From NCBI GenBank assembly GCA_028753945.1, contig JAPNXP010000009.1, positions 2,790,001-2,854,000 of the forward strand: a stretch of DNA of 64,000 bases, read 5' to 3'. Positions 1 through 64,000 of this stretch are shown piece after piece. Position 1 is the stretch's first letter. Each line of letters opens with the position of its first letter. The position numbers and the translations under genes were made by a program. The DNA is from Hexactinellida sp. DTS-2022 (taxonomy: Eukaryota; Porifera; Hexactinellida). The notes under the pieces are model-generated. The model worked only from the letters and a program-made list of their open reading frames with translations, did not search any database and had not been told where the DNA came from.

Positions 1-210
1 GAGCCCCCCCCCTTGTCCCCCCGTAGCGCCGCCACCGCCAATACCCAATTGAGTTTACTATTTGGATGGAATTTAATTTCGATCAATTTGCAATTTATTA
101 ACACAACAAGCTGCACGCCCGCGCTACGCGCGTTCTTACAACTTGAACTCGGGCCTGCGACCCTCGCTTGTATTTAGAGCATATACCTTTTTCACATGTA
201 TGCCGGTTGT
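1..210. other. Left edge: C-rich repeat end and unassigned DNA
   Basis: The first 40 bases are very C-rich and resemble the C-rich ends of GC-biased MITEs elsewhere in the window (for example near 31310-31330). A short palindromic GC island (cgcgctacgcgcg) lies near 120-132. No gene is visible. The element would be truncated by the window edge, so its identity is a guess. Confidence 0.3.
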
Positions 211-218
211 ATTTAGAT

Positions 219-620
219 CAGTGATGTGATCCGTTACAAAATCTTCCGTTACCGTTACTTTATATCTCGCGTTACCGTTACACCGTTACGGTTACTTTAT
301 TTGTTCCGTTACCGTTACTTTTTTTCTACCGTTACTTTACTCCGTTACCTTTACTTTTGTTAAGTTCATCCGTTTACCTTTATTCAGTACAGTTACCTTA
401 ATGTAACAGTAACTGATTTAAAATAACGTTGTAATGGCATGGAATAAATTTAACGTAGTAACGGTTACTGTGTTACGGTAATGTAATGGTAAGAGTAACT
501 GATTAAAGATAATGGTAACTAGTTAAAAGTAACGGATGCCCATTACCGTTACTCGGCGATGCCCGTTACCGTTACTTTTACCGTTACCGTTACCGTTACC
601 GTTAACGGAGCACATAACTG
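219..620. mobile_element. hAT-type MITE built of CCGTTA repeats
   Basis: A perfect 8-bp duplication ATTTAGAT flanks it at 211-218 and 621-628. The ends are CAGTGATGTG and CACATAACTG, matching the hAT pattern of CA..TG ends with 8-bp duplications. The interior is almost entirely degenerate CCGTTAC/GTAACGG units in both orientations. There is no coding capacity. I read it as a non-autonomous hAT element whose subterminal motif has expanded. Confidence 0.88.
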
Positions 621-629
621 ATTTAGATA

Positions 630-1125
630 CAGTGTAACCTTGCTAACCGGGGCCTCGATAACCGGGGAGCGGGGAATTCTTTTTTTGATTTCGTCGTTTA
701 ATATACAAATGACTCTCTCTAACCGGGGAATTGCCCTAAGCGGGGAATGGGGAATGTGATCTGGTTACGACTTCGTATATTACTTTATATCCTAACCTCG
801 CTAAACGGGGAATTTATGACATAAGTCGAGATGAATAGTATTATTACAGTGTCTTACTAATAGTACTTTACTTAATACCAACAATCATTCTACTAGTTTC
901 CCTAAATCTGAAAGTTTCTAGAACACAAATAAGCTACACGGCTAATTAGAATTTCCGAAAAAGTCGGTGATGCTTGCCTGCTTAAGTGTGCACAAATATA
1001 AGTTCAATAGAAAGTCAAGACCATAGGAAAATCAATAAAAAGAGACACCCTCTAACCGGGGACTGGGGAATAACTTCAAAATCTGTAGTCCCAAATTCCC
1101 CGGTTAGCGAGGTTACATTGTACTG
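630..1125. mobile_element. Tigger/pogo-like element with AACCGGGGAA motifs
   Basis: The left end is CAGTGTAACCTTGCTAACCGGGG, written here as its halves CAGTGTAACC and TTGCTAACCGGGG. The right end, inverted, is CCCCGGTTAGCGAGGTTAC followed by ATTGTACTG. A TA precedes the left end, but the right flank is TGA. Several internal copies of AACCGGGGA are present. It abuts the preceding hAT MITE. No open frame is seen; a decayed non-autonomous pogo/Tigger element is the best guess. Confidence 0.6.
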
Positions 1126-1796
1126 TGAAATCTAACAAAAAATTAACGAAAATTATACATCCCCTCTCCTTAAGTCCTTAAGCCTTGAAATATATATAAA
1201 GTACGGTCTGTCACATTCGTGATCCTTCTCTCCCTTGGAAGCGATACGTAACGTTCGAAGGCTTCATACACTAATTGATTATATTATGGGAAACATAGAA
1301 ATTATTTTAAAAGGCCCCTAGCCTAGGTTATGTACAAATGACCGTTGTATATAGAATGACATTTAGCAGATTCTACTCAACAGAGTAGAGAATAACAACA
1401 TCATTTAGCTGTGGCCCCCTAAGAAGTATATTATATCCGTGGACCCAGCTTTAGGTATATATTAGAACAAAGTAAATTTATAACAAAATTCTAATCCTTT
1501 AAGTTACGGAATATTGATTCTAATTTGAACAGACAATTGTATATAGAGCTTTTCCGTGTACTATAAAACTCCATGGACCCAGGTTAGAAACAGTTTTTGT
1601 ATTAATTGATAATATTTGGATATCAAATAGACACAATGGAATATTAGAAATGCATGGTTTAGTGCACTCCTAATTTACTAAACAATTGCTGAGAATTATT
1701 GATAGAATCGATATTTTTGCTTATATTTGCGAATAAATTGTGATATTATATTGAAGAATATAAGCTAATCATTAAAATTATTTTACACATAATGCC

Positions 1797-2240
1797 CAGC
1801 TATATCTTTTCAAGAGCGGAGGCGCCGAATTAATATGTATTAATTTGAAAGCATCTACAATGGGTAAATCGAATGAGTAGAATACAATCTGAATTCAAAA
1901 TACCAATATGTTATAAAGTTTTAATACATTGAACAATATTATTAGGCCTACTACAGTACTATTTCTAAGGGAAATGTTGGGTGGTCAAATACTTTTGTAC
2001 GGAAACTGTACATCAGGGCCGGCGCCACCGGGGGTGTCCGGACACCCACTGCCTCAAGGAAATGAAGCGGTCCTTGGACAATGACACCCACTAGACTATA
2101 CAGTGGACACCCACTACACCCACACCTCATAATACGTGGCGCCGGCAATGTACATTGTATAATTTTGGTTTTGAAGAATTTTTCTAAACAAGTAATTCTC
2201 AACGCTTTGATAAATTGCAAGAAAATATACTGAAAACCGA
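1797..2240. repeat. Tc1/mariner-like MITE copy carrying an inserted MITE
   Basis: This stretch is a diverged relative of 2605-2958 and 8705-9178. All three share a 'fewer than 500 bp' layout with phrases such as GCTTCTACAATGG, an AATACTATTT/AGTACTATTT motif and an end reading GTCRAATACYTTTGT. The copy is split by the MITE at 2014-2146. Exact ends were not fixed. Confidence 0.4.
2014..2146. mobile_element. hAT-like MITE, CAGGGCCGGCGCC family, copy 1
   Basis: The termini CAGGGCCGGCGCCACC and GTGGCGCCGGC are inverted repeats. The flanks are CTGTACAT and ATGTACAT, 7 of 8 matching. The interior repeats GACACCCACT several times. A second copy lies at 9664-9806 with the same interior, so this is a dispersed family. 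The right terminal CCTG appears lost. Confidence 0.65.
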
Positions 2241-2604
2241 AGTGATATTTTATGCAAAGGTGCTATTTGCATGGAACAACAATAATCGTTAAAGAACTAT
2301 TTTCTAGTCATGCCTACCTGAAATCTGTTAACTAAATTAAGCAGCTACTATTAGTGTTTGTTCTAATACCGGGAAAACTGCAGAAAAGTATTAAATAAGG
2401 TAGGTATAAGAATCTCTCCCAGTAAACTAGCTAATAGAAGTACAGTGAAGTATTTTGAATCGGCTTAATCAAAAGCTTTTCTAATAGTGTACCAGTGTGA
2501 TACGTCAAGGTTGTTCTTACAGACAAACATTATGAAGAAAGATTCAAATCTTAGGATTGAAGGCACAATACTTTAACATAATACACCCATGACTTTGTCT
2601 TTGA

Positions 2605-2958
2605 TTAATGGCTCTCAAAAAGTAAGACTCCTATTCCGGTCCCAAATTATAAAGGAGCGCGTTCCTTGAAAATTATTATCAAATGGCAACATGTGCCACC
2701 TGTTCCCATCCTCCCATAGTGGAAATTTGGGAAAAGTGGTGCATAATGGCACAGGATGATAATTTTTAACCAAATCATAATGGGAATTAATTGAAAGCTT
2801 CTACAATTGATAATTCGAATGCGCAGAATATGAATTTGTAATCGAAATAGCAATATCTCATGTTTTTTTAGTACACTATCTTCCATTGTTCAACCTACTA
2901 TAGTACTATTTTCAATGGGAAAATGTTGGAAGGTCGAATACCTTTGTCCGGGTAGTGT
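2605..2958. repeat. Tc1/mariner-like MITE copy
   Basis: It ends in GAATACCTTTGTCCGGGTAGTG followed by TA; in halves, GAATACCTTTG and TCCGGGTAGTG. It is a diverged copy of the family whose best-bounded member is at 8705-9178. Translations of this stretch have no family resemblance. Confidence 0.45.
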
Positions 2959-5900
2959 ATATCATCAGTATCCATAATTTGAATTATAAACAGCTAGCTT
3001 AGTTGGCTAATTCATTGAATTATTTAAATGGTTGATAATCTTGTATCGTTAAAATCAATTTTTCATTTTGTGATTCTTGATTGATAATGGCAGATTATCT
3101 ATAACATAATTCTAATATACGTAACTTATGTATTATACGAGGAACTTTAACTGAAGATCCACTGATTATCAAATAAGGATTAAGCCTGAAATATTCATTT
3201 CTTGGCTATTATTCAATGAATTTGACAATTCCAAGTACATCAAAATATTGCATTTGTATGCTAATTTTCTCCCATTTTTTTTATTTTACAAATAAATGAG
3301 ACGCCATAATTAACAAAAATTGAAGCTTTATGACAATAATAATGTTCACTACCTAAATACTGCTTCCCGGAATTCGACCATTTCGTGCCACTGTTTTCCT
3401 GTGTCCTATTTATAATCTTTCAATTTTAGAAACTTACTTTAAAAGTTTTAGGCTTGGCGCCTCTTGGTTGCGCAGCCATCCAGAGGGAAACAGTCCATTA
3501 TCGTTTTCACCCCTATCTCCATTTTCGACAAGCTGAGAGGTACCCATCGTCTAGTCAACTGTCTCTATAGTTGCATCATAATCGCCTAACAAAATTCAAG
3601 TGTTTCACATTAGACTCCTCAAGGTTCTCATGATATTATATTAAAGTTTAGACCTTCTAATTGAATTTGAATTCAGTTTTATTCAATTTCAGTTACAATT
3701 GTGGTCTTAGATATATCACAGTGGCTTGACAAGTGGAATTAGGGGAATTTTTTTATTACTCAAGGCAATTGAAAAGTACTTTCACGCTCTTCAGTATAAC
3801 CTAAAACCTAGAAATCTGTAGTTTCGTGGTTAAATTCCATTGTGTTACTATAAAAAAAACCTCATTGTATTCATGACTCATTTAATTGAAGGAATAAATT
3901 CTTGTTATGATTTCATCACGCTATAGCACTTCTCAGTATTCATAAGAAACATTGAAATTACATTTTGGGGTTTAATACTCGTTGGTAGGAATATATATAT
4001 ATGCTTATAAGGAATCGGAGTTCCCTAAATAGCTATTCTTTTCAATTTGTGATTCAAATTATCAGAAGAATTTCGGACCGGAAAATGAGTCCTTCATAAA
4101 TTTAGTGGGATAACTTAATGTGGGCAGTCTTGGGCAGATGTTTTGAACAATTTTAATTGTTCCTATTTCTAAAGGCTATTAATTAATAAAATATAATGGC
4201 CCGCACAACACCGCCCAGAAAGTCTCCCAAGGCATTTTCTTGGGGGCAATAATTTAAATTTGTCCGAACATTATTTTATTTTAGCTCTTTTTTATTATAT
4301 AAATAGTATAAATCAGATTATTTATTATCTAATGTATAATAAGGAATATATTGATTTTGTAAATTACAGCTTTAATTCAGGGAGGCATCAGAGGCTTTTA
4401 TGAACGCTTTTGAAATTCCAGTAAGCGATTCTTATGAGATTCAGAGGAAATTAAAGAGCTATCCATGATTAATTATAGCCAACTATGCTTTTGAAAACTA
4501 TTTCGGATTCCTAAAAGTACTTGTACATGCAATAATTAAACTCAGTAACCATTTACCGTTCCAATGAAATTAATTGGCTTTTAGTTATTTTTTCCATGTA
4601 TAAAATTGATTATTAATATTCATGGTGACTAATAATGGATTGTTACCAAACCAAAATAGAATTTTAGATGAAATTCTCTGTGAATCTCCGGAAGGCCATC
4701 TATTAGACTAGGTACATCATTTTTAATGATGCCATTCAATTTGCAGCTATCTATAACCTATAGGTAAATAATACTTCATGAGTAGGTGTCTGCTACCAAA
4801 ATCCCTATTTCCACTAAAATGTCATTTAAACCCACTGTGTAGATAATGCCCCAATGGTCGAGTAGGGTTCATACATTTTCTTAACTAATCAGCGTACAAT
4901 AGGTTCGTGTCGGTGTTTAGAATTTAGTCCACAAGTTCATATTTTATTTTATTTGAATGTTTCAGACCAAATAGAGTTTCAAACGTTCAATACATAACGG
5001 GGGATTGTTTATTGTAACTTGTAGTACAAGTTTTATATTGACAGATCGGATCTGCAATATTTAGCTTTTTTATTTCTGCATGTTCACATAATAAATTTCA
5101 CACACTACAGAATTTCCGATTTTGAAAAAGCAAAACTTACAAGCCGTTAGCTAACTAGCACTAAACTCAGATCAATAGTAGTATATTATCGTTGATAACA
5201 TTTAGACGGCGTCAAATATTGCTGCGACCTGTAATTAAATTTGATTAATTGCTTTGAGTTTTAAATTATGTGGGAGAAGAATACATTTCAGCTACCGTTA
5301 CAGTTACAGTTTAGATTGAACGAATAGGATTGACTCTAGCATCATCTTAAGCTTTTAACTAATAATTGTGGTTTATTAATCAACACCATTGCGTTGCATT
5401 GGGAAAAAAAATGGATCTTATTAAAAAACGTACAAAGTGATAGAACCAGACACCTACTTAGGCACTTATGGTCTAGGGAGAGAGGGCGACACGGAGAAAA
5501 CAAAGCTTAGGAAGTGAAATTCGAACTAGTAACTGCACAGTAAAATTAGTATTAAATATTATATGATACTGTGAACCAGAACAATTTAACCGTGCCAATT
5601 AATTTTAATGTTTAATCATGATTCATGACTTATCTTGGGCATACGTCGTATAGATTATTATGTTATAGTTTTGTCTTTCAGTTAATTAATTAAATAAACA
5701 CGTAGGTCCCTTACAGACTCCATGCTGTCTTGGTCCACGATGGAGGAGCTTCTACTGGGCATTACTGGGCATATATATTTATGACTAATATCATCTCTAG
5801 AATGTTTCCTCAAGTGAGTTCTCATCTATCATACTTACCAAAGTATTACTTTGTGAGATAATTATTTATTAATATAAATACTATATTGAGGTTTATTTAG

Positions 5901-6571
5901 CGATAATCAGTATAGCTCTTATGAAGCTGTATCAAAACTTGAAAAGTTTTTAACAATTGTGTTCGAATTAACGGTATCATAGGATTCTAGTTACTAATGC
6001 TTGTGTATTTATTTTTGGGCTTGGAACAAGAATTGGTTAGGTTAGTTAGTTTATCTTTGGTATTATGTCGACGAACAACTAATAATTAAAGTTTCTAAAG
6101 TTCTTGGGTTAAAGAATTAACGAAGGAAGTACAAATTTTTTAGAATTTACATTTGGAACCATAGAAACACACCCCTTTCCCGAATATTTCAATTTACTGT
6201 ACTTTTTCTCAACATCAAGAAGTGAAACCTCAACCAATTTCCGACGGCAGGATCCCCTTAAATACTGTGTATTATTAAAACTCAATTGTCTGGTAATTGT
6301 ATGTTTGTTTTATTGTTTGTCCGCATTGTATGAAAGTGATTGGGAATAATAAAAAGCGGATTCATATTGGAAATAGAGACAAACTTTCAATAGTTATAAT
6401 AGGTAGGAACACGAATTTTGCATTGACAAATTCTCATGGGAATATTTATTGTCGTTGTTGTTGATAAAAAAACGTATAAACAAATTATTAAAAGTTCAAA
6501 ATCAATCTATAGGATAGCTTCTAATGAATTAATAGGTTCACAAACCAACAACTGTTAAAAATTACAAACTA
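2959..6571. other. No gene recognised
   Basis: About 3.6 kb of AT-rich DNA with no supported exon, RNA gene or bounded transposon. Short direct and inverted repeats occur but none reaches the standard used elsewhere in this annotation. It could be intron, intergenic DNA or old repeat too diverged to see by eye. Confidence 0.5.
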
Positions 6572-6729
6572 AAGTAGATGCCGGTTATAAGAATATCGTC
6601 GGGAACGTTTATAATGTTCTTATAACCGGCATAAATTATACAGGCTATATGGTAACCGTTTTCCAGTAGAATGTTTTTATAGCCGGTATGTTGTTATAAC
6701 CGGTGTTCTTATATCCGATATCTATTGTA
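6572..6729. mobile_element. Pogo-like MITE, GCCGGTTATAAG family, copy 1
   Basis: It starts near GTAGATGCCGGTTATAAG and ends near CTTATATCCGATATCTATTG. It contains several GTTCTTATAACCGG units. A clear second copy is at 57638-57815 with the same order of motifs (ATCGTCGGGA, TATATGG..ACCGTTT, TTTTTATA.CCGG). A hAT MITE has landed just beyond its right end. Confidence 0.6.
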
Positions 6730-6745
6730 TCTATACTGTTAGAAC

Positions 6746-7201
6746 CAGGGAATGAAAGGTTCACTAACGGACTTAATAGACCAAATTCAGTTCATTTCAA
6801 ATTAACGCACGTTTAGTTCGTTCACGTTCACCTCCTAACTTCAACACCACCAGCGTTCGTTCAGTTCGTTCAATTCGTTCGATCAGTTCGTTCAGTTCAG
6901 ATGAGTTGGTGGTGGTTATTAAGTATGAAAAGCAGGTATAACTAAGTAATTATCTATTTATATTTTACTTTTCTAGTGAAATATTTATATTATAAGTATG
7001 GATTAATGATTCAGTATTTCTAATTTACCGATATTCAGTTAGTTTTTTCAGTTCGTTCGTTCAGTTCGTTCAGTTCGTTCAACTGCAGTCAGGCAACCGT
7101 TGGCGTTCGTTCAGTTCGTTCAACGTAGATGCCATAAATGTTCAAGTTCAGCTCGTTCAGTTCAAGTTCAATAAGTTCGTTCGGGAACCTTTCATTCCCT
7201 G
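6746..7201. mobile_element. hAT-type MITE built of CGTTCAGTT repeats
   Basis: A perfect 8-bp duplication GTTAGAAC lies at 6738-6745 and 7202-7209. The inverted ends are CAGGGAATGAAAGGTTC and GAACCTTTCATTCCCTG. Much of the interior is degenerate (C)GTTCAGTT reiteration. It is non-coding. A diverged, inverted relative is at about 37795-38180. Confidence 0.92.
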
Positions 7202-7227
7202 GTTAGAACACAAAACTGGATCAATTT

Positions 7228-7521
7228 CAGTGGCGGATTTAGTGGGGGCACAGGGAGCGCGTGCCCCCGCTTGAAATGATTTGCCAATAAAATATGTACA
7301 AAAAATGTGATCCAAACAAAAAATATTAGAGTACACTACACTACCGAGTTTATGAACACCGAATTAGCGAATTATTATATAATGATAATTAAAAAACCTG
7401 GTCTAAATATGTTATTTGAGTGTTTCTAATCTTAAAAAAGATAATTTGGGGTACCCCCCAGGTCCCCCCTTAATATCGCTCCGGTGCCCCCCCCCCTTAC
7501 ACAATCCTGGATCCGCCCCTC
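7228..7521. mobile_element. GC-ended MITE, CAGTGGCGGAT family
   Basis: It begins CAGTGGCGGATTTAGTGGGG and ends near CCTGGATCCGCCCCT, an imperfect inverted pair. G-runs on the left and C-runs on the right give a strong fold. Similar architecture is seen at 26341-26508, where an 8-bp duplication is clear. No exact duplication was found here. The open frame at 7416-7715 starts inside it and is not credited. Confidence 0.5.
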
Positions 7522-7799
7522 CATCTATATCTATCTATATAGATATATATAAATCTTTCAATACATACCAGCGCACCACGCTTGCTCGGTCGCTTCACGA
7601 AGGAGAAAACTCTTATTACAATATTTTGAAATTAAAAGACAAATATTTTTCAATTTTGTATTATCATGATGAAGTGATATTTGAAATGAGCAAGCATATT
7701 TATGATTTTGGGTAGGGAGTAAATTGGTACTACTAATGTATAATTTGAAATAAATTTTCACTTTTCTACCTCTCATGGAGTGTGAGTTATAAACAATTA

Positions 7800-7993
7800 C
7801 AGTCAGGTTCTTTTATTACGAACATTCAAGGGACCAAAAATTGTGTTCATAATAGAAAGGTTTCATAATAAGCGAACTCAACTTAATACAAACCCTATGT
7901 AAGTTGTTAAATTGGGACCATAGGACTAGTTCATAATAAAAAATCTTCACATTAAGCAGACGAAATCTTGTTCATAATAAGCAGACCTGACAG
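7800..7993. mobile_element. Pogo/mariner-type MITE, CAGTCAGGTTC ends
   Basis: It is flanked by TA at 7798-7799 and 7994-7995. The ends are CAGTCAGGTTC and GACCTGACAG. Inside are repeated TTCATAATAA..GAAC/CAGAC units. At 194 bp it is non-coding. Confidence 0.7.
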
Positions 7994-7999
7994 TAGTTG

Positions 8000-8160
8000 G
8001 ATTTCACACTTTCAAAAATGTGGCATTGACGTGACATAGACCCAAAATGCATCTGTATGGAAAAAAATCGCCCATGTGGTATAGTTTCTTCAATCAATAA
8101 TATACATACATACAAATATATAATATCTATCTATTAAAACACAAACCTGTATATATACAT
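8000..8160. mobile_element. Helitron remnants, head to head
   Basis: About 8000-8125 is a badly decayed minus-oriented copy of the Helitron family 1 5' region: AATGTGGCATTGACGTGACA, then GTTTCTTCAATCAA. Immediately after it, at 8126, a plus-oriented 5' end TCTATCTATTAAAACACAAA begins. It is cut after about 35 bp by the MITE at 8162. The same head-to-head layout recurs near 9634. Confidence 0.6.
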
Positions 8161-8161
8161 A

Positions 8162-8687
8162 CAGTATACTCTGCTTAATTTGGACATGTTTGTTCCAGGC
8201 TTCTTGTCCCAATTAAGCGGAGATTCCAATTAACCGAAAAATCGATGTAAAGTAGGATTCTACTAGCGTTTTATAACATTTTCAGTTTTAAACCTGTTAT
8301 AACTAATTTTTCCACTGCATAGCGACCCTTGAGGCTACTCACACTCATAGTATGAGCCTTAATATTCTGTGGACCGTTTGAACTATCCCTGAACCACAAA
8401 GTCATAATCTCTGGTAAATTTCGCTTTTACGGAATTCAAAAAGTAAATAGAGCCTATTTAGATATTTTATTTTGTATGCCTTTATCATTGATCAAGATTA
8501 ATATAATTTATTCTGATCAATATGAATTTTCTATTGATTGAGTACCAATTTTGAACACAATTTGTTGAGTTAGTCCCGATTATCCCGATTAACCGGAATT
8601 AGATTATATGGAAAGGATTCGGTTCATGGTAGTTGTACCAATTAAGCGGTTGTCCCGTTAACTGGTGTCAATTAAGCGGAGTATATA
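8162..8687. mobile_element. Pogo/Tigger-like element, TGCTTAATT ends
   Basis: The left end is CAGTATACTCTGCTTAATTT after TA. The right end reads AATTAAGCGGAGTATA and runs into a TA dinucleotide tract. GATTAACCGG and AATTAAGCGG motifs recur inside. No transposase frame is visible. The TA run at 8680-8704 is simple repeat. Confidence 0.6.
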
Positions 8688-8704
8688 TATATATATATAT
8701 ATAT

Positions 8705-9178
8705 CACTCACCTGCCAAAAGTAATCCTACACCCAAAAATTCCCATTGAAAATAGTACTATATAAGTCAAATATTATGCGCTAATGATTTCGAATTATAT
8801 GAGATGTGGTCATTTTGATTTCAGAATCGTATTAAACCCATCTGAATTAACCTATGTAGAAGCTTTCAACGCAATAACACATTGATTACTTTGAAAATTA
8901 TCAACCGCTGGCACCATGTACCATTCTTGCAATTGTCAACATGGTATAAGGTGGGGACAAGTGGCACATAGTGGCATTGGATTGTAATTTTCAACCTAAT
9001 CAGTAGTTAAAAGGGGTGAGGCTTCTGCAATGGATATTTCAAATGTGTAGGATAAGAATATGGCATTAAAATTGCAATATCCCATATATTTCTAATACAA
9101 TATACGTTTTTCTAGACGCATTATATTTCTATTTTATATGGGAATTTTTTGGAGCACGAATACTTTGGTAGGGGAGTG
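8705..9178. mobile_element. Tc1/mariner-like MITE
   Basis: The ends CACTCACCTGCCAAAAGTA and TACTTTGGTAGGGGAGTG are inverted, and TA follows the right end. This is the best-bounded member of a family also present at 1797-2240 and 2605-2958. It carries no coding frame. The internal motif GGTAGAAGCTTTCAA and its relatives tie the copies together. Confidence 0.65.
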
Positions 9179-9184
9179 TATATA

Positions 9185-9634
9185 CTAGCGCGCTTCGCGC
9201 GCTAGATCACTTCGCTGCAGAACACAACAACACACCAACCGCTTCGCGGTTGATGTGTGGATTATATACTTCTGACAATAATTATATAGAATAAACCGGC
9301 CTAAATGTGAAATTTAACAATGTTAAATTTTAGTGTCACGTCGTAATGCGCTAATCAGAAAGCATATTGGAAATCTGGTGTAACCAACATGTGCGCATTA
9401 TTAATGTACATTCTAATAAATTTTTATATCTTAGAGGGCCGCGAATTATGTGCGATTAAATGAATTTTCAAGATTCTCATAATGCGACAAAGAAGTTATA
9501 GCTTGTCGAGGTGTGAGATATTTTGAGTGAAACCTCAACTCTTTGGCGGGTGCCAAAGCTCATCCCTATATGCCAAAAATCAAATTTGGAAACCATCCTG
9601 TTTCTTCAATCAACTCGGAACATACAAACTAATA
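9185..9634 (-). mobile_element. Non-autonomous Helitron family 1, minus copy
   Basis: Read on the minus strand, the element ends in CTAG just after a stem-loop built on CCAACCGCTTCGCGGTTG, a Helitron 3'-end layout (CTRR with an upstream hairpin). Between the ends lie the family landmarks GTGCGATTAA and TTCTTCAATCAACTCGGAAC. Its own 5' tip is missing: at 9634 it runs directly into the 5' tip of a plus-oriented copy. Confidence 0.75.
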
Positions 9635-9855
9635 TATCTACACTATTAAAACACAAACCTGTACAGGGCCTGCGCCACCGGGGGTGTCCTGGGTGTCCAA
9701 ACACCCACTGCCTCAAGGAAATGAACCAGGTGCTTGGACAGTGACACCCACTAGACTATACAGTGACACCCACTACACCCACACCTCATAATATGTGGCG
9801 CCGGAAATGTTGTATGTGTGTAGGTGTGTATATATTTGTTTGTATGTGCGAGTTG
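9635..9855 (+). mobile_element. Helitron family 1, 5' fragment (plus), with nested MITE
   Basis: TCTACACTATTAAAACAC marks a Helitron 5' tip (TC start). After the inserted MITE at 9664-9806 the family sequence resumes at GTATATATTTGTTTGTATG and stops near 9855. There it joins the 3' end of the minus-strand ORF ruin. No matching 3' hairpin follows, so the copy is truncated or recombined. Confidence 0.65.
9664..9806. mobile_element. hAT-like MITE, CAGGGCCGGCGCC family, copy 2
   Basis: The ends are CAGGGCCTGCGCCACC and GTGGCGCCGG. The interior is colinear with 2014-2146, including the CACTGCCTCAAGGAAATGAA block. It sits in a Helitron 5' fragment. The duplication is not clean. Confidence 0.6.
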
Positions 9856-10626
9856 CAGGGTTCTCGCTAGGCCTCTATCAAAAGGTACATGCCCTTCTCG
9901 AAAGCTATTGTACCCTTTATTCGCATGTTGTGTCATGTACAGGGCTTTTGTCGGAGGAAGCCCTTCTATTGCTCTGCCTTTCTGTGTGAAGAGCTGCTTT
10001 CGGACCTGATTGATACATTGCAGGCTGCTGGCGCGGTCGTAAATTAATACCACAAATTGCTCCAATGGCTTCATCACACTATATGGATTCTGTATTAGCA
10101 ATCAACGAACATATTGCTGGTGTTACATCGTCGTAGACTTTCCATGTGTCCCACTCTGACCTTTTCCCCTACCTGCAAAATATGACACTGTATCGCAGCC
10201 TGTGAACGCATGAAACATTGGCAGGGCCATACACCGATCAGGCCCCAAAGTTCTAGCCATCTAGTGAGCTGCTAAGAAACGGAAGCTTTTTCCAACACCA
10301 AAAGCGATCCATATTTCAGCTTTTTTGAGACGCTGGGCTCATGTCACTGCCAATACTACCACATCGGTGTCAACTGTAAGTATTGAAACTTTTGTATTCC
10401 CTTCTTTCACACTATCTTGCATATGTAGAATGATCCTTGTGTCTGCCTTTTCATGTGTGCATGGAGCTAGCCTTGAGATATATTTTGGAAGATTACAAAG
10501 TACTTCTAGGTGATGTGTGCTGATTACCTGTTTATCGCTCTTATTGAATGTTATTCAAGTTGTGAGGAAAGAGAAGAGCTCTACTTTATTTCATCAATGC
10601 GCAGAAACTCTTGCCAGTTTCTAGGA

Positions 10627-10957
10627 AGGTGGTTTTCAACCAGGGTTCCGCGACTAAACCTCAAGGGTTCCGCGGGATTATTGGCAAATCGATGTAAATC
10701 TTCAGAGACTCAGAATAGTCAATCGGAAATACAATATTTAGCAGGTTATTGACTATCAGACCACGAATAAAAGAAATATTAAAATTAAACAATTACAGAT
10801 CTCACATTGAAACTGTACCTGACAATACTAGTTAATAAATAAATGTAATTAAATTTGTTCTAAATATTTTCGTAGCGGAATTAGAAGTGTAGGGTTCCAC
10901 GTGCTGCCACAAACAATTTAGGGGTTCCGTAGTATAAAAAAAGGTTGAAAACCACTG
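10627..10957. mobile_element. hAT MITE, GGTTTTCAACC ends, inside the ORF ruin
   Basis: The 8-bp duplication TTCTAGGA lies at 10619-10626 and 10958-10965. The ends are TGGTTTTCAACC and GGTTGAAAACCACTG, close to the common hAT end CAGTGGTTTTCAACC. GGGTTCCGCG motifs recur inside. The host protein homology is continuous across it (..KPSSLVPR | NWQEF-like), which confirms the insertion. Confidence 0.9.
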
Positions 10958-11148
10958 TTCTAGGAACTAAACTTGAAGGCTTCACACTTCTCCGAATACC
11001 ATTTCCCCTCTTTCTTCGTGTTCCGGCCTTAAAGCTGTCGGATTTGTACTCGTCCCAAACAAGGTCGACTCGGCTTGCATATGCAACTGGGACACAATGT
11101 ATGGCAGGAAAACTTGTTTGCTTAATCCGAGAAAGTATTTGCAGAATA

Positions 11149-12080
11149 GTCCAGCGGCATAGACATAAAGTTTCAACAGATTGTCCATTTTTTTGATAAA
11201 TCACCAAAATTTGTACACATTTACTTTGATGTAGTGCGAACATTTCTGGATATTGAGGCAATTGAAAGAGTTTCTATATCGGCCATGACAGCTCGTGAAA
11301 GTTAACACATCCGATAGTGTTCGCCGGACTTGTTTACCATAAAAAGTTGTTCAAATTAAGTTATATCGTCTTTTATTGTTAAATTCGGTTTCCAAGTGAA
11401 ATTTCCGATAATTTGATATATCACATGACCATATTTGGAAGAATTTTTCCATGGCAACGCTGGAATGTACCAGGAATGTCTCAAAATTTCCATTCTCCAA
11501 TTGTGTCCTAACCCGATCGAGTGACCCCTCTTTCGACTCCAATCAACTACCTGAGAATAATTATACACATACCGTCCCTGTAAAACGTGATTTGATAAAA
11601 ATTTCGAGATTCACCGTGATTTAACATTAATATCGAATAATTTTAGCAAATCACGTTTTACAGGGTCGGTATGTGTATAATTGTACTCAGGTATTTGGAG
11701 TCGAAAGAGGGGTCACTCGATCGGGTAAGGACACAATTGGAGAATGGAAATTTTGACACATTCCTGGTACATTCCAGCGTTGCTATGGAAAAAATTCTTC
11801 CACATTTGGTCATGTGATATATCAAATTATCGGAAATTTTACTTGGAAACCGAATTCAACAGCAAAAAGACGATATAACTTAATTTGAACAAGTTTTTAT
11901 GGGAAACAAGTCCGGCGAACACTATCGGACGTGTTTACTTTGACGAGCTGTCATGGTCGATGTAGACACTCTTTCAATTGCCTCAAAATCCAAAATATTC
12001 GCACTACATCAAAGTACATGTGTACAAATTTTGGTGCTTTTATCAAAAAAATGAACAATTGCATTGTTCTGCCGCTGCAC
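11149..12080. mobile_element. Foldback element with about 420-bp arms, TA target
   Basis: The arms run from 11149 and 12080 toward a centre near 11620 and are nearly identical inverted repeats with small indels. The ends are GTCCAGCGGCA and TGCCGCTGCAC, bordered by TA at 11147-11148 and 12081-12082. The open frames inside pair up as mirror images and code for nothing recognisable. Host protein homology on each side (LDGSVIVNMLRPANCF | CKYFLGLSKQVFLPYI) shows it split a reading frame. A shorter relative is at 37507-37752. Confidence 0.85.
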
Positions 12081-15032
12081 TAGAAGCAGTTAGCAGGGCG
12101 TAGCATATTCACAATAACAGATCCATCAAGAATAATAACTTGTACATTGGGATTGATGGCTACCTCCAAGTATCTAACTAGACTATGCTCCCAATCTCAG
12201 TATAACATTTTTGTGATAACGATGGTGGATACGCATGATTTTCATGTTCAAATAAATCATCTAGGTTACCGCCACGTACTTGTGATGCAACATACAGCCG
12301 AGAAAAGGGGAAACAATCATTCTTCACAGAAGTTTTCTTGGACAGGAAGCCGGTTAAAGGGAGAAAGATTGTTCTTCTTGATGGGAGCTGAAACGGGATT
12401 TGTTTGATTGACAAGCCAATCACTATAATTGGTGTCATACTGCTCTTGTCCTAGTTTCTCAATTTACGCACAGTGTTAATAACGGCTGGATCAGCAAGGT
12501 CTCTACTATCCAGTACAAGAAGATCGCTGCTGTTCTCAGCAGCGATCTTCTCATTTCTTCTATGGTATTTGCTAGACTTTTTACATCTCGTGCAAACGCC
12601 AATTGTACGTGTTTAGACTCCTCATGATGTCTCAAATTATGTCTTCTTCTAGTCTCAGTTGCTGCGCCTAACTCCAATAAGTCTGGCCATCTCAGGTCCA
12701 GACACCATCCAGCGTCGCAGAGCAGCAGGTTTCTCAGTTAGGCCTACGGCTACTCCATCATCTTTCACAGAAGCATTGTTTTGCTCGTGGGCATGGTCAA
12801 TGGCAATAGCGGAGAATCTCCGAATTGCCTTTTCCACAACAAAATTCCCTTTCAGGAACTCGGAAAACACAGTAGGATGAACGTCCTTTAGTGTAGCCAT
12901 GTCCCGAAGATGAACAGAGATCCATCTAGCGAAATGAGTGTGGTCTAAGGCGAAAAATTACGGGATGATATTGGTAAAGCGTCTATGTATAGCTCGAAAT
13001 CTGGCTCTCTTATGGCTCTCACGTAGCCCATCACTGCCAATTCTATTTGCAGGATTAATAACCAGAATTAGAATTGTGGGTATAACCAATCTTCCTTTGA
13101 CGAACTATTCTGTTTCTCACCCAAACCAGTGCAATACTCTAAATATGCTTTCTTCAGAAGTAGATACATGGCTGCAAGTTGTGACCTGGTGAGATCGTCG
13201 GGTGCGTGACACTTGAACGACCCGAATAAATTAATCAGACGTACCAGGTGTAGCAACATTGCTTTGTACTAGTGCACCTGTCCAACTACGACCATCTAGA
13301 AGATCGCCAATAATCTTGAAAGCCGCAATCTCTACATGTAAGTCCTCCAAAAATCATAATAAATCGATCTTCACCGTGGCCTGTTATCCAGTTCCACTGG
13401 ATTTGTTTTGCAATTGCGTACAGAGGCTGATCCATAATTATGACGTACACTTGTACAGGATTTATAATCTCAACTGCCTTCTTCACTACATCCATTGAGT
13501 GGCGAATCATGGCTACGGAGTGAGCTTGATCGTAAAAAAGGGACATAAGAGAATTGTGTGTCACACAGAACGCTAGCTGAACGCTAGCATGGTAATCGGA
13601 CCAGGAAACTGGATCATTTTCCTGGTTCTTTGCAGTCGACACCACTCGATTAACTTGTTCCTGCCACCTATCAAGAAAATATTATAAAATGATAATAAAC
13701 TTGGTAGGGTAAGTTAAAATAAAACTCTACCTATCTTCCTTGAGTAAAGCTTGAGGCATGCGCTCGCAGTATCCTCTCTTGGCACCATATAGCTATGGTT
13801 CAGTTGAATCATCCCTTTGCAAAATAATAATAGGAGAAACACTAGTGTAAGATTCTGGAAGGTTTAATTTAGTTTTCTTCGCATTAGTATCATCTTGAAT
13901 AGGTTTGACTCCAGGGAAGATCTGATCATGGTGCTGGAATAGGGATATTCCAGTTCCATTAAATGAGTCATGAGCACTAGTTGAACTGGGGTTGTGGTCA
14001 ATTGTCTACTGCAGCAGTTGTGAAAACTTCGTCAGTTGTGAGATTCGCCTTAAGTTGAAGGGGGCAAACAACTTTTTCCTGCTCATAGTGATAACAAACT
14101 TTGATGCCCAAGTTCAGTGGAGATGTTTAATACCCGGTCATACGAATTGCACAATCCCTGGTTAAACAGAGTGTCAACAAGTTTACGTTTCCTGGTATTT
14201 GTATGGATCATCACACCTAAATAGTTGGGCAGTTGTGTATCTTGCTGTTCGATGTGCCTAACAATCTCTGTATCCTTATTGTAACGCTTCGAGCTGTTTT
14301 AAAACGGAAGCTGAGATATAGTTAAAGGTGGCTGAGAAATTCATGAGAAAGTGATTGTGATTTGATGTTAGGCCCATTCAGCACCATATTATCTAGTAGT
14401 TTGAGTGAAATCGGCACAGATTCCTCCTGACACTGGGTGTCAAATGAACAATTCATCTTGTCTTAGCAAGATGAACTGCATCACTATCATCGTCATGTTC
14501 ACATGCTTTTCCCAGTGCAGCTCCAAGATCTTCATTGAAAACAAGAATAATTTCACGCCCCTGTTTGTGAACTTTCATATCTGGAAAATTGCTCAATATC
14601 CTATTCTTGAGTTTGGTAGGTGGACATCACCTGACAATAATGTTCCAAGTTGTTCTAGCCTGTTGCTGTACAGATTTTCGAGATCAGACAGTTTGAAAAT
14701 TTGTATCACAAGCTCGTCGATTTGGGCTTCTTCAATAAAGGACACTAGTTCAGCAAATGCAATGCCGTGGTTAAGAGCATCTACATAAGATTATGTAGTA
14801 CAAGTTTTTGTTTCTCGTGTTCTATTGTAGAGAGAAACTAGGCACTTGATATGATATTCAGCATCCAGAGCAACCATGTCTCCAGCACTCAGTTTAGCTA
14901 GTAGAGCTTTGTCCTGCAAACGTAGAGTACAATGACGGACACGAACATCGAGATGAAGTGTAGACGCTCTGTGCAAAGTCTCACCAGCTTCAGCCTCTGT
15001 ATCACAGAAGAAACAGTAATGGGCGGTGGAAT

Positions 15033-16450
15033 CAGTGGCGCACACTAAGGGGCGCTCAAGCGCCCCCAATATATTCAACAAAATAGTTTATTTATTAGAG
15101 AAGGTGATATATTCCACAAATTAAATATTGGTATAAACTATAAATTAAACGTATGTATTGGGATCAACCGATCAAGTTATAAATTCCTATGCGAAGTTCG
15201 TGATCAATATCTAATAAATAAAATATATTGTTCCTATAGAAATTCCATGTTAATTAATACGGATGCAGCCATTACTTTTGGTTAGGATATAATTCTTTCT
15301 GTATTTTTTCGAACAGCTCTTTATTTTTTGATACATTGAAAATATTTTGAAGCGATTTATATATATTAATAACAGAACTTGCAGATTTGACTTGCTTAAA
15401 ATATGCAGCTACCACTAAATTTAAACGGTAAGCAGCCAGTGTATATAGATCATCTCCGGGTATATTTCTTGAATTTTTGCAATTATACCGGAATGCTGCC
15501 AACTCATGACCGTAGCTCCATCTGCACCAAGCGCTAACAATTTTGAAGTTAACCCCATCTCATTTAATGTCGGAATTACCCCTTTTTGTAGTATTCCATC
15601 TGCATCTGTTTCAACAAGTCTAGTTAAACTGTAGAATCTCTCCGTATTTTTATCCAAGTATCTAAAACTAATAGATAGTTCTTCATGTCCCGCGTTGTCT
15701 TTACATTCGTCTATTAACAGCGCAAACATTTTTGATTATTCTATTTCTGATCGAATAGTGTGTCTTACCTCGTCTGCTAAAGCTTGATTCATCTCATTAC
15801 AAGACATCTTTGAAGTATAATCATATGTTTTATGAGTCGCTGTAATAGATGAATGGAGATCTTTCAAATGTTTGTAAGTAAGAAGCATTAACTTAATGAA
15901 TTCTTCCCATTTACCTTGGTTCAATGATTCTGAATCTTCATCATGTCCTCTATATGCCATTTCCTGAGAACAGTATTTGTGATATTCTAGTAAAAGCTTC
16001 AAATAGTCTCTATTATATTCAACTACTAATTTTCTGTCGGGATTTAGACTTTCGATAATTAAAATTCCTTTTTTTATCTTGTATATACCTATAGTTTTCC
16101 AACTTGATCATTGATATATTGTGATCTTCACTGTTATCATGACCTTTTAAACCTCTTCCTTTCTGCATAGCGTGATTCCAATTATTAAAGCCTTTGTGAA
16201 TAAATGCATTTTCGCTTTTCGATGTGGCTGTAGAGAAATATCGACAAGCAAAGCAATATGCTTTATTCATCAAGACCAAGAAAAAGTGTCATACCAAGAC
16301 AATTGAAAAGAACGCCCCATACAAAGTTTGTCGGTGCTATTTGGAAATTGTATAGCCTTCGGACGCGCAGGTCCGACGTTTAATTCACCTAGGTCACAAG
16401 CAATCAGACTGCTTGTGTTTCCCACATTACAGTTTGGAACTTGAGAACAC
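15033..16450 (-). pseudogene. Decayed hAT transposase, TTF/ZMYM type
   Basis: Minus-strand pieces line up with hAT transposases that carry a TTF-type zinc finger. In order: GPARPKAIQFPNSTDKLC and FQLSWYDTFSW (about 16380-16280); AYCFACRYFS (about 16250); YRGHDEDSESLNQGKW (about 15940); LLIDECKDNAGHEELSISF (about 15720); LALGADGATVM (about 15530); LAAYRLNLVVAAYF (about 15410). Several frameshifts and stops break it. The left boundary CAGTGGCGCACACTAAGG at 15033 looks like a hAT terminus and directly interrupts the ORF ruin next to CFFCD. The right terminus and duplication were not found. It is not functional. Confidence 0.8.
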
Positions 16451-16649
16451 TCATTTTGAATTGAAACTGTTTGTAGCTCAAGAGAGATCAGAGATTCTTG
16501 CTGAGATCTTTTGGTTTGAAATCGATTTTCCGAAAGCCAGAAGAATTTCAGCTCATTTTTTGTCACGCTTTGAATCAGCAGGATATAGAGGGTTTCATAT
16601 GTGTCCACCTGACACAAAACACATAAATTCCAGTCCATCGTAGCAGATT

Positions 16650-17273
16650 TGATATCCGATGTTCCAAGATGTAAGGAGACTACTATTTTGTAGGCTTTGG
16701 CCATAGTCTTTCACTGGTCTAGTACTTTGATAAGACAAGCTAAAAACATAGGGCAACTCGATAAAGTTAAAGTAAAGTTGGAGATAGAATGTTGTAGCAT
16801 TTAAGCCGGTTGCTTGTGAACGTCAAAGGTTTCTCCAAATACGGTCTACACACACATTAAAATGCTGGATATTAAGGGTTGAGCACGTATCTGAGAATAC
16901 AAAGTTGTTTTGAAAGCATCTAGATAATAAAACCTTGGTTTTTAAAAAAGGTAATTAATTTTAGGGGTAATTTTTTTACCCTCAATATTTTTACGATGGG
17001 AAAAATACAAGATGCTCCTATATCCAAAAATGTTTGGTATGATGTGCTTTTACTTTGTGCCAAGTTTCACGCTTTTATCATCAAAAGCACAATGTGACCA
17101 AAATGTTGCAATTAGCTGCTGCACTAGAATGTTTATATCACATTATAAAGATTGTATGGAGTAAAGCGATTTCAAGGTGAGATTTTAGCACAATAGAGCC
17201 AATGTTATTTTCCTAATTTTGATGCGGAATTATTTCGAATGTCTACTTACAACTAATAAAAGCATTTTGTATT
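16650..17273. other. No gene recognised
   Basis: AT-rich DNA upstream of the ORF ruin. A fragment ending GCTGCTGCAC followed by TA near 17120-17134 resembles the end of the 11149-12080 foldback family, but a matching second end was not found. Confidence 0.4.
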
Positions 17274-18258
17274 CAAGGTTGAAACCGAATACTGATATAT
17301 TTTGTTGATTCGAATATTATTGGCTAAGTTCCTTCTGGAATTCAAAACCCTTGTTATCTTCCTTAGTTTGTATTCTATTTACTCTCTTTATTATCTATCA
17401 TTTAAAACAAAGTTTGACTCTCTAGCTCATATACATTCCGAGTTACAGCCTGGTGTGTGAATATGGAACTAAATGACAAATCATTTAATTTAACATTAAT
17501 TGAAATTTTACTATTATCAAAGTTACTTTGGAAATTTGGGTAGTTATCAATGCGATGTTAATGCCTATATAGTTAGTACTAACTAGTAGCACGGGGGCGT
17601 CAGACTCCTTTAAGCAATTACGTGTTTACTTTAAATTTTTTCTGTAGTGACTAATCGGAATTTTTAGAATTCGAGATATTTATTGAAAATTCCGATTAGT
17701 CACTACAGAAAAAATTTAAAGTAAACACGTAATTGCTTAAAGGAGTCTGACGCCCCCGTGCTACTAGTTAGTACTAACTATATAGGCATTAACATCGCAT
17801 TGATAACTACCCAAATTTCCAAAGTAACTTTGATAATAGTAAAATTTCAATTAATGTTAAATTAAATGATTTGTCATTTAGTTCCAGATTCACATACCAG
17901 GCTGTAACTCGGAATGTATATGAGCTAGAGAGTCAAACTTTGTTTTAAATGATAGATAATAAAGAGAGTAAATAGAATACAAACTAAGGAAGATAACTAG
18001 TGATTTGAATTCCAGAAGGAACTTAGCCTTAGTTGATATTTGGTTGCCAACCTAATATCAGTAATTGTTATTCGGTTATCAACCTGATATCACAATTCTG
18101 TTTTCGGTTGCCAACCTTATATCTCTATTCGGTATTAGGTCTCCCTACAGATTATTATCAGTATTCGTATTCGGTTACTCTATCAAATATCAGTATTCGT
18201 ATTTGCTAGGGAAACTATTCATGAATACTGATATTCGGTTCAAGCGGTTTCAACCTTG
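17274..18258. mobile_element. Large hairpin (foldback) element
   Basis: Two arms, 17332-17664 and 17696-18028, are inverted repeats of 333 bp around a 31-bp loop. The pairing sum is constant from the outer to the inner end, so the arms carry no net indel, and they differ at only a few sites. Outer ends CAAGGTTGAAACCG and CGGTTTCAACCTTG extend the element. The right side holds about four degenerate copies of a TATTCGGTTGCCAACCTGATATCA-like unit (18038-18190). No coding region is seen. A target duplication is not evident. Confidence 0.8.
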
Positions 18259-18525
18259 ATTTTTATCTGATAAAAACCTAACCTAAACTTCAGAGTATTA
18301 ATTTCTTGCATTTTTGAATAATTTGGGATAATTGAAGAGCAAGTATTTATTTCCTAATTTTCCTTAGATATGATAACTATTTTATAATGTTATTTATTAG
18401 GAATATAGAAAATCACGTTGGAAACTTCTCAAAATTTTATATGTAACACAGCAGAATAAACAATTTTTATTATACTCGAACGGATCTAGAACAAAAGTGT
18501 TTATGCGCCACCCTATAATTATATA

Positions 18526-18765
18526 AATACTGTTAAAACACAATAAGTTTATATGCATATGTATATATATTTGTTTCTATCTTCCAAGTTGATTGAATAA
18601 ACTGGACGGTTTCCAAATTTAATCTTTGGCATTCATCGATAACCTTTGGCCGCGACAACACTTAAAATGACCCACTCCTCACCAAGTTATGACGAAATTC
18701 TCACCTTTTGAGAAGTTTGGAAATTCATTTAATTCACATAATTCACACCCTCTATGAGACACTGG
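18526..18765 (+). mobile_element. Helitron family 1, 5' fragment
   Basis: Family landmarks appear in order: ACTGTTAAAACACAA, ATATATATTTGTTT, GTTGATTGAATAAACTGGAC, TCACCAAGTTATGACG, and CCCTCTATGAGA. The 3' half with the hairpin is absent. Simple TAATAG repeats follow (18770-18845). Confidence 0.6.
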
Positions 18766-19232
18766 GGTAATAGTAATATGTAATGGTAATTGAATTAGTA
18801 ACGATTAGATTTTATAAGTATTAGTAATAGTTATAGGTATAAGTGTTTCAAATAGGATGCACACTCATACCTACGAGATCCGGACCTCTCAGATCCGGGC
18901 ACCTCCCTCAACTGGGCATCCTTATTGGTTAATGCCAAACTATCTATGGATTCATTTAGCCATAGCCTACTCTATATAAGGCCTACCATCAAAGCTGATA
19001 TTTTGCACCAAGGATGAAGTAGTGTACGATATTATTATTGACCCATAGTTATTTACATTCATCTCTGTACAGTTAGAAATATTTTAAAAATAGTTGGATC
19101 AACTTGTTACTGATTTTTGTTAATTTTTAGTAATTAATTAATACAATTCTCCTTCCACCGATATTTTAAGCAATTCCTAGTACTATATTTGACTTTGTTT
19201 CTCTTTAATAGTTAGATTAAAAAATTTTCTCA

Positions 19233-21971
19233 ATGCCGAACTGTTCTGCCCCTGGTTGTTGGGGTAATTATACCCCAGAAGAGCGCGTCCCAGTTTTTAA
19301 ACTTCCAGATGGTCCACCTGAGTTACGACATGCCTGGATACGTTACATGTCTCCATCGTGAGGATATTTCTTTCCTCAAATGGTGTATGTGTGTGCAAAG
19401 CATTTTCCGAAGGAAGATATTCAATATTTTCACACGGTACCCAGAGGAGATGCACATCCTATGAGGTCCCGCGAGGAAGACCCAAATTAATCCTGGCGCT
19501 GTCCCCTCTCTCCTTCCTGGTTGTCCGTCTTATTATTCCTCTTCCCCTTCAATTAGAATCAAACGAACTCGGTTCTCTTACGACTCCAAAGAGGAAGATT
19601 TATTGAACCAAGCAACTAATCTCAGCTTGAGATCAGAGAAACAGAAATGGAGAAGTTTCGTGTTGGTTGTATACAAGAAATACGAGATAAGTTAGCTTTG
19701 ATAACAATCCCAACTGACTGGTTTGTTTGGACTCAAACAGATAATTGTGTGAAATTTTTTTTGCCTAAGATGGAAAATCATAATATTTATGCAGATGTTT
19801 CTCTTGAAATAATTCTTTTTTATCTGTGAACGGATATATATATGGGGAGTCCATTTCTCTCTCACTTATCTCTATCACTGATATCCGACAAATTGAAACG
19901 ATGTTTACAGAGATTACTCTGAAACTTAGATCTTCCCCACGGAAGAAACATCCTCACCATATCTCTAAAGCAAAATAACATATTGAGGAGGCCATATGTA
20001 ATCTATTAGATAGTGATTAAACAGAATCCAATTGTTCCGATATGCCAAGATTACAATTTATTCTTGGCCAACTAGAGAATGTGGGTATTTACAAGAAGAG
20101 AAGGAGATATAATGTTATTTTCACTTTCCCAACTTTCAGAACATTAAGCTGGATTACTGTGTGCATCCTGTTCAAGTTTACTCTGCATCTTTTAGTGATG
20201 TGCGTCTCCTCTATAATTTAAAGAAATAATCCTTAGCTAAGTTAGCTCCTAGCTTGACTATCAAAGCTTGTTATCCTTCTGCTATTGAGCGCCAAAATGT
20301 GAAACTTGTTTTGAAAGTATTCAACGAATTAACTGTTGCAGCTCTGAAGTTACAGAATGAACTCCGTAACCAAGAAGACCGAAACAATGCACACGACTTT
20401 GTTGAAATGCTTCTTCAAATTTGGAAACTTTTCAACATAAATTCCCCACTTAAAGGTAAACGTTTGAATAATGATATCTCAAGACCTCTAACATACCAGG
20501 ACGAACGATTTTCATTCTTAGCTTGTGTTGTTATTTAGTTAGAGACTTGGCTGGCCTTGCCAGGAAATGTAGGAAAGTTAAGAAACAAATGTTTACCAGT
20601 TTTAACATGCTTGTTCTGTATTGCCTCAGATAACTAAGCATTTAACTGGATTTTGTGGATTTAACTATCTTTTGACATCCTTTTTACAGACAGATCCATT
20701 GGAACATCACTTTGGCCTATATCGTATGATGTCAGGTTTAACTATCATATTTCTTATCTTCAAATCCTTGAAACTGAACGCCGCCTCAAGTTATCCAACA
20801 TATTACAGATTTTAGCTTCACAACAAGATTGTGGCTTATATTCAATTCAGACATTTATTGATTCATACATATCCCTTGATACGAATAATGGCGATGAAAT
20901 CGATGTCCAACTAGTCTGGGATGAAATTGATGTTCTATCTTCCATTGAATGTAGTTTACAGACTCTTCAATCATTAGCTTTTATTGCTGGTTATGTAGTA
21001 CATAAATATATTTTAAAAAACTCAGCCATGTCATGTTTGCATTGATCATTTGACCATTGACAAAGACTTTATCTTTGATGAAGATTCACAACCCGAGTTA
21101 AGGCTTTTGCAATTAACTGACCGTGGTGGCCTAAAGTATCCATCTGAGTTTATCCTCGAATCTATAGTAACTTTATGGAAGACAGGGTTTTATACAGGAT
21201 TTTTCTTCAGGGGGGGGAAAGTCTGCTAGTACCAGGACCCACTAAATAATTGCTTCGCCAGCTGGGGGTCTGGGGGGCGCTGTTAGCCCCCCAGTAGGGT
21301 CCAGGGGCGAAGCCCCTGTAAGCCAGATACAATTTATAGTGCAGAGTATTATTGCTAACAATGGAGAGCTATTGCTGTAAATTAATCAAATAGTATTTGA
21401 AGCTGTGCCGCTGTGGTAACTAATGGAAGATAATTATAGCTTCTGGCACAATTTCATTAATGAATATCACTAGTAATGTTTGAATGGTATGTGTGGGGAA
21501 GATACAGAACTTTTAACATAAAATATTCTAGCCTAGAGAAGAATACGTCGATTTGTCTCTTTATAAAAGGCTAAAAACACCTAATTTTAACTGAAAATAA
21601 GAACTTAGCAGCATATTTCCAGGGGGGGGGGAAACTCAAGCTAGGGGGGGGGAATCCCGGGGCGCCCCCCCCTCTGTATAATACCCTGGAAGACGTTAAT
21701 TGCAATTGAAAGCAAAGACAACTTGTTGGCGATATTGATGCAAGGATCATCCAGAAAAATTATTGTGGAAGTAACCTTGATATTCTTAGTAGAGACTGAT
21801 GCGTTTGCTAAATCGAGTTGCATTTCTTGTAGGATCTCTATTTTGACTATCCTAAAAAATCTTATATTCACTTGCGCAAACTGTTTACTAGCTAACAAGG
21901 TTAAAAATTATAACTCTGCTGTTGCATCTAAAGGTATTGAAAAGCGAAAACTGAAGAAGTTCTCACATTAA
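19233..21971 (+). pseudogene. P-element-like (THAP) transposase pseudogene, copy A
   Basis: It starts MPNCSAPGCWGNY, a C2CH THAP finger start, then FKLPDGPPELRHAW. Later pieces are PSAIERQNVKL (about 20280), LLTSFLQTDPLEHHFGLYRM (about 20690), LAFIAGYVVHKY (about 20985) and the terminal NCLLANKVKNYNSAV (about 21880). Each aligns in order with the intact copy at 43222-46273. Stops, frameshifts and an inserted element (21184-21687) inactivate it. Confidence 0.88.
21184..21687. mobile_element. G/C-run MITE nested in P copy A
   Basis: The ends are AGGGTTTTATACAG and CTGTATAATACCCT. The exact flanking duplication is 7 bp, GGAAGAC, at 21177-21183 and 21688-21694. Removing it restores a continuous transposase frame (..TLWKT then LIAIESK). 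The interior has strong G-runs and C-runs near both ends and around 21240-21320. The superfamily is uncertain: the ends resemble hAT but the duplication is 7 bp. Confidence 0.8.
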
Positions 21972-23407
21972 TGAAATACACCAGAATGCTACTCTTCTAT
22001 TAATATTTTTGTTATTATTATTGTTATTTGAACCCACATTATTCTTTATGTATTCTTATCGTTGTTGTTAAGTAAGCAAAAAAGACTCAATATAGAAAAT
22101 CTATTAATTACTAGAATTATTTATTCTAACAGATTAATTTCCAAATGAAGTTGAAAACATTGAACTGTGTTTATCACTTTCTCATCGTACACTACTTCAT
22201 CTATCGTACATGTGATGGTAGGTCTTATATAAAGTAGGCTATGATTTAGCCAATAATCGATTTTAATGACAAAAATATACAACAAATACATATCTTAAAT
22301 TATCAAAAAACCGTTAAAAACTTCAATTTTTGATTATTTAATCAATTTTAATGAATCTAGAAAATATGAAATAGACAATTTGGGATTGAAAATGTACTAG
22401 GCAATGTATTTCTGAGATCCAGGAAAATTCCCAGTTCCGGCATCCTCCGAACGACAGTGCCCGTGTGAGGGAGGTTTGACTGTAATAGTAATATTAATAT
22501 TAATTGAACCTATTGTAATAGGAATTATCTATTACATTCTATAACTTTGGACTGACTTATTTGATTTTTCGTGAAGAAATAGCAAGTTTCTAAAAATAAA
22601 TTTAAGGCAAGTTGATTATCGTTTTGAATTTGTCACTTTATTGAGCTTAGGTTTTATTGAAATTTATTGTTCGCTTAGGTTAGATATTATGTTTTGTTTG
22701 TGTGGGATAATCAATTAAAATAATAAACTTCAGACATTCTGAAACATTGCAAAGTCTTAGTACGAGTGTTATCTTAGTGGCGGATTCATCTGCTGATTAG
22801 CAGACATCACGTTTATGCTAATAACGCAAAAAGTTTACGCTGTACCGTATGTAAAGATTTTCACATCAGCGGAAAGAAGAAAGTTGTGACAACCCATATA
22901 TCATCCCAAAATTCCTTAAGATGACATCAATTATAGTTCAAATTTAGTCCTCGGTTTTTCCATAATAACTCAAAAATTATTAATTATATCAAATTTTCCT
23001 TTTAATCAATTTCAAAACAAAATATTAATTTTTGAAAAAATATTATTAACATAAATTTCACTAAAATCGGCTTACAATGATTATTTGCATACCTATCCAA
23101 TATCCATAATGTAGAATATGTTTTCAACCTATACATGTAATACCATTGTAAGAATTTATTATGTCCTTTGTTTATAATTCAATGATTTCTCACTACGTAT
23201 AATGATACTGCCTTTCTTCTACTTGATTTTCTTTAAATTTATTCATTTATTTTCAAGCACACATTTTCACTTTTTTTCAAACTTCTTTTTGACTTTACAG
23301 CATATTTCTATTTCCATTTTCTTCTCATTTCATTTTCTGCTCTCTTCTTTATTTCTCCAAATCAATTCTTCCAATTCAAGTGAGTTTATTAATTTTATTG
23401 TTTTAGC

Positions 23408-23570
23408 CAAGGCCGCATTAAGGGGGGGGGCTATGGGTGCTGCAGCACCAGGGCCTGAGGAGCCCATTAGGGGCCCGCGTAGCCTGCCTCTAGAGAGTGT
23501 AAGACAAATAGTGGCCCTGAAATTTTGAACAGCACCAGGGCCCAGACGACTCTTAATTAATGCGGCCCTG
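23408..23570. mobile_element. GC-rich hAT-like MITE in the MULE
   Basis: The ends CAAGGCCGCATTAA and TTAATGCGGCCCTG are inverted. The flanks GTTTTAGC and CCTTTAGC match at 6 of 8 positions. GCACCAGGGCC occurs twice. It is much more GC-rich than its host. Confidence 0.7.
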
Positions 23571-24100
23571 CCTTTAGCTACTTTTTTTATTTATAATACC
23601 CAACAGGCCATGGCCGGACCGATATTTTACAACTATATTTTAAGGATCAGATCTATAAAAAAATTTACAGTAACGTGGCCCTCAAGGTTTGGATGCCCAA
23701 AGCCGGCGGAAAGAAATTCCGCCGGCCTAGAATACGAATATAATTATATAAGGCTATATTAAATAAATAACTTGTTTATCATCACCGTCCGTCCCAATTT
23801 TTACTCCCCATCCGGATATATTTTATTATTATTTAATGAACATAAACGTACAGATATTAGCTATAAACTTGTGTAAAGTACTTCTAATGTATGATTTTAA
23901 TTAGTTTTGTATTTTAGGGCATTACTTTAATTATTTGGGCATTGTCATTTATTTATATTTATTATTTGGCATACGATAATGTTATTTGCATATTAATGGT
24001 AATAAAAAATGAAAATAAAATCTCGTCCGCCGTTCGTATTTCTGAAAGAATCCTGATGATAAACAATTTAATTATTTACCAGCCCTAATATTACTATATG

Positions 24101-24268
24101 CAGTCGATACCAACGGACGATAAAAATTTGCTAGCTTTAACCGGAGTTCGTATTAACCGGAGTAATACCCATTCAATCGCCATTGTAGGGACCTTATTTT
24201 GTGGAACTGTTCTTCTTATCCGGAAATTCGTATTAATTAACCGTGTTCGTACTAACGAGGTTCAACTG
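24101..24268. mobile_element. Pogo-like MITE in the MULE
   Basis: It begins CAGTCGATACCAACGGAC and ends GTACTAACGAGGTTCAACTG followed by TA. AACCGGAGTTCGTA-type motifs recur. It lies directly upstream of the transposase remains. Confidence 0.65.
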
Positions 24269-25819
24269 TAGTAGTATACGTATATGTATTGATTAATAAT
24301 AATAATTATTATTTTATCTAGTAATGACTTCAATAGAGCAATTCGTCGAAGCTCTCCAGAAACTCGGCTATGAAAGCTTCGATACCGTAAGAGATGCTTT
24401 GAACAAAGGAGATAAACATGAGCCAGAATCTGTCTGGGGAAAATTGTCAATTACTCTTTTTGTAAAAAACAAGGCTACTAAGCGCGATTCTCTCAGCTCT
24501 AAATAGAGATTGAATAGAGGAAACTTTCAGCATCTCGAAAAGCAAATGATCAGTACGCGTAAGTCTATCATTCCCATTGATGTATCCCAATTGGCAGTAG
24601 AGCATATCAGTACTCAGTTAATATCTGCTAGCTCATATCCTGACACTGTAGAGCTAAGTAAGATGAGTTTGAATGAGTTCGATTTCAGTTTTCCTAGTTT
24701 ACAGCGAGACGTAACGAATAACAGTTTGCTAGGTTTATTGGCATCTGGTTGCGATGACTGCCAGCTTTACAGTCTGATGTCCTTCTCCTCCCTAAACAGG
24801 GAGGACTGATTTCTATGATCAATTTGGTTCTGTAGAGAACACAAACTTAGCACTTAATTATGGTAACCTAAATAAGGTTAGGAGTTCTGCAGTTCTGGGA
24901 AAAGCTAAATTTGATTTGTTTAGTTTACAGAGGTATTCTAATGATAACTGGACTGAGTTAATTAGCTTACAACAGTATTATATAAATAGTGTTATTGGTC
25001 TTCATGTTAGAGGTTACATCAGTCATTAAGTCATAGTCCTTTTATTGTACATATGTACACTGAAGATCAAATCAAAATATTGAAATTGTTTAAAGATACA
25101 AGAATTGTTCTTCACTTAGATGCCACAGGATCAATTGTTAGGAAATTAGAACCCTCACTAAAGAAAGTATACTATTACGCTCTTACAGTAAGACATCCTA
25201 CTTACTCTACTAGTCCAATTCCACTAGCAGAAATGATTAGTTCAGGACACACCAGTGCTGAAATAAGATATTTTTTGCACAAATGGTCCCTTGATGCAAA
25301 GAAAATACTGGGCGATCTAAACATTTCACAAGTTGAAATAGATTTCAGCTGGGTTTTGATTCACAGTTCTTGTAGTATTTTTCTCAAGTGTGATATAGAT
25401 ACCTATCTCCATAAGTGTTGGAAATGGTAGATATAAATTCTGCAGTTAATGAAACGGATTCTTCACTTATGTTCGGCTCATTTAATACACAGCATAGGAT
25501 TTCATATTAAAAAAACTACAAAAAGATGTGAAAAAAATGTTTTTACATTGTATCGGATTTATTGTACGCACTGTTGAAATTACAAGTATCAATAATTTAT
25601 TCCAATCTTTATGCATTGTATTTATGAGTAGTATTTTAAGTGCAATAGTAAAGACGCATACTCATTTGCTAGAAACATACATTAGAAATGAATCCGTAAA
25701 CTCCTTAGAGACTAATGAATATTTGGTGGAAATATTGCTAGTGATAACAAGGATAGTAAAACATAGAGAGAGAAATCCCCTTTCGGCAAACATTTTGTAA
25801 ATGAGAATCCTTATATAGA

Positions 25820-25970
25820 GGTGAGCTCTAGTAGAGTTCAGATTTTTTCCCATACTAAAAGCCCAGGCTTACTTTCTAAAGGTCAATTTCAAACTCTGGG
25901 AAAACTGACCTTTCTCAGTGCCTGAATACACATACTGAAAAACTGAACTCTACTAGAGTTGAGCCCTATA
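25820..25970. mobile_element. Small palindromic MITE
   Basis: The inverted ends are AGCTCTAGTAGAGTTCAG and CTGAACTCTACTAGAGTT. It is about 150 bp, with a second internal inverted pair around GGTCAATTT/ACTGACC. It interrupts the MULE transposase remains. Confidence 0.6.
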
Positions 25971-26340
25971 TAAGTTATTTGTTTGTAAATATTGTTAAAA
26001 ATTGCAAATCTTGGATCAACAATAATCCAGAAAAATGCAGATCCAAATCCTTGTTATAATCCTGAGCTTATAGAATACTTGTTAACATTCTACCTACCTA
26101 TATTCTCTTTGTAGAGTGGATTAATCTTAGGACCTATTAGTGTAGCGGATAAGAACAAGACTAGCATCTTTAGCAACGCTATTGTGGAGAATTGGATGCT
26201 TATTGTTAAGTTAAATATTTTGGAATCCAAAACTAATTTGTGGCCTGGAGATTTGAGACAATTGCTATATCCTGGTATAGTAAGTAGGTTTACAGCGTTT
26301 CAATTTTCCTTTCACCCGCGAGCGAATAAGGTATTTAAAG

Positions 26341-26508
26341 CAGGCACAGATCCACCGGGGGGGTGCGGGGGGGTGCGCAACCCCCAAACTCTTCATGAGA
26401 TTGGACTCGAGAGACTGTCACATTTCACAGATAGCTAAATTAGAGTAATAATTACGCTATGGTTTAAATTTGCACCCCCCCACTAATTCTAGCCTGGATC
26501 CGTCCTTG
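26341..26508. mobile_element. hAT MITE with G-run/C-run ends
   Basis: A perfect 8-bp duplication ATTTAAAG lies at 26333-26340 and 26509-26516. The ends are CAGGCACAGATCCACC and CCTGGATCCGTCCTTG. G-runs on the left face C-runs on the right. It interrupts the MULE transposase remains. Confidence 0.88.
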
Positions 26509-27531
26509 ATTTAAAGGTAATAAAAGAGTAAGAAATAGTTGGAAGAGGAAAGTATTGAAGAATGGTCACGAAAAAAGAAAGTGTATTGGGTTGTTTACAA
26601 CCTAAATCATTTGAATTTCAAACATTGAAGAAGAAAAATGTTGAGAATAAAAACAAAATATGTAAATTAACCGTAAAATTGTCCCACGTAAATGTGAAAA
26701 TTTATCTAGTTTACGTACGCAAACTGCATCAAAGGTTATGCGAGTGGCCTCTATTATTACAGATGAGGAATTGTTGAGACGGGGCTAATAAGATATGTAC
26801 TACAAAGCTTCTTCCCCCACATATAGACTGGCAGATTTCTATGTGTAAAAAGTGGAACTTTCACTTTCGCGAGGAGTTACCGTACTCCTATAATGATATT
26901 CTAGATAATTAAGAAATTTTATTTAGTTATTCGCCAAACTTGACTCAATATATAGTTGGTGATTCTCTACCTTTTTTAGAATAACTTTGGTTATCTCGAT
27001 CTTTCTTTTCTCATATAAGCATTACTAATATTTGTAACTATTTTAATATCATGCACTCGTTGGTACGTCATATTCTGAGATAATATGTTGCTTTTCATAT
27101 ATATGAGATTCACCCTCTTCAAAAGGAAAATACGGATATTTGGAGAAAAGGTACATCGGCACAAGTAAGATCATTCAGATAGAAATTAAGCAGATTATGT
27201 ATGGTAATGAAAAAAACCTGGAGTTGCTTAAAATACCTAACATTATTGTAGTAATCATAATTGTTTATATGTCTGATTCTATTCTCTTAATGTAGAATAT
27301 TGCATTCCAAATACTACTTGTATATTTGAAGTTCTTTGTATTATGTAGGTATTGCAATCTGTTTACAGAAAGTAATCACTAATCCTGATATAATTAGGAG
27401 TGCAGTCATGAATTTTTCTTCAGAGGTGCCAAAATCTTTAGTTCATTTGAACACTGTGACGAAAATCAAATAAATTCTTATCAAATAATATTATTAGAGT
27501 TGACAACATGCAACATATTCTACATTATGGA

Positions 27532-27958
27532 CAGAGGGTCCGAATGGATCGGAAGACGTATCCATATCCGCTCCATAATCCATCACATCTAGAAGTTAAA
27601 TTCCAAATCCGCTCCATATCCGTAAATTACGGATTTTCAATCCGTAATCCGTAATCCATATTGACCTCTATCCATAGCTGATTTTTAAATTCTACAAAAT
27701 CTATACAGATTTTCAAATCCATACGTATTTGCTAAATCCATACGAACTTCCAAATCCATATGGATCCATTATACCAAATTACGATAAGGATTTTTATAGA
27801 TTTGAGAATAATTTCCAAATTCTTTAAAATATCGGATATTTACGGATTTGGAATGGATTTGAGAATTATTCCAAATCCGTTGCAAAATCCGTAAATTACG
27901 GATTTGACGGATTCCACATCCGTAAATCCGTAAATCCGTAATCCATTCGGATCCTCTG
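27532..27958. mobile_element. hAT MITE built of ATCCGTAAAT repeats
   Basis: A perfect 8-bp duplication ATTATGGA lies at 27524-27531 and 27959-27966. The ends are CAGAGGGTCCGAATGGAT and ATCCATTCGGATCCTCTG. The interior is degenerate ATCCGTAA / TTACGGAT units. The left MULE arm (about 23085-23125) carries the same sequence without the insertion, a direct empty-site control. Confidence 0.93.
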
Positions 27959-28093
27959 ATTATGGATATTGGATAGGTATGCAAATCATCATTGTAAGCC
28001 GATTTTAGTGAAATTTATGTTAATAATATTTTTTCAAAAATTAATATGTTGTTTTGAAATTTACATGACAGGTTGTCATAGGTAAGATATATA

Positions 28094-28640
28094 TCTATAT
28101 ATAAAAAGAGGAATTGTTGTGTGTGTGTTTGTCCAGAATTGATTGGAAAGACTACGGGTCCCAGAAAGCTGAAAATTTGTATACAGGGGTAATTTTGTAC
28201 TGCGACAACGATCTATTGGTTTTTGAAGAGAAATATTCACATTTGAAGGTGACAAAATATATTAGCCAATTAAATTCGAGGGTTTGTTAGTATGGATTAG
28301 CAGATTTCATCAATTAGTATAAATAGATTGTGCATAATAGAAATATTTCTGAGCCTCCAATTTGATTGATTGAAAATAAATTCATTTAACCAATCAATCA
28401 TTTGTCTATTCTATTGCCTGTTTTTCTTTAGTATTATTTTGATTCGAGCTTTCTTATGGTGCAACTGAAATTTATTGAGCTATTAAAACTCATTATTAAT
28501 GTAATTGCTTTTAGGGAGGGAAAGGCCGCGAAGCGGCCGTTAATTGTATCGCGTAGTGCCTAACACGAACAAACAAAAGTCGCGAAGCGACTTTTGTGAG
28601 AGTGATCCGTCGCGAAGCGACCGAGACCGAAGGGCTCGTG
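28094..28640 (+). mobile_element. Second Helitron-like family with GCGAAGCGRC hairpins
   Basis: It starts TCTATATATAAAAAGAGG, a Helitron-like 5' tip, followed by TTGTTGTGTGTGTGTTTGTC. The 3' part contains three stem-loops: GGCCGCGAAGCGGCC, GTCGCGAAGCGAC and GTCGCGAAGCGACC. Comparison of the two MULE arms shows foreign DNA from roughly 28063 to 28640. The exact 3' terminus is not certain. Confidence 0.65.
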
Positions 28641-28904
28641 TGAATAAAAGGAGAATTTGATATAATTAATAATTTTTGAGTTATTATGGAAAAATCGCGG
28701 TTTAGATTTGAACTAAAATTGCTAAGTCAACTTATGGAATTTTGGCATTTGGGATGATATATGGGTTGTCACAACTTTCATCTTTCCGCTGATGTGAAAA
28801 TTTTCACGTACAGCGTAAACATCTTGCGTTACTAGCATAAACGTGAGGTCTGCGAATCCTCCGATGAATCCGCCGCTAAAATAACACTCGTAGTCTTAGT
28901 ATTG

Positions 28905-29045
28905 TGTAGTAATTTGTATTAGTAAAAGTAAAAGTAATAGTAGTAGTAATAGTAATATATTACATATAATCATAAATTACTTATAATTGTAACAGTAAGG
29001 AAGAAATATGAGTAAATAGTAATAGTAATAGTAATATATTATATC
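28905..29045. repeat. Degenerate AGTAAT/AGTAATAG simple repeat
   Basis: Runs of AGTAAAAGTAATAGTAGTAGT and related units. A similar TAATAG tract is at 18770-18845 and 22480-22500. Confidence 0.7.
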
Positions 29046-29049
29046 AGGG

Positions 29050-29230
29050 TTTTTTTAAGGCCGATCTTGGTGTAAATATTGCACCATGATTTTTGGAGTA
29101 CACCACGATTCGGGTCGGCAGCGGCCTCTGCAGTGTTGAGTTACACCACGATTATGGGTCGGCCGCGGCCTCTGCAGTGTTGAGTTACACCATGGCCCCG
29201 CTGAGTTGCACCACGTTCTCAACCTTAAAA
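29050..29230. repeat. Two-unit tandem repeat
   Basis: A unit of about 46 bp (ACACCACGATT..GGGTCGGC.GCGGCCTCTGCAGTG..GTT) occurs twice from about 29099 to 29188, with shorter ACACCA partial units on both sides. It is GC-rich against its surroundings. The minus-strand frame here is a by-product. Confidence 0.7.
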
Positions 29231-29274
29231 TTAACCCTGTAATACATTTCTGAGTATTTGACACCAGGCCTGCT

Positions 29275-29330
29275 ATGAGATGAAAATCTGAAAATTTAGT
29301 GGAACATGTATATTGATGGAAATACCGTGT
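29275..29330 (+). mobile_element. Helitron family 1, short internal fragment
   Basis: TGAGATGAAAATCTGAAAAT then TTAGTGGAACATGTATATTGA matches the middle of the Helitron copies at 36310 and 38549. Both sides are unrelated. Confidence 0.5.
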
Positions 29331-29834
29331 CAGTAAATTTGGGGATGTACAAAATTATTGCAGTCTCGACATTCTTTAAAAGTTTAAGGTACGTAAATAT
29401 TGCATGCCCAGCCAAGTAAGATAGTCATTCAATTTTTCATTGATCAAATAATTTAGGGTTAGCAATATTTATTGTTTCACTTGCATCATTCTCAAAATGG
29501 ATTTCTTAATTGTAGCCCTTATTAGAACGTTTCATATATTATTTAAGACATATTTTATCGACTTGTTGTAATGTTAAGAAATTTGGGAATATTAATTAAT
29601 AACGTTTTGTTAGAGCTATAACGAATTTTGGTAGACTTAACTAAATTTAGTTAGAAAGATAAGTAGAACCTATTTAAAATGTACATACTACTATCTGTTC
29701 AAAATCTTCACTGTAAATGATCGTTGGCAGCTTCAAGAAAATTGAATCTATCAATATTATTCTTTTAACAATGATTTAACGAATAAACCCAATAGATATT
29801 ATATTTTAGATTTATAGTTAACCACATGTATGGG
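29331..29834. other. No gene recognised
   Basis: AT-rich DNA with no supported feature. Confidence 0.5.
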
Positions 29835-29948
29835 AATATTTACAGGGCCGGCGAGAGGGGGGGTTGCTTGGGGTAAAACAGCAGGGGCCCCCGGGATAAC
29901 TCGGGGCCCCGGATCGGCATCTGAATGTTTCTTTAGGACTTTATAATA

Positions 29949-30122
29949 CAGTGGAAGCCGCTTAATCGGGAGACGGTTAATCGGGAAATTCGGTTATTAC
30001 GGACGAGGCTTTGGAAACCAATTCGTATCAAATAGTATAAAGTATATCGGTTAATCGGGAGAACCGGATAAACGGGACTAAATTCCTACTCCCGAGGCGT
30101 CCCGATTAAGCGGCTTCCACTG
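29949..30122. mobile_element. Pogo-like MITE, CAGTGGAAGCCGCTTAAT ends
   Basis: The ends are CAGTGGAAGCCGCTTAATCG and CGATTAAGCGGCTTCCACTG, perfect inverted repeats bordered by TA on both sides (29947-29948, 30123-30124). It is 174 bp long. Confidence 0.92.
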
Positions 30123-30196
30123 TATTGAGTCTGCAAAATAGTTATTGTGCCTTATAATACATCTTTCACCATAAAATATTAATTCCTTCGTTACAC

Positions 30197-30605
30197 CAAG
30201 GGTGGGGTTGGCTAACCGATCTGAGGCAACGGTTACAATTCGATTACTCGCCACGGTTAACCGGTTAACCGCCCATCCTACTCAATACAATAAATCCTTT
30301 ATACAAATTCGATTATACTACAGAATAAGACTCAGGTGTCTAAAGTATAACTGCGTAGTATATTAACTGATACATTTCGTGCTTTAGGCAAATTTAAATC
30401 AATGTTGTGAGATAAAATTTATTAAGTGGTGATGAGAAATGGATTTATGACTACATATTCTTATAAGATTTAATACTTCATACATTAATTTCCAAATAAC
30501 TCTGCTGTTATTCAACATACCGGCTAACTGGTTAAAATATTTTCTAACCGTTAACCGATGTCAGCAACGGTTAACCGGTTAACCGGTTAACCGAATCCAG
30601 CCTTG
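30197..30605. mobile_element. hAT-like MITE, TTAACCGGTTAACC family, copy 1
   Basis: The ends are CAAGGGTGGGGTTGG and CCAGCCTTG. GTTACAC flanks both sides (7 of 8 bp). GGTTAACCGGTTAACCG units crowd both ends. A second copy at 34849-35229 is colinear. Confidence 0.8.
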
Positions 30606-31197
30606 GTTACACTAATAATTGTTATCATCAATATACAGTATATCACAAAGGATCCAATGTGTCACTAATAAATTGGTACTAATCGTATTACATTGGTTGA
30701 AACCATATTATTAGTTTTTGCTAAGCTTGACCCATGGAGAAATCCTCTATTTTTTCTAACAAAAATTTCATTTTACAATTATATTATCTTTGTTCTATCT
30801 TTAATGAAATTTTCGACTAATTGGGAATTTGTTTCGAGTTGCAATTTATTTTTGTCTAATATTTCGGGAATTATAAAAATTCAATCCTTGTGGGAGGATG
30901 TGGAGTGGCCCGGCCAGAAATCTTACCAGGGGGCCTATAATTTCTGTCGCTGGCCCTGAATATTTAATATAATGCAATTTTATTCCGGTCCGGGTCCGAA
31001 AATCCGTGATCCGGTGAGATTTGGATGCCAAAAAGTGGATCCGGTGCATCTCTATTAGAAATGATTGCAAAAACAGAATTTTTTGTTCTTTAGTCATTGG
31101 CTAAATACATGGCAAGACTCGAAATAGTTTGAATTATCCCAACAAACATTTAAACCATTAATACATATCAATTATGCCGTCTATGAACTTTCTCATG

Positions 31198-31346
31198 CAG
31201 TGTTTCATCCAGACATTTAGGCAAGGGGGGGCAAGGTAGAGTTTTGGGAATGTGATGGGGGGGGGCGGATTCAGCTTTGATCAATGTATTTTTCAAACCC
31301 AAGGGGGGGCAAATGCCCCCCCTCGCCCCCCCTAAATGAAACCCTG
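31198..31346. mobile_element. G-run/C-run MITE
   Basis: It starts CAGTGTTTCATCCAGACATT and ends CCTAAATGAAACCCTG. GGGGGGGCAA and its complement CCCCCCC recur. Flanks share only TCATG. Confidence 0.55.
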
Positions 31347-32002
31347 TCATGGAATTGCTTCTTTCGATTATCGATGTTAACAACTTGGAATCAGATTAGT
31401 GAGATCCACCAAAAAGCTCAGGTTTCCCCATTTATATTCAACAAACGTCAGAAAAGCTAATTGTATCCCATTCTCATTGGTAATACTCCATGTCATATTT
31501 ACCATATATGGCTATAAATATTTGAATACTTTATTGCGGTTAAATCCAGTTTCAAAAGTTTTATATATGTTTCTAGCTTATTTGAAAACTTAAGTATGTT
31601 TACGAGAAATCAGAACGTAAACAATGCCCTGGAAATGAAATAGTTATATATACTTATCTAGCCCGTGAACTTCGATATAAAAGGCCTGAGTGCGCTAGAG
31701 CTGAGCAAAATCCGTGTACCATGGATTACTTAAAGTGAATTTTTTAATTCGCCCATAACATTTATAATTAAAATAACTTTGACTATCAACAGATAGATCT
31801 TTGTTTTTTATTAAATAATAGCTACTCCAAAATGTGACATTAGTTACATTTTGGTTCACAATCCGTTCTTATTATTTGATTATTAGTTCTTCAAATAATA
31901 AATTGGATGTACGAATATTATTCCTCTACTTTTTTTATTTAATTACTAATTTAGCTAATAGATATATTATTTATAACAACACTTAGTTGCCTAATTAGCA
32001 CT

Positions 32003-34620
32003 TGCTCAGCACCTGGTTGGCGGAGTAATTTTTCTGGGGAGCCGTATACACCAGTTTTCAAATTACCATCGAATTATCAAGACGTTAAGCATAATGGCTA
32101 CGCGCTCTTCACAGGGATGATATTGAAGACCTGAAGAACATATTTGTCTGTCCTAAACATTTTGCTTGCCAGGATTTAATTACTAAAGTGGATATACCTC
32201 AACCTAATGGTTCAATACAGAAGATTTTTCGTCGAACCATTCTAGGTGAGAATGCTATACCTTGTCTTTTACCCAATTTCCCCAAGTATCTAAGCACAAA
32301 ACTAGAGTCCTCTAAGCCTGAACGTTTACTCGTCAGGAGATTGAGAGTAAATTGTTCTCTCAAATCCTTCGAACAGAGCATTGATATCCATAAAGCTGAA
32401 GATGATAAGCTCGGTATCAAATCGTTAGCGGAACTAAAACATAAGCTCGCGGATTATGATCTCCCGCCTTCTTGGGTTAAATGGTTTTCAGCGGACACTT
32501 GTATAAACTTGATACAACTATCGAAAGAAAACAAATCTATATTCCAGGATATATTACAATTAATGACTCCTTAATTAACACCAATAGGCTTCTATCAAAA
32601 CATTCAAATTCCTCTTTCAATCCACCATCTTAGAGATATTAGAGAAATCGATAAAATTATCAATGATGTTTCACTATGTACTAAGGATTGTGTTGAAAAA
32701 TGTATTAACGAAGCTACTGCTAACATCGAAAGTGCAATTTCGATATAGAAACTTCAAAGGATCGCTAGAGAAATTTTAATAATTGTTACCACAGCTAAAT
32801 TTTACTGTGCCAACTTGAAAATACTCTTATTCCTAAAAGTCGAACAAGGTACAATATAATTACAAGGGTGCTAGCTCTAAAATCTCATTTGATTTCTTCT
32901 ACTTGCTACAACTACTTACAGTCGTTAAATTGTTTAATCTTCCTCCAACCAGCAATCCTACGTAATCTTTATGGCACTATAGGTTTGGAGTGCGAGTTGA
33001 AAACCTATCTGATGGCTTCTACTGCTAAATTAATAACCAAGAATGGAATGTTACACTACATTTAGATGAAATACATGTAAAATCAGAGTTCCATTACACA
33101 GGGGAGAATACTCGGCTCTTCAGCTACCCATTCTGAAGCAGCCAATACTGTTCTTGCATACATGATATCAAGTATGCAAAAAATGGTCTACAGTTGTACG
33201 ACTCTTAGCTTCCGCAATATCTTCTGCTGCTCAAATATTACCTATTTTCCTCGAAGTAATAAAAGATATTGAAAGTTGTATTCTTCAAGTTCAAGTTATT
33301 TGTATAGATAACTACCCTCTCAACGTGAGTCTGTTCTAACACTAATCTGGAAACCTGTGTTCCTCATCCATTACAGCCCTGTAGACCACTTTATCTTATT
33401 TTCGACTTTGTTCACAATATTAAAAGAATAAGAAATGTTGGGATAAATCAAATCGATTCCAATCACACATTTAGCTGTCCTTCATTCTTATCTTGTAATC
33501 TCCACTTATATGCGGCATTTCAGGATCTTCAAAACCTTTTTATACATGTGCAAAATTATGTCGCTAAAACAGCCCACCGCTTGACAGTTAAATCTCGTTG
33601 GCCATCTAGTCTCGAAAGACAAAATGTATATTTAGCATTTCTTTTTTTGACGATTCAACCGCTGCAGCTTTAACTGTCCATGCTGCGAAATCTAATAAAA
33701 TTTCAGAAACAGCTCAGTTCATTAACATAATTTCTAAGGCATGGAAAATTTTCAACGTTGGTAAAAGGCACCCGTCTAAATGACGAGTTTTCAATGCCTC
33801 TACTCAATAATGACAATCGGTTTCAATATCTATCAGATGTGGTGAGATGGCTTGATTAGTGGAAACCTTTTCCTAATAAGCATCCTAATATCCTAATAAG
33901 TTTTCGGCACTCGTGAATGTCCTTGAGAGCTAGAGAGTAGAGATAGTCAAGCATCCTACCATAGACGCAAAGTTTTACAAGTCTGAGGTTAAAGTTGGGG
34001 GGTGCGGAGCGATTTTCTGGGGGTCTGGGGGGCTTGCCCCCCCAGAAAAAAATTGATTGCAACAAATGACATTTTTGAATGAATTATACGTATATTTACT
34101 ATCCTAAATTATATTGAACATTTTATTCTTTATCCAGAGGGCACGGTAACACCCGTATCATTAACGTTGCCCCCCTTCAACTTTTTACGGGTGGGCGAAT
34201 GCCCCCCCGCGTTCCCCTCTGTTTGCGCCACTGCATCCTACCAAAAATTGTGGCTTAATTATGTTCTAAGTGTGTTTCTCCAGAATTACCAAATCGAAAA
34301 TCACTAAGGTATATACCGAATGATGAGTGGTGCCCAAAACAACGTAACAGTTTGTCAGATTTTGCAAACTGAAAGACTGTTAAAGATTTCTACAATTCTC
34401 AAGTGATTCTCTTAGAATACAATGGTTGGATGCTCAGTCTCATTCCAAGAATTAAAAAATAATTCTCAATATCTGACCTATTCGATTTGGATTTCTATAT
34501 CAGAATGTTAGATGAAGAAGTACCACCAATCGCACTCAATACGTCTCCCCTTCAATCTCTAGCCTTTATCTCCGGTTAGTGTGTTCATTCAGTATTCAAA
34601 AGTACTGTATATTCCAAGCG
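32003..34620 (+). pseudogene. P-element-like (THAP) transposase pseudogene, copy B
   Basis: The opening CSAPGWRSNFSGEPYTPVF is a THAP finger with the second cysteine changed to W. It continues with LKNIFVCPKHFACQDLIT (about 32130) and AIPCLLPNFPKYLS (about 32250). The longest surviving frame is 32188-32574. Later pieces include PSSLERQNVYLAF (about 33605) and YRMMSGAQNNVTVCQIL-like sequence (about 34325). Stops, frameshifts and two inserted hAT MITEs disable it. Confidence 0.87.
33960..34233. mobile_element. hAT MITE nested in P copy B
   Basis: A perfect 8-bp duplication CATCCTAC lies at 33952-33959 and 34234-34241. The ends are CATAGACGCAAAG and CTGTTTGCGCCACTG. G-runs and C-runs lie inside. 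Confidence 0.9.
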
Positions 34621-34646
34621 AGGTAGTAGTACTCACTCCTCTAGCT

Positions 34647-34800
34647 CAGAGGCAGCGCGGCTTTTGGGGGCCCCCGGGTGATCGACCTTTTAGGGGCCCA
34701 CCTTTTTTGGAAGCCCCCGGACCCCTACCTAAATTCTTTGTAATCGGTTGAGGGGCCCGCGGGTGAATCACCAGTGCGGGGTGCGGCCGCGCCGCCCATG
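34647..34800. mobile_element. GC-rich hAT MITE nested in P copy B
   Basis: A perfect 8-bp duplication CTCTAGCT lies at 34639-34646 and 34801-34808. The ends are CAGAGGCAGCGCGGC and GCCGCGCCGCCCATG. It is 154 bp and strongly GC-rich. Confidence 0.9.
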
Positions 34801-34848
34801 CTCTAGCTTGGATATAAATGAGAAAGTAAATAGCGTATAATCACCATG

Positions 34849-35229
34849 CAATGGTGGGGTTGGTTAACCGATCTGAGGCTACGGTTACAATTCGATTTCT
34901 CGCCACGGTTAACCGCCCATCCTACTCAGTACAAAAAATCCTTTCTAAATATTTGATTATACTACAGAATAAGACTCCGCTGTATAAAATATAACCGCAT
35001 AAGTATATTAACTGATACATTTCGTGCTTTAGGTAAATTTAAATTAATGTTGTCTAAGAAAGGACTAACATATTCTGATAAAATCCCAAAATTTAATACT
35101 TTATACATTAATTTCCCAATAACTCTGCTGATATTCAACAGACCGGCTAACTGGTTGATAAAATCTCTTACCGTTAAACCGATGTTAGCAACGGTTAACC
35201 GGTTAGCCGGGTAACCCAATCCAGCCTTG
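34849..35229. mobile_element. hAT-like MITE, TTAACCGGTTAACC family, copy 2
   Basis: It is colinear with 30197-30605 (ends CAATGGTGGGGTTGG and CCAGCCTTG). It is nested near the right end of P copy B. The minus-strand frame here is non-coding. Confidence 0.75.
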
Positions 35230-35579
35230 CCCAATGTTTGAACAGCCATATTGAAGTTCTATTGAAGACACTTTTGATCTAGACGTAACTGCCATATTGA
35301 AGACACTGATCCTCTAAATAATCAGATTTATATGTTAGTATTCTCTTTATTGTACTTGTAATATTATAAAAATCCACACATCTGTATCCAATTTAATCAA
35401 TAGATTCTAAAATAGTATGGCATTTCATATACAAATGTATGCACTTTAAGTAATCCATGGTCCAAGTGAGCAATAGGCCTTTTATATCGAAGGTCACGTC
35501 TAGCCGTATGATAAAGTAAGCCATGATACACAGTTTTTGCACATTTTTAATTACTAACTATTGATGTTAATTTTGATAG

Positions 35580-35817
35580 GAAGAACAAATGAGACGTGAA
35601 GAAGAGATGGATGTATATACTGACACAAACACCTTTGTGAACCCCCTTAATAATATGGAACGGTATTATGAAGGAGGGACCTGGATGAAATTCAACGATA
35701 TAACAGTAGAAGCTGTGAACTGGGATCAAGTAGTAAATGACTCAATGGGAAGTAAGGGACAAACCAGTGCGTACTGTCTCATCTATGTTAGGATACCAGA
35801 TACTGACCAGTTTGAAG
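35580..35817 (+). CDS. usp25/28: USP25/28-like deubiquitinase, exon (catalytic domain C-terminus)
   Basis: It opens after TTTTGATAG and ends before GTAGGC. The product contains GGTWMKFNDITVEAVNWDQV and TSAYCLIYVRIPD. These match the end of the USP catalytic domain of vertebrate USP25 and USP28 (W-x-K-x-N-D-I-S-V, then S-A-Y-C-L-x-Y), which cleaves ubiquitin from substrates. The residues before WMKFND (about 35 aa, acidic) are unlike the human spacing. It ends in phase 1 and joins the exon at 42125, whose first two bases complete the codon. The exon carrying the catalytic histidine was not found upstream. Confidence 0.85.
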
Positions 35818-35842
35818 GTAGGCACTAATGAGAATTTACTAA

Positions 35843-35905
35843 CAGTTAACTCCGCTTAATCTGGCCACTTTGCTTCGAGGTAGATTGACCAAATTAAGCG
35901 GAGAT
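35843..35905. mobile_element. Pogo-like MITE fragment in intron
   Basis: CAGTTAACTCCGCTTAATCT and its inverted partner AAATTAAGCGGAG lie close together. The rest to about 36300 is featureless. Confidence 0.45.
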
Positions 35906-36309
35906 TCGCCGGAGAATGAATTCAGTTATATATAATGTTAATATGCTGTAACTAGAGTTAATTAGGGATATGATATGGGAATTGAGAGCAAATAAATAAC
36001 TCGTTTTGAAATTGATTGTGTCCATTCTCTGCAACAGAGACAAAACATGTCTACTCAATTTTATGCGGTTTTTTAAACATATTCCTCTACGAATTTCAGA
36101 CATTGCTACAAATTAGATACTCTCCTTAACCAAATTAGACTTTAATTTAGATAAAAATATTTCTTTGAATACGGCCTTTCTAGATGTAACTAAATTCTCC
36201 ATTTTGTTAGCATAATCGAACTCTGCATTTGATTGTATACTGCGAAATAAAGAATTTTAAACCATTTTCTGTGTCGGCCAATATTTTATTTCATTTAACT
36301 GTTAATTAA

Positions 36310-37273
36310 TCTATACAATTAAAACACAAGGGTGGGTGTATATATATATTTGTTTGTATGTTCCGAGTTGATTGAAGAAACTGGACGGTCACCAAATGAG
36401 ATTTTTGGCATATAGGGGTAACTTTTGGCATCCGCCAACAAGTTGAGGTTTCCACTCAAAATTTCTCACACCTCGACAAGTTATGACGTCATTGTCACAT
36501 TTCGAAACCCTGAAAATTCACTTAATCGCACATAATTCGCACCCTCTAAGAGATAAAAATCTGAAAATTTAATAGAACATGTACATTAATGATGCGGACA
36601 CATTGATCACACCAGATCGCCACCAGGGTTGCTAACTCTCACGCTTTATTTTAAATCTCCCGCTCTCACGCTTAGATTCGAAATCTCACGCTTTATTATA
36701 AAATGGTAAAATTGTCAAAAACCTAGTGCGATTTGATTATAAGGTCACAAAAAGTTACTAAAGAATACAACGAGGAGTTCTAGCTTAGTACTCTTAGTCT
36801 TGAATTAGTAGATTTTATTATTTTGCATTACAATAGATAATTACTCATGTTAAATTTTTAGATCTTTTAGTAATTATTCGCATTATTTATCAAAATAGAT
36901 AGGTAGCATAAAATTCAGGGGAGAAGCAAAATAAACTCTTATTATACTGCTTTCTGAAGTGAAGAATATTTTCTCACGCTTTTCAGCCAAAATCTCACGC
37001 TTTATACTATATTCATCACGCTTTTTTTTAAAAAAAGGGCAAAAAATCACGCTTCGGGCTTAAAAAAAGTTGGCAACCCTGATCGCCACTATGCTAACTC
37101 ATTATCGCATGATGACGTAATCATTAAAATTTCACATTGTTAAATTTGACTATTTAAGCCTATTTAAGCTTTATAATCAATATTAGGAGTATATAAACCA
37201 CACACCAACCGCGAAGCGGTTGGTGTGTGGTTGTGTTTTGCCGCGAAGCGACTTAGCAAGCGAAGCGCGCTAG
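36310..37273 (+). mobile_element. Non-autonomous Helitron family 1, full length, with nested hAT MITE
   Basis: The 5' tip is TCTATACAATTAAAACAC after host A; the 3' tip is CTAG before host T. A strong stem-loop, CCAACCGCGAAGCGGTTGG, sits about 50 bp from the 3' end. There are no inverted termini and no target duplication, which fits a Helitron. It is interrupted by the hAT MITE at 36624-37081. No Rep/Hel coding sequence is present. Confidence 0.88.
36624..37081. mobile_element. hAT MITE built of TCTCACGCTTT repeats
   Basis: A perfect 8-bp duplication ATCGCCAC lies at 36616-36623 and 37082-37089. The ends are CAGGGTTGCTAACTC and AGTTGGCAACCCTG. TCTCACGCTTT is repeated about eight times. It splits the Helitron, whose sequence is continuous when the insert is removed. 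Confidence 0.95.
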
Positions 37274-37506
37274 TATTTTATTAATACTCCACAAGTTGCT
37301 ATCTCCATTTCCACTAAACTGTCATTTAAAGCCACTGTGAATAGAATGTTCTAGATGTGTCGCTAGACATGCAGAATACAATTAAATGATTGGACTCCTG
37401 AATGTATTCTCAAAAAATTGAAATAAGCATTTCACAATGCACGCCTAACAACTGCAGATACTGTGTTTTTAAGGATTTGATTACAACTAAGTTTTAGTTA
37501 ATTATA

Positions 37507-37752
37507 GCCCAGCGCCATAGACATAAAGTTTAACATATTGTTCACTTTTTTGATAAAAGCACCAAAATTTGTACACATGTACTTTGATGTAGTGCGAACA
37601 CTTTTGGATATTGTGGCAATTGAAAGAATGTCTATATCGGCCATGACAGCTAGTTAAAGTTAACACGTCCGATAGTGTTCACCGGACTTGTTTCACATAA
37701 AAACTTGTTCAAGTTAAGTTATATGAACAATTATATGGTTGTGCCGCTGCAC
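37507..37752. mobile_element. Relative of the 11149-12080 foldback element
   Basis: The ends are GCCCAGCGCCATAG and TGTGCCGCTGCAC, with TA on both sides (37505-37506, 37753-37754). The left 200 bp matches the left arm of 11149-12080, but the right arm is nearly absent. It could be a solo arm or the parent MITE. Confidence 0.75.
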
Positions 37753-37794
37753 TATTATTGATTAAACATTTATAACATAATGCAACTGCTAATT

Positions 37795-38180
37795 ATGGAA
37801 TGAAAGATTCATGAACGAAATTATTCATCTTGACCTGAACGAAGTAAACGCAGACTTGTACTGATTTACGCTGAACGATCTGAACAAATGCCAACGGTTT
37901 CCTGAACGGCTGTTGAACGAACTGAACGAGCTAAATGAATATTGATAAATTATAAATACTGAATCATAATCCATACGTAAATTCTAATTCTATCACAACA
38001 AAAGTAAAATATATATAGATCACTACTCGTATCTGCTTGCCATACCTAACCCACTCATCTGAACTGAACGAACGCTGGTGGTGTTGAAGTTACGAGGTGA
38101 AAGTAAACGAACTGAACGTGCGCCAATTTGAAATGAACTGTTTTGGAGTTATTCAATCCGTTAGGGAACCTTTTATACTA
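37795..38180. mobile_element. Diverged inverted copy of the CGTTCAGTT hAT MITE
   Basis: GGAATGAAAGATTCATGAAC at the left and AGGGAACCTTTTATAC at the right recall the ends of 6746-7201. GAACTGAACGAAC units and ACGCTGGTGGTGTTGAAGTT are shared in inverse orientation. It is older, with no clear duplication. Confidence 0.65.
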
Positions 38181-38571
38181 TGCGTGCCAATCCAAACTGA
38201 AACAAACCACAAATTAAATTTTCTGATTTTTAATTGGGTGTATTGATAAATTTCTTTATTCCACAAATTTGTTATTATTTGACTTTATATAATTCCAGAT
38301 AACAATGATATATTATTCAAACCGATAGAAATATTAAAATGAGGAAGAAATTTTTTATTTAGTTTATTTATTTAAGATACGTATTTATATTTTATAAATT
38401 CTAAATTCTAATGAAATGATTGTAATTTAATAGGCATCAGGTTAATCTGACCAATCTGACCGAGTTGTGCCATATTGGGAAAATTTATCTACTAAAAGTG
38501 GACAGGTTGAAACCTTGACCAACCTGACCAGTGGCTACGCCCCTGTATGCTATTAAAATACAAGGCTGTAT

Positions 38572-40605
38572 CCGCCTTTCTGTCTCCAGAATTTGGGAAA
38601 GAGTAATGTTATATTGAGCACCTGACATCATCCTATAAAGGCCAAAGTGGTGTTCAAGTGGAACGTTTTGTAGAAATGAACTTAAAACATAGGAAAAGTC
38701 ACAATATCCAGTGAGAATATTTACTGTATTTTGAAGAGCGATACATGAATGTCGAAAGCTGGTAAAAGTCTGGTTGCTTAGGTTTCCAAGTTTCCCCGGC
38801 ATTACCATCCAGATGTCTAACCATTCTACGACTCTTGATAGAAAAGTAAATCTAGAATCGTTGTTTCTCAATGACTTAGATTATGTGTCCTTTGTTTGGA
38901 GTATCGACATTAAATATTTTCCACATACTGGTGATTAAAGAAATATTTTCAGATTTCTAGGAAGAGATGTTTTCTCTGGTATCCTGAAGTTGAAGTGCTG
39001 CTACAGTAGAATAATTAAATACTCTTAACGTTAAACCAACACTTTGTCGCTCAAGACTAGAGGGCCAACAATATTTAACAGTTAAGCGTTGGGCAGTCTT
39101 GGCCACGCTATGCTGTTCTGATTTAAATAAGAGCCTTACGTCATCGAAAGAGGCAACATTAGTAAGGGAAAAGTCCTCAAATATTGGATAGCTAACTGAG
39201 TGTTATAATTTTTCTGATTGAGCCAATTGTTACGTATCGTATTAATTATGTGGACGAAATCAAACAAGAGTTCAAGTGATCTTGTTTGATCAAAAGGATG
39301 TGGAAGACTAGGATCGAAGATTGCTGATGGAGAAAAACATTTGAATAATCAGAGATTAAGAGGAAAATGTCTGTGCACAATACTTGGACTCGAAGGTTAC
39401 AATTTTCAATTTCTGAAATTATCTGTTTTGTAACCGGGAATAGTTCAGGAGCTGAGGTTTTAGAGCAGGGTAGCAAGTGAACAATGGTGGATCATTTTTC
39501 ATAAACTCGAGACCATAAAAGCTAAAACAGTTGTATCAGGAGTAATATTAAGGGTACATGAAGAACTGATCAGATTTAATGTGAAACTATTAAATTTTTG
39601 AGTTGATACCTTTTGAAAAGATATAAATTCGTTATGAAGTCCAATACTTGTGTAGAGCTTGCGTAAGGTGATATGATGAGGAAGTATGATACACTCTTGG
39701 GCCTAAAGAAAATTATAGCAGGCTGGGGATAAAAATTTGGCATTTCAAAACTAGAACCATGGTGATCAGGTAATATCTTCCACGTGTCTTGGGTACTAAT
39801 AGATTCTCAAGTTGACACAGAATAAATTGTAGACTGGGGAAATAGTGCAAATTTTCATCAGGAACATCATCAAGCTTTTCAAGGTTAAGTTTGGTGGTCT
39901 TTAAGAGGCTCACAGCTTCAAGGATATCCTTTTCAAAGTGTTGCTTTTATATTCTGAAACCTCACTTATGAGGGTAGAAAATTGTCTGATATCACAAATT
40001 GTATTCACTGATAGTGGTATCTGGAACCATGATAAAACCACTTGACGGTTAGAGAATGACTATTTTTATGGAATAAAGGATTAAAATATTATCTCCAGAA
40101 GCCGAAGGTTTAATTAGATTAATTTCATTTGGATTTGGGTCCCAAATTAACCACCCGGATGATAATTCATAGTGTAGTAACTTTGATTTAACTTCGGCCA
40201 AAGACATGACAGCAAACTTAGTTTGCTCCTGACTGTATTGTAAGGCGGTGGTGAAATGGGTATAATCTATACTATCTGGATCTATACGTTTGGGTTTGGT
40301 AAAGGTAGGATGTGAACGAAGGTAAGTGGGACAGTTGGGTAATATGCAAGGAAATGCATTATCACGAAGTATTGGGCGGCGCTTACTTTAATGAGCGATC
40401 CATCAGGCTGAGGCATACCAATATCAGTAATTACTTCATCAGTACGAAAGTGTTTAGCACATACAAAAAGGTTTTTAATTTCTGAAATGCCTACTCTGTG
40501 CAGGGATGCAGCCATTTCTCTGTGATTTCCTTGTATTGAGGTCATTTGAAGACTGGTGTATGTGGTTCGCCATCATAATACTCCGACAACCGGGAGCAGA
40601 ACATT
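38572..40605 (-). pseudogene. P-element-like (THAP) transposase pseudogene, copy C
   Basis: The minus strand opens near 40605 with CSAPGCRS and EPHTPVFK (THAP finger), then IKNLFVCAKHFRTDEVIT (about 40460). Downstream pieces match the catalytic region and GYCDFSYVLSSFLQ, then PLEHHFGLYRMMSG (about 38680-38620). It stops at ILETERRIQ, so the last quarter of the protein is missing. Frameshifts and stops are frequent. Confidence 0.87.
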
Positions 40606-40897
40606 TATTCGGAATTCTAATAAACTATTCACAAAAGTAAAGAAAATTAGTTAAATTTAAGTGAAAAGAAAATTACTATTTACAATAAGGATACTACTAG
40701 AAGGTTGCAAATGAAAAGAAATCGAAATATTATCAAAGAAACTAAACTATTAGTCTAAGGCACTGGGTATCTTGGAAATTAAAAATTAAGTAAACACAGA
40801 TCTAAAATGAAGAATTATGGTTCAATGATATTTTAGCCTTGAAGTAATCTATGGTTAAGTAAATTAACGCTTAGTTGTAAGTATTACTTAGGTCACG
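38572..40897 (-). mobile_element. P-element-like transposon, copy C (one end missing)
   Basis: The right terminus TAGGTCACG, with CTATGGTTAAG further in, is a normal family end. GCTGTAT follows it (40898-40904). GCTGTAT also precedes the left border (38565-38571). The left border falls within the transposase coding region, with no terminal repeat. It is inserted in a Helitron. Confidence 0.8.
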
Positions 40898-41556
40898 GCT
40901 GTATATATAAATATATATGTGTATATTTGTTTGTATGTCCCGAGTTGATTGAAGAAACTGGATGGTTTCCAAATGTGATTTTGGCATAACTTTTGGCACC
41001 CGCCAACAAGTTGAGGTTTCCACTGAAAATTTATCACACCTCGACAAGTTATGACTTTGTCACATTTTGAGAACCCTAAAAATTAACTTAATCGCACATA
41101 ATTCGCGCCCTCTAATAAGAGATACAAATCTGAAAATTTAATAGAACATGTACATTATGATGCGGACACGTTGCTGACAACAGATTGCCATTATGTTTAT
41201 TCATTATCGCAAGATGACGTATCATTATATTTTCATTGTTAAATTTGACTACTTTACGCCTATTAAGCATTATACTCACTGGTTGATTACATAAACCACA
41301 CACCAATAGCGAAGCGGTTTCTGTGTGGTTGTGTTTTGCCGCGAAGCGACCTAGCAAGCGAAGAGAGCTAGTTATATAAATAATCCAGTTTTTGCAGGGC
41401 AAGCATTGGATGCGTATTACGATTCTGAATACTATGAATTAGAATACTCAACTTTTACATCTGTATTATTTAACTTTCTAAATTTCAACTCTCTATTAAA
41501 CATCTTTATTCTGCTATAACCCAATAAGTATATTTTCCTTGATAAATAATCGTGAT

Positions 41557-41845
41557 CAGTGCCGGATTAACTATGAGCGGGCCCTGGCGCAAGGCGGGAT
41601 TTTGGGCCCCATGTATGAGTTTAAATACTGTAGGAATAGATAAAACATAGTATTTAAATTGCGAGCATGAATTTAAAATATGGATTGTATATTATTTTAA
41701 TTCAAATGTATGCCAAATCAATGAAAATATAATATATAAGAATTGTCGCCTATGTGACAATTCTGATATTTTTTTTTGTTGGGGCCCCTAGAATTCATGG
41801 GCCTGGCGCATGTGCGCCAAGTGCGCCATGGTTAATCCGCTACTG
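41557..41845. mobile_element. hAT MITE, CAGTGCCGGATTAAC ends
   Basis: A perfect 8-bp duplication ATCGTGAT lies at 41549-41556 and 41846-41853. The ends are CAGTGCCGGATTAACTATG and CATGGTTAATCCGCTACTG. CCTGGCGCA motifs lie near both ends. It is 289 bp, in an intron of the USP-like gene. Confidence 0.93.
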
Positions 41846-42124
41846 ATCGTGATAACTCTTGAATACGTTGTACATTATTTACAATATTAAATAAATGTGT
41901 TTATGTCGTGATAGACTGCTTGTCAAATAACTACTAAGCAATTTGTCTGAGTAAATGCCGTAATTCTATAATGTCAGGATAATATGTTTCTTAACTATAT
42001 AACTACGGAACTTAGCTTGATACATTCGGGACGGGGAGGCTGAATACTTTTGTCAATTGACTGTATATACTGATTAATTGCGTTTTATTAGTATAAATAA
42101 GTGGGTTCAGATATTTCTATTTAG

Positions 42125-42491
42125 AACGCACTTGCCCACTATCAGAAGAACTGCAGACGTATGTTGAAACAGAAAACTCTAAATTCGAGAAAGAATTATT
42201 GGAATGGGATGAAAAAATTAAGGTTCAACCTACAGATCCGACTCATCCAAATTATAGTGGGCTTGTAGTTTCACCTACGTTACAGCCCTCTTTGCTGGAA
42301 AAAGATGATATGGAGCTGACTCTAAAGTTAAAAAAGGGAGTAGAAAATCAAGTTATGACACTCAAGAGTGATAATTGTAGCACTAACAATGCTGGGCTTA
42401 TAAGCTTACCACACTTTATGCTATGTATGGGACTTCTTAATACTGAAATTGGAGAATATATGCTAGTCAAGCACCAATACCAAACATTGCA
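42125..42491 (+). CDS. usp25/28: USP25/28-like deubiquitinase, middle exon
   Basis: The acceptor is TATTTCTATTTAG and the donor is GTAAGT. The frame is open across 367 bp with the phase inherited from the 35817 donor (G|AA). LSEELQTYVETENSKFEKEL then LEWDEK matches the post-catalytic helix of USP25/28 (ELKHYIQ..N..F..E..EWEEE in human USP28, from memory of the family). The rest is less conserved, ending with EYMLVKHQYQTL, which fits the family's EEYSRL region. It ends in phase 2. Confidence 0.82.
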
Positions 42492-42841
42492 GTAAGTAAT
42501 AACCCTCTCACTAATTGTATGGTAGGTCCTTCTTAAATCCAGGTTGTATGACTTAAGTTAAAAGTAATCGTACATTTATTTTCTAAGCATAGTACGTATT
42601 CCAGTTTGCAAAGGTAGATGAAGTGAAGGTAGGAAGGGTCACTGACCATGCCCCAGGTGGGATTTTGGGCGATTATTACCTTGACAAACATAGGATTCTA
42701 ATATATTTAGAAAATATAATAAAAGTCTAGACCACATGTGTCACTTAAATGAGCAGATAAAAGAGATTAATCCCAAGCTTAAATGTCATAATTAATTTTG
42801 TTACCCAATTTCACTATACAACTAATTAATTACTTGTGTAG
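42492..42841 (+). other. USP25/28-like intron with palindrome at its acceptor
   Basis: A 350-bp GT..AG intron. TACCCAATTTCACTA (42802-42816) pairs perfectly with TAGTGAAATTGGGTA (42839-42853), so the stem covers the acceptor AG and the first bases of the next exon. Confidence 0.65.
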
Positions 42842-42856
42842 TGAAATTGGGTATTC
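42842..42856 (+). CDS. usp25/28: USP25/28-like exon, 5' part, split by P copy D
   Basis: The acceptor is CTTGTGTAG. The first base T completes the codon left open at 42491 (CA|T). The next codons (GAA ATT GGG TAT TC) run into the P-element target duplication GGTATTC (42850-42856). The exon resumes at 46709 in the same frame. This makes P copy D an exonic insertion. The evidence is phase continuity plus family similarity on both sides. Confidence 0.75.
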
Positions 42857-43221
42857 CATAGCATTCTAATATTCTAAGGCAATGGTGGTTAAGTTTTTTT
42901 TTGGACCATGGATTGGTTAGACGAGTTAAATATGATAATGTCCAAATTAAAATATTTAGGCATTATTGCTGCCATTTTATATCGTATATCTCATAATAGT
43001 CATCCTCATTCAAATGAAAATCAATTTACATCAAAAATTGTATGTGGTAGGAATATAGAAATCTTGTGATTAGCAAATTTTAAACCACCCATATTACTTA
43101 TATATTTATTTACTACCTAGTACATAACATCATTCAGGTCGTTGTTAATTTGCTTATACGACTTTACTTGAGATTCAATTTACGCATTTTACTACTATTT
43201 GTTGTTTCCTAACTGAAAAAG

Positions 43222-46200
43222 ATGTCCTGCGTAGTTCCTGGGTGTAAATCCAATTACAAGAGCCAAGGTCAGCGCACAGTTTCTTTTTCTTTCCCAAAAG
43301 ATAAGGAACTTCGTGAGAAGTGGTTTATAGCCATCCCAAGACCAAGAGAACACTACGAGGAGAACAAATACTTGCAGGTGTGCAGTTTACTTAGATACGT
43401 TAAATATATCCTTTAATTAATTATTTATTCGATTAATTAACTACGATCCTTAGGTATGTAGCCACCACTTTAAAGATGAAGATATTGAAAGGACGTTTGA
43501 ATATTTTGATGGAGAGAAGACTGTCATCATGCCCCGCGACAGGATGGGTCTAAAGAACACTGCAATCCCTACTATTTTCCCCAACTGCCCAAGCTATTTG
43601 ACTGACCGAACAGAAAAGTCTAAAAGGGTATCAAGAGATGACAAGGATGAGATCATGCTTCGAGAGGCCTTCAGTATGAGCCGGATTGATGACAAGACTA
43701 CGGTTGTTAAGTTCCAAGTTAATACATTTGCTGAATTGTTAACTAAGTTAGATTTACTCGACCTAAAAAATGATTGGGTTACCTATAATCCAGCAACAAA
43801 TTCGTTCTATTTTCTGAAAATCGTACTGTTGGCTAACATCCCTTCCATTGAACGAACCCTCATAATTGACCATGATTTGAATGCTAAAGCATTATATATG
43901 GAAAAACATCCTATCCAATTGTCAACAAGGGTGATAAATGATATACGTCAAATTGAAACACTTATTGATGAAGTTAATTGTTATTCTTTACCCCAAAATT
44001 TAAATATCACAAGTATTACGATGAAAAATTATGTAGAACATGCGATTAGTGATATCGGTTGCGCAATTACTCAATTAGACCTTGGTCAAAATAGCTTAAG
44101 TGAAACTGGAATGGAAGACTCAAGTTCAATGAAAATTCGACTCCACTTCCTTCTAGACCAGCTGAGATATTTAATCACTGACAAATATAGTCGCCGCTAT
44201 AGTATTATTACTCAAGTTTTTGCATTAAAACTTCATGGAATATCGCCTGCTGGTTATCGACTTATTTTCTCTTCGAATTGTTTAATTCTGCCACACGAGA
44301 GGAATATTTTGAAAATTAAAAATTCAATTGGCTTAGAGAGTGAGTACTTCAACGTCCTTAAGGAAACTGCCACAACATTTAGCCAGCTCGATCGCCACAT
44401 AATTGTTCAAATGGATGAAGTACACATCCGAAGTGATGCTAGCTACAAAGGGGGTAGAATTATTGGATCCATTGAGAACCCTGAAGATCCCCCAACCACT
44501 GTTTTTTCTATAATGGTTTCCAGTTTGGCTAAAAAATATTCAACCATTGTTCGTTTGATACCACTCGGATCTTCGTCAGCAGAGATCCTTTTCCCAATTA
44601 TCAGAAAAACTATTTCTGATATTGAAAGTTGTAACTTGTTTGTTGAAGCGATTTGTACTGATAACTATCCCCTGAATGTGAGTTTATTTAAATTATTTTC
44701 AAACGACTCAAAAACTTTACAACCTAAAGTTAAACATCCATGTAACCCAGCCAGAAATTTAATTCTACTTTTTGATATCGTGCATATTATTAAATCAATT
44801 CGTAATAATTGGTTAAATTTACACGACCATGACAAGACATTTGTTTTCCCCCTGTTTGAAGATTGCTTTGGAGGTTATTCAAACTACTTAACTCCACCTA
44901 ATAGTCTTTGTGTTTCTATTCAAACAAAAAATGTTACCGTTAATCCTATTGAACACCCGTCACTCTATCCACAAGTATGTACAGCTCCTTTTGAGGACAT
45001 AAGAACTTTATTCAAATCAGACGTGTACAATATTCTGAAAAGGGCACCTAAACTATCTTCTAAGGCATGTTGGCCATCTAAATTAGAAAGGCAAAATGTT
45101 AACTTGGCACTTAAGATATTCCACGAATCTACATACTATGGACTGCTAACTTTCAAAACTGAAAAAGAAATTGTAGAGAAAAACCAAACAGTTGCATTTT
45201 TGAAACTAATTAGTAATATTTGGGACATTTTTAACGTTAATTGGGTTGGAAAAGATGTCCGGTTCAAAAATGAGTACTCAGCTCCATTATGTCAAAACGA
45301 TTTTCGAATATGCTTTATTCAAAAAGTGGTTGCATGGTTAAATTGTTGGAGAAATTTACCATGTAAATTTGGTAAACTAACACCACAAACGTTTACGAGT
45401 TTTAGGCACACGTGTATGGCACTACCTCTCCTAGTTGATCGACTTATTAGTGAATGTGATTTCAAATATGTATTATCAGCTAGAATTCAAAATGACCCCT
45501 TAGAACATCACTTCGGACTATATAGACAAATGTCTGGCGCTCACTACCATATTACATACTGTCAAATATTAGAAAGTGAAAGAAGACTCCAACTTTCAAA
45601 TATTCTGAAATTATTTTCAACGAAATTGAATTCTGAAGAAGTTGTCAAGCCTTTATCGTTAGTGAATTATATAAACAAATTTGCCGAAAACGCTTGTGGG
45701 GAGGAATCAGATTCTAGTTTTGATTTTCAGTTATATCTTGAGACACTTCAATTAATTCCCAAACCTCAAATACATTTATCTCAGATTGAATGCCTTACTT
45801 ATGTCGCTGGGTATGCCGTGTTTTCGTACCTAAAAAAGTCTAATGCTTGTGCAGATTGTCATAATTTCTTAACTACTGAAAAACAAATGGAAGTAGTGAA
45901 TGATATGGGGTCTCAATTTATTCTCATTGAATTATTAGACAGAGGTTCGCTTAAATATCCATCTATTGCAGTTAGCGAGTGTGCCAAAATTGTTTACGAA
46001 ACTTTTATTAAAATAAATAGCTCAGAAATTCTCAGTAAAAATTTCTTTGTTGGTCCCTGTCGTACTATGTTAGTTAGAATAAGTATGAAGGTTATTGAAG
46101 ATGATCTCATTGGCAAATGGAGAGAATGGTGTGATTGCAAAGTCTGGCGGTGGGATATATTACAAAAAATTATAGTGACTGTATCTAATTGTATTCTCTC

Positions 46201-46273
46201 AAAAAAAGTTAAGAATTATAATACGATGGTCGTGAAATCTGACAATTCGAAGCTTAAAAAATATAGTAACTAA
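43222..46273 (+). CDS. P-element-like THAP transposase (intact, two exons)
   Basis: Exon 1 is 43222-43377. A 76-bp intron (43378-43453, GTGTGC..CCTTAG, phase 0) follows, and exon 2 is 43454-46273. The predicted product is 991 aa. An N-terminal C2CH THAP finger (C3, C8, C54, H57) ends with the AVPTIF-like box AIPTIFP. This finger binds terminal DNA in P elements. A central RNase-H-like domain follows, with candidate catalytic D373 (VQMDEVHI), D455 (CTDNYPLN) and E597 (KLERQNV). The C-terminal P-transposase domain contains QNDPLEHHFGLYRQMSG, YVAGYAVFSY and CADCH. It is similar in size to THAP9-type proteins. Splicing is required to complete the THAP finger, a possible control point as in Drosophila P, where splicing limits transposase production; that parallel is inference. 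The catalytic glutamate assignment is tentative. Confidence 0.93.
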
Positions 46274-46700
46274 TTTTCTTTATTTAGATACTTCTCAGAT
46301 GTTTGTTAAAGCAACAAATTCTTTTGATGATAACTATTGTTGACAGTGTATTGTTTTTATGTTCCTGTACGAAGCTCTGAAGTTCCCAAACTACATTTTA
46401 TGTTGTTCTGTTCTTTCATAATGTAACAAATATTTATTTTTCATGAATGAATTAAACATGTAGCTATTGTTCACACCTTCACTAATTACTATTAGGGATC
46501 AATATAATATTAGAGGGGGGGAGGTACAAAGTAGAGTGAAGAAGTATAACTCAACAGTGTAATTTCACTGTAAAACACTACCAAACTGATCAATATATCT
46601 AATTTTGAACTTGTGTATATAATCATATTTAACTCGTCTAACCAATCCATGGTCCAAAAAAAAACTTGACCACCATTGCCTTAGAATATTAGAATGCTAT
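46274..46700 (+). other. 3' non-coding part of P copy D
   Basis: It follows the TAA stop. AATTTTCTTT and repeated TTTATTTTTC tracts are AT-rich. The last 75 bp is the right inverted repeat. No polyadenylation signal was proven. Confidence 0.6.
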
Positions 46701-46708
46701 GGGTATTC

Positions 46709-46796
46709 ATTGTGTCTTTGCCCACAATATATCGAGTTTAAAATTTATATTTATTTGAAAGATGTAGAGCTCTTGGAACGGCACATTATGCTGCAG
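46709..46796 (+). CDS. usp25/28: USP25/28-like exon, 3' part, beyond P copy D
   Basis: It continues the frame from 42856 and encodes LCLCPQYIEFKIYIYLKDVE then LLERHIMLQ before the donor CAG|GTACAG. The IYxxxKDxxLLERHIMLQ pattern fits the helical C-terminal region of USP25/28 (VYFFQN..P..VVERTLLEQ in human USP28). It ends in phase 0. Confidence 0.7.
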
Positions 46797-47339
46797 GTAC
46801 AGCGAGGCTGTACATCTTTTCTAATTGATGAAAAAAATGGAAATTTAAAGGGGCTCAATGGTTTAATTATCTATACTTGCACAGGAACAATAAATTATTA
46901 ATTAAAATGATAAAATAGTCGCCGACCATTTGGATATATTTAGTCAGGCAGTACCACTTTATATATCTTAAACCTTCTGCCACATCACTTTTGACGCAGT
47001 TTTTTTTGTGCCGCGCTTTGGGGCTCGCCACTTCCCAAATATGATCGCTTGACCCAGGGAAATTACCAACCTATAGGATAGAAGGAAGGCTGTTTCCTCT
47101 TTCGGGTTCAACATTAACCATAGCACTTGATTATAAAATTTATGTTTTTTTGATAATGAAAGTATTTATATCTTAGAATCTTTCATGAGCTCGCCTAATT
47201 AAATGTATTCGAGCCAAATAGGAAATCAGGTATGATGAATCGATAAACAAAATAACTAGGTTTAGACAAGACAAGTTTTTTGGATAACTTATACAATAAC
47301 CAATGTTTTCTACTCTGTTATCTAGCCACATGTTTATGT
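46797..47339. other. Intronic DNA, nothing recognised
   Basis: AT-rich, with one GC island near 46990-47040 (GCCGCGCTTTGGGGCTCGCC). The frame 46710-46901 reads through from the exon and stops. Confidence 0.45.
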
Positions 47340-47700
47340 TGCTATACAGTGCAAGATTGAAACCGCTTCAAACAAATAGTTGAAGACCAAATATATTTGG
47401 GCAATTGTTTTACTATTTGTCTCCATAACAAATACCAAATAATGATATTCGGGAACCAACTGAATATTAATTACTGGGGAAATAGTATTTGGTCACTATT
47501 TGGATGCCCCCTATACACGAAGTGAGGTTTGAACAATTTGACTAATTTAATTTGTACAGTACATAATAGATATAGTGATATTGGATATAGTGATATAATG
47601 GGTATAGTGATATATTGGATATAGTGATACATTGGATATAGTGGATATAGTGATAATTTGGCCACTAATCAGATGTCCCCACCATTATCACTATATCCAA
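47340..47700. repeat. Low-complexity element and GGATATAGTGATA tandem repeat
   Basis: ATTTGGTATTTG-like motifs recur at 47380-47505, after an end-like CAGTGCAAGATTGAAACCG. From about 47576 to 47660, GGATATAGTGATA is repeated about six times. The minus-strand frame here is only the repeat translated. Confidence 0.6.
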
Positions 47701-48004
47701 TATGTACAGATATCTATAGTTTTCAAACATTTCCAATTTTGATATATCTCGTGGTGTATTATCTCATTAGCAATTATTAAGGGATTAATAGTCCGAGAAA
47801 TATCAAACTTGAAAATTTTGAAAAAATAATTATCGGAATATATCAATTTATACTAGTCACTTTGTTGAAACCACAATTCATGTTTAATATTAGAGACTCA
47901 ATCCTCCTCATGGGAATTGAGGCAAGTGTCGTAGCTTGAGATGTAGCAGCCCGGGACAAACCGAGTACAGACTGCAACCGGTCCGTATTTTTGTTTGACG
48001 GTCC

Positions 48005-48445
48005 AGACCTGTCTCGATCATAGTGGACCATGGGTCAATGGGTAATGGGTCATAGGTCAGATGGGTCACTTAAATTGATGGGTCACGTCTCTGTGACCCA
48101 TGACCCATGACCCATTTGGAATTTGGAATTTCGATGTTCCGCCACTTAATAGCACGAATCAAATTAATCCAGAAACATTACAGGGCATATCTTTGGTATT
48201 AGAAGTCTACCAAAATTAATTGATTGACAAGCATAATACATACGTATATTGTAAGTCGGATTGTGTTACATAATGTTTAGATATTTAAAAATAGATGTTT
48301 AAAAGGTTAATGGGTAACACGATGGGTTAAAGCGTTACTTGATGGGTCAATGGGTCACTCGATGGATCATGGGTCAATGGGTCATGGGTCACAAATGCGA
48401 TGGGTCACCAATGTTGACCCATGGTCCACTTGGACTGAACCGTGC
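48005..48445. mobile_element. MITE built of TGGGTCA repeats
   Basis: GTGGACCATGGGTCAATGGG on the left is inverted at the right as TTGACCCATGGTCCAC. TGGGTCA/TGACCCA units fill both arms. Outer ends near CGGTCCAGACC and GGACTGAACCG are possible. A clean duplication was not found. Confidence 0.7.
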
Positions 48446-48617
48446 ATTCTATGTCCAAACTTTGAGCGACTATGTGAACTCTCCAGGTATAATCTAAATT
48501 TACAAGGTCTCAAGGAATATAGTAAAATTTGATAATTTTAATTATCAATTTTGCAGATATTATTGATAACACTAATTTAATATACTCTACAACATTAATA
48601 CAGAAGTTAAGTTGAGG

Positions 48618-49459
48618 CGTGACCTTCGTTATATAAGGCCTTACTACTACTCCGAACCATGGATTACTTAAAGGCCATTGATTATTAGCTGACATATCTT
48701 TATCTCAATAGTAGTGATGACAGACCTGAGAAATGCATTATAATTATATAGGAAGTTTGGAACATGATATCAAGGCATACATAACACCCTTTATAATTGT
48801 GATATATCACCATTTGATTACGTATTCGCTATTTTTCGTGGGAATTATAGTGTTTTTATAGCCTGCTTTTAACTTAGTTAAACGCGGTATAAATGTTCAA
48901 AATTGGAACATGAGGATGTCCATAACTAGTTGAATGAATTATAAATGGAATGTTGACACATTCCTCGGTTGCCAGGAAAATGCATATTTCTTAAAATGTG
49001 CCATAACTCAAAAAGTATCTATTTTATGTAAACTATGTTAGTACTGATCTACCCGCAATAGCTAACTTCCTATTCATTAATAATACATTTTCTAGGCCTA
49101 ACTTCAACAATCTTTGAGATAATGTGATTATTAGCACTTAATTCTTTATATAGTAATGTTCCAATTTTGAACATTTATAACGCGTTTAACTATGTTAAAA
49201 GCAAGTTATAAAAACACGATAATTTCCACGAAAAATAGCAATTACGTAATCAAATGGTGATATATTACAATTCCAAAGGGTGTTATGTATGTCTTGATAT
49301 CATGTTCCTAACTTCCTATATAATTATAATGCATTTCTCAGGTCTGTCATTACTAGCTATTGAGATAAAGATATGTCAGCTAATAATCAATGGCCTTTAA
49401 GTAATCCATGGTCCAGCAAAATCTACTCAGTAGTAAGGCCTTATACAACGAAGGTCACG
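48618..49459. mobile_element. P-like MITE with about 330-bp arms
   Basis: A perfect 7-bp duplication GTTGAGG lies at 48611-48617 and 49460-49466. The ends are CGTGACCTTCGTTATATAAG and CTTATACAACGAAGGTCACG-like. The family motif CCATGGATTACTTAAAGG lies 45 bp in. The arms extend about 330 bp with few changes. It has no coding region. Its ends match P copy B, a plausible source of transposase. Confidence 0.93.
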
Positions 49460-49529
49460 GTTGAGGTTATTATTCAAAAAAATATTACTATTTTAATGAT
49501 GTTTTTAATAAATCTGATCTTTTTTCTAG

Positions 49530-49615
49530 AGATCGGTCGCTTCAATTAAATGCTCAAAAGTGGAAAATATGTATAGAAACTAAAGAGAAAGAAAATAAAC
49601 TTGAGGTCAGCGATA
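49530..49615 (+). CDS. usp25/28: Possible USP25/28-like exon
   Basis: A strong acceptor (ATCTTTTTTCTAG) precedes an open stretch encoding DRSLQLNAQKWKICIETKEK then ENKLE, before GAG|GTCAGC. In USP25/28, a D-x-x-L segment and a lysine-rich helix follow the E-R-x-L-L-E-Q motif. It ends in phase 0, which suits the exon at 57284. The phase at its start does not fit the donor at 46796 directly, so either the exact splice site or an intervening exon is missing. Confidence 0.5.
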
Positions 49616-50855
49616 TTATTTGTAAATATTACCCACAATTTTGAAGGTAAAGAACTAAGTACAGATTAAGTGCTCCTCAATTTCCTATAGAGCATATCAT
49701 GACATATTCCGTCCGAATGCAAATTTGTGGACCAAGTTCAATACAAATTACTTGGATTCAAGTGCTTTTAATTTAGAAATAATTGACTTATTACTATACG
49801 ATTAACTTTTGTCAAAGCCTTTTTATGATACATTTGAGAAATTAATCAATTTTGTAATTACTAATTTATTTTGGTTTCAAAAACAAAATCATTGATTTTT
49901 TAGCCTATTTCAGTCCCCTTTAAAGCATTTTGATTACAAATGACACCAGTTAATATTATGATTTCAAGATAAAGCGAACAGTTTCTGGCTGTTCCAGGAA
50001 AATTATACTTCTTTTCATTATTATGATCTGTCCCCCATTGGTTCACACCAACCGAACACTGAAGCGTTATATAACGTTTGAAATTTCCCCTTACTCAATC
50101 TGAAGTATGGTAAACAAAGCAAATTAGCTTCAAAATTATGGCAGAATCCAAACTCAATTTGAAATTATTGAACATGAGTCATAGGCCCCGTTGTTGTGGG
50201 TAACGTGCTGTAACTATCAATATTCAGTTCGAGAACCTGGATTCCTTCCGGATCAAATTATATTATGTGGTTGGATAAGCATTCTCTACATGTATACTTG
50301 TCTTTAACTAATATCATTGGATGTAAATGTTAGTAAAGACATCTTAAATATATTCACGCGCCTATAAGTTCGTGCCCAATTGTAATTACCCCGTCTATAT
50401 CCCTTAAACTCTACAGATTATTTCATCCCTGATAGAACATCTACACTATATGCTATCATTAACGAAGCCATTTCTTAATCTTCTTATTGGTTCATTCAAA
50501 TAATATTTCAAAGTAATAGTGTTAATTTCTGCATTTCCATCTCAAGCATTTTGACTAAAGATGCGTAGAGTCAACATGCGTTATTTCAAAGGGAAAATTT
50601 ATTTGGTCGTATTAGCAAATGTTCGATTTAATGAGTATTCGAATTAATTTATGATGACTGTATATCAAATGGCCGAAAGCGTGAAAATTGTGGATGGGCA
50701 AAGACTTTTCAGAACAACGACCTTGTTTATACATAGCTACATTCCAGATAGTTGATGGATTAGACAATGTTACTATAGAAGTTTCACTTAGTTTATGTTG
50801 AAATTAAGTCCACGAAAAAACTTAACATTAATGACTGTATACAGTGAACCTTATT
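49616..50855. other. Intronic DNA, nothing recognised
   Basis: About 1.2 kb of AT-rich sequence without a bounded repeat or an exon that I could support. Confidence 0.45.
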
Positions 50856-51507
50856 TAGAGCACTGCGCGGGGCGGGTTAATAACTTCGGGTTGCGGGACC
50901 CACAACCCGCGGGTACTTTCGGGTCAAAGAATCAGAATATTTTCGGGGCGGATCTGGTGCGGGTCACGGAATCGTCTTGCGGGGCGGGTGCGGGTCAGAA
51001 ATTCTTAATGCGGGTTGATGCGGGTCAGCGCGGGTTTGCGCAAGAGTTCTCGCTAAGGATTATTTGGGGGCGCAGTGTCCACTAATTGTAACAATGTACC
51101 CCTCTATAGTTCCTAAACAAAATAAACGATCAGTATAAACTTAAGATGGCAGAAGTCTTGCGATGGAACGAATTGTACGGTGAATTATTTCGTAATCTCG
51201 AAAAATATACTCGTAATTCTTCAATTTCCGCCCAAAACATATTGTCGTCTTCTTTATTCCTTATAGATGTAAATATTTTTGTGCCCGCATTGTGCGCCGA
51301 GTGTTTACACCCTATTATATAATCCTAGCGATAATACTGGTCATCGAGTGTTGGTGCGGGTTGGGCGCGGGTTAATGTGAGTTAGTTTCGGGTTGGTGCG
51401 GGTTCATTTGTTTATATCGTCGGATTTTCAGGGCGGGTCGGGTCGGGTCAATCACTAATAGATGCGGGTCGGGTGCGGGTCCCGCATATGACCCGCGCAG
51501 AGTTCTA
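50856..51507. mobile_element. hAT-like MITE built of GCGGGTC repeats
   Basis: The ends are TAGAGCACTGCGCGGG and CCGCGCAGAGTTCTA. GCGGGTC/TGCGGGT units cluster at 50870-51035 and 51350-51500 around an AT-rich core. Flanks GAACCTTA and GAACCTAT are similar but not identical. GC content is far above its surroundings. Confidence 0.78.
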
Positions 51508-51786
51508 GAACCTATATCGACTGAATTATCCCTATAAATTAATTTGAATTGTGTATTAGTCACCAGGGAATTAAGTTAATGTCTTAAACCTTCCAAGAAA
51601 AAGGAGCAATTCTACAATGGTGGGTTGCGAATGGCAATCAATCGGAAAATTGCTTTATAAAGTGAAACCGATTAATGAATGGGTGAAACGTATTTCTCAT
51701 ACACTAAATGCTTGTTGAAGTTCGAAGGAACCGAATATCAATCGAGAGCCTAAGTATCAGAATTATAATAATCGCTTTTTGTAAAT

Positions 51787-52259
51787 CAGGGCTCTTCAAT
51801 TAGTTTTATCCCCGGGCCACTATTGAAAAATCAGACACTTCCCCGGGCCACTCCGGGTCACTTCGTAACTGGAGTAGCCATAATTGATTACTTCTACGCT
51901 AATAACAATTAGGTAAGAATAAAACACATTATGTGATATACATAGTACGGATACAAGACTAAAAGTACAAGCAAGAAAGGAAATTGGGCATATTAATGCA
52001 TGTGACAATTTAATGAAGAATATCGGGAAAAGTTATGTACTGTAAAACACTATGCCAATGGTTGTATTTTAGTTAAACATAAATTTGAATATTGGAATGA
52101 TCAAGTAACTACTATATCCCAGGGCCTAGAAGGTTAAATTAGAGTTTCAGTTGCAGAGCATGTAGCTATGAGCGAAATAATATCGAATAAATATATACAC
52201 TGAAAAGATTGGGCGGGCCACCAAAATATAGGCAGCGGGCCACTAATTGAAGAGCCCTG
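51787..52259. mobile_element. hAT MITE, CAGGGCTCTTCAATTAG ends
   Basis: The inverted ends are CAGGGCTCTTCAATTAG and CTAATTGAAGAGCCCTG, both perfect. Flanks are TTGTAAAT and GTGTAAAT (7 of 8). GGGCCACT units recur at both ends. Confidence 0.88.
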
Positions 52260-52383
52260 GTGTAAATTGATTCTTCTATTGTTAATCATTGCGTAAATAG
52301 ACAAAATAGTCAAATTTAACAATATGAAATGAATGATATGATAATCTGGTTTTACTATTATCTCCCATTTTTAATGTACATCT

Positions 52384-52428
52384 ATCTACAATACTATTAA
52401 AAAACAAACCGTTATATATGTATACGTA
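52384..52428 (+). mobile_element. Helitron family 1 5' tip
   Basis: TCTACAATACTATTAAAAAA then CAAACC marks a Helitron start. The P-like MITE at 52429 has landed 45 bp in. Confidence 0.55.
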
Positions 52429-53226
52429 CATGGCCTACTTAATATACGGCCGTGTATGTCACCGAGAAGGCCAAAAAAATAGAAGGCCAGTTTAGAGATT
52501 TCATTATAGGATAAACTATGCCCTCCTACTGTATTATTTGGGTTATGTATGGGGTAATCAACCATTGCGAGTCCAATGGAACCACACACAATCACAAAGC
52601 TGAGAATCTCAGCTTTGTGATTAAGCTGTTTAGGCGCCATTTCATGGTGACGGTAACAATCTATAGTAAATTTTAAAAAATTCAAATGTCATAAATTTCA
52701 TTTTCTTGCTACTTTCTAATAATTATATAACACGAATACTAAATAGGGATATATGTCATACAACAAAGGCTACAAAATCACAAAATTACGACATTCTAAA
52801 AATTCTAAAAAATTATAAAGCAACCACATGCTAAAATACAAGTAGTATCCTAGTTACAACTTACTATTTTCGTCCCTAAAGCGTATATAATTGCTGGTTT
52901 ATAGATATTCATTCTCATTATATATTCGGAAATGTATACTAAGCATATTTGCAAAATATCTTCATTTTCTCGTAGTTCTTTTAGACTCGAATTGTATATA
53001 TAGTATATTTGTGGTGTCATCATTAAATGGCGCCTAAACAGCTTAACCACAAATCTGAGATTCTCAAAAGTGGTTCCATTGGACTCGCAATGGTTGATTA
53101 CCCCATACACAACCCTAATAATAAAGTAGGAGGGCATAGTTTATCCTAGAATGAAATTTATAAACTGGCCTTCTATTTTTTTGGCCTTCTTGGTGACATA
53201 CACAACCGTATATTAAGTAGGCCATG
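52429..53226. mobile_element. P-like MITE, CATGGCCTACTTAATATACGG ends
   Basis: A perfect 7-bp duplication ATACGTA lies at 52422-52428 and 53227-53233. The ends are CATGGCCTACTTAATATACG and CGTATATTAAGTAGGCCATG. The arms extend about 240 bp (through AGGCGCCATTTCATGGTGA). Minus-strand frames inside are arm translations. Related arms occur at 58110-58436 and 58490-58992. Confidence 0.93.
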
Positions 53227-53239
53227 ATACGTATATATC

Positions 53240-54504
53240 TTCGTTTACTAATAAAATACAAACCTTTATACGTATACATATGTGTGTATATATTTGCTTG
53301 CATGTTCCGAGTTGATTGAAGATACTGGACGGTTTCATAAATATAATTTTTGGCATATAAGGGTAACTTTTGGCACCCGACAACAAGTTGAGGTTTCCAG
53401 GAAAAATTTCTCACATCCCGCCAAGTTATGACATCATTGTCACATTTTGAGAACCGCGAAAGTCACTTAATCGTAAATAATTATTGCCCTCTAAAAGATA
53501 AATATATGAAAATTTAGTAGAATATGGACATTAATTGTCACACCAGATTATCAATATGCTTGCTCATTACCACATGACGACGTAATCACTAAAGTTTCAC
53601 ATTGTTTAATTTTACTACTTTCGGCCTATTTAAGCTATATAATTAATGTCATAAGTTAAACCACACATCAACCGTAAAACGGTTGGTGTGTTTTCAGTGG
53701 TGGATTAAGGGGGGGGGGGTGGATGGGGCGGTCGCCCGGGACCCGAGTCTAAAGAGGGCCCAATACAATGCTGTAATATTTGTATTGAGAAATGTGTTGC
53801 ATTATAATGTTTGAGTAGTGAAGCAATAACATGATAATGTTAGTTTAATTAAGTTTGAACAATGATAAATTAATACACAGCACACCTTAAAAGTAACAAG
53901 CCTAGTCCTGATCTGCTTTTACATTGAATTTTTCGATTCTAAATATATTCTCCACTTCACAGTAATGCATCCTATTCACAAGTAGGGGGCAACTAAAAGA
54001 AAAGTAAGTCACCGTCACGAAGAGCAACAAAACAAGAAACGTCTAAACTTCCTAAACTAGACACAATCACAATCCCAAGAATTGTCAGCCGAAGACTATG
54101 AGCTTTCTACTTCAACATGTTCCTTTGTACCTCTTGGCGATTCATTTGTATCTAGTTAAAACAAATTACTTGCAGTATGGGACCTCAGTTTTATCGAGCC
54201 AGAGTATCAAGTTCCAGAGGTTGTAGAAGAGCAACACGCTTTTAACTATGAAATAAATACAACTTGTGAATAACATTGGGTTGTGGGACGATAAATCAGA
54301 AGACTTACGAAATCGTTGGATAGCAAAAGGTAGTGAAGATTGTAGATACAATTGTAACGACCCTTTCGGATTATATTCAGGGCTGTCCTCAAAGAAACTC
54401 CTAAAGGCCCTTGGTTGATGTCCGCCAGGGGCCCAATATACCCTTAATCCGTCTCTTTGTGTGGTTGTATTCTGCTGCGAAGCAACCTAGAAAGCGATGC
54501 TAGC
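53240..54504 (+). mobile_element. Helitron family 1 copy with nested hAT-like insert
   Basis: Family landmarks run from ACTAATAAAATACAAACC through CGAGTTGATTGAAGATACTG to CAACCGTAAAACGGTTGG. After the insert at 53695-54459 the 3' end resumes (CTGCTGCGAAGCAACC) and closes with CTAG at 54504. A minus copy abuts immediately. Confidence 0.78.
53695..54459. mobile_element. hAT-like element nested in the Helitron
   Basis: The ends are CAGTGGTGGATTAAGGG and CCCTTAATCCGTCTCTTTG. Flanks TGTGTTTT and TGTGGTTG match at 6 of 8. The uninterrupted Helitron copies have TGTGGTTG at this point, so the insertion is real. A G-run sits at the left end. Internal frames are not transposase-like. Confidence 0.75.
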
Positions 54505-55154
54505 TAGTATACTGAGCGCTTCGCGGCAGAACATAACCACATACCAACCGCTTCGCGGTTGGTGTGTGGTTTATATACAGTCAACATCCGGTAATTCGAA
54601 CCCTCTTGGAATGAAAAATCCGTTCGAGATAACGAATGTTCGAGTTAAAGGGCATTCGAGTTACCGGATGTTGACTAAGGGGAAATGAAAATTCGTTCGA
54701 GATAACGAATGTTCGAGTTACCAGATGTTGACTGTACTTCTAACATTGATTATAAAACGTAAATACGCCTAAATAATCGAATTTAGCAATGTGAAATTTT
54801 AGTGATTACGTCATCATGCGATAATGAGTAAGCATATTGGGAATCTGTTATGACCAACGCATGTTCTATTAAATTTTCAGATTTTATCTCTTATAGGGCA
54901 GAAATTATGTGCGATTAAGTGAATTTTAATGCTACTCGAAATGTGACAATGACGTCATAATTTGTCAAGGTGTGATAAATTTCGAGTGGTAACCTCTACT
55001 TGTTGTAAGGGCCAAAGGTTACCCCTATATGTCAAAAATCAGATTTGGAAACCGTCCAGTTTCTTCAATCAACTTGGAACTTACAAATAAATACATATAC
55101 GTTTACACACACACACACACACATACATTTCAGCCTTGTTTTTAATAGTATAGA
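54505..55154 (-). mobile_element. Helitron family 1, minus copy, tail to tail with the previous
   Basis: It starts CTAGTATACTGAGCGCTTCG and the hairpin CCAACCGCTTCGCGGTTGG. It ends at the 5' tip (TTTTTAATAGTATAGA). A TA-flanked MITE is inserted at 54578-54734. A P-like MITE has inserted at its very 5' end. An AC dinucleotide run is at 55107-55130. Confidence 0.83.
54578..54734. mobile_element. Pogo-like MITE, CAGTCAACATCCGGTAA ends
   Basis: TA flanks both sides (54576-54577, 54735-54736). The ends are CAGTCAACATCCGGTAATTC and GAGTTACCAGATGTTGACTG. An internal duplication repeats GTTCGAGATAACGAATGTTC and a second complete right-end motif. Confidence 0.9.
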
Positions 55155-55155
55155 T

Positions 55156-55738
55156 CGTGACCTACGTTATAATAAGGCCTGTTCACTAGTGTTAAAATTT
55201 GGACCATGGATGTCGTATAAGTCCATTGACTCTTTTTAGAATAAATGTTATAGTCAGAGATAATTAACCAAGTACAGTCAACTAGCTTAATAGAGCCACT
55301 GGTTAATCGGTTTCTCCGCTTAATCGGGTCAAACAACCTGGTCCCGAGGTGGCTCTATTAAGCGGAGTTGACTGTAGTAATCCAGAAGAAGTAATATTAT
55401 TGGGCTTAATACCAAGCACATTTGAAGTAAATGAATGTTGCAATAGTACAAAATATTAAAGAAAACATGAAAGTGAATATAAGTTTTAGCAAATAAACAT
55501 TTCAAGAACAATAACAACTAATTGGGATAACTTTCTTTATTTTTCGAGAATTTTCGACATGAACCGACTGCAAAGGTTGCAAGGCATTCATATTTTTGTT
55601 CTGGATTACTACTTGGTTAATTATCTCTAACTATAACATTTATTCTAAAAAGAATCAATGGACTTAAACGACATCCATGGTCCAAAATTTAACACTAGTG
55701 AACAGGCCTTATTATAACGTAGGTCACGTATAGATGTA
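55156..55738. mobile_element. P-like MITE with about 120-bp arms
   Basis: A perfect 7-bp duplication TATAGAT lies at 55149-55155 and 55739-55745. The ends are CGTGACCTACGTTATAATAA and TTATTATAACGTAGGTCACG, followed inward by GGCCTGTTCACTAGTG and GGACCATGGATGTCGT. A pogo-like MITE is nested at 55275-55375. Confidence 0.94.
55275..55375. mobile_element. 101-bp pogo-like MITE nested in a P-like MITE
   Basis: TA flanks both sides (55273-55274, 55376-55377). The ends are CAGTCAACTAGCTTAATAGA and TCTATTAAGCGGAGTTGACTG (last base beyond twenty: G). It is nearly a perfect hairpin. Confidence 0.88.
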
Positions 55739-55749
55739 TCATGGCCTAC

Positions 55750-56932
55750 TATATTATACGGCTAGATAAGTCAAGTATTTGCCATTTTATTTCCAGGCCA
55801 GTGTTTACTTTCTTATTGCTCGTAAAATAAAGTATCTATTGTCATGGAATAAACTAAACTTAGGTTTTCAAATACGCTGGAAACATCTAAAATACTTTTG
55901 AGAATGATTTCTCATCGGATTTAACCACAATGACGTAATCAAATATACATACCCATATATGGTAATTAATACTAATTATCAAGTAGAGATTTGAAGTGGA
56001 GATTGAAGTAGAGATTCAGTGAACATTAGCTAAATAAGTCACAAGAACGGTCATTAAACTGACTGGGCAACATGTACGTAGTCAAACAGCACTTTTAAGA
56101 GTTAGATTAAAATCTAACTATACATTTCAAAAAAAATACAAAACATATGGTTTAATAAGGCCACTGTTTATTGGAATCTTGTTTCAGCTACACCGCCCGC
56201 GTCAGTTTTCACTCCCGCACGATTATTGTCATTATTGTTATTATTCCCATTATTACACCTAGATTTCAAAGTAAGGCCACTGTTCGTTGGCAATTTTATG
56301 GTAGGACACACTATAAAATAGACATAATTCTCTAGTAACAAAATCCGAACCTATAACAAGCATTATTACCCAACGATTGCATATTTTATCAATAAGCACT
56401 CACAAATTTGAATATTTGCTCAGATAATTGTTAACTATGCCGTCATCAAATAATGAGATAATGATAATGAGATGCCGCCCGCACGCATCCTCTGATAGAC
56501 TTCGTGTGGAGCTGAAACAATATTACTATTAACACTGGCCTAACAATAGTATAATTATTTACTTACATTGACGTTGATAAGAATTTGAGTGAAAGGAATG
56601 ACATAATTTGTTACTGTAGTTAGTTTTTAACAAGAAAAATGCATTAGGATAAAACGGCAAAGTTATATTCTCAAATTATCTAAAAACTTAACATTTATTT
56701 AACATCATTGCCATATATGGGTAGTATATTTGATTACGTCATTGTGGTTAAATCCGATGAGAAATCATTCTCAAAAGTATTTTAGATGTTTCCAGCGTAT
56801 TTGAAAACCTAAGTTTAGTTTATTCCATGACAATAGATAATTTATTTTACGAGCAATAAGAAAGTAAACACTGGCCTGGAAATAAAATGGCAAATACTTG
56901 ACTTATCTAGCCGTATAGTATAGTAGGCCATG
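55750..56932. mobile_element. P-like MITE with about 230-bp arms
   Basis: The ends are CATGGCCTACTATATTATAC and TATAGTATAGTAGGCCATG. Flanks GATGTAT and TATGTAT match at 6 of 7. The arms share TTTGATTACGTCATTGTGG and TTTCCAGGCCAGTG. A second inverted pair inside (about 56150-56540) is bounded by GTTTCAGCTACACCGCCCGC and GCCGCCCGC..GTGGAGCTGAAAC, possibly a nested element. The right arm supplies the empty-site control for P copy B. Confidence 0.88.
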
Positions 56933-56949
56933 TATGTATATATTTAATA

Positions 56950-57072
56950 CAGTCTACTCCGCTTATTTGGGACACGTTTTTCTAGGCTCGAATAAGCTGA
57001 GTTTGTCCCGATTAACCGAAATTTTTGTATTAGCTTCAATGGAAAGGATTCGGTTCTTGGGGAGTGTACAAC
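56950..57072. mobile_element. Pogo-like MITE fragment
   Basis: CAGTCTACTCCGCTTATTTG follows TA. CCCGATTAACCGAAAT lies inside. The right end (GGGGAGTGTAC) does not pair, so it is truncated. It resembles 8162-8687. Confidence 0.5.
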
Positions 57073-57283
57073 ACATATAGAGTATATACAGTTAACACAT
57101 GGAGTCTTGTCTTATATGCTAGTAACTATTGCCTAATATTTAAAGAGAATACTTATCCACCGATCATCGGCGTTTGTATTAAAAACCTCGCTACTTTCTA
57201 CCGATGATGTTTTTTTATAAACATAAAAAAACAATCGGTACTCATATAAATTTTTGAATTAAATTAAACCATATTTTGTGTAG

Positions 57284-57363
57284 GAACTCGAAGATCTTTA
57301 CTCCAATTACTTAAGATCAGCACTTGCACTCAAGATATCATACGACTATTTCACCTCTAGTTG
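57284..57363 (+). CDS. usp25/28: USP25/28-like deubiquitinase, 3' exon
   Basis: A clear 80-bp exon, with acceptor CCATATTTTGTGTAG and donor GTAAGT. Only one phase is open. It encodes ELEDLYSNYLRSALALKISY then DYFTSSW. In USP25/28 the corresponding segment follows a lysine-rich helix and reads E-E-Y..W..DY..F, then hydrophobic helices. It begins in phase 0, matching the end of the candidate exon at 49615. Similarity is moderate, but the exon signals are strong. Confidence 0.65.
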
Positions 57364-57637
57364 GTAAGTATAGTTTTATTAAGGTATTATACTAATATGT
57401 CAACAAATATGTTTTCTACGTCAGATTTATACGTTTAAATTTAGTAAACTTAAACTTCTACTTAAATTAGTCAAAAGTCTAAACACAACGACTTAGTTCA
57501 TGCTAAGTTTACTTAATTCTCAAAACTAATCCGAAAACTTAATTTTTGATTAAACTTGAACTTGAACTCATCTAAACTGAGTCTTGAGTTATATTTACAT
57601 AAATTCTCTAAACTCAACTCAGACAAATTTTCAGTAC
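57364..57637. other. Intronic DNA after the USP25/28-like exon
   Basis: TTTAAACTTA / TAAGTTTAAA-like strings recur at 57430-57610. Nothing else is recognised. Confidence 0.4.
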
Positions 57638-57815
57638 AGTGGATTCCGGTTATAAACACATCGTCGGGACCTGCACTTAAACTTAATGTGCTTATAACTG
57701 GCATGTTCTTATATCAGGCATAAGTTATATAGGGTATATGACAACCGTTTCCCAACATAGTGTAGTATATCCGATATGTTTTTATAACCGGTGTGCTTAT
57801 GTCGAACATCTACTA
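57638..57815. mobile_element. Pogo-like MITE, GCCGGTTATAAG family, copy 2
   Basis: It follows TA and starts CAGTGGATTCCGGTTATAAA. It is colinear with 6572-6729 and ends near GTCGAACATCTACTA. Confidence 0.7.
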
Positions 57816-58109
57816 TATAAAATGACCATCAACTATTTATAATTAATTTCCATGCTACCTATATACATACTCTTTGAACTAAGTGTATATAATTTTCCTC
57901 AAATGTATATAAATTTGTAATGGAATTTCAAGCCAGAATTATATACAAACCCAAATTAAGATATCAGCGAGTAGTGTTTCTATACTACTAAATATTGTGA
58001 GCACATTGGCCAAAAATATAAATTATCGTTGAATAGGAATTTTACATATCTTAGGCACTACAGCAACCGGCCAAAAGTATTTGAACAACAATAATTTGTA
58101 TTCATACAT

Positions 58110-58992
58110 TCAAACGTCTAGAAGCCTAATAATAACTGTAGTTGCTTCAGAAATGTATACTAAGCATATTAGCAAAATATCTTCATTTTCTTGTAGTTCT
58201 TTTAGGCTCGAATTGTATTTATAGTTTATTTGTGGTCTCACCATTAAATGGCGCCTAAACAGCTTAACCACAAACCTCAGATGCTCAAAAGTGGTTCCAT
58301 CAAACTCGCGATGGTCGATTACCCCACATACAATAAATATAGCAATAGGAGGCATAGTTTAGCTTATAATACAAATTAGAAACTGGCCTTCTCGATGACA
58401 TATTTACCCGTATATCAAGTAGGCCATGCACCATTAAAATTTAAATTCAAAAATTTTGCTATTTTATTTAGTAATAGTACCTATTGTTGTATGTCAACAT
58501 CATTGTTGAATATATAATGAGAATGAATATATATAAACCAGCAATTATATACGTTTTATGGACGAAAATAGTAAGTTGTAACTAGGATACTACTTGTATT
58601 TTAGCATGTGGTTGCTTTATAATTTTTTAGAATTTTTAGAATGTCGTCATTTTGTGATTTAGTAGCCTTTGTTGTATGAGATATATCCCTATTTAGTATT
58701 CGTGTTATATAATTATTAGAAAGTAGCAAGAAAATGAAATTTATGACATTTGAATTTTTAAAAATTTACTATAGATTGTTACCGTCACCATGAAATGGCG
58801 CTTAAGCAGTTAACCACAATCTCAGATTCTCAGAAAGTGGTTCCATTGCACTCGCGATGGTTGATTACCCCATATACAATGCAAATAATAACAATAGGAG
58901 GCATAGTTTAGCTTAGAATGTAAATTACAAACTGGCATTCTCGTTTCATGACCTCCTCGGTGACATATTTAGCCGTATATTAAGTAGGCCAT
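58110..58992. mobile_element. Two P-like MITE arms or partial copies
   Basis: 58110-58436 matches the right arm of 52429-53226 and ends ATCAAGTAGGCCATG. 58490-58780 is the middle of the same family in inverse orientation. 58790-58992 again is a right arm ending ATTAAGTAGGCCATG. Left termini are missing, so this is a rearranged pair. Frames here are arm translations. Confidence 0.72.
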
Positions 58993-59388
58993 GAATGGTG
59001 TTATACTCATTAACTATACAATTAGCAAATTAAATATAAAATTTCTAATAATTGAGGCAATTTGAATATATAAATTCTGATTCAGATTTGAATACCTCAT
59101 GGTAGAATTACTCTAGGTGCATAATTTCTCAGTACACTATTATTTATCAGTGATAGATATTGCCACATTCCTATTTGGGCCCTTTGCCACAAGTGGCAAG
59201 TGGAACGGACACTTGTGCCACTTCAAGGATATTGGATAAAAATTACCTAAAACTCCTTGTTAGTATGGATTTATACCATAGCAAGATATTGAAGTCATTT
59301 CAAAGTAGTTTAAAGATCCGTTAATACACTATAAGAAGCATGTGTTAAAATATTTTTGGTAGGTTTGTAATTCGAAAACAGTGGAGTC

Positions 59389-59954
59389 TCCGATATGACG
59401 GACACGTTGGGGACAAGGCTTTTGTCCGTTGTTGAGAGATGTCCGATTCTCGGGTACTAGTCCTTATTTATATTAAATCAGCCAATATACATCATTTTGA
59501 TTGCAGCTTTAAATGTACTAAGGTTGAATAGTTACAAAATAAAGTTATATTTACTGATTGTATTTTAGAAATGGATCTACGATCCATCACGATGGATCCT
59601 ATTAACTATCTTTTTAATAGATAATATAAATAAGAAATAATGGGTTTGATTGTTAATGTATACTCAGCTAACTTACGATCCTATTTCCCTACATATTATC
59701 ATTAAATTTGTGATTCTCATGAAAATTATCAGAAGTAGTTTCCGGTTGTCCGTTCTTTGGAGAAAACTTTCTATTAAGACACACGATTCGGGCCATTTCC
59801 TTTGTTCGTTTTTCGGAATTCAGAGTTGTCCGCGTCCGCTTCTCGGAGACTGATTAACTATTACATGTATGTCGATTCATTCCGTTCCAGGAGGTTTGTC
59901 CATTGTAGAGGGGTTGTCCGCTTCTCGGAGTCTCCGTTTTGATAGACTCTACTG
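59389..59954. mobile_element. Pogo-like element, TCTCGGAGTCTCC ends
   Basis: It starts CAGTGGAGTCTCCGATATGA and ends near GGAGTCTCCGTTTTGATAG then ACTCTACTG, followed by TA. GTCCG.TTCTCGG motifs recur at 59400-59460 and 59825-59930. No transposase is visible. Confidence 0.65.
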
Positions 59955-60169
59955 TATATCAAACCAGTGGCGGTCGCAGGATCTGATCAGCCCGGGACAG
60001 GGGCGGGCTACGATTAAGCCCCCGGGGCATGTTTTGCTTTATGTTCTAAGGAACAGTGATTCTACATCACAAACGTCCAACTGGATGAAAACCACCCTTA
60101 ATACCATGGATCACCCTAAAGTACTTACGTAATCCCCACTCAGATTATATATACTAGTACAGGGGTTCC

Positions 60170-60286
60170 CAACCTTTTCTCAGGCGCGTATCCCTTATAT
60201 ACAAATGTAGGGGATACGCGTACCCCCTCCCATTAACAGTAATGTAGCCTTTTTAACTTCAACGTATCCTAGGTTGGGAACCACTG
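60170..60286. mobile_element. hAT-like MITE, CAGGGGTTCCCAACC ends
   Basis: The ends CAGGGGTTCCCAACC and GGTTGGGAACCACTG are inverted. It is 117 bp. A GGATACGCG motif is repeated in both orientations. The duplication is not clear. Confidence 0.75.
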
Positions 60287-60348
60287 CACTGTATTAGTAG
60301 TTTGGAATACGATTTTCATATAATCATTCCTTTCTATAATGTTAATTG

Positions 60349-60568
60349 CATAGGCGTCGGATCCACCCGGCTACCCGGCACATTCCCAAAGTCCTAGACC
60401 GTGTAGAACGATGAAGCGTCCGGCTAACCCGGCCACCCGCCCGCATGCACTGATGCACATAAACCCTTGCATGAACTCGCAGCGAGACGCATGCCGTGAA
60501 CAAAGCGGCTGCTGAATCGATTGGGCCGGGCGGCCCGAAGTCTAGCGGGCACATTTCCGACGCCTATG
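60349..60568. mobile_element. GC-rich hAT MITE, CATAGGCGTCGGA ends
   Basis: A perfect 8-bp duplication GTTAATTG lies at 60341-60348 and 60569-60576. The ends are CATAGGCGTCGGATCC and TTTCCGACGCCTATG. It is 220 bp and clearly GC-rich. The minus-strand frame here is not credited. Confidence 0.93.
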
Positions 60569-60865
60569 GTTAATTGGTATGTATAAGTTTGGTAAATATA
60601 AAAACATCTAAGAACAGGTTTTTGATAGTCGCTTTTGTTCGATGAATTGAATTTACGAGGTTAAAGTTCAAAAGAATCAATCAATTAGAATATTCTAATT
60701 GATTAATATAACAATAGTAAATTCTACAAAAAGATTAGGATGGCAATTCAACCCGATGTTACCCGGGGGCGAAAAGCAACTCAGGACCCGGGGCCGGGGC
60801 AGAGTATACTAGATCCGGGGCATTTGCCCCGGTTGCCCCCCCCCTGGGACCGCCACTGTATCAAA

Positions 60866-61318
60866 CTAGCGCGCTTCGATTGCTAGGTCGCTTCGCGGGA
60901 GAACACAACCACACACGAACCGCTTCGCGGTTGGTGTGTGGTTTATGTAATTCTAGCATTGATTATAATGCTTAAATAGGCCTAAAATAGTCAAATTTAG
61001 CAATGTGAATTTAGTGATTACGCCATCATTCGATAATGAGTCAGCATATTAGGAATCTGTTATGATCAACGCATGTTCTATTAAATTTTAAGATTTTATC
61101 TCTTATAGGGCAGAAATTATGTGCGATTAAGTGAATTTTAATGCTTCTCGAAATGTAATGACGTAATAACTTGTCCAGGTGTGAGAAATTGTCAGTGAAA
61201 ACCTCAACTTGTTGGCGGGTGCCAAAAGTTAGCCAAATATGCCAAAGTATCACATATGGAAACTTTCCAGTTTCTTCAATCAACTCGGAACATACAAACT
61301 AATATATACACACACACC
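60866..61318 (-). mobile_element. Non-autonomous Helitron family 1, minus copy
   Basis: It starts CTAGCGCGCTTCGATTGCTA, then the hairpin CGAACCGCTTCGCGGTTGG, and runs to CGGAACATACAAACTAATAT and an ACACAC tract. The 5' TC tip is not resolved. Confidence 0.8.
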
Positions 61319-61690
61319 CAGGTTGTATACGTAGTTCCATTTGTGTTTTTGATAATTCCAAAAATACAAAGTTTTTCACAAGGGATCGCGAAATTTGACC
61401 TACTTACAAAGTAAAATTAGGACCAACATGTTATCCGAAGTATGAATTTGACCTACGGCCTATTAAGAAATTGATCTACGGCCTACTACGAATTTGACCT
61501 ACATACTTATAAAGTAGTAAATTTCTTACAAGAATAGGAATTTGACTAAAGTATACTCCGAAGTATGAATTTGACCTACGGTACGTACCCACATTAATAA
61601 GACTTAGATAAACAAAGTGATTTTAAGTTACTTAGAATTAATCTTGACGCATTAGCATCTATTTGCTAATCTACACGTTATAACAACAAT
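61319..61690. repeat. GAATTTGACCTACGGCCTA tandem motifs
   Basis: GAATTTGACCTACGGCCTA-like units occur about five times between 61443 and 61580. They lie just outside the arm-like repeats of the MULE remnant. Confidence 0.55.
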
Positions 61691-61699
61691 AAACGGGAA

Positions 61700-63410
61700 A
61701 GCAGAATTCAATAGAAAACTGAAGTCGGATTTTCATAGAAAATGGAAGTAGGAAAATGATCCAAAGTGAAATGTAAAAAATTGTAATAGATCGAAAAGTT
61801 TTCCGATGTCGGAAAATGATCAAAAATGCTATTATACCAAATTTGGCTAAAAAGTGAACAAATAGGAATTTGATCGAAAAGTTTTCCGATGTCGGAAAAT
61901 GATCGAAAATCATTACTTGAAATTTTGTATTAGTTTGATAAACGTATTAGGTAAATGAAATTAGTCAAGTAAAGAAAATATACTTTAGATTGAAAATATT
62001 GAATAAATTCACTGGAAAATCTTCAGCAATATTATTCGTGCTAAATTGGTAGTAAAAACGGACATACTTTCGTTCCCATCAATCCAAGTTTTATAAAAGT
62101 AATTCTCAAGAGATTTCAGAAGTTCCAATTCAGTTAGCGTCAAATCTACGAACAATTTTTTATCGCGAATTATGTGGACGTAATATCCTCATCAAGTAGA
62201 AATGGAAGCGCCATCAATTAATGTACCCATTTCTTGAATGATTTGTTGGTTTTGTACAGCTTAGCGAGATCGATCTTTTGTACCTTATCATGAATAGCCT
62301 TTATATAGTGAAACCAACATCCACGATAGTGATATTCGAAAAACAGTTTTAAATGCATTGCGCGATGCCTTCTCAAAATCACACATTGCGATGGAAGGAT
62401 TGAATTCTGCAACAAGTTCGTGTAATGCTAATACTACTGCAGTATAAAGGTGTCCACTTTTAGAAGTCATCAGAATATGTAATGCTGGAATCGCATGCCT
62501 CTTGACCCTGTCAAAATCTGGTAGAATATTCGCGGAACTACATCGAAAGTGGCATCGAAGTGAATAATTTCGGCTTCCTTAAGCTTCAATAACATTAGAT
62601 CAGACGCAAATACTACCGCTTTTTCATCGCAATCCATAATTGTTAGTCTGTGGAATTTGGAGTAAGGAGAATTTATTAGGAGTTGGTCGAACTCTTCAGG
62701 AGATACCGGCAATTTAGGCAGGTGTGATCACCGTCTCTGGAACATCGTATTTTCAAGTGTTTTAAAAGTTTCAGTTGTTTTTGCAGCAGAAATCTCGGCA
62801 GTTCGTTTGATTCTGTTGGCTAATACAATACTATGAGATTTGTATTCCGATTCCGAATGATTGTGCGCTCTAGTTATATCCAAATGATTTACCAAGGTAC
62901 TGATTTTTGTCAATCCCTCACATGCATTTGGTCTAACGAGAGTGCACTTCAGATAAATTGTACCATTTAATTCCCGATTCTTTGTATAGCGATATCCTCC
63001 AGATATTTAATTAGTCGAATTCAATTTTTCCCCTCAACAATTGAAAAATTCATTTTGATTAAATTTATATATCATACTCTCAGTTGATGTCCAATATATA
63101 GTTATTTGATCAAAATGTACCTAGTACGTTCGCATACCAAAGTAAAAGTGCAAGCGTGATAAAACAACTGAATTTAATAACAATGCTTGTTATCATTTTG
63201 AAAATTTATACTAATTCACTCCAAAATACTCAAATTTCAATGGAAACCATTTTCGATCAAATTCCTACTTATTCACTTTTTAGTCAAATTTGGTATAATA
63301 GCATTTTCGATCATTTTAAGACATGGAAAACTATTCGATCAAATTCCTACACAACAAGTTTTCGATCAAAATCAGGCTACTGCAATAAAGATATTCAATG
63401 ATTACAATGT
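61700..63410 (-). mobile_element. FLYWCH-type MULE remnant
   Basis: Arm-like sequences at about 61780-61915 and 63240-63350 are inverted copies (CGATCATTTTC..., CTATTTGTTCACTTTTTAG). GATCGAAAAGTTTTCCGATG occurs twice in the left arm. Between them lies a decayed MULE transposase. The outer termini and duplication were not found. Confidence 0.65.
62215..63000 (-). pseudogene. FLYWCH/MULE transposase fragment
   Basis: On the minus strand: GGYRYTKNRELNGTIYLKC (about 62990-62935), then C..H.H with DITRAHNH, a FLYWCH zinc finger. This is followed by IHFDATFDVVPRIFYQILTG (about 62560), AVVLALHELVAEFNPSIAMC then DFEKA (about 62440-62370), GCWFHYIKAIHDKVQKIDLA (about 62320) and FKKWV. DATF and DFEKA carry candidate catalytic aspartates, and GCWFHY is the conserved C..H region. 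Three or more frameshifts separate the pieces. It is truncated after KKWV. Confidence 0.85.
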
Positions 63411-63419
63411 ACTATATGA

Positions 63420-64000
63420 TGTACAAAGTAAATAAGAATGAATTTACTATACCAAGAGAACTGCTAATTATTGAAAGATTTGCACAATAATCACTATTTC
63501 ACTGCGACTTACACATGGTTTCTGTTTATCTATAATATCTTTAAAAAGTTGCCCACAATTTTTTCATAAATTATCGTGACCACATGCAACTTGAACGAAA
63601 GTTCCTTGTTTGCTTTGGCAACATATTAATCAATATTAATAATTGCTTAATTTGCATCATTTTCATCATCATCACGCGATTCCTCATTCTTAGTTTCTGT
63701 ATTATTTATGGTCATATACTGTGCTGAATTCTGCTTCCCTATATTACCGATTGTGATTAATAATTAAAAGAGGTATTGCTGATTCGAATATATTCCATTC
63801 ATAATTCCATTCATAACTGAAAAATTCCGGTTCTCTTTTGTAAACAGTTTAAAGTCCTAAAACTTGCGCTTTCTTCCTTTTTTTCTTCTTTTGCACATTT
63901 TTGTTCAATTTTCTTCTTTTGCACACCCTACTTTTCTATTCTTGAAATGATACCAATGTCTAGCAGGATTTTTCCAAATTGTATTAATGAAAACTTCGGC
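63420..64000. other. No gene recognised
   Basis: AT-rich right edge with pyrimidine-rich tracts (63865-63935: CTTTTTTTCTTCTTTTGCAC repeated). No supported exon. Confidence 0.45.

Follow-up and report, generated by a model that had tools for sequence, protein, structure and literature searches.

Galileo, a P-superfamily transposon of Drosophila, has a target consensus GTATTAC, variable terminal repeats, and target-site duplications that are mostly 7 bp and sometimes 8 bp long (PMC4168063). Zebrafish Pdre2 has 13-bp ends that start with CATACCTGTCAAC and 8-bp duplications (PMC10983969), and the Drosophila P element has 31-bp ends and 8-bp duplications (PMC7776569).

The element described here lies in the window, a stretch of 64,000 nucleotides (C18:2790001-2854000). 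Like Galileo, the element encodes a P-superfamily transposase, and its family has 7-bp duplications in most copies and an 8-bp duplication in one event; unlike Galileo, the family has ends of about 80 bp, and no sequence common to the few target sites that were read is evident by eye. With Pdre2/THAP9 it shares the start of the ends, CATA (CATACCTGTCAAC in Pdre2, CATAGCATTC in the window element), and the combination of THAP, split RNase H, and GTP-binding domain. On the other hand, its ends of about 80 bp and its mostly 7-bp duplications set it apart from both Pdre2 and the Drosophila P element. A likeness to the Drosophila P transposase is seen in the structure 6p5a, to which the profile of the element's family aligns over profile positions 231-717, including the three acidic positions. 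The gene around the element is like USP25/USP28 in that its exons match the catalytic domain and the C-terminal region across animals, and unlike other USP25/USP28 genes in its very large introns, long branch, and a C-terminal part so diverged that it was mapped incompletely. In our reading, a recently active P-superfamily element has very probably inserted in an intron, not an exon, of this USP25/28-like gene of at least ~131 kb.

Structure of the element and its ends

The element occupies positions 42857-46701 on the forward strand (3,845 bp) and is apparently complete, as its inverted ends, its duplication, and the existence of other two-ended copies indicate. The first 80 bp of the left terminal inverted repeat (42857-42936, forward strand) start with CATAGCATTC and differ from the right repeat (46622-46701, reverse strand) by a single mismatch; in other words, 79 of the first 80 positions match, as do 81 of the first 84, and a second estimate gives arms of 89 nt at 96%. 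The sequence GGTATTC is duplicated perfectly over 7 bp on the two sides, at 42850-42856 and 46702-46708 (both forward strand). A transposon of this anatomy is more than chance. An earlier, sequence-only reading of this DNA had recognized both the perfect duplication and the paired inverted ends, and both hold. It had also delimited the interval as 42857-46708: the junction 42856|46709 is right, but the end of the element is not, since the duplication's second copy, 46702-46708, lies outside the element, which ends at 46701. The earlier interval was the element plus that copy.

A near-perfect palindrome of 52 bp (42802-42853, 48/52) overlaps the left duplication by 4 bp, and the 66-nt segment containing it has a folding energy of -28.8 kcal/mol and a z-score of -7.65. 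As a dispersed repeat it was rejected, having matched itself alone in the genome search (one candidate scored). It is present at one of the nine insertion sites examined and thus is not a target rule; its occurrence here is a coincidence or an unexplained detail.

The transposase

Exon 1 of the transposase (43222-43377, forward strand) encodes the N-terminal part of a THAP domain detected by Pfam, and exon 2 (43454-46273, forward strand) encodes the RNase H-like domain with the DDE residues and the GTP-binding insertion, assigned by Pfam and by a profile of 10 family members. Positions 43454-46273 are open over 939 codons, with the first ATG at 43529; together with the THAP exon, this bears out the complete transposase frame claimed earlier. 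The 76 bp between the exons (43378-43453, forward strand) run from GT to AG and would be spliced out as an intron: their removal joins the halves of the THAP domain as ...YLQ|VCSHHF, the same junction as in aligned homologues, and the THAP exon and the 939-codon frame then give a protein of 991 residues.

The Pfam THAP model matches the ORF at 43222-43413 with an E value of 1.6e-10, and the family profile also matches the THAP1 and THAP2 structures. PF21787 (TNP-like RNase H) is detected at 5.4e-13, PF21788 (GTP-binding insertion) barely so (2.7e-5, 25.0 bits against a cut-off of 24.8), and PF12017 (P transposase HTH) scores 15.5 bits, under its cut-off of 23. Against the P transposase structure 6p5a the family profile reaches 6.6e-38; the window's transposase alone gives a weak single-sequence match of 0.0032. 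A protein search with 7,998 candidates scored identified 23 transposase homologues, the best of them 56% identical. Residues D296, D378, and E659 (numbering of the 914-residue ORF) are invariant across 10 aligned sequences, and the family profile pairs them with D, D, and E in 6p5a; we take them to be the catalytic residues, and the transposase would use DDE chemistry. For the zebrafish homologue, a DDE triad is proven (PMC10983969). The THAP domain, the RNase H-like/DDE domain, the barely detected GTP-binding insertion, and the inverted ends with 7- or 8-bp duplications, all of them P-superfamily features, place the element in that superfamily as judged from its sequence.

Other copies and recent activity

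The genome searched comprises 112.4 Mb in 18 contigs, and a search with one element end as query returned at least 40 matches. Among the matches listed, 13 have 96-100% identity and represent seven copies, six with both ends and one with a single end; the other 27, at 87-90% identity, come from older relatives. Pairwise, the six two-ended copies differ at 0-34 of about 3,845 positions, and the window element differs from the other five at 16-21; the 939-codon frame is kept in five of the six, the sixth having 926. Copies so nearly identical, with frames mostly intact, point to an element that was recently active in this genome.

The duplications of the near-identical copies include GGTATTC (window), CCTATGA, and GTTCTAG, all of 7 bp. 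An 8-bp duplication, GGTCAATC, is found in three copies, and since these have identical flanks they probably stem from one insertion that was duplicated later. Both ends were present in five of six older relatives fetched, with a perfect 7-bp duplication in four and a single mismatch in one. On another contig, two identical element copies lie in inverted orientation with mirrored flanks (C1:15252166-15260195), and a third copy with the same flanks (14 bp per side compared) lies ~113 kb away (C1:15372805-15376647). These copies may result from duplication of a single insertion, or else from an error of assembly.

The USP25/28-like host gene

Three exons of the host gene, all on the forward strand, were located in the window upstream of the element. 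The first (5706-5813, flanked by an AG and the donor GTGAGT) has matches to 228 of 228 homologues at E<1, the best at 4e-9. The second (35580-35817, with boundaries from AG and GT alone) encodes the end of the catalytic domain (WMKFND..SAYCLIYV); it matches USP25 in PDB at 1.4e-7 and is also matched by 228/228 homologues at E<1. The third (42097-42491) follows directly after the catalytic domain; it has a GTAAGT donor at 42492 and an uncertain 5' boundary with several AG, and its part 42139-42228 is matched by 216/228 homologues at E<1 (profile 3.2e-8). If the first two exons are neighbours, 5813-35580 holds a ~30-kb intron inside the catalytic domain, between GHYWAYI and WMKFND. Extra residues before WMKFND in the exon at 35580 align with an insert of Amphimedon USP28.

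In window-relative coordinates, the homologue-matched upstream exon regions lie at -42573, -42394, -37840, -18182, -16377, -9008, -7111, -6085, 5706, 35682, and 42139. For each of these 11 regions, between 4 and 228 homologues give a match at E<1; many of the 228 are isoforms, near-duplicates, or close relatives of one another, and E can be lower because tblastn may link several matches of a single query. Past the window, a clear C-terminal USP exon lies at 87949-88132 (profile 4e-7; 93/228 homologues at E<1). Among 346 candidates for the exon preceding it, 78125-78251 ranks first, followed by shorter versions of itself; the profile score is 37.3 bits with this segment joined, 27.7 without it, and 31.5 with the next unrelated candidate. 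An ungapped alignment spans the junction of the two, and 78125-78251 is a probable USP25/28 exon. When tested alone it was matched by 0/228 homologues at E<1 (best E, 14); thus, single-exon tests can miss real exons in this long-branched gene.

The exon regions from -42573 to 88132 contain a USP catalytic domain and the USP25/28 C-terminal extension, and no exon with the catalytic cysteine was found among them. The gene spans at least ~131 kb, contains the whole window, and resumes past the insertion, at ~31 kb with the probable exon and at ~41 kb with the clear one. Exons for about 150 residues between 42491 and 78125 were not located, so that at least one unrecognized exon must lie there. 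Several candidates for missing exons were rejected. The segments at 65020 and 66329 ranked high in profile searches, but both belong to a minus-strand P-like cluster (65063-69246), and by eye the second also falls within a MITE-like repeat. The scores of 51110-51291, which has NSSISAQ in common with Amphimedon, and of 77463-77536 and 76320-76393 are within noise, and the ORF 88410-88730, picked by eye as a last exon, scores -1.6 bits.

Neither a second USP25/28 copy nor an empty site was found elsewhere in the genome (2 + 2 candidates scored; one exon served as query for the second copy, and both searches gave this locus alone), and the gene is apparently single-copy. In a tree built from 203 columns, the window sequence falls outside demosponges, adjoining Cnidaria+Bilateria, with support 88 and a long branch. 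At C1:15023836-15068355, nine matches to the UCH (deubiquitinase) domain follow one another in tandem on the same strand, in open frames of 394-605 codons.

The insertion site

The sequence-only reading had placed the element inside a coding exon made of 42842-42856 and 46709-46796 (forward strand), leaving either a broken haplotype or a dispensable exon. Several of its observations stand. Without 42857-46708, the two parts form one open frame of 34 residues, EIGYSLCLCPQYIEFKIYIYLKDVELLERHIMLQ; and the phase of the acceptor (AG at 42840-42841) agrees with the GTAAGT donor after 42491. Also in favor of this reading, a GT follows at 46797, and the residues that were not located must have their coding sequence downstream of 42491. 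However, open AG...GT segments of compatible phase are common: under the different donor rules, those 60-200 nt long make up 33.6-50.1% of the intron bases and those 90-120 nt long 15.1-28.9%. An open phase-matched segment at the site is no more than chance. The usual splice donor is GTRAGT, from which the donor of the proposed exon, GTACAG, deviates.

Comparison with homologues did not confirm the claimed resemblance of the joined frame to the helical C-terminal portion of USP25/28: its similarity is at chance level in pairwise, profile, and tblastn tests, an outcome that the earlier reading had itself named as one that would refute it. In the pairwise test, with 698 open 34-residue windows of the same DNA as the null, the best score of the joined 34-mer is equalled by 26.2% of the windows and its mean score by 49.9%. 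For two pieces of the exon at 87949, by comparison, 4.4% and 0% of the windows reach the best score and 0% the mean. As a positive control, homologous 34-mers of four named sponges and P0025 exceed all 698 windows by mean score (5/5); by best score 4/5 do so, the exception being Amphimedon, which is equalled by 12.3%. The joined frame aligns best to a single protein from Amphimedon, too, with a score of 32, the one equalled by 26.2% of windows; an ungapped Amphimedon alignment that also takes in the preceding exon holds 7 identities in 63, counted by eye.

Under a regional USP25/28 profile, the joined 34-mer scores -1.3 bits, a value also reached by 49.8% of 1,452 open segments of the local DNA. 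Left-out homologous segments of the four named sponges and P0025 score 9.1-32.2 bits (5/5), and 12 bilaterian proteins score 4.6-23.0, with 11 of them at 8.9-23.0 and Ixodes at 4.6, below the two best chance segments (5.9 and 5.6 bits). The profile score does not rise when the preceding exon is extended by the joined piece; it goes from 17.8 to 17.4 bits. By tblastn, the joined segment has no match at E<10 among the 228 homologues (lowest E, 24); the alignments that touch it, at E 24-58, were rejected as insignificant, and several of them cross the proposed donor or stops.

We judge both parts, 42842-42856 and 46709-46796, not to be exon; the apparent exon across the site is most likely a chance open AG...GT segment, and a split of a true USP25/28 coding exon is very unlikely. 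A lineage-specific, unconserved USP25/28 exon, hit by a very young P-element knockout or truncation that segregates with an intact allele, starts from a low prior and is left with no positive evidence; we consider it highly improbable. What stands of the earlier claim is the intact P-like transposon in a USP25/28-like gene; the coding-exon site and the broken-gene haplotype are unsupported.

The insertion is most likely an ordinary, intronic one. Directly observed are the anatomy of the element, its near-identical copies, and sequence of the gene to the left and right of the insertion. From these we infer that a cut-and-paste P-superfamily transposon entered intron DNA of the gene (42492-64000, forward strand, continuing past the window) and duplicated 7 bp of the target. 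The transcript would splice from 42491 past the element to exons farther downstream, so that the element would be removed together with the intron.

An intronic element could also act as a gene trap, if the acceptor before 43454 or an AATAAA/ATTAAA motif truncated some USP25/28 transcripts. The element is in sense orientation and has six such motifs on the sense strand, and splicing of 42491 to 43454 would lead into a short tail ending at a stop instead of into the transposase frame. However, the antisense strand has even more of these motifs (13), which are thus to be expected in AT-rich DNA, and we give this possibility very little weight.

Ten P-transposase-like clusters, including the window element, lie in the span of the gene, six on the forward and four on the reverse strand, and none of the ten overlaps the 13 located exon regions; thus, the introns of this gene collect such elements. 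Fragmented P-transposase-like clusters in the same gene are seen at 19233-21968 and 31997-34618 (forward strand) and at 38566-40615 (reverse strand). At 62288-63006 (reverse strand), FLYWCH- and MULE-transposase-like fragments, both under Pfam cut-offs, are perhaps an old MULE remnant.

Implications

Where an open AG...GT segment of matching phase spans a transposon, it is easily mistaken for a broken exon, and the claim made for this locus is corrected here. The element adds to the already known P superfamily, and the gene-breaking part of the claim is unsupported; neither the caution about exons nor the young P transposon is surprising. What is documented is a young animal transposon of the P superfamily that has several near-identical copies with intact frames and duplications of 7 or 8 bp, and the element is a possible subject for an activity assay.
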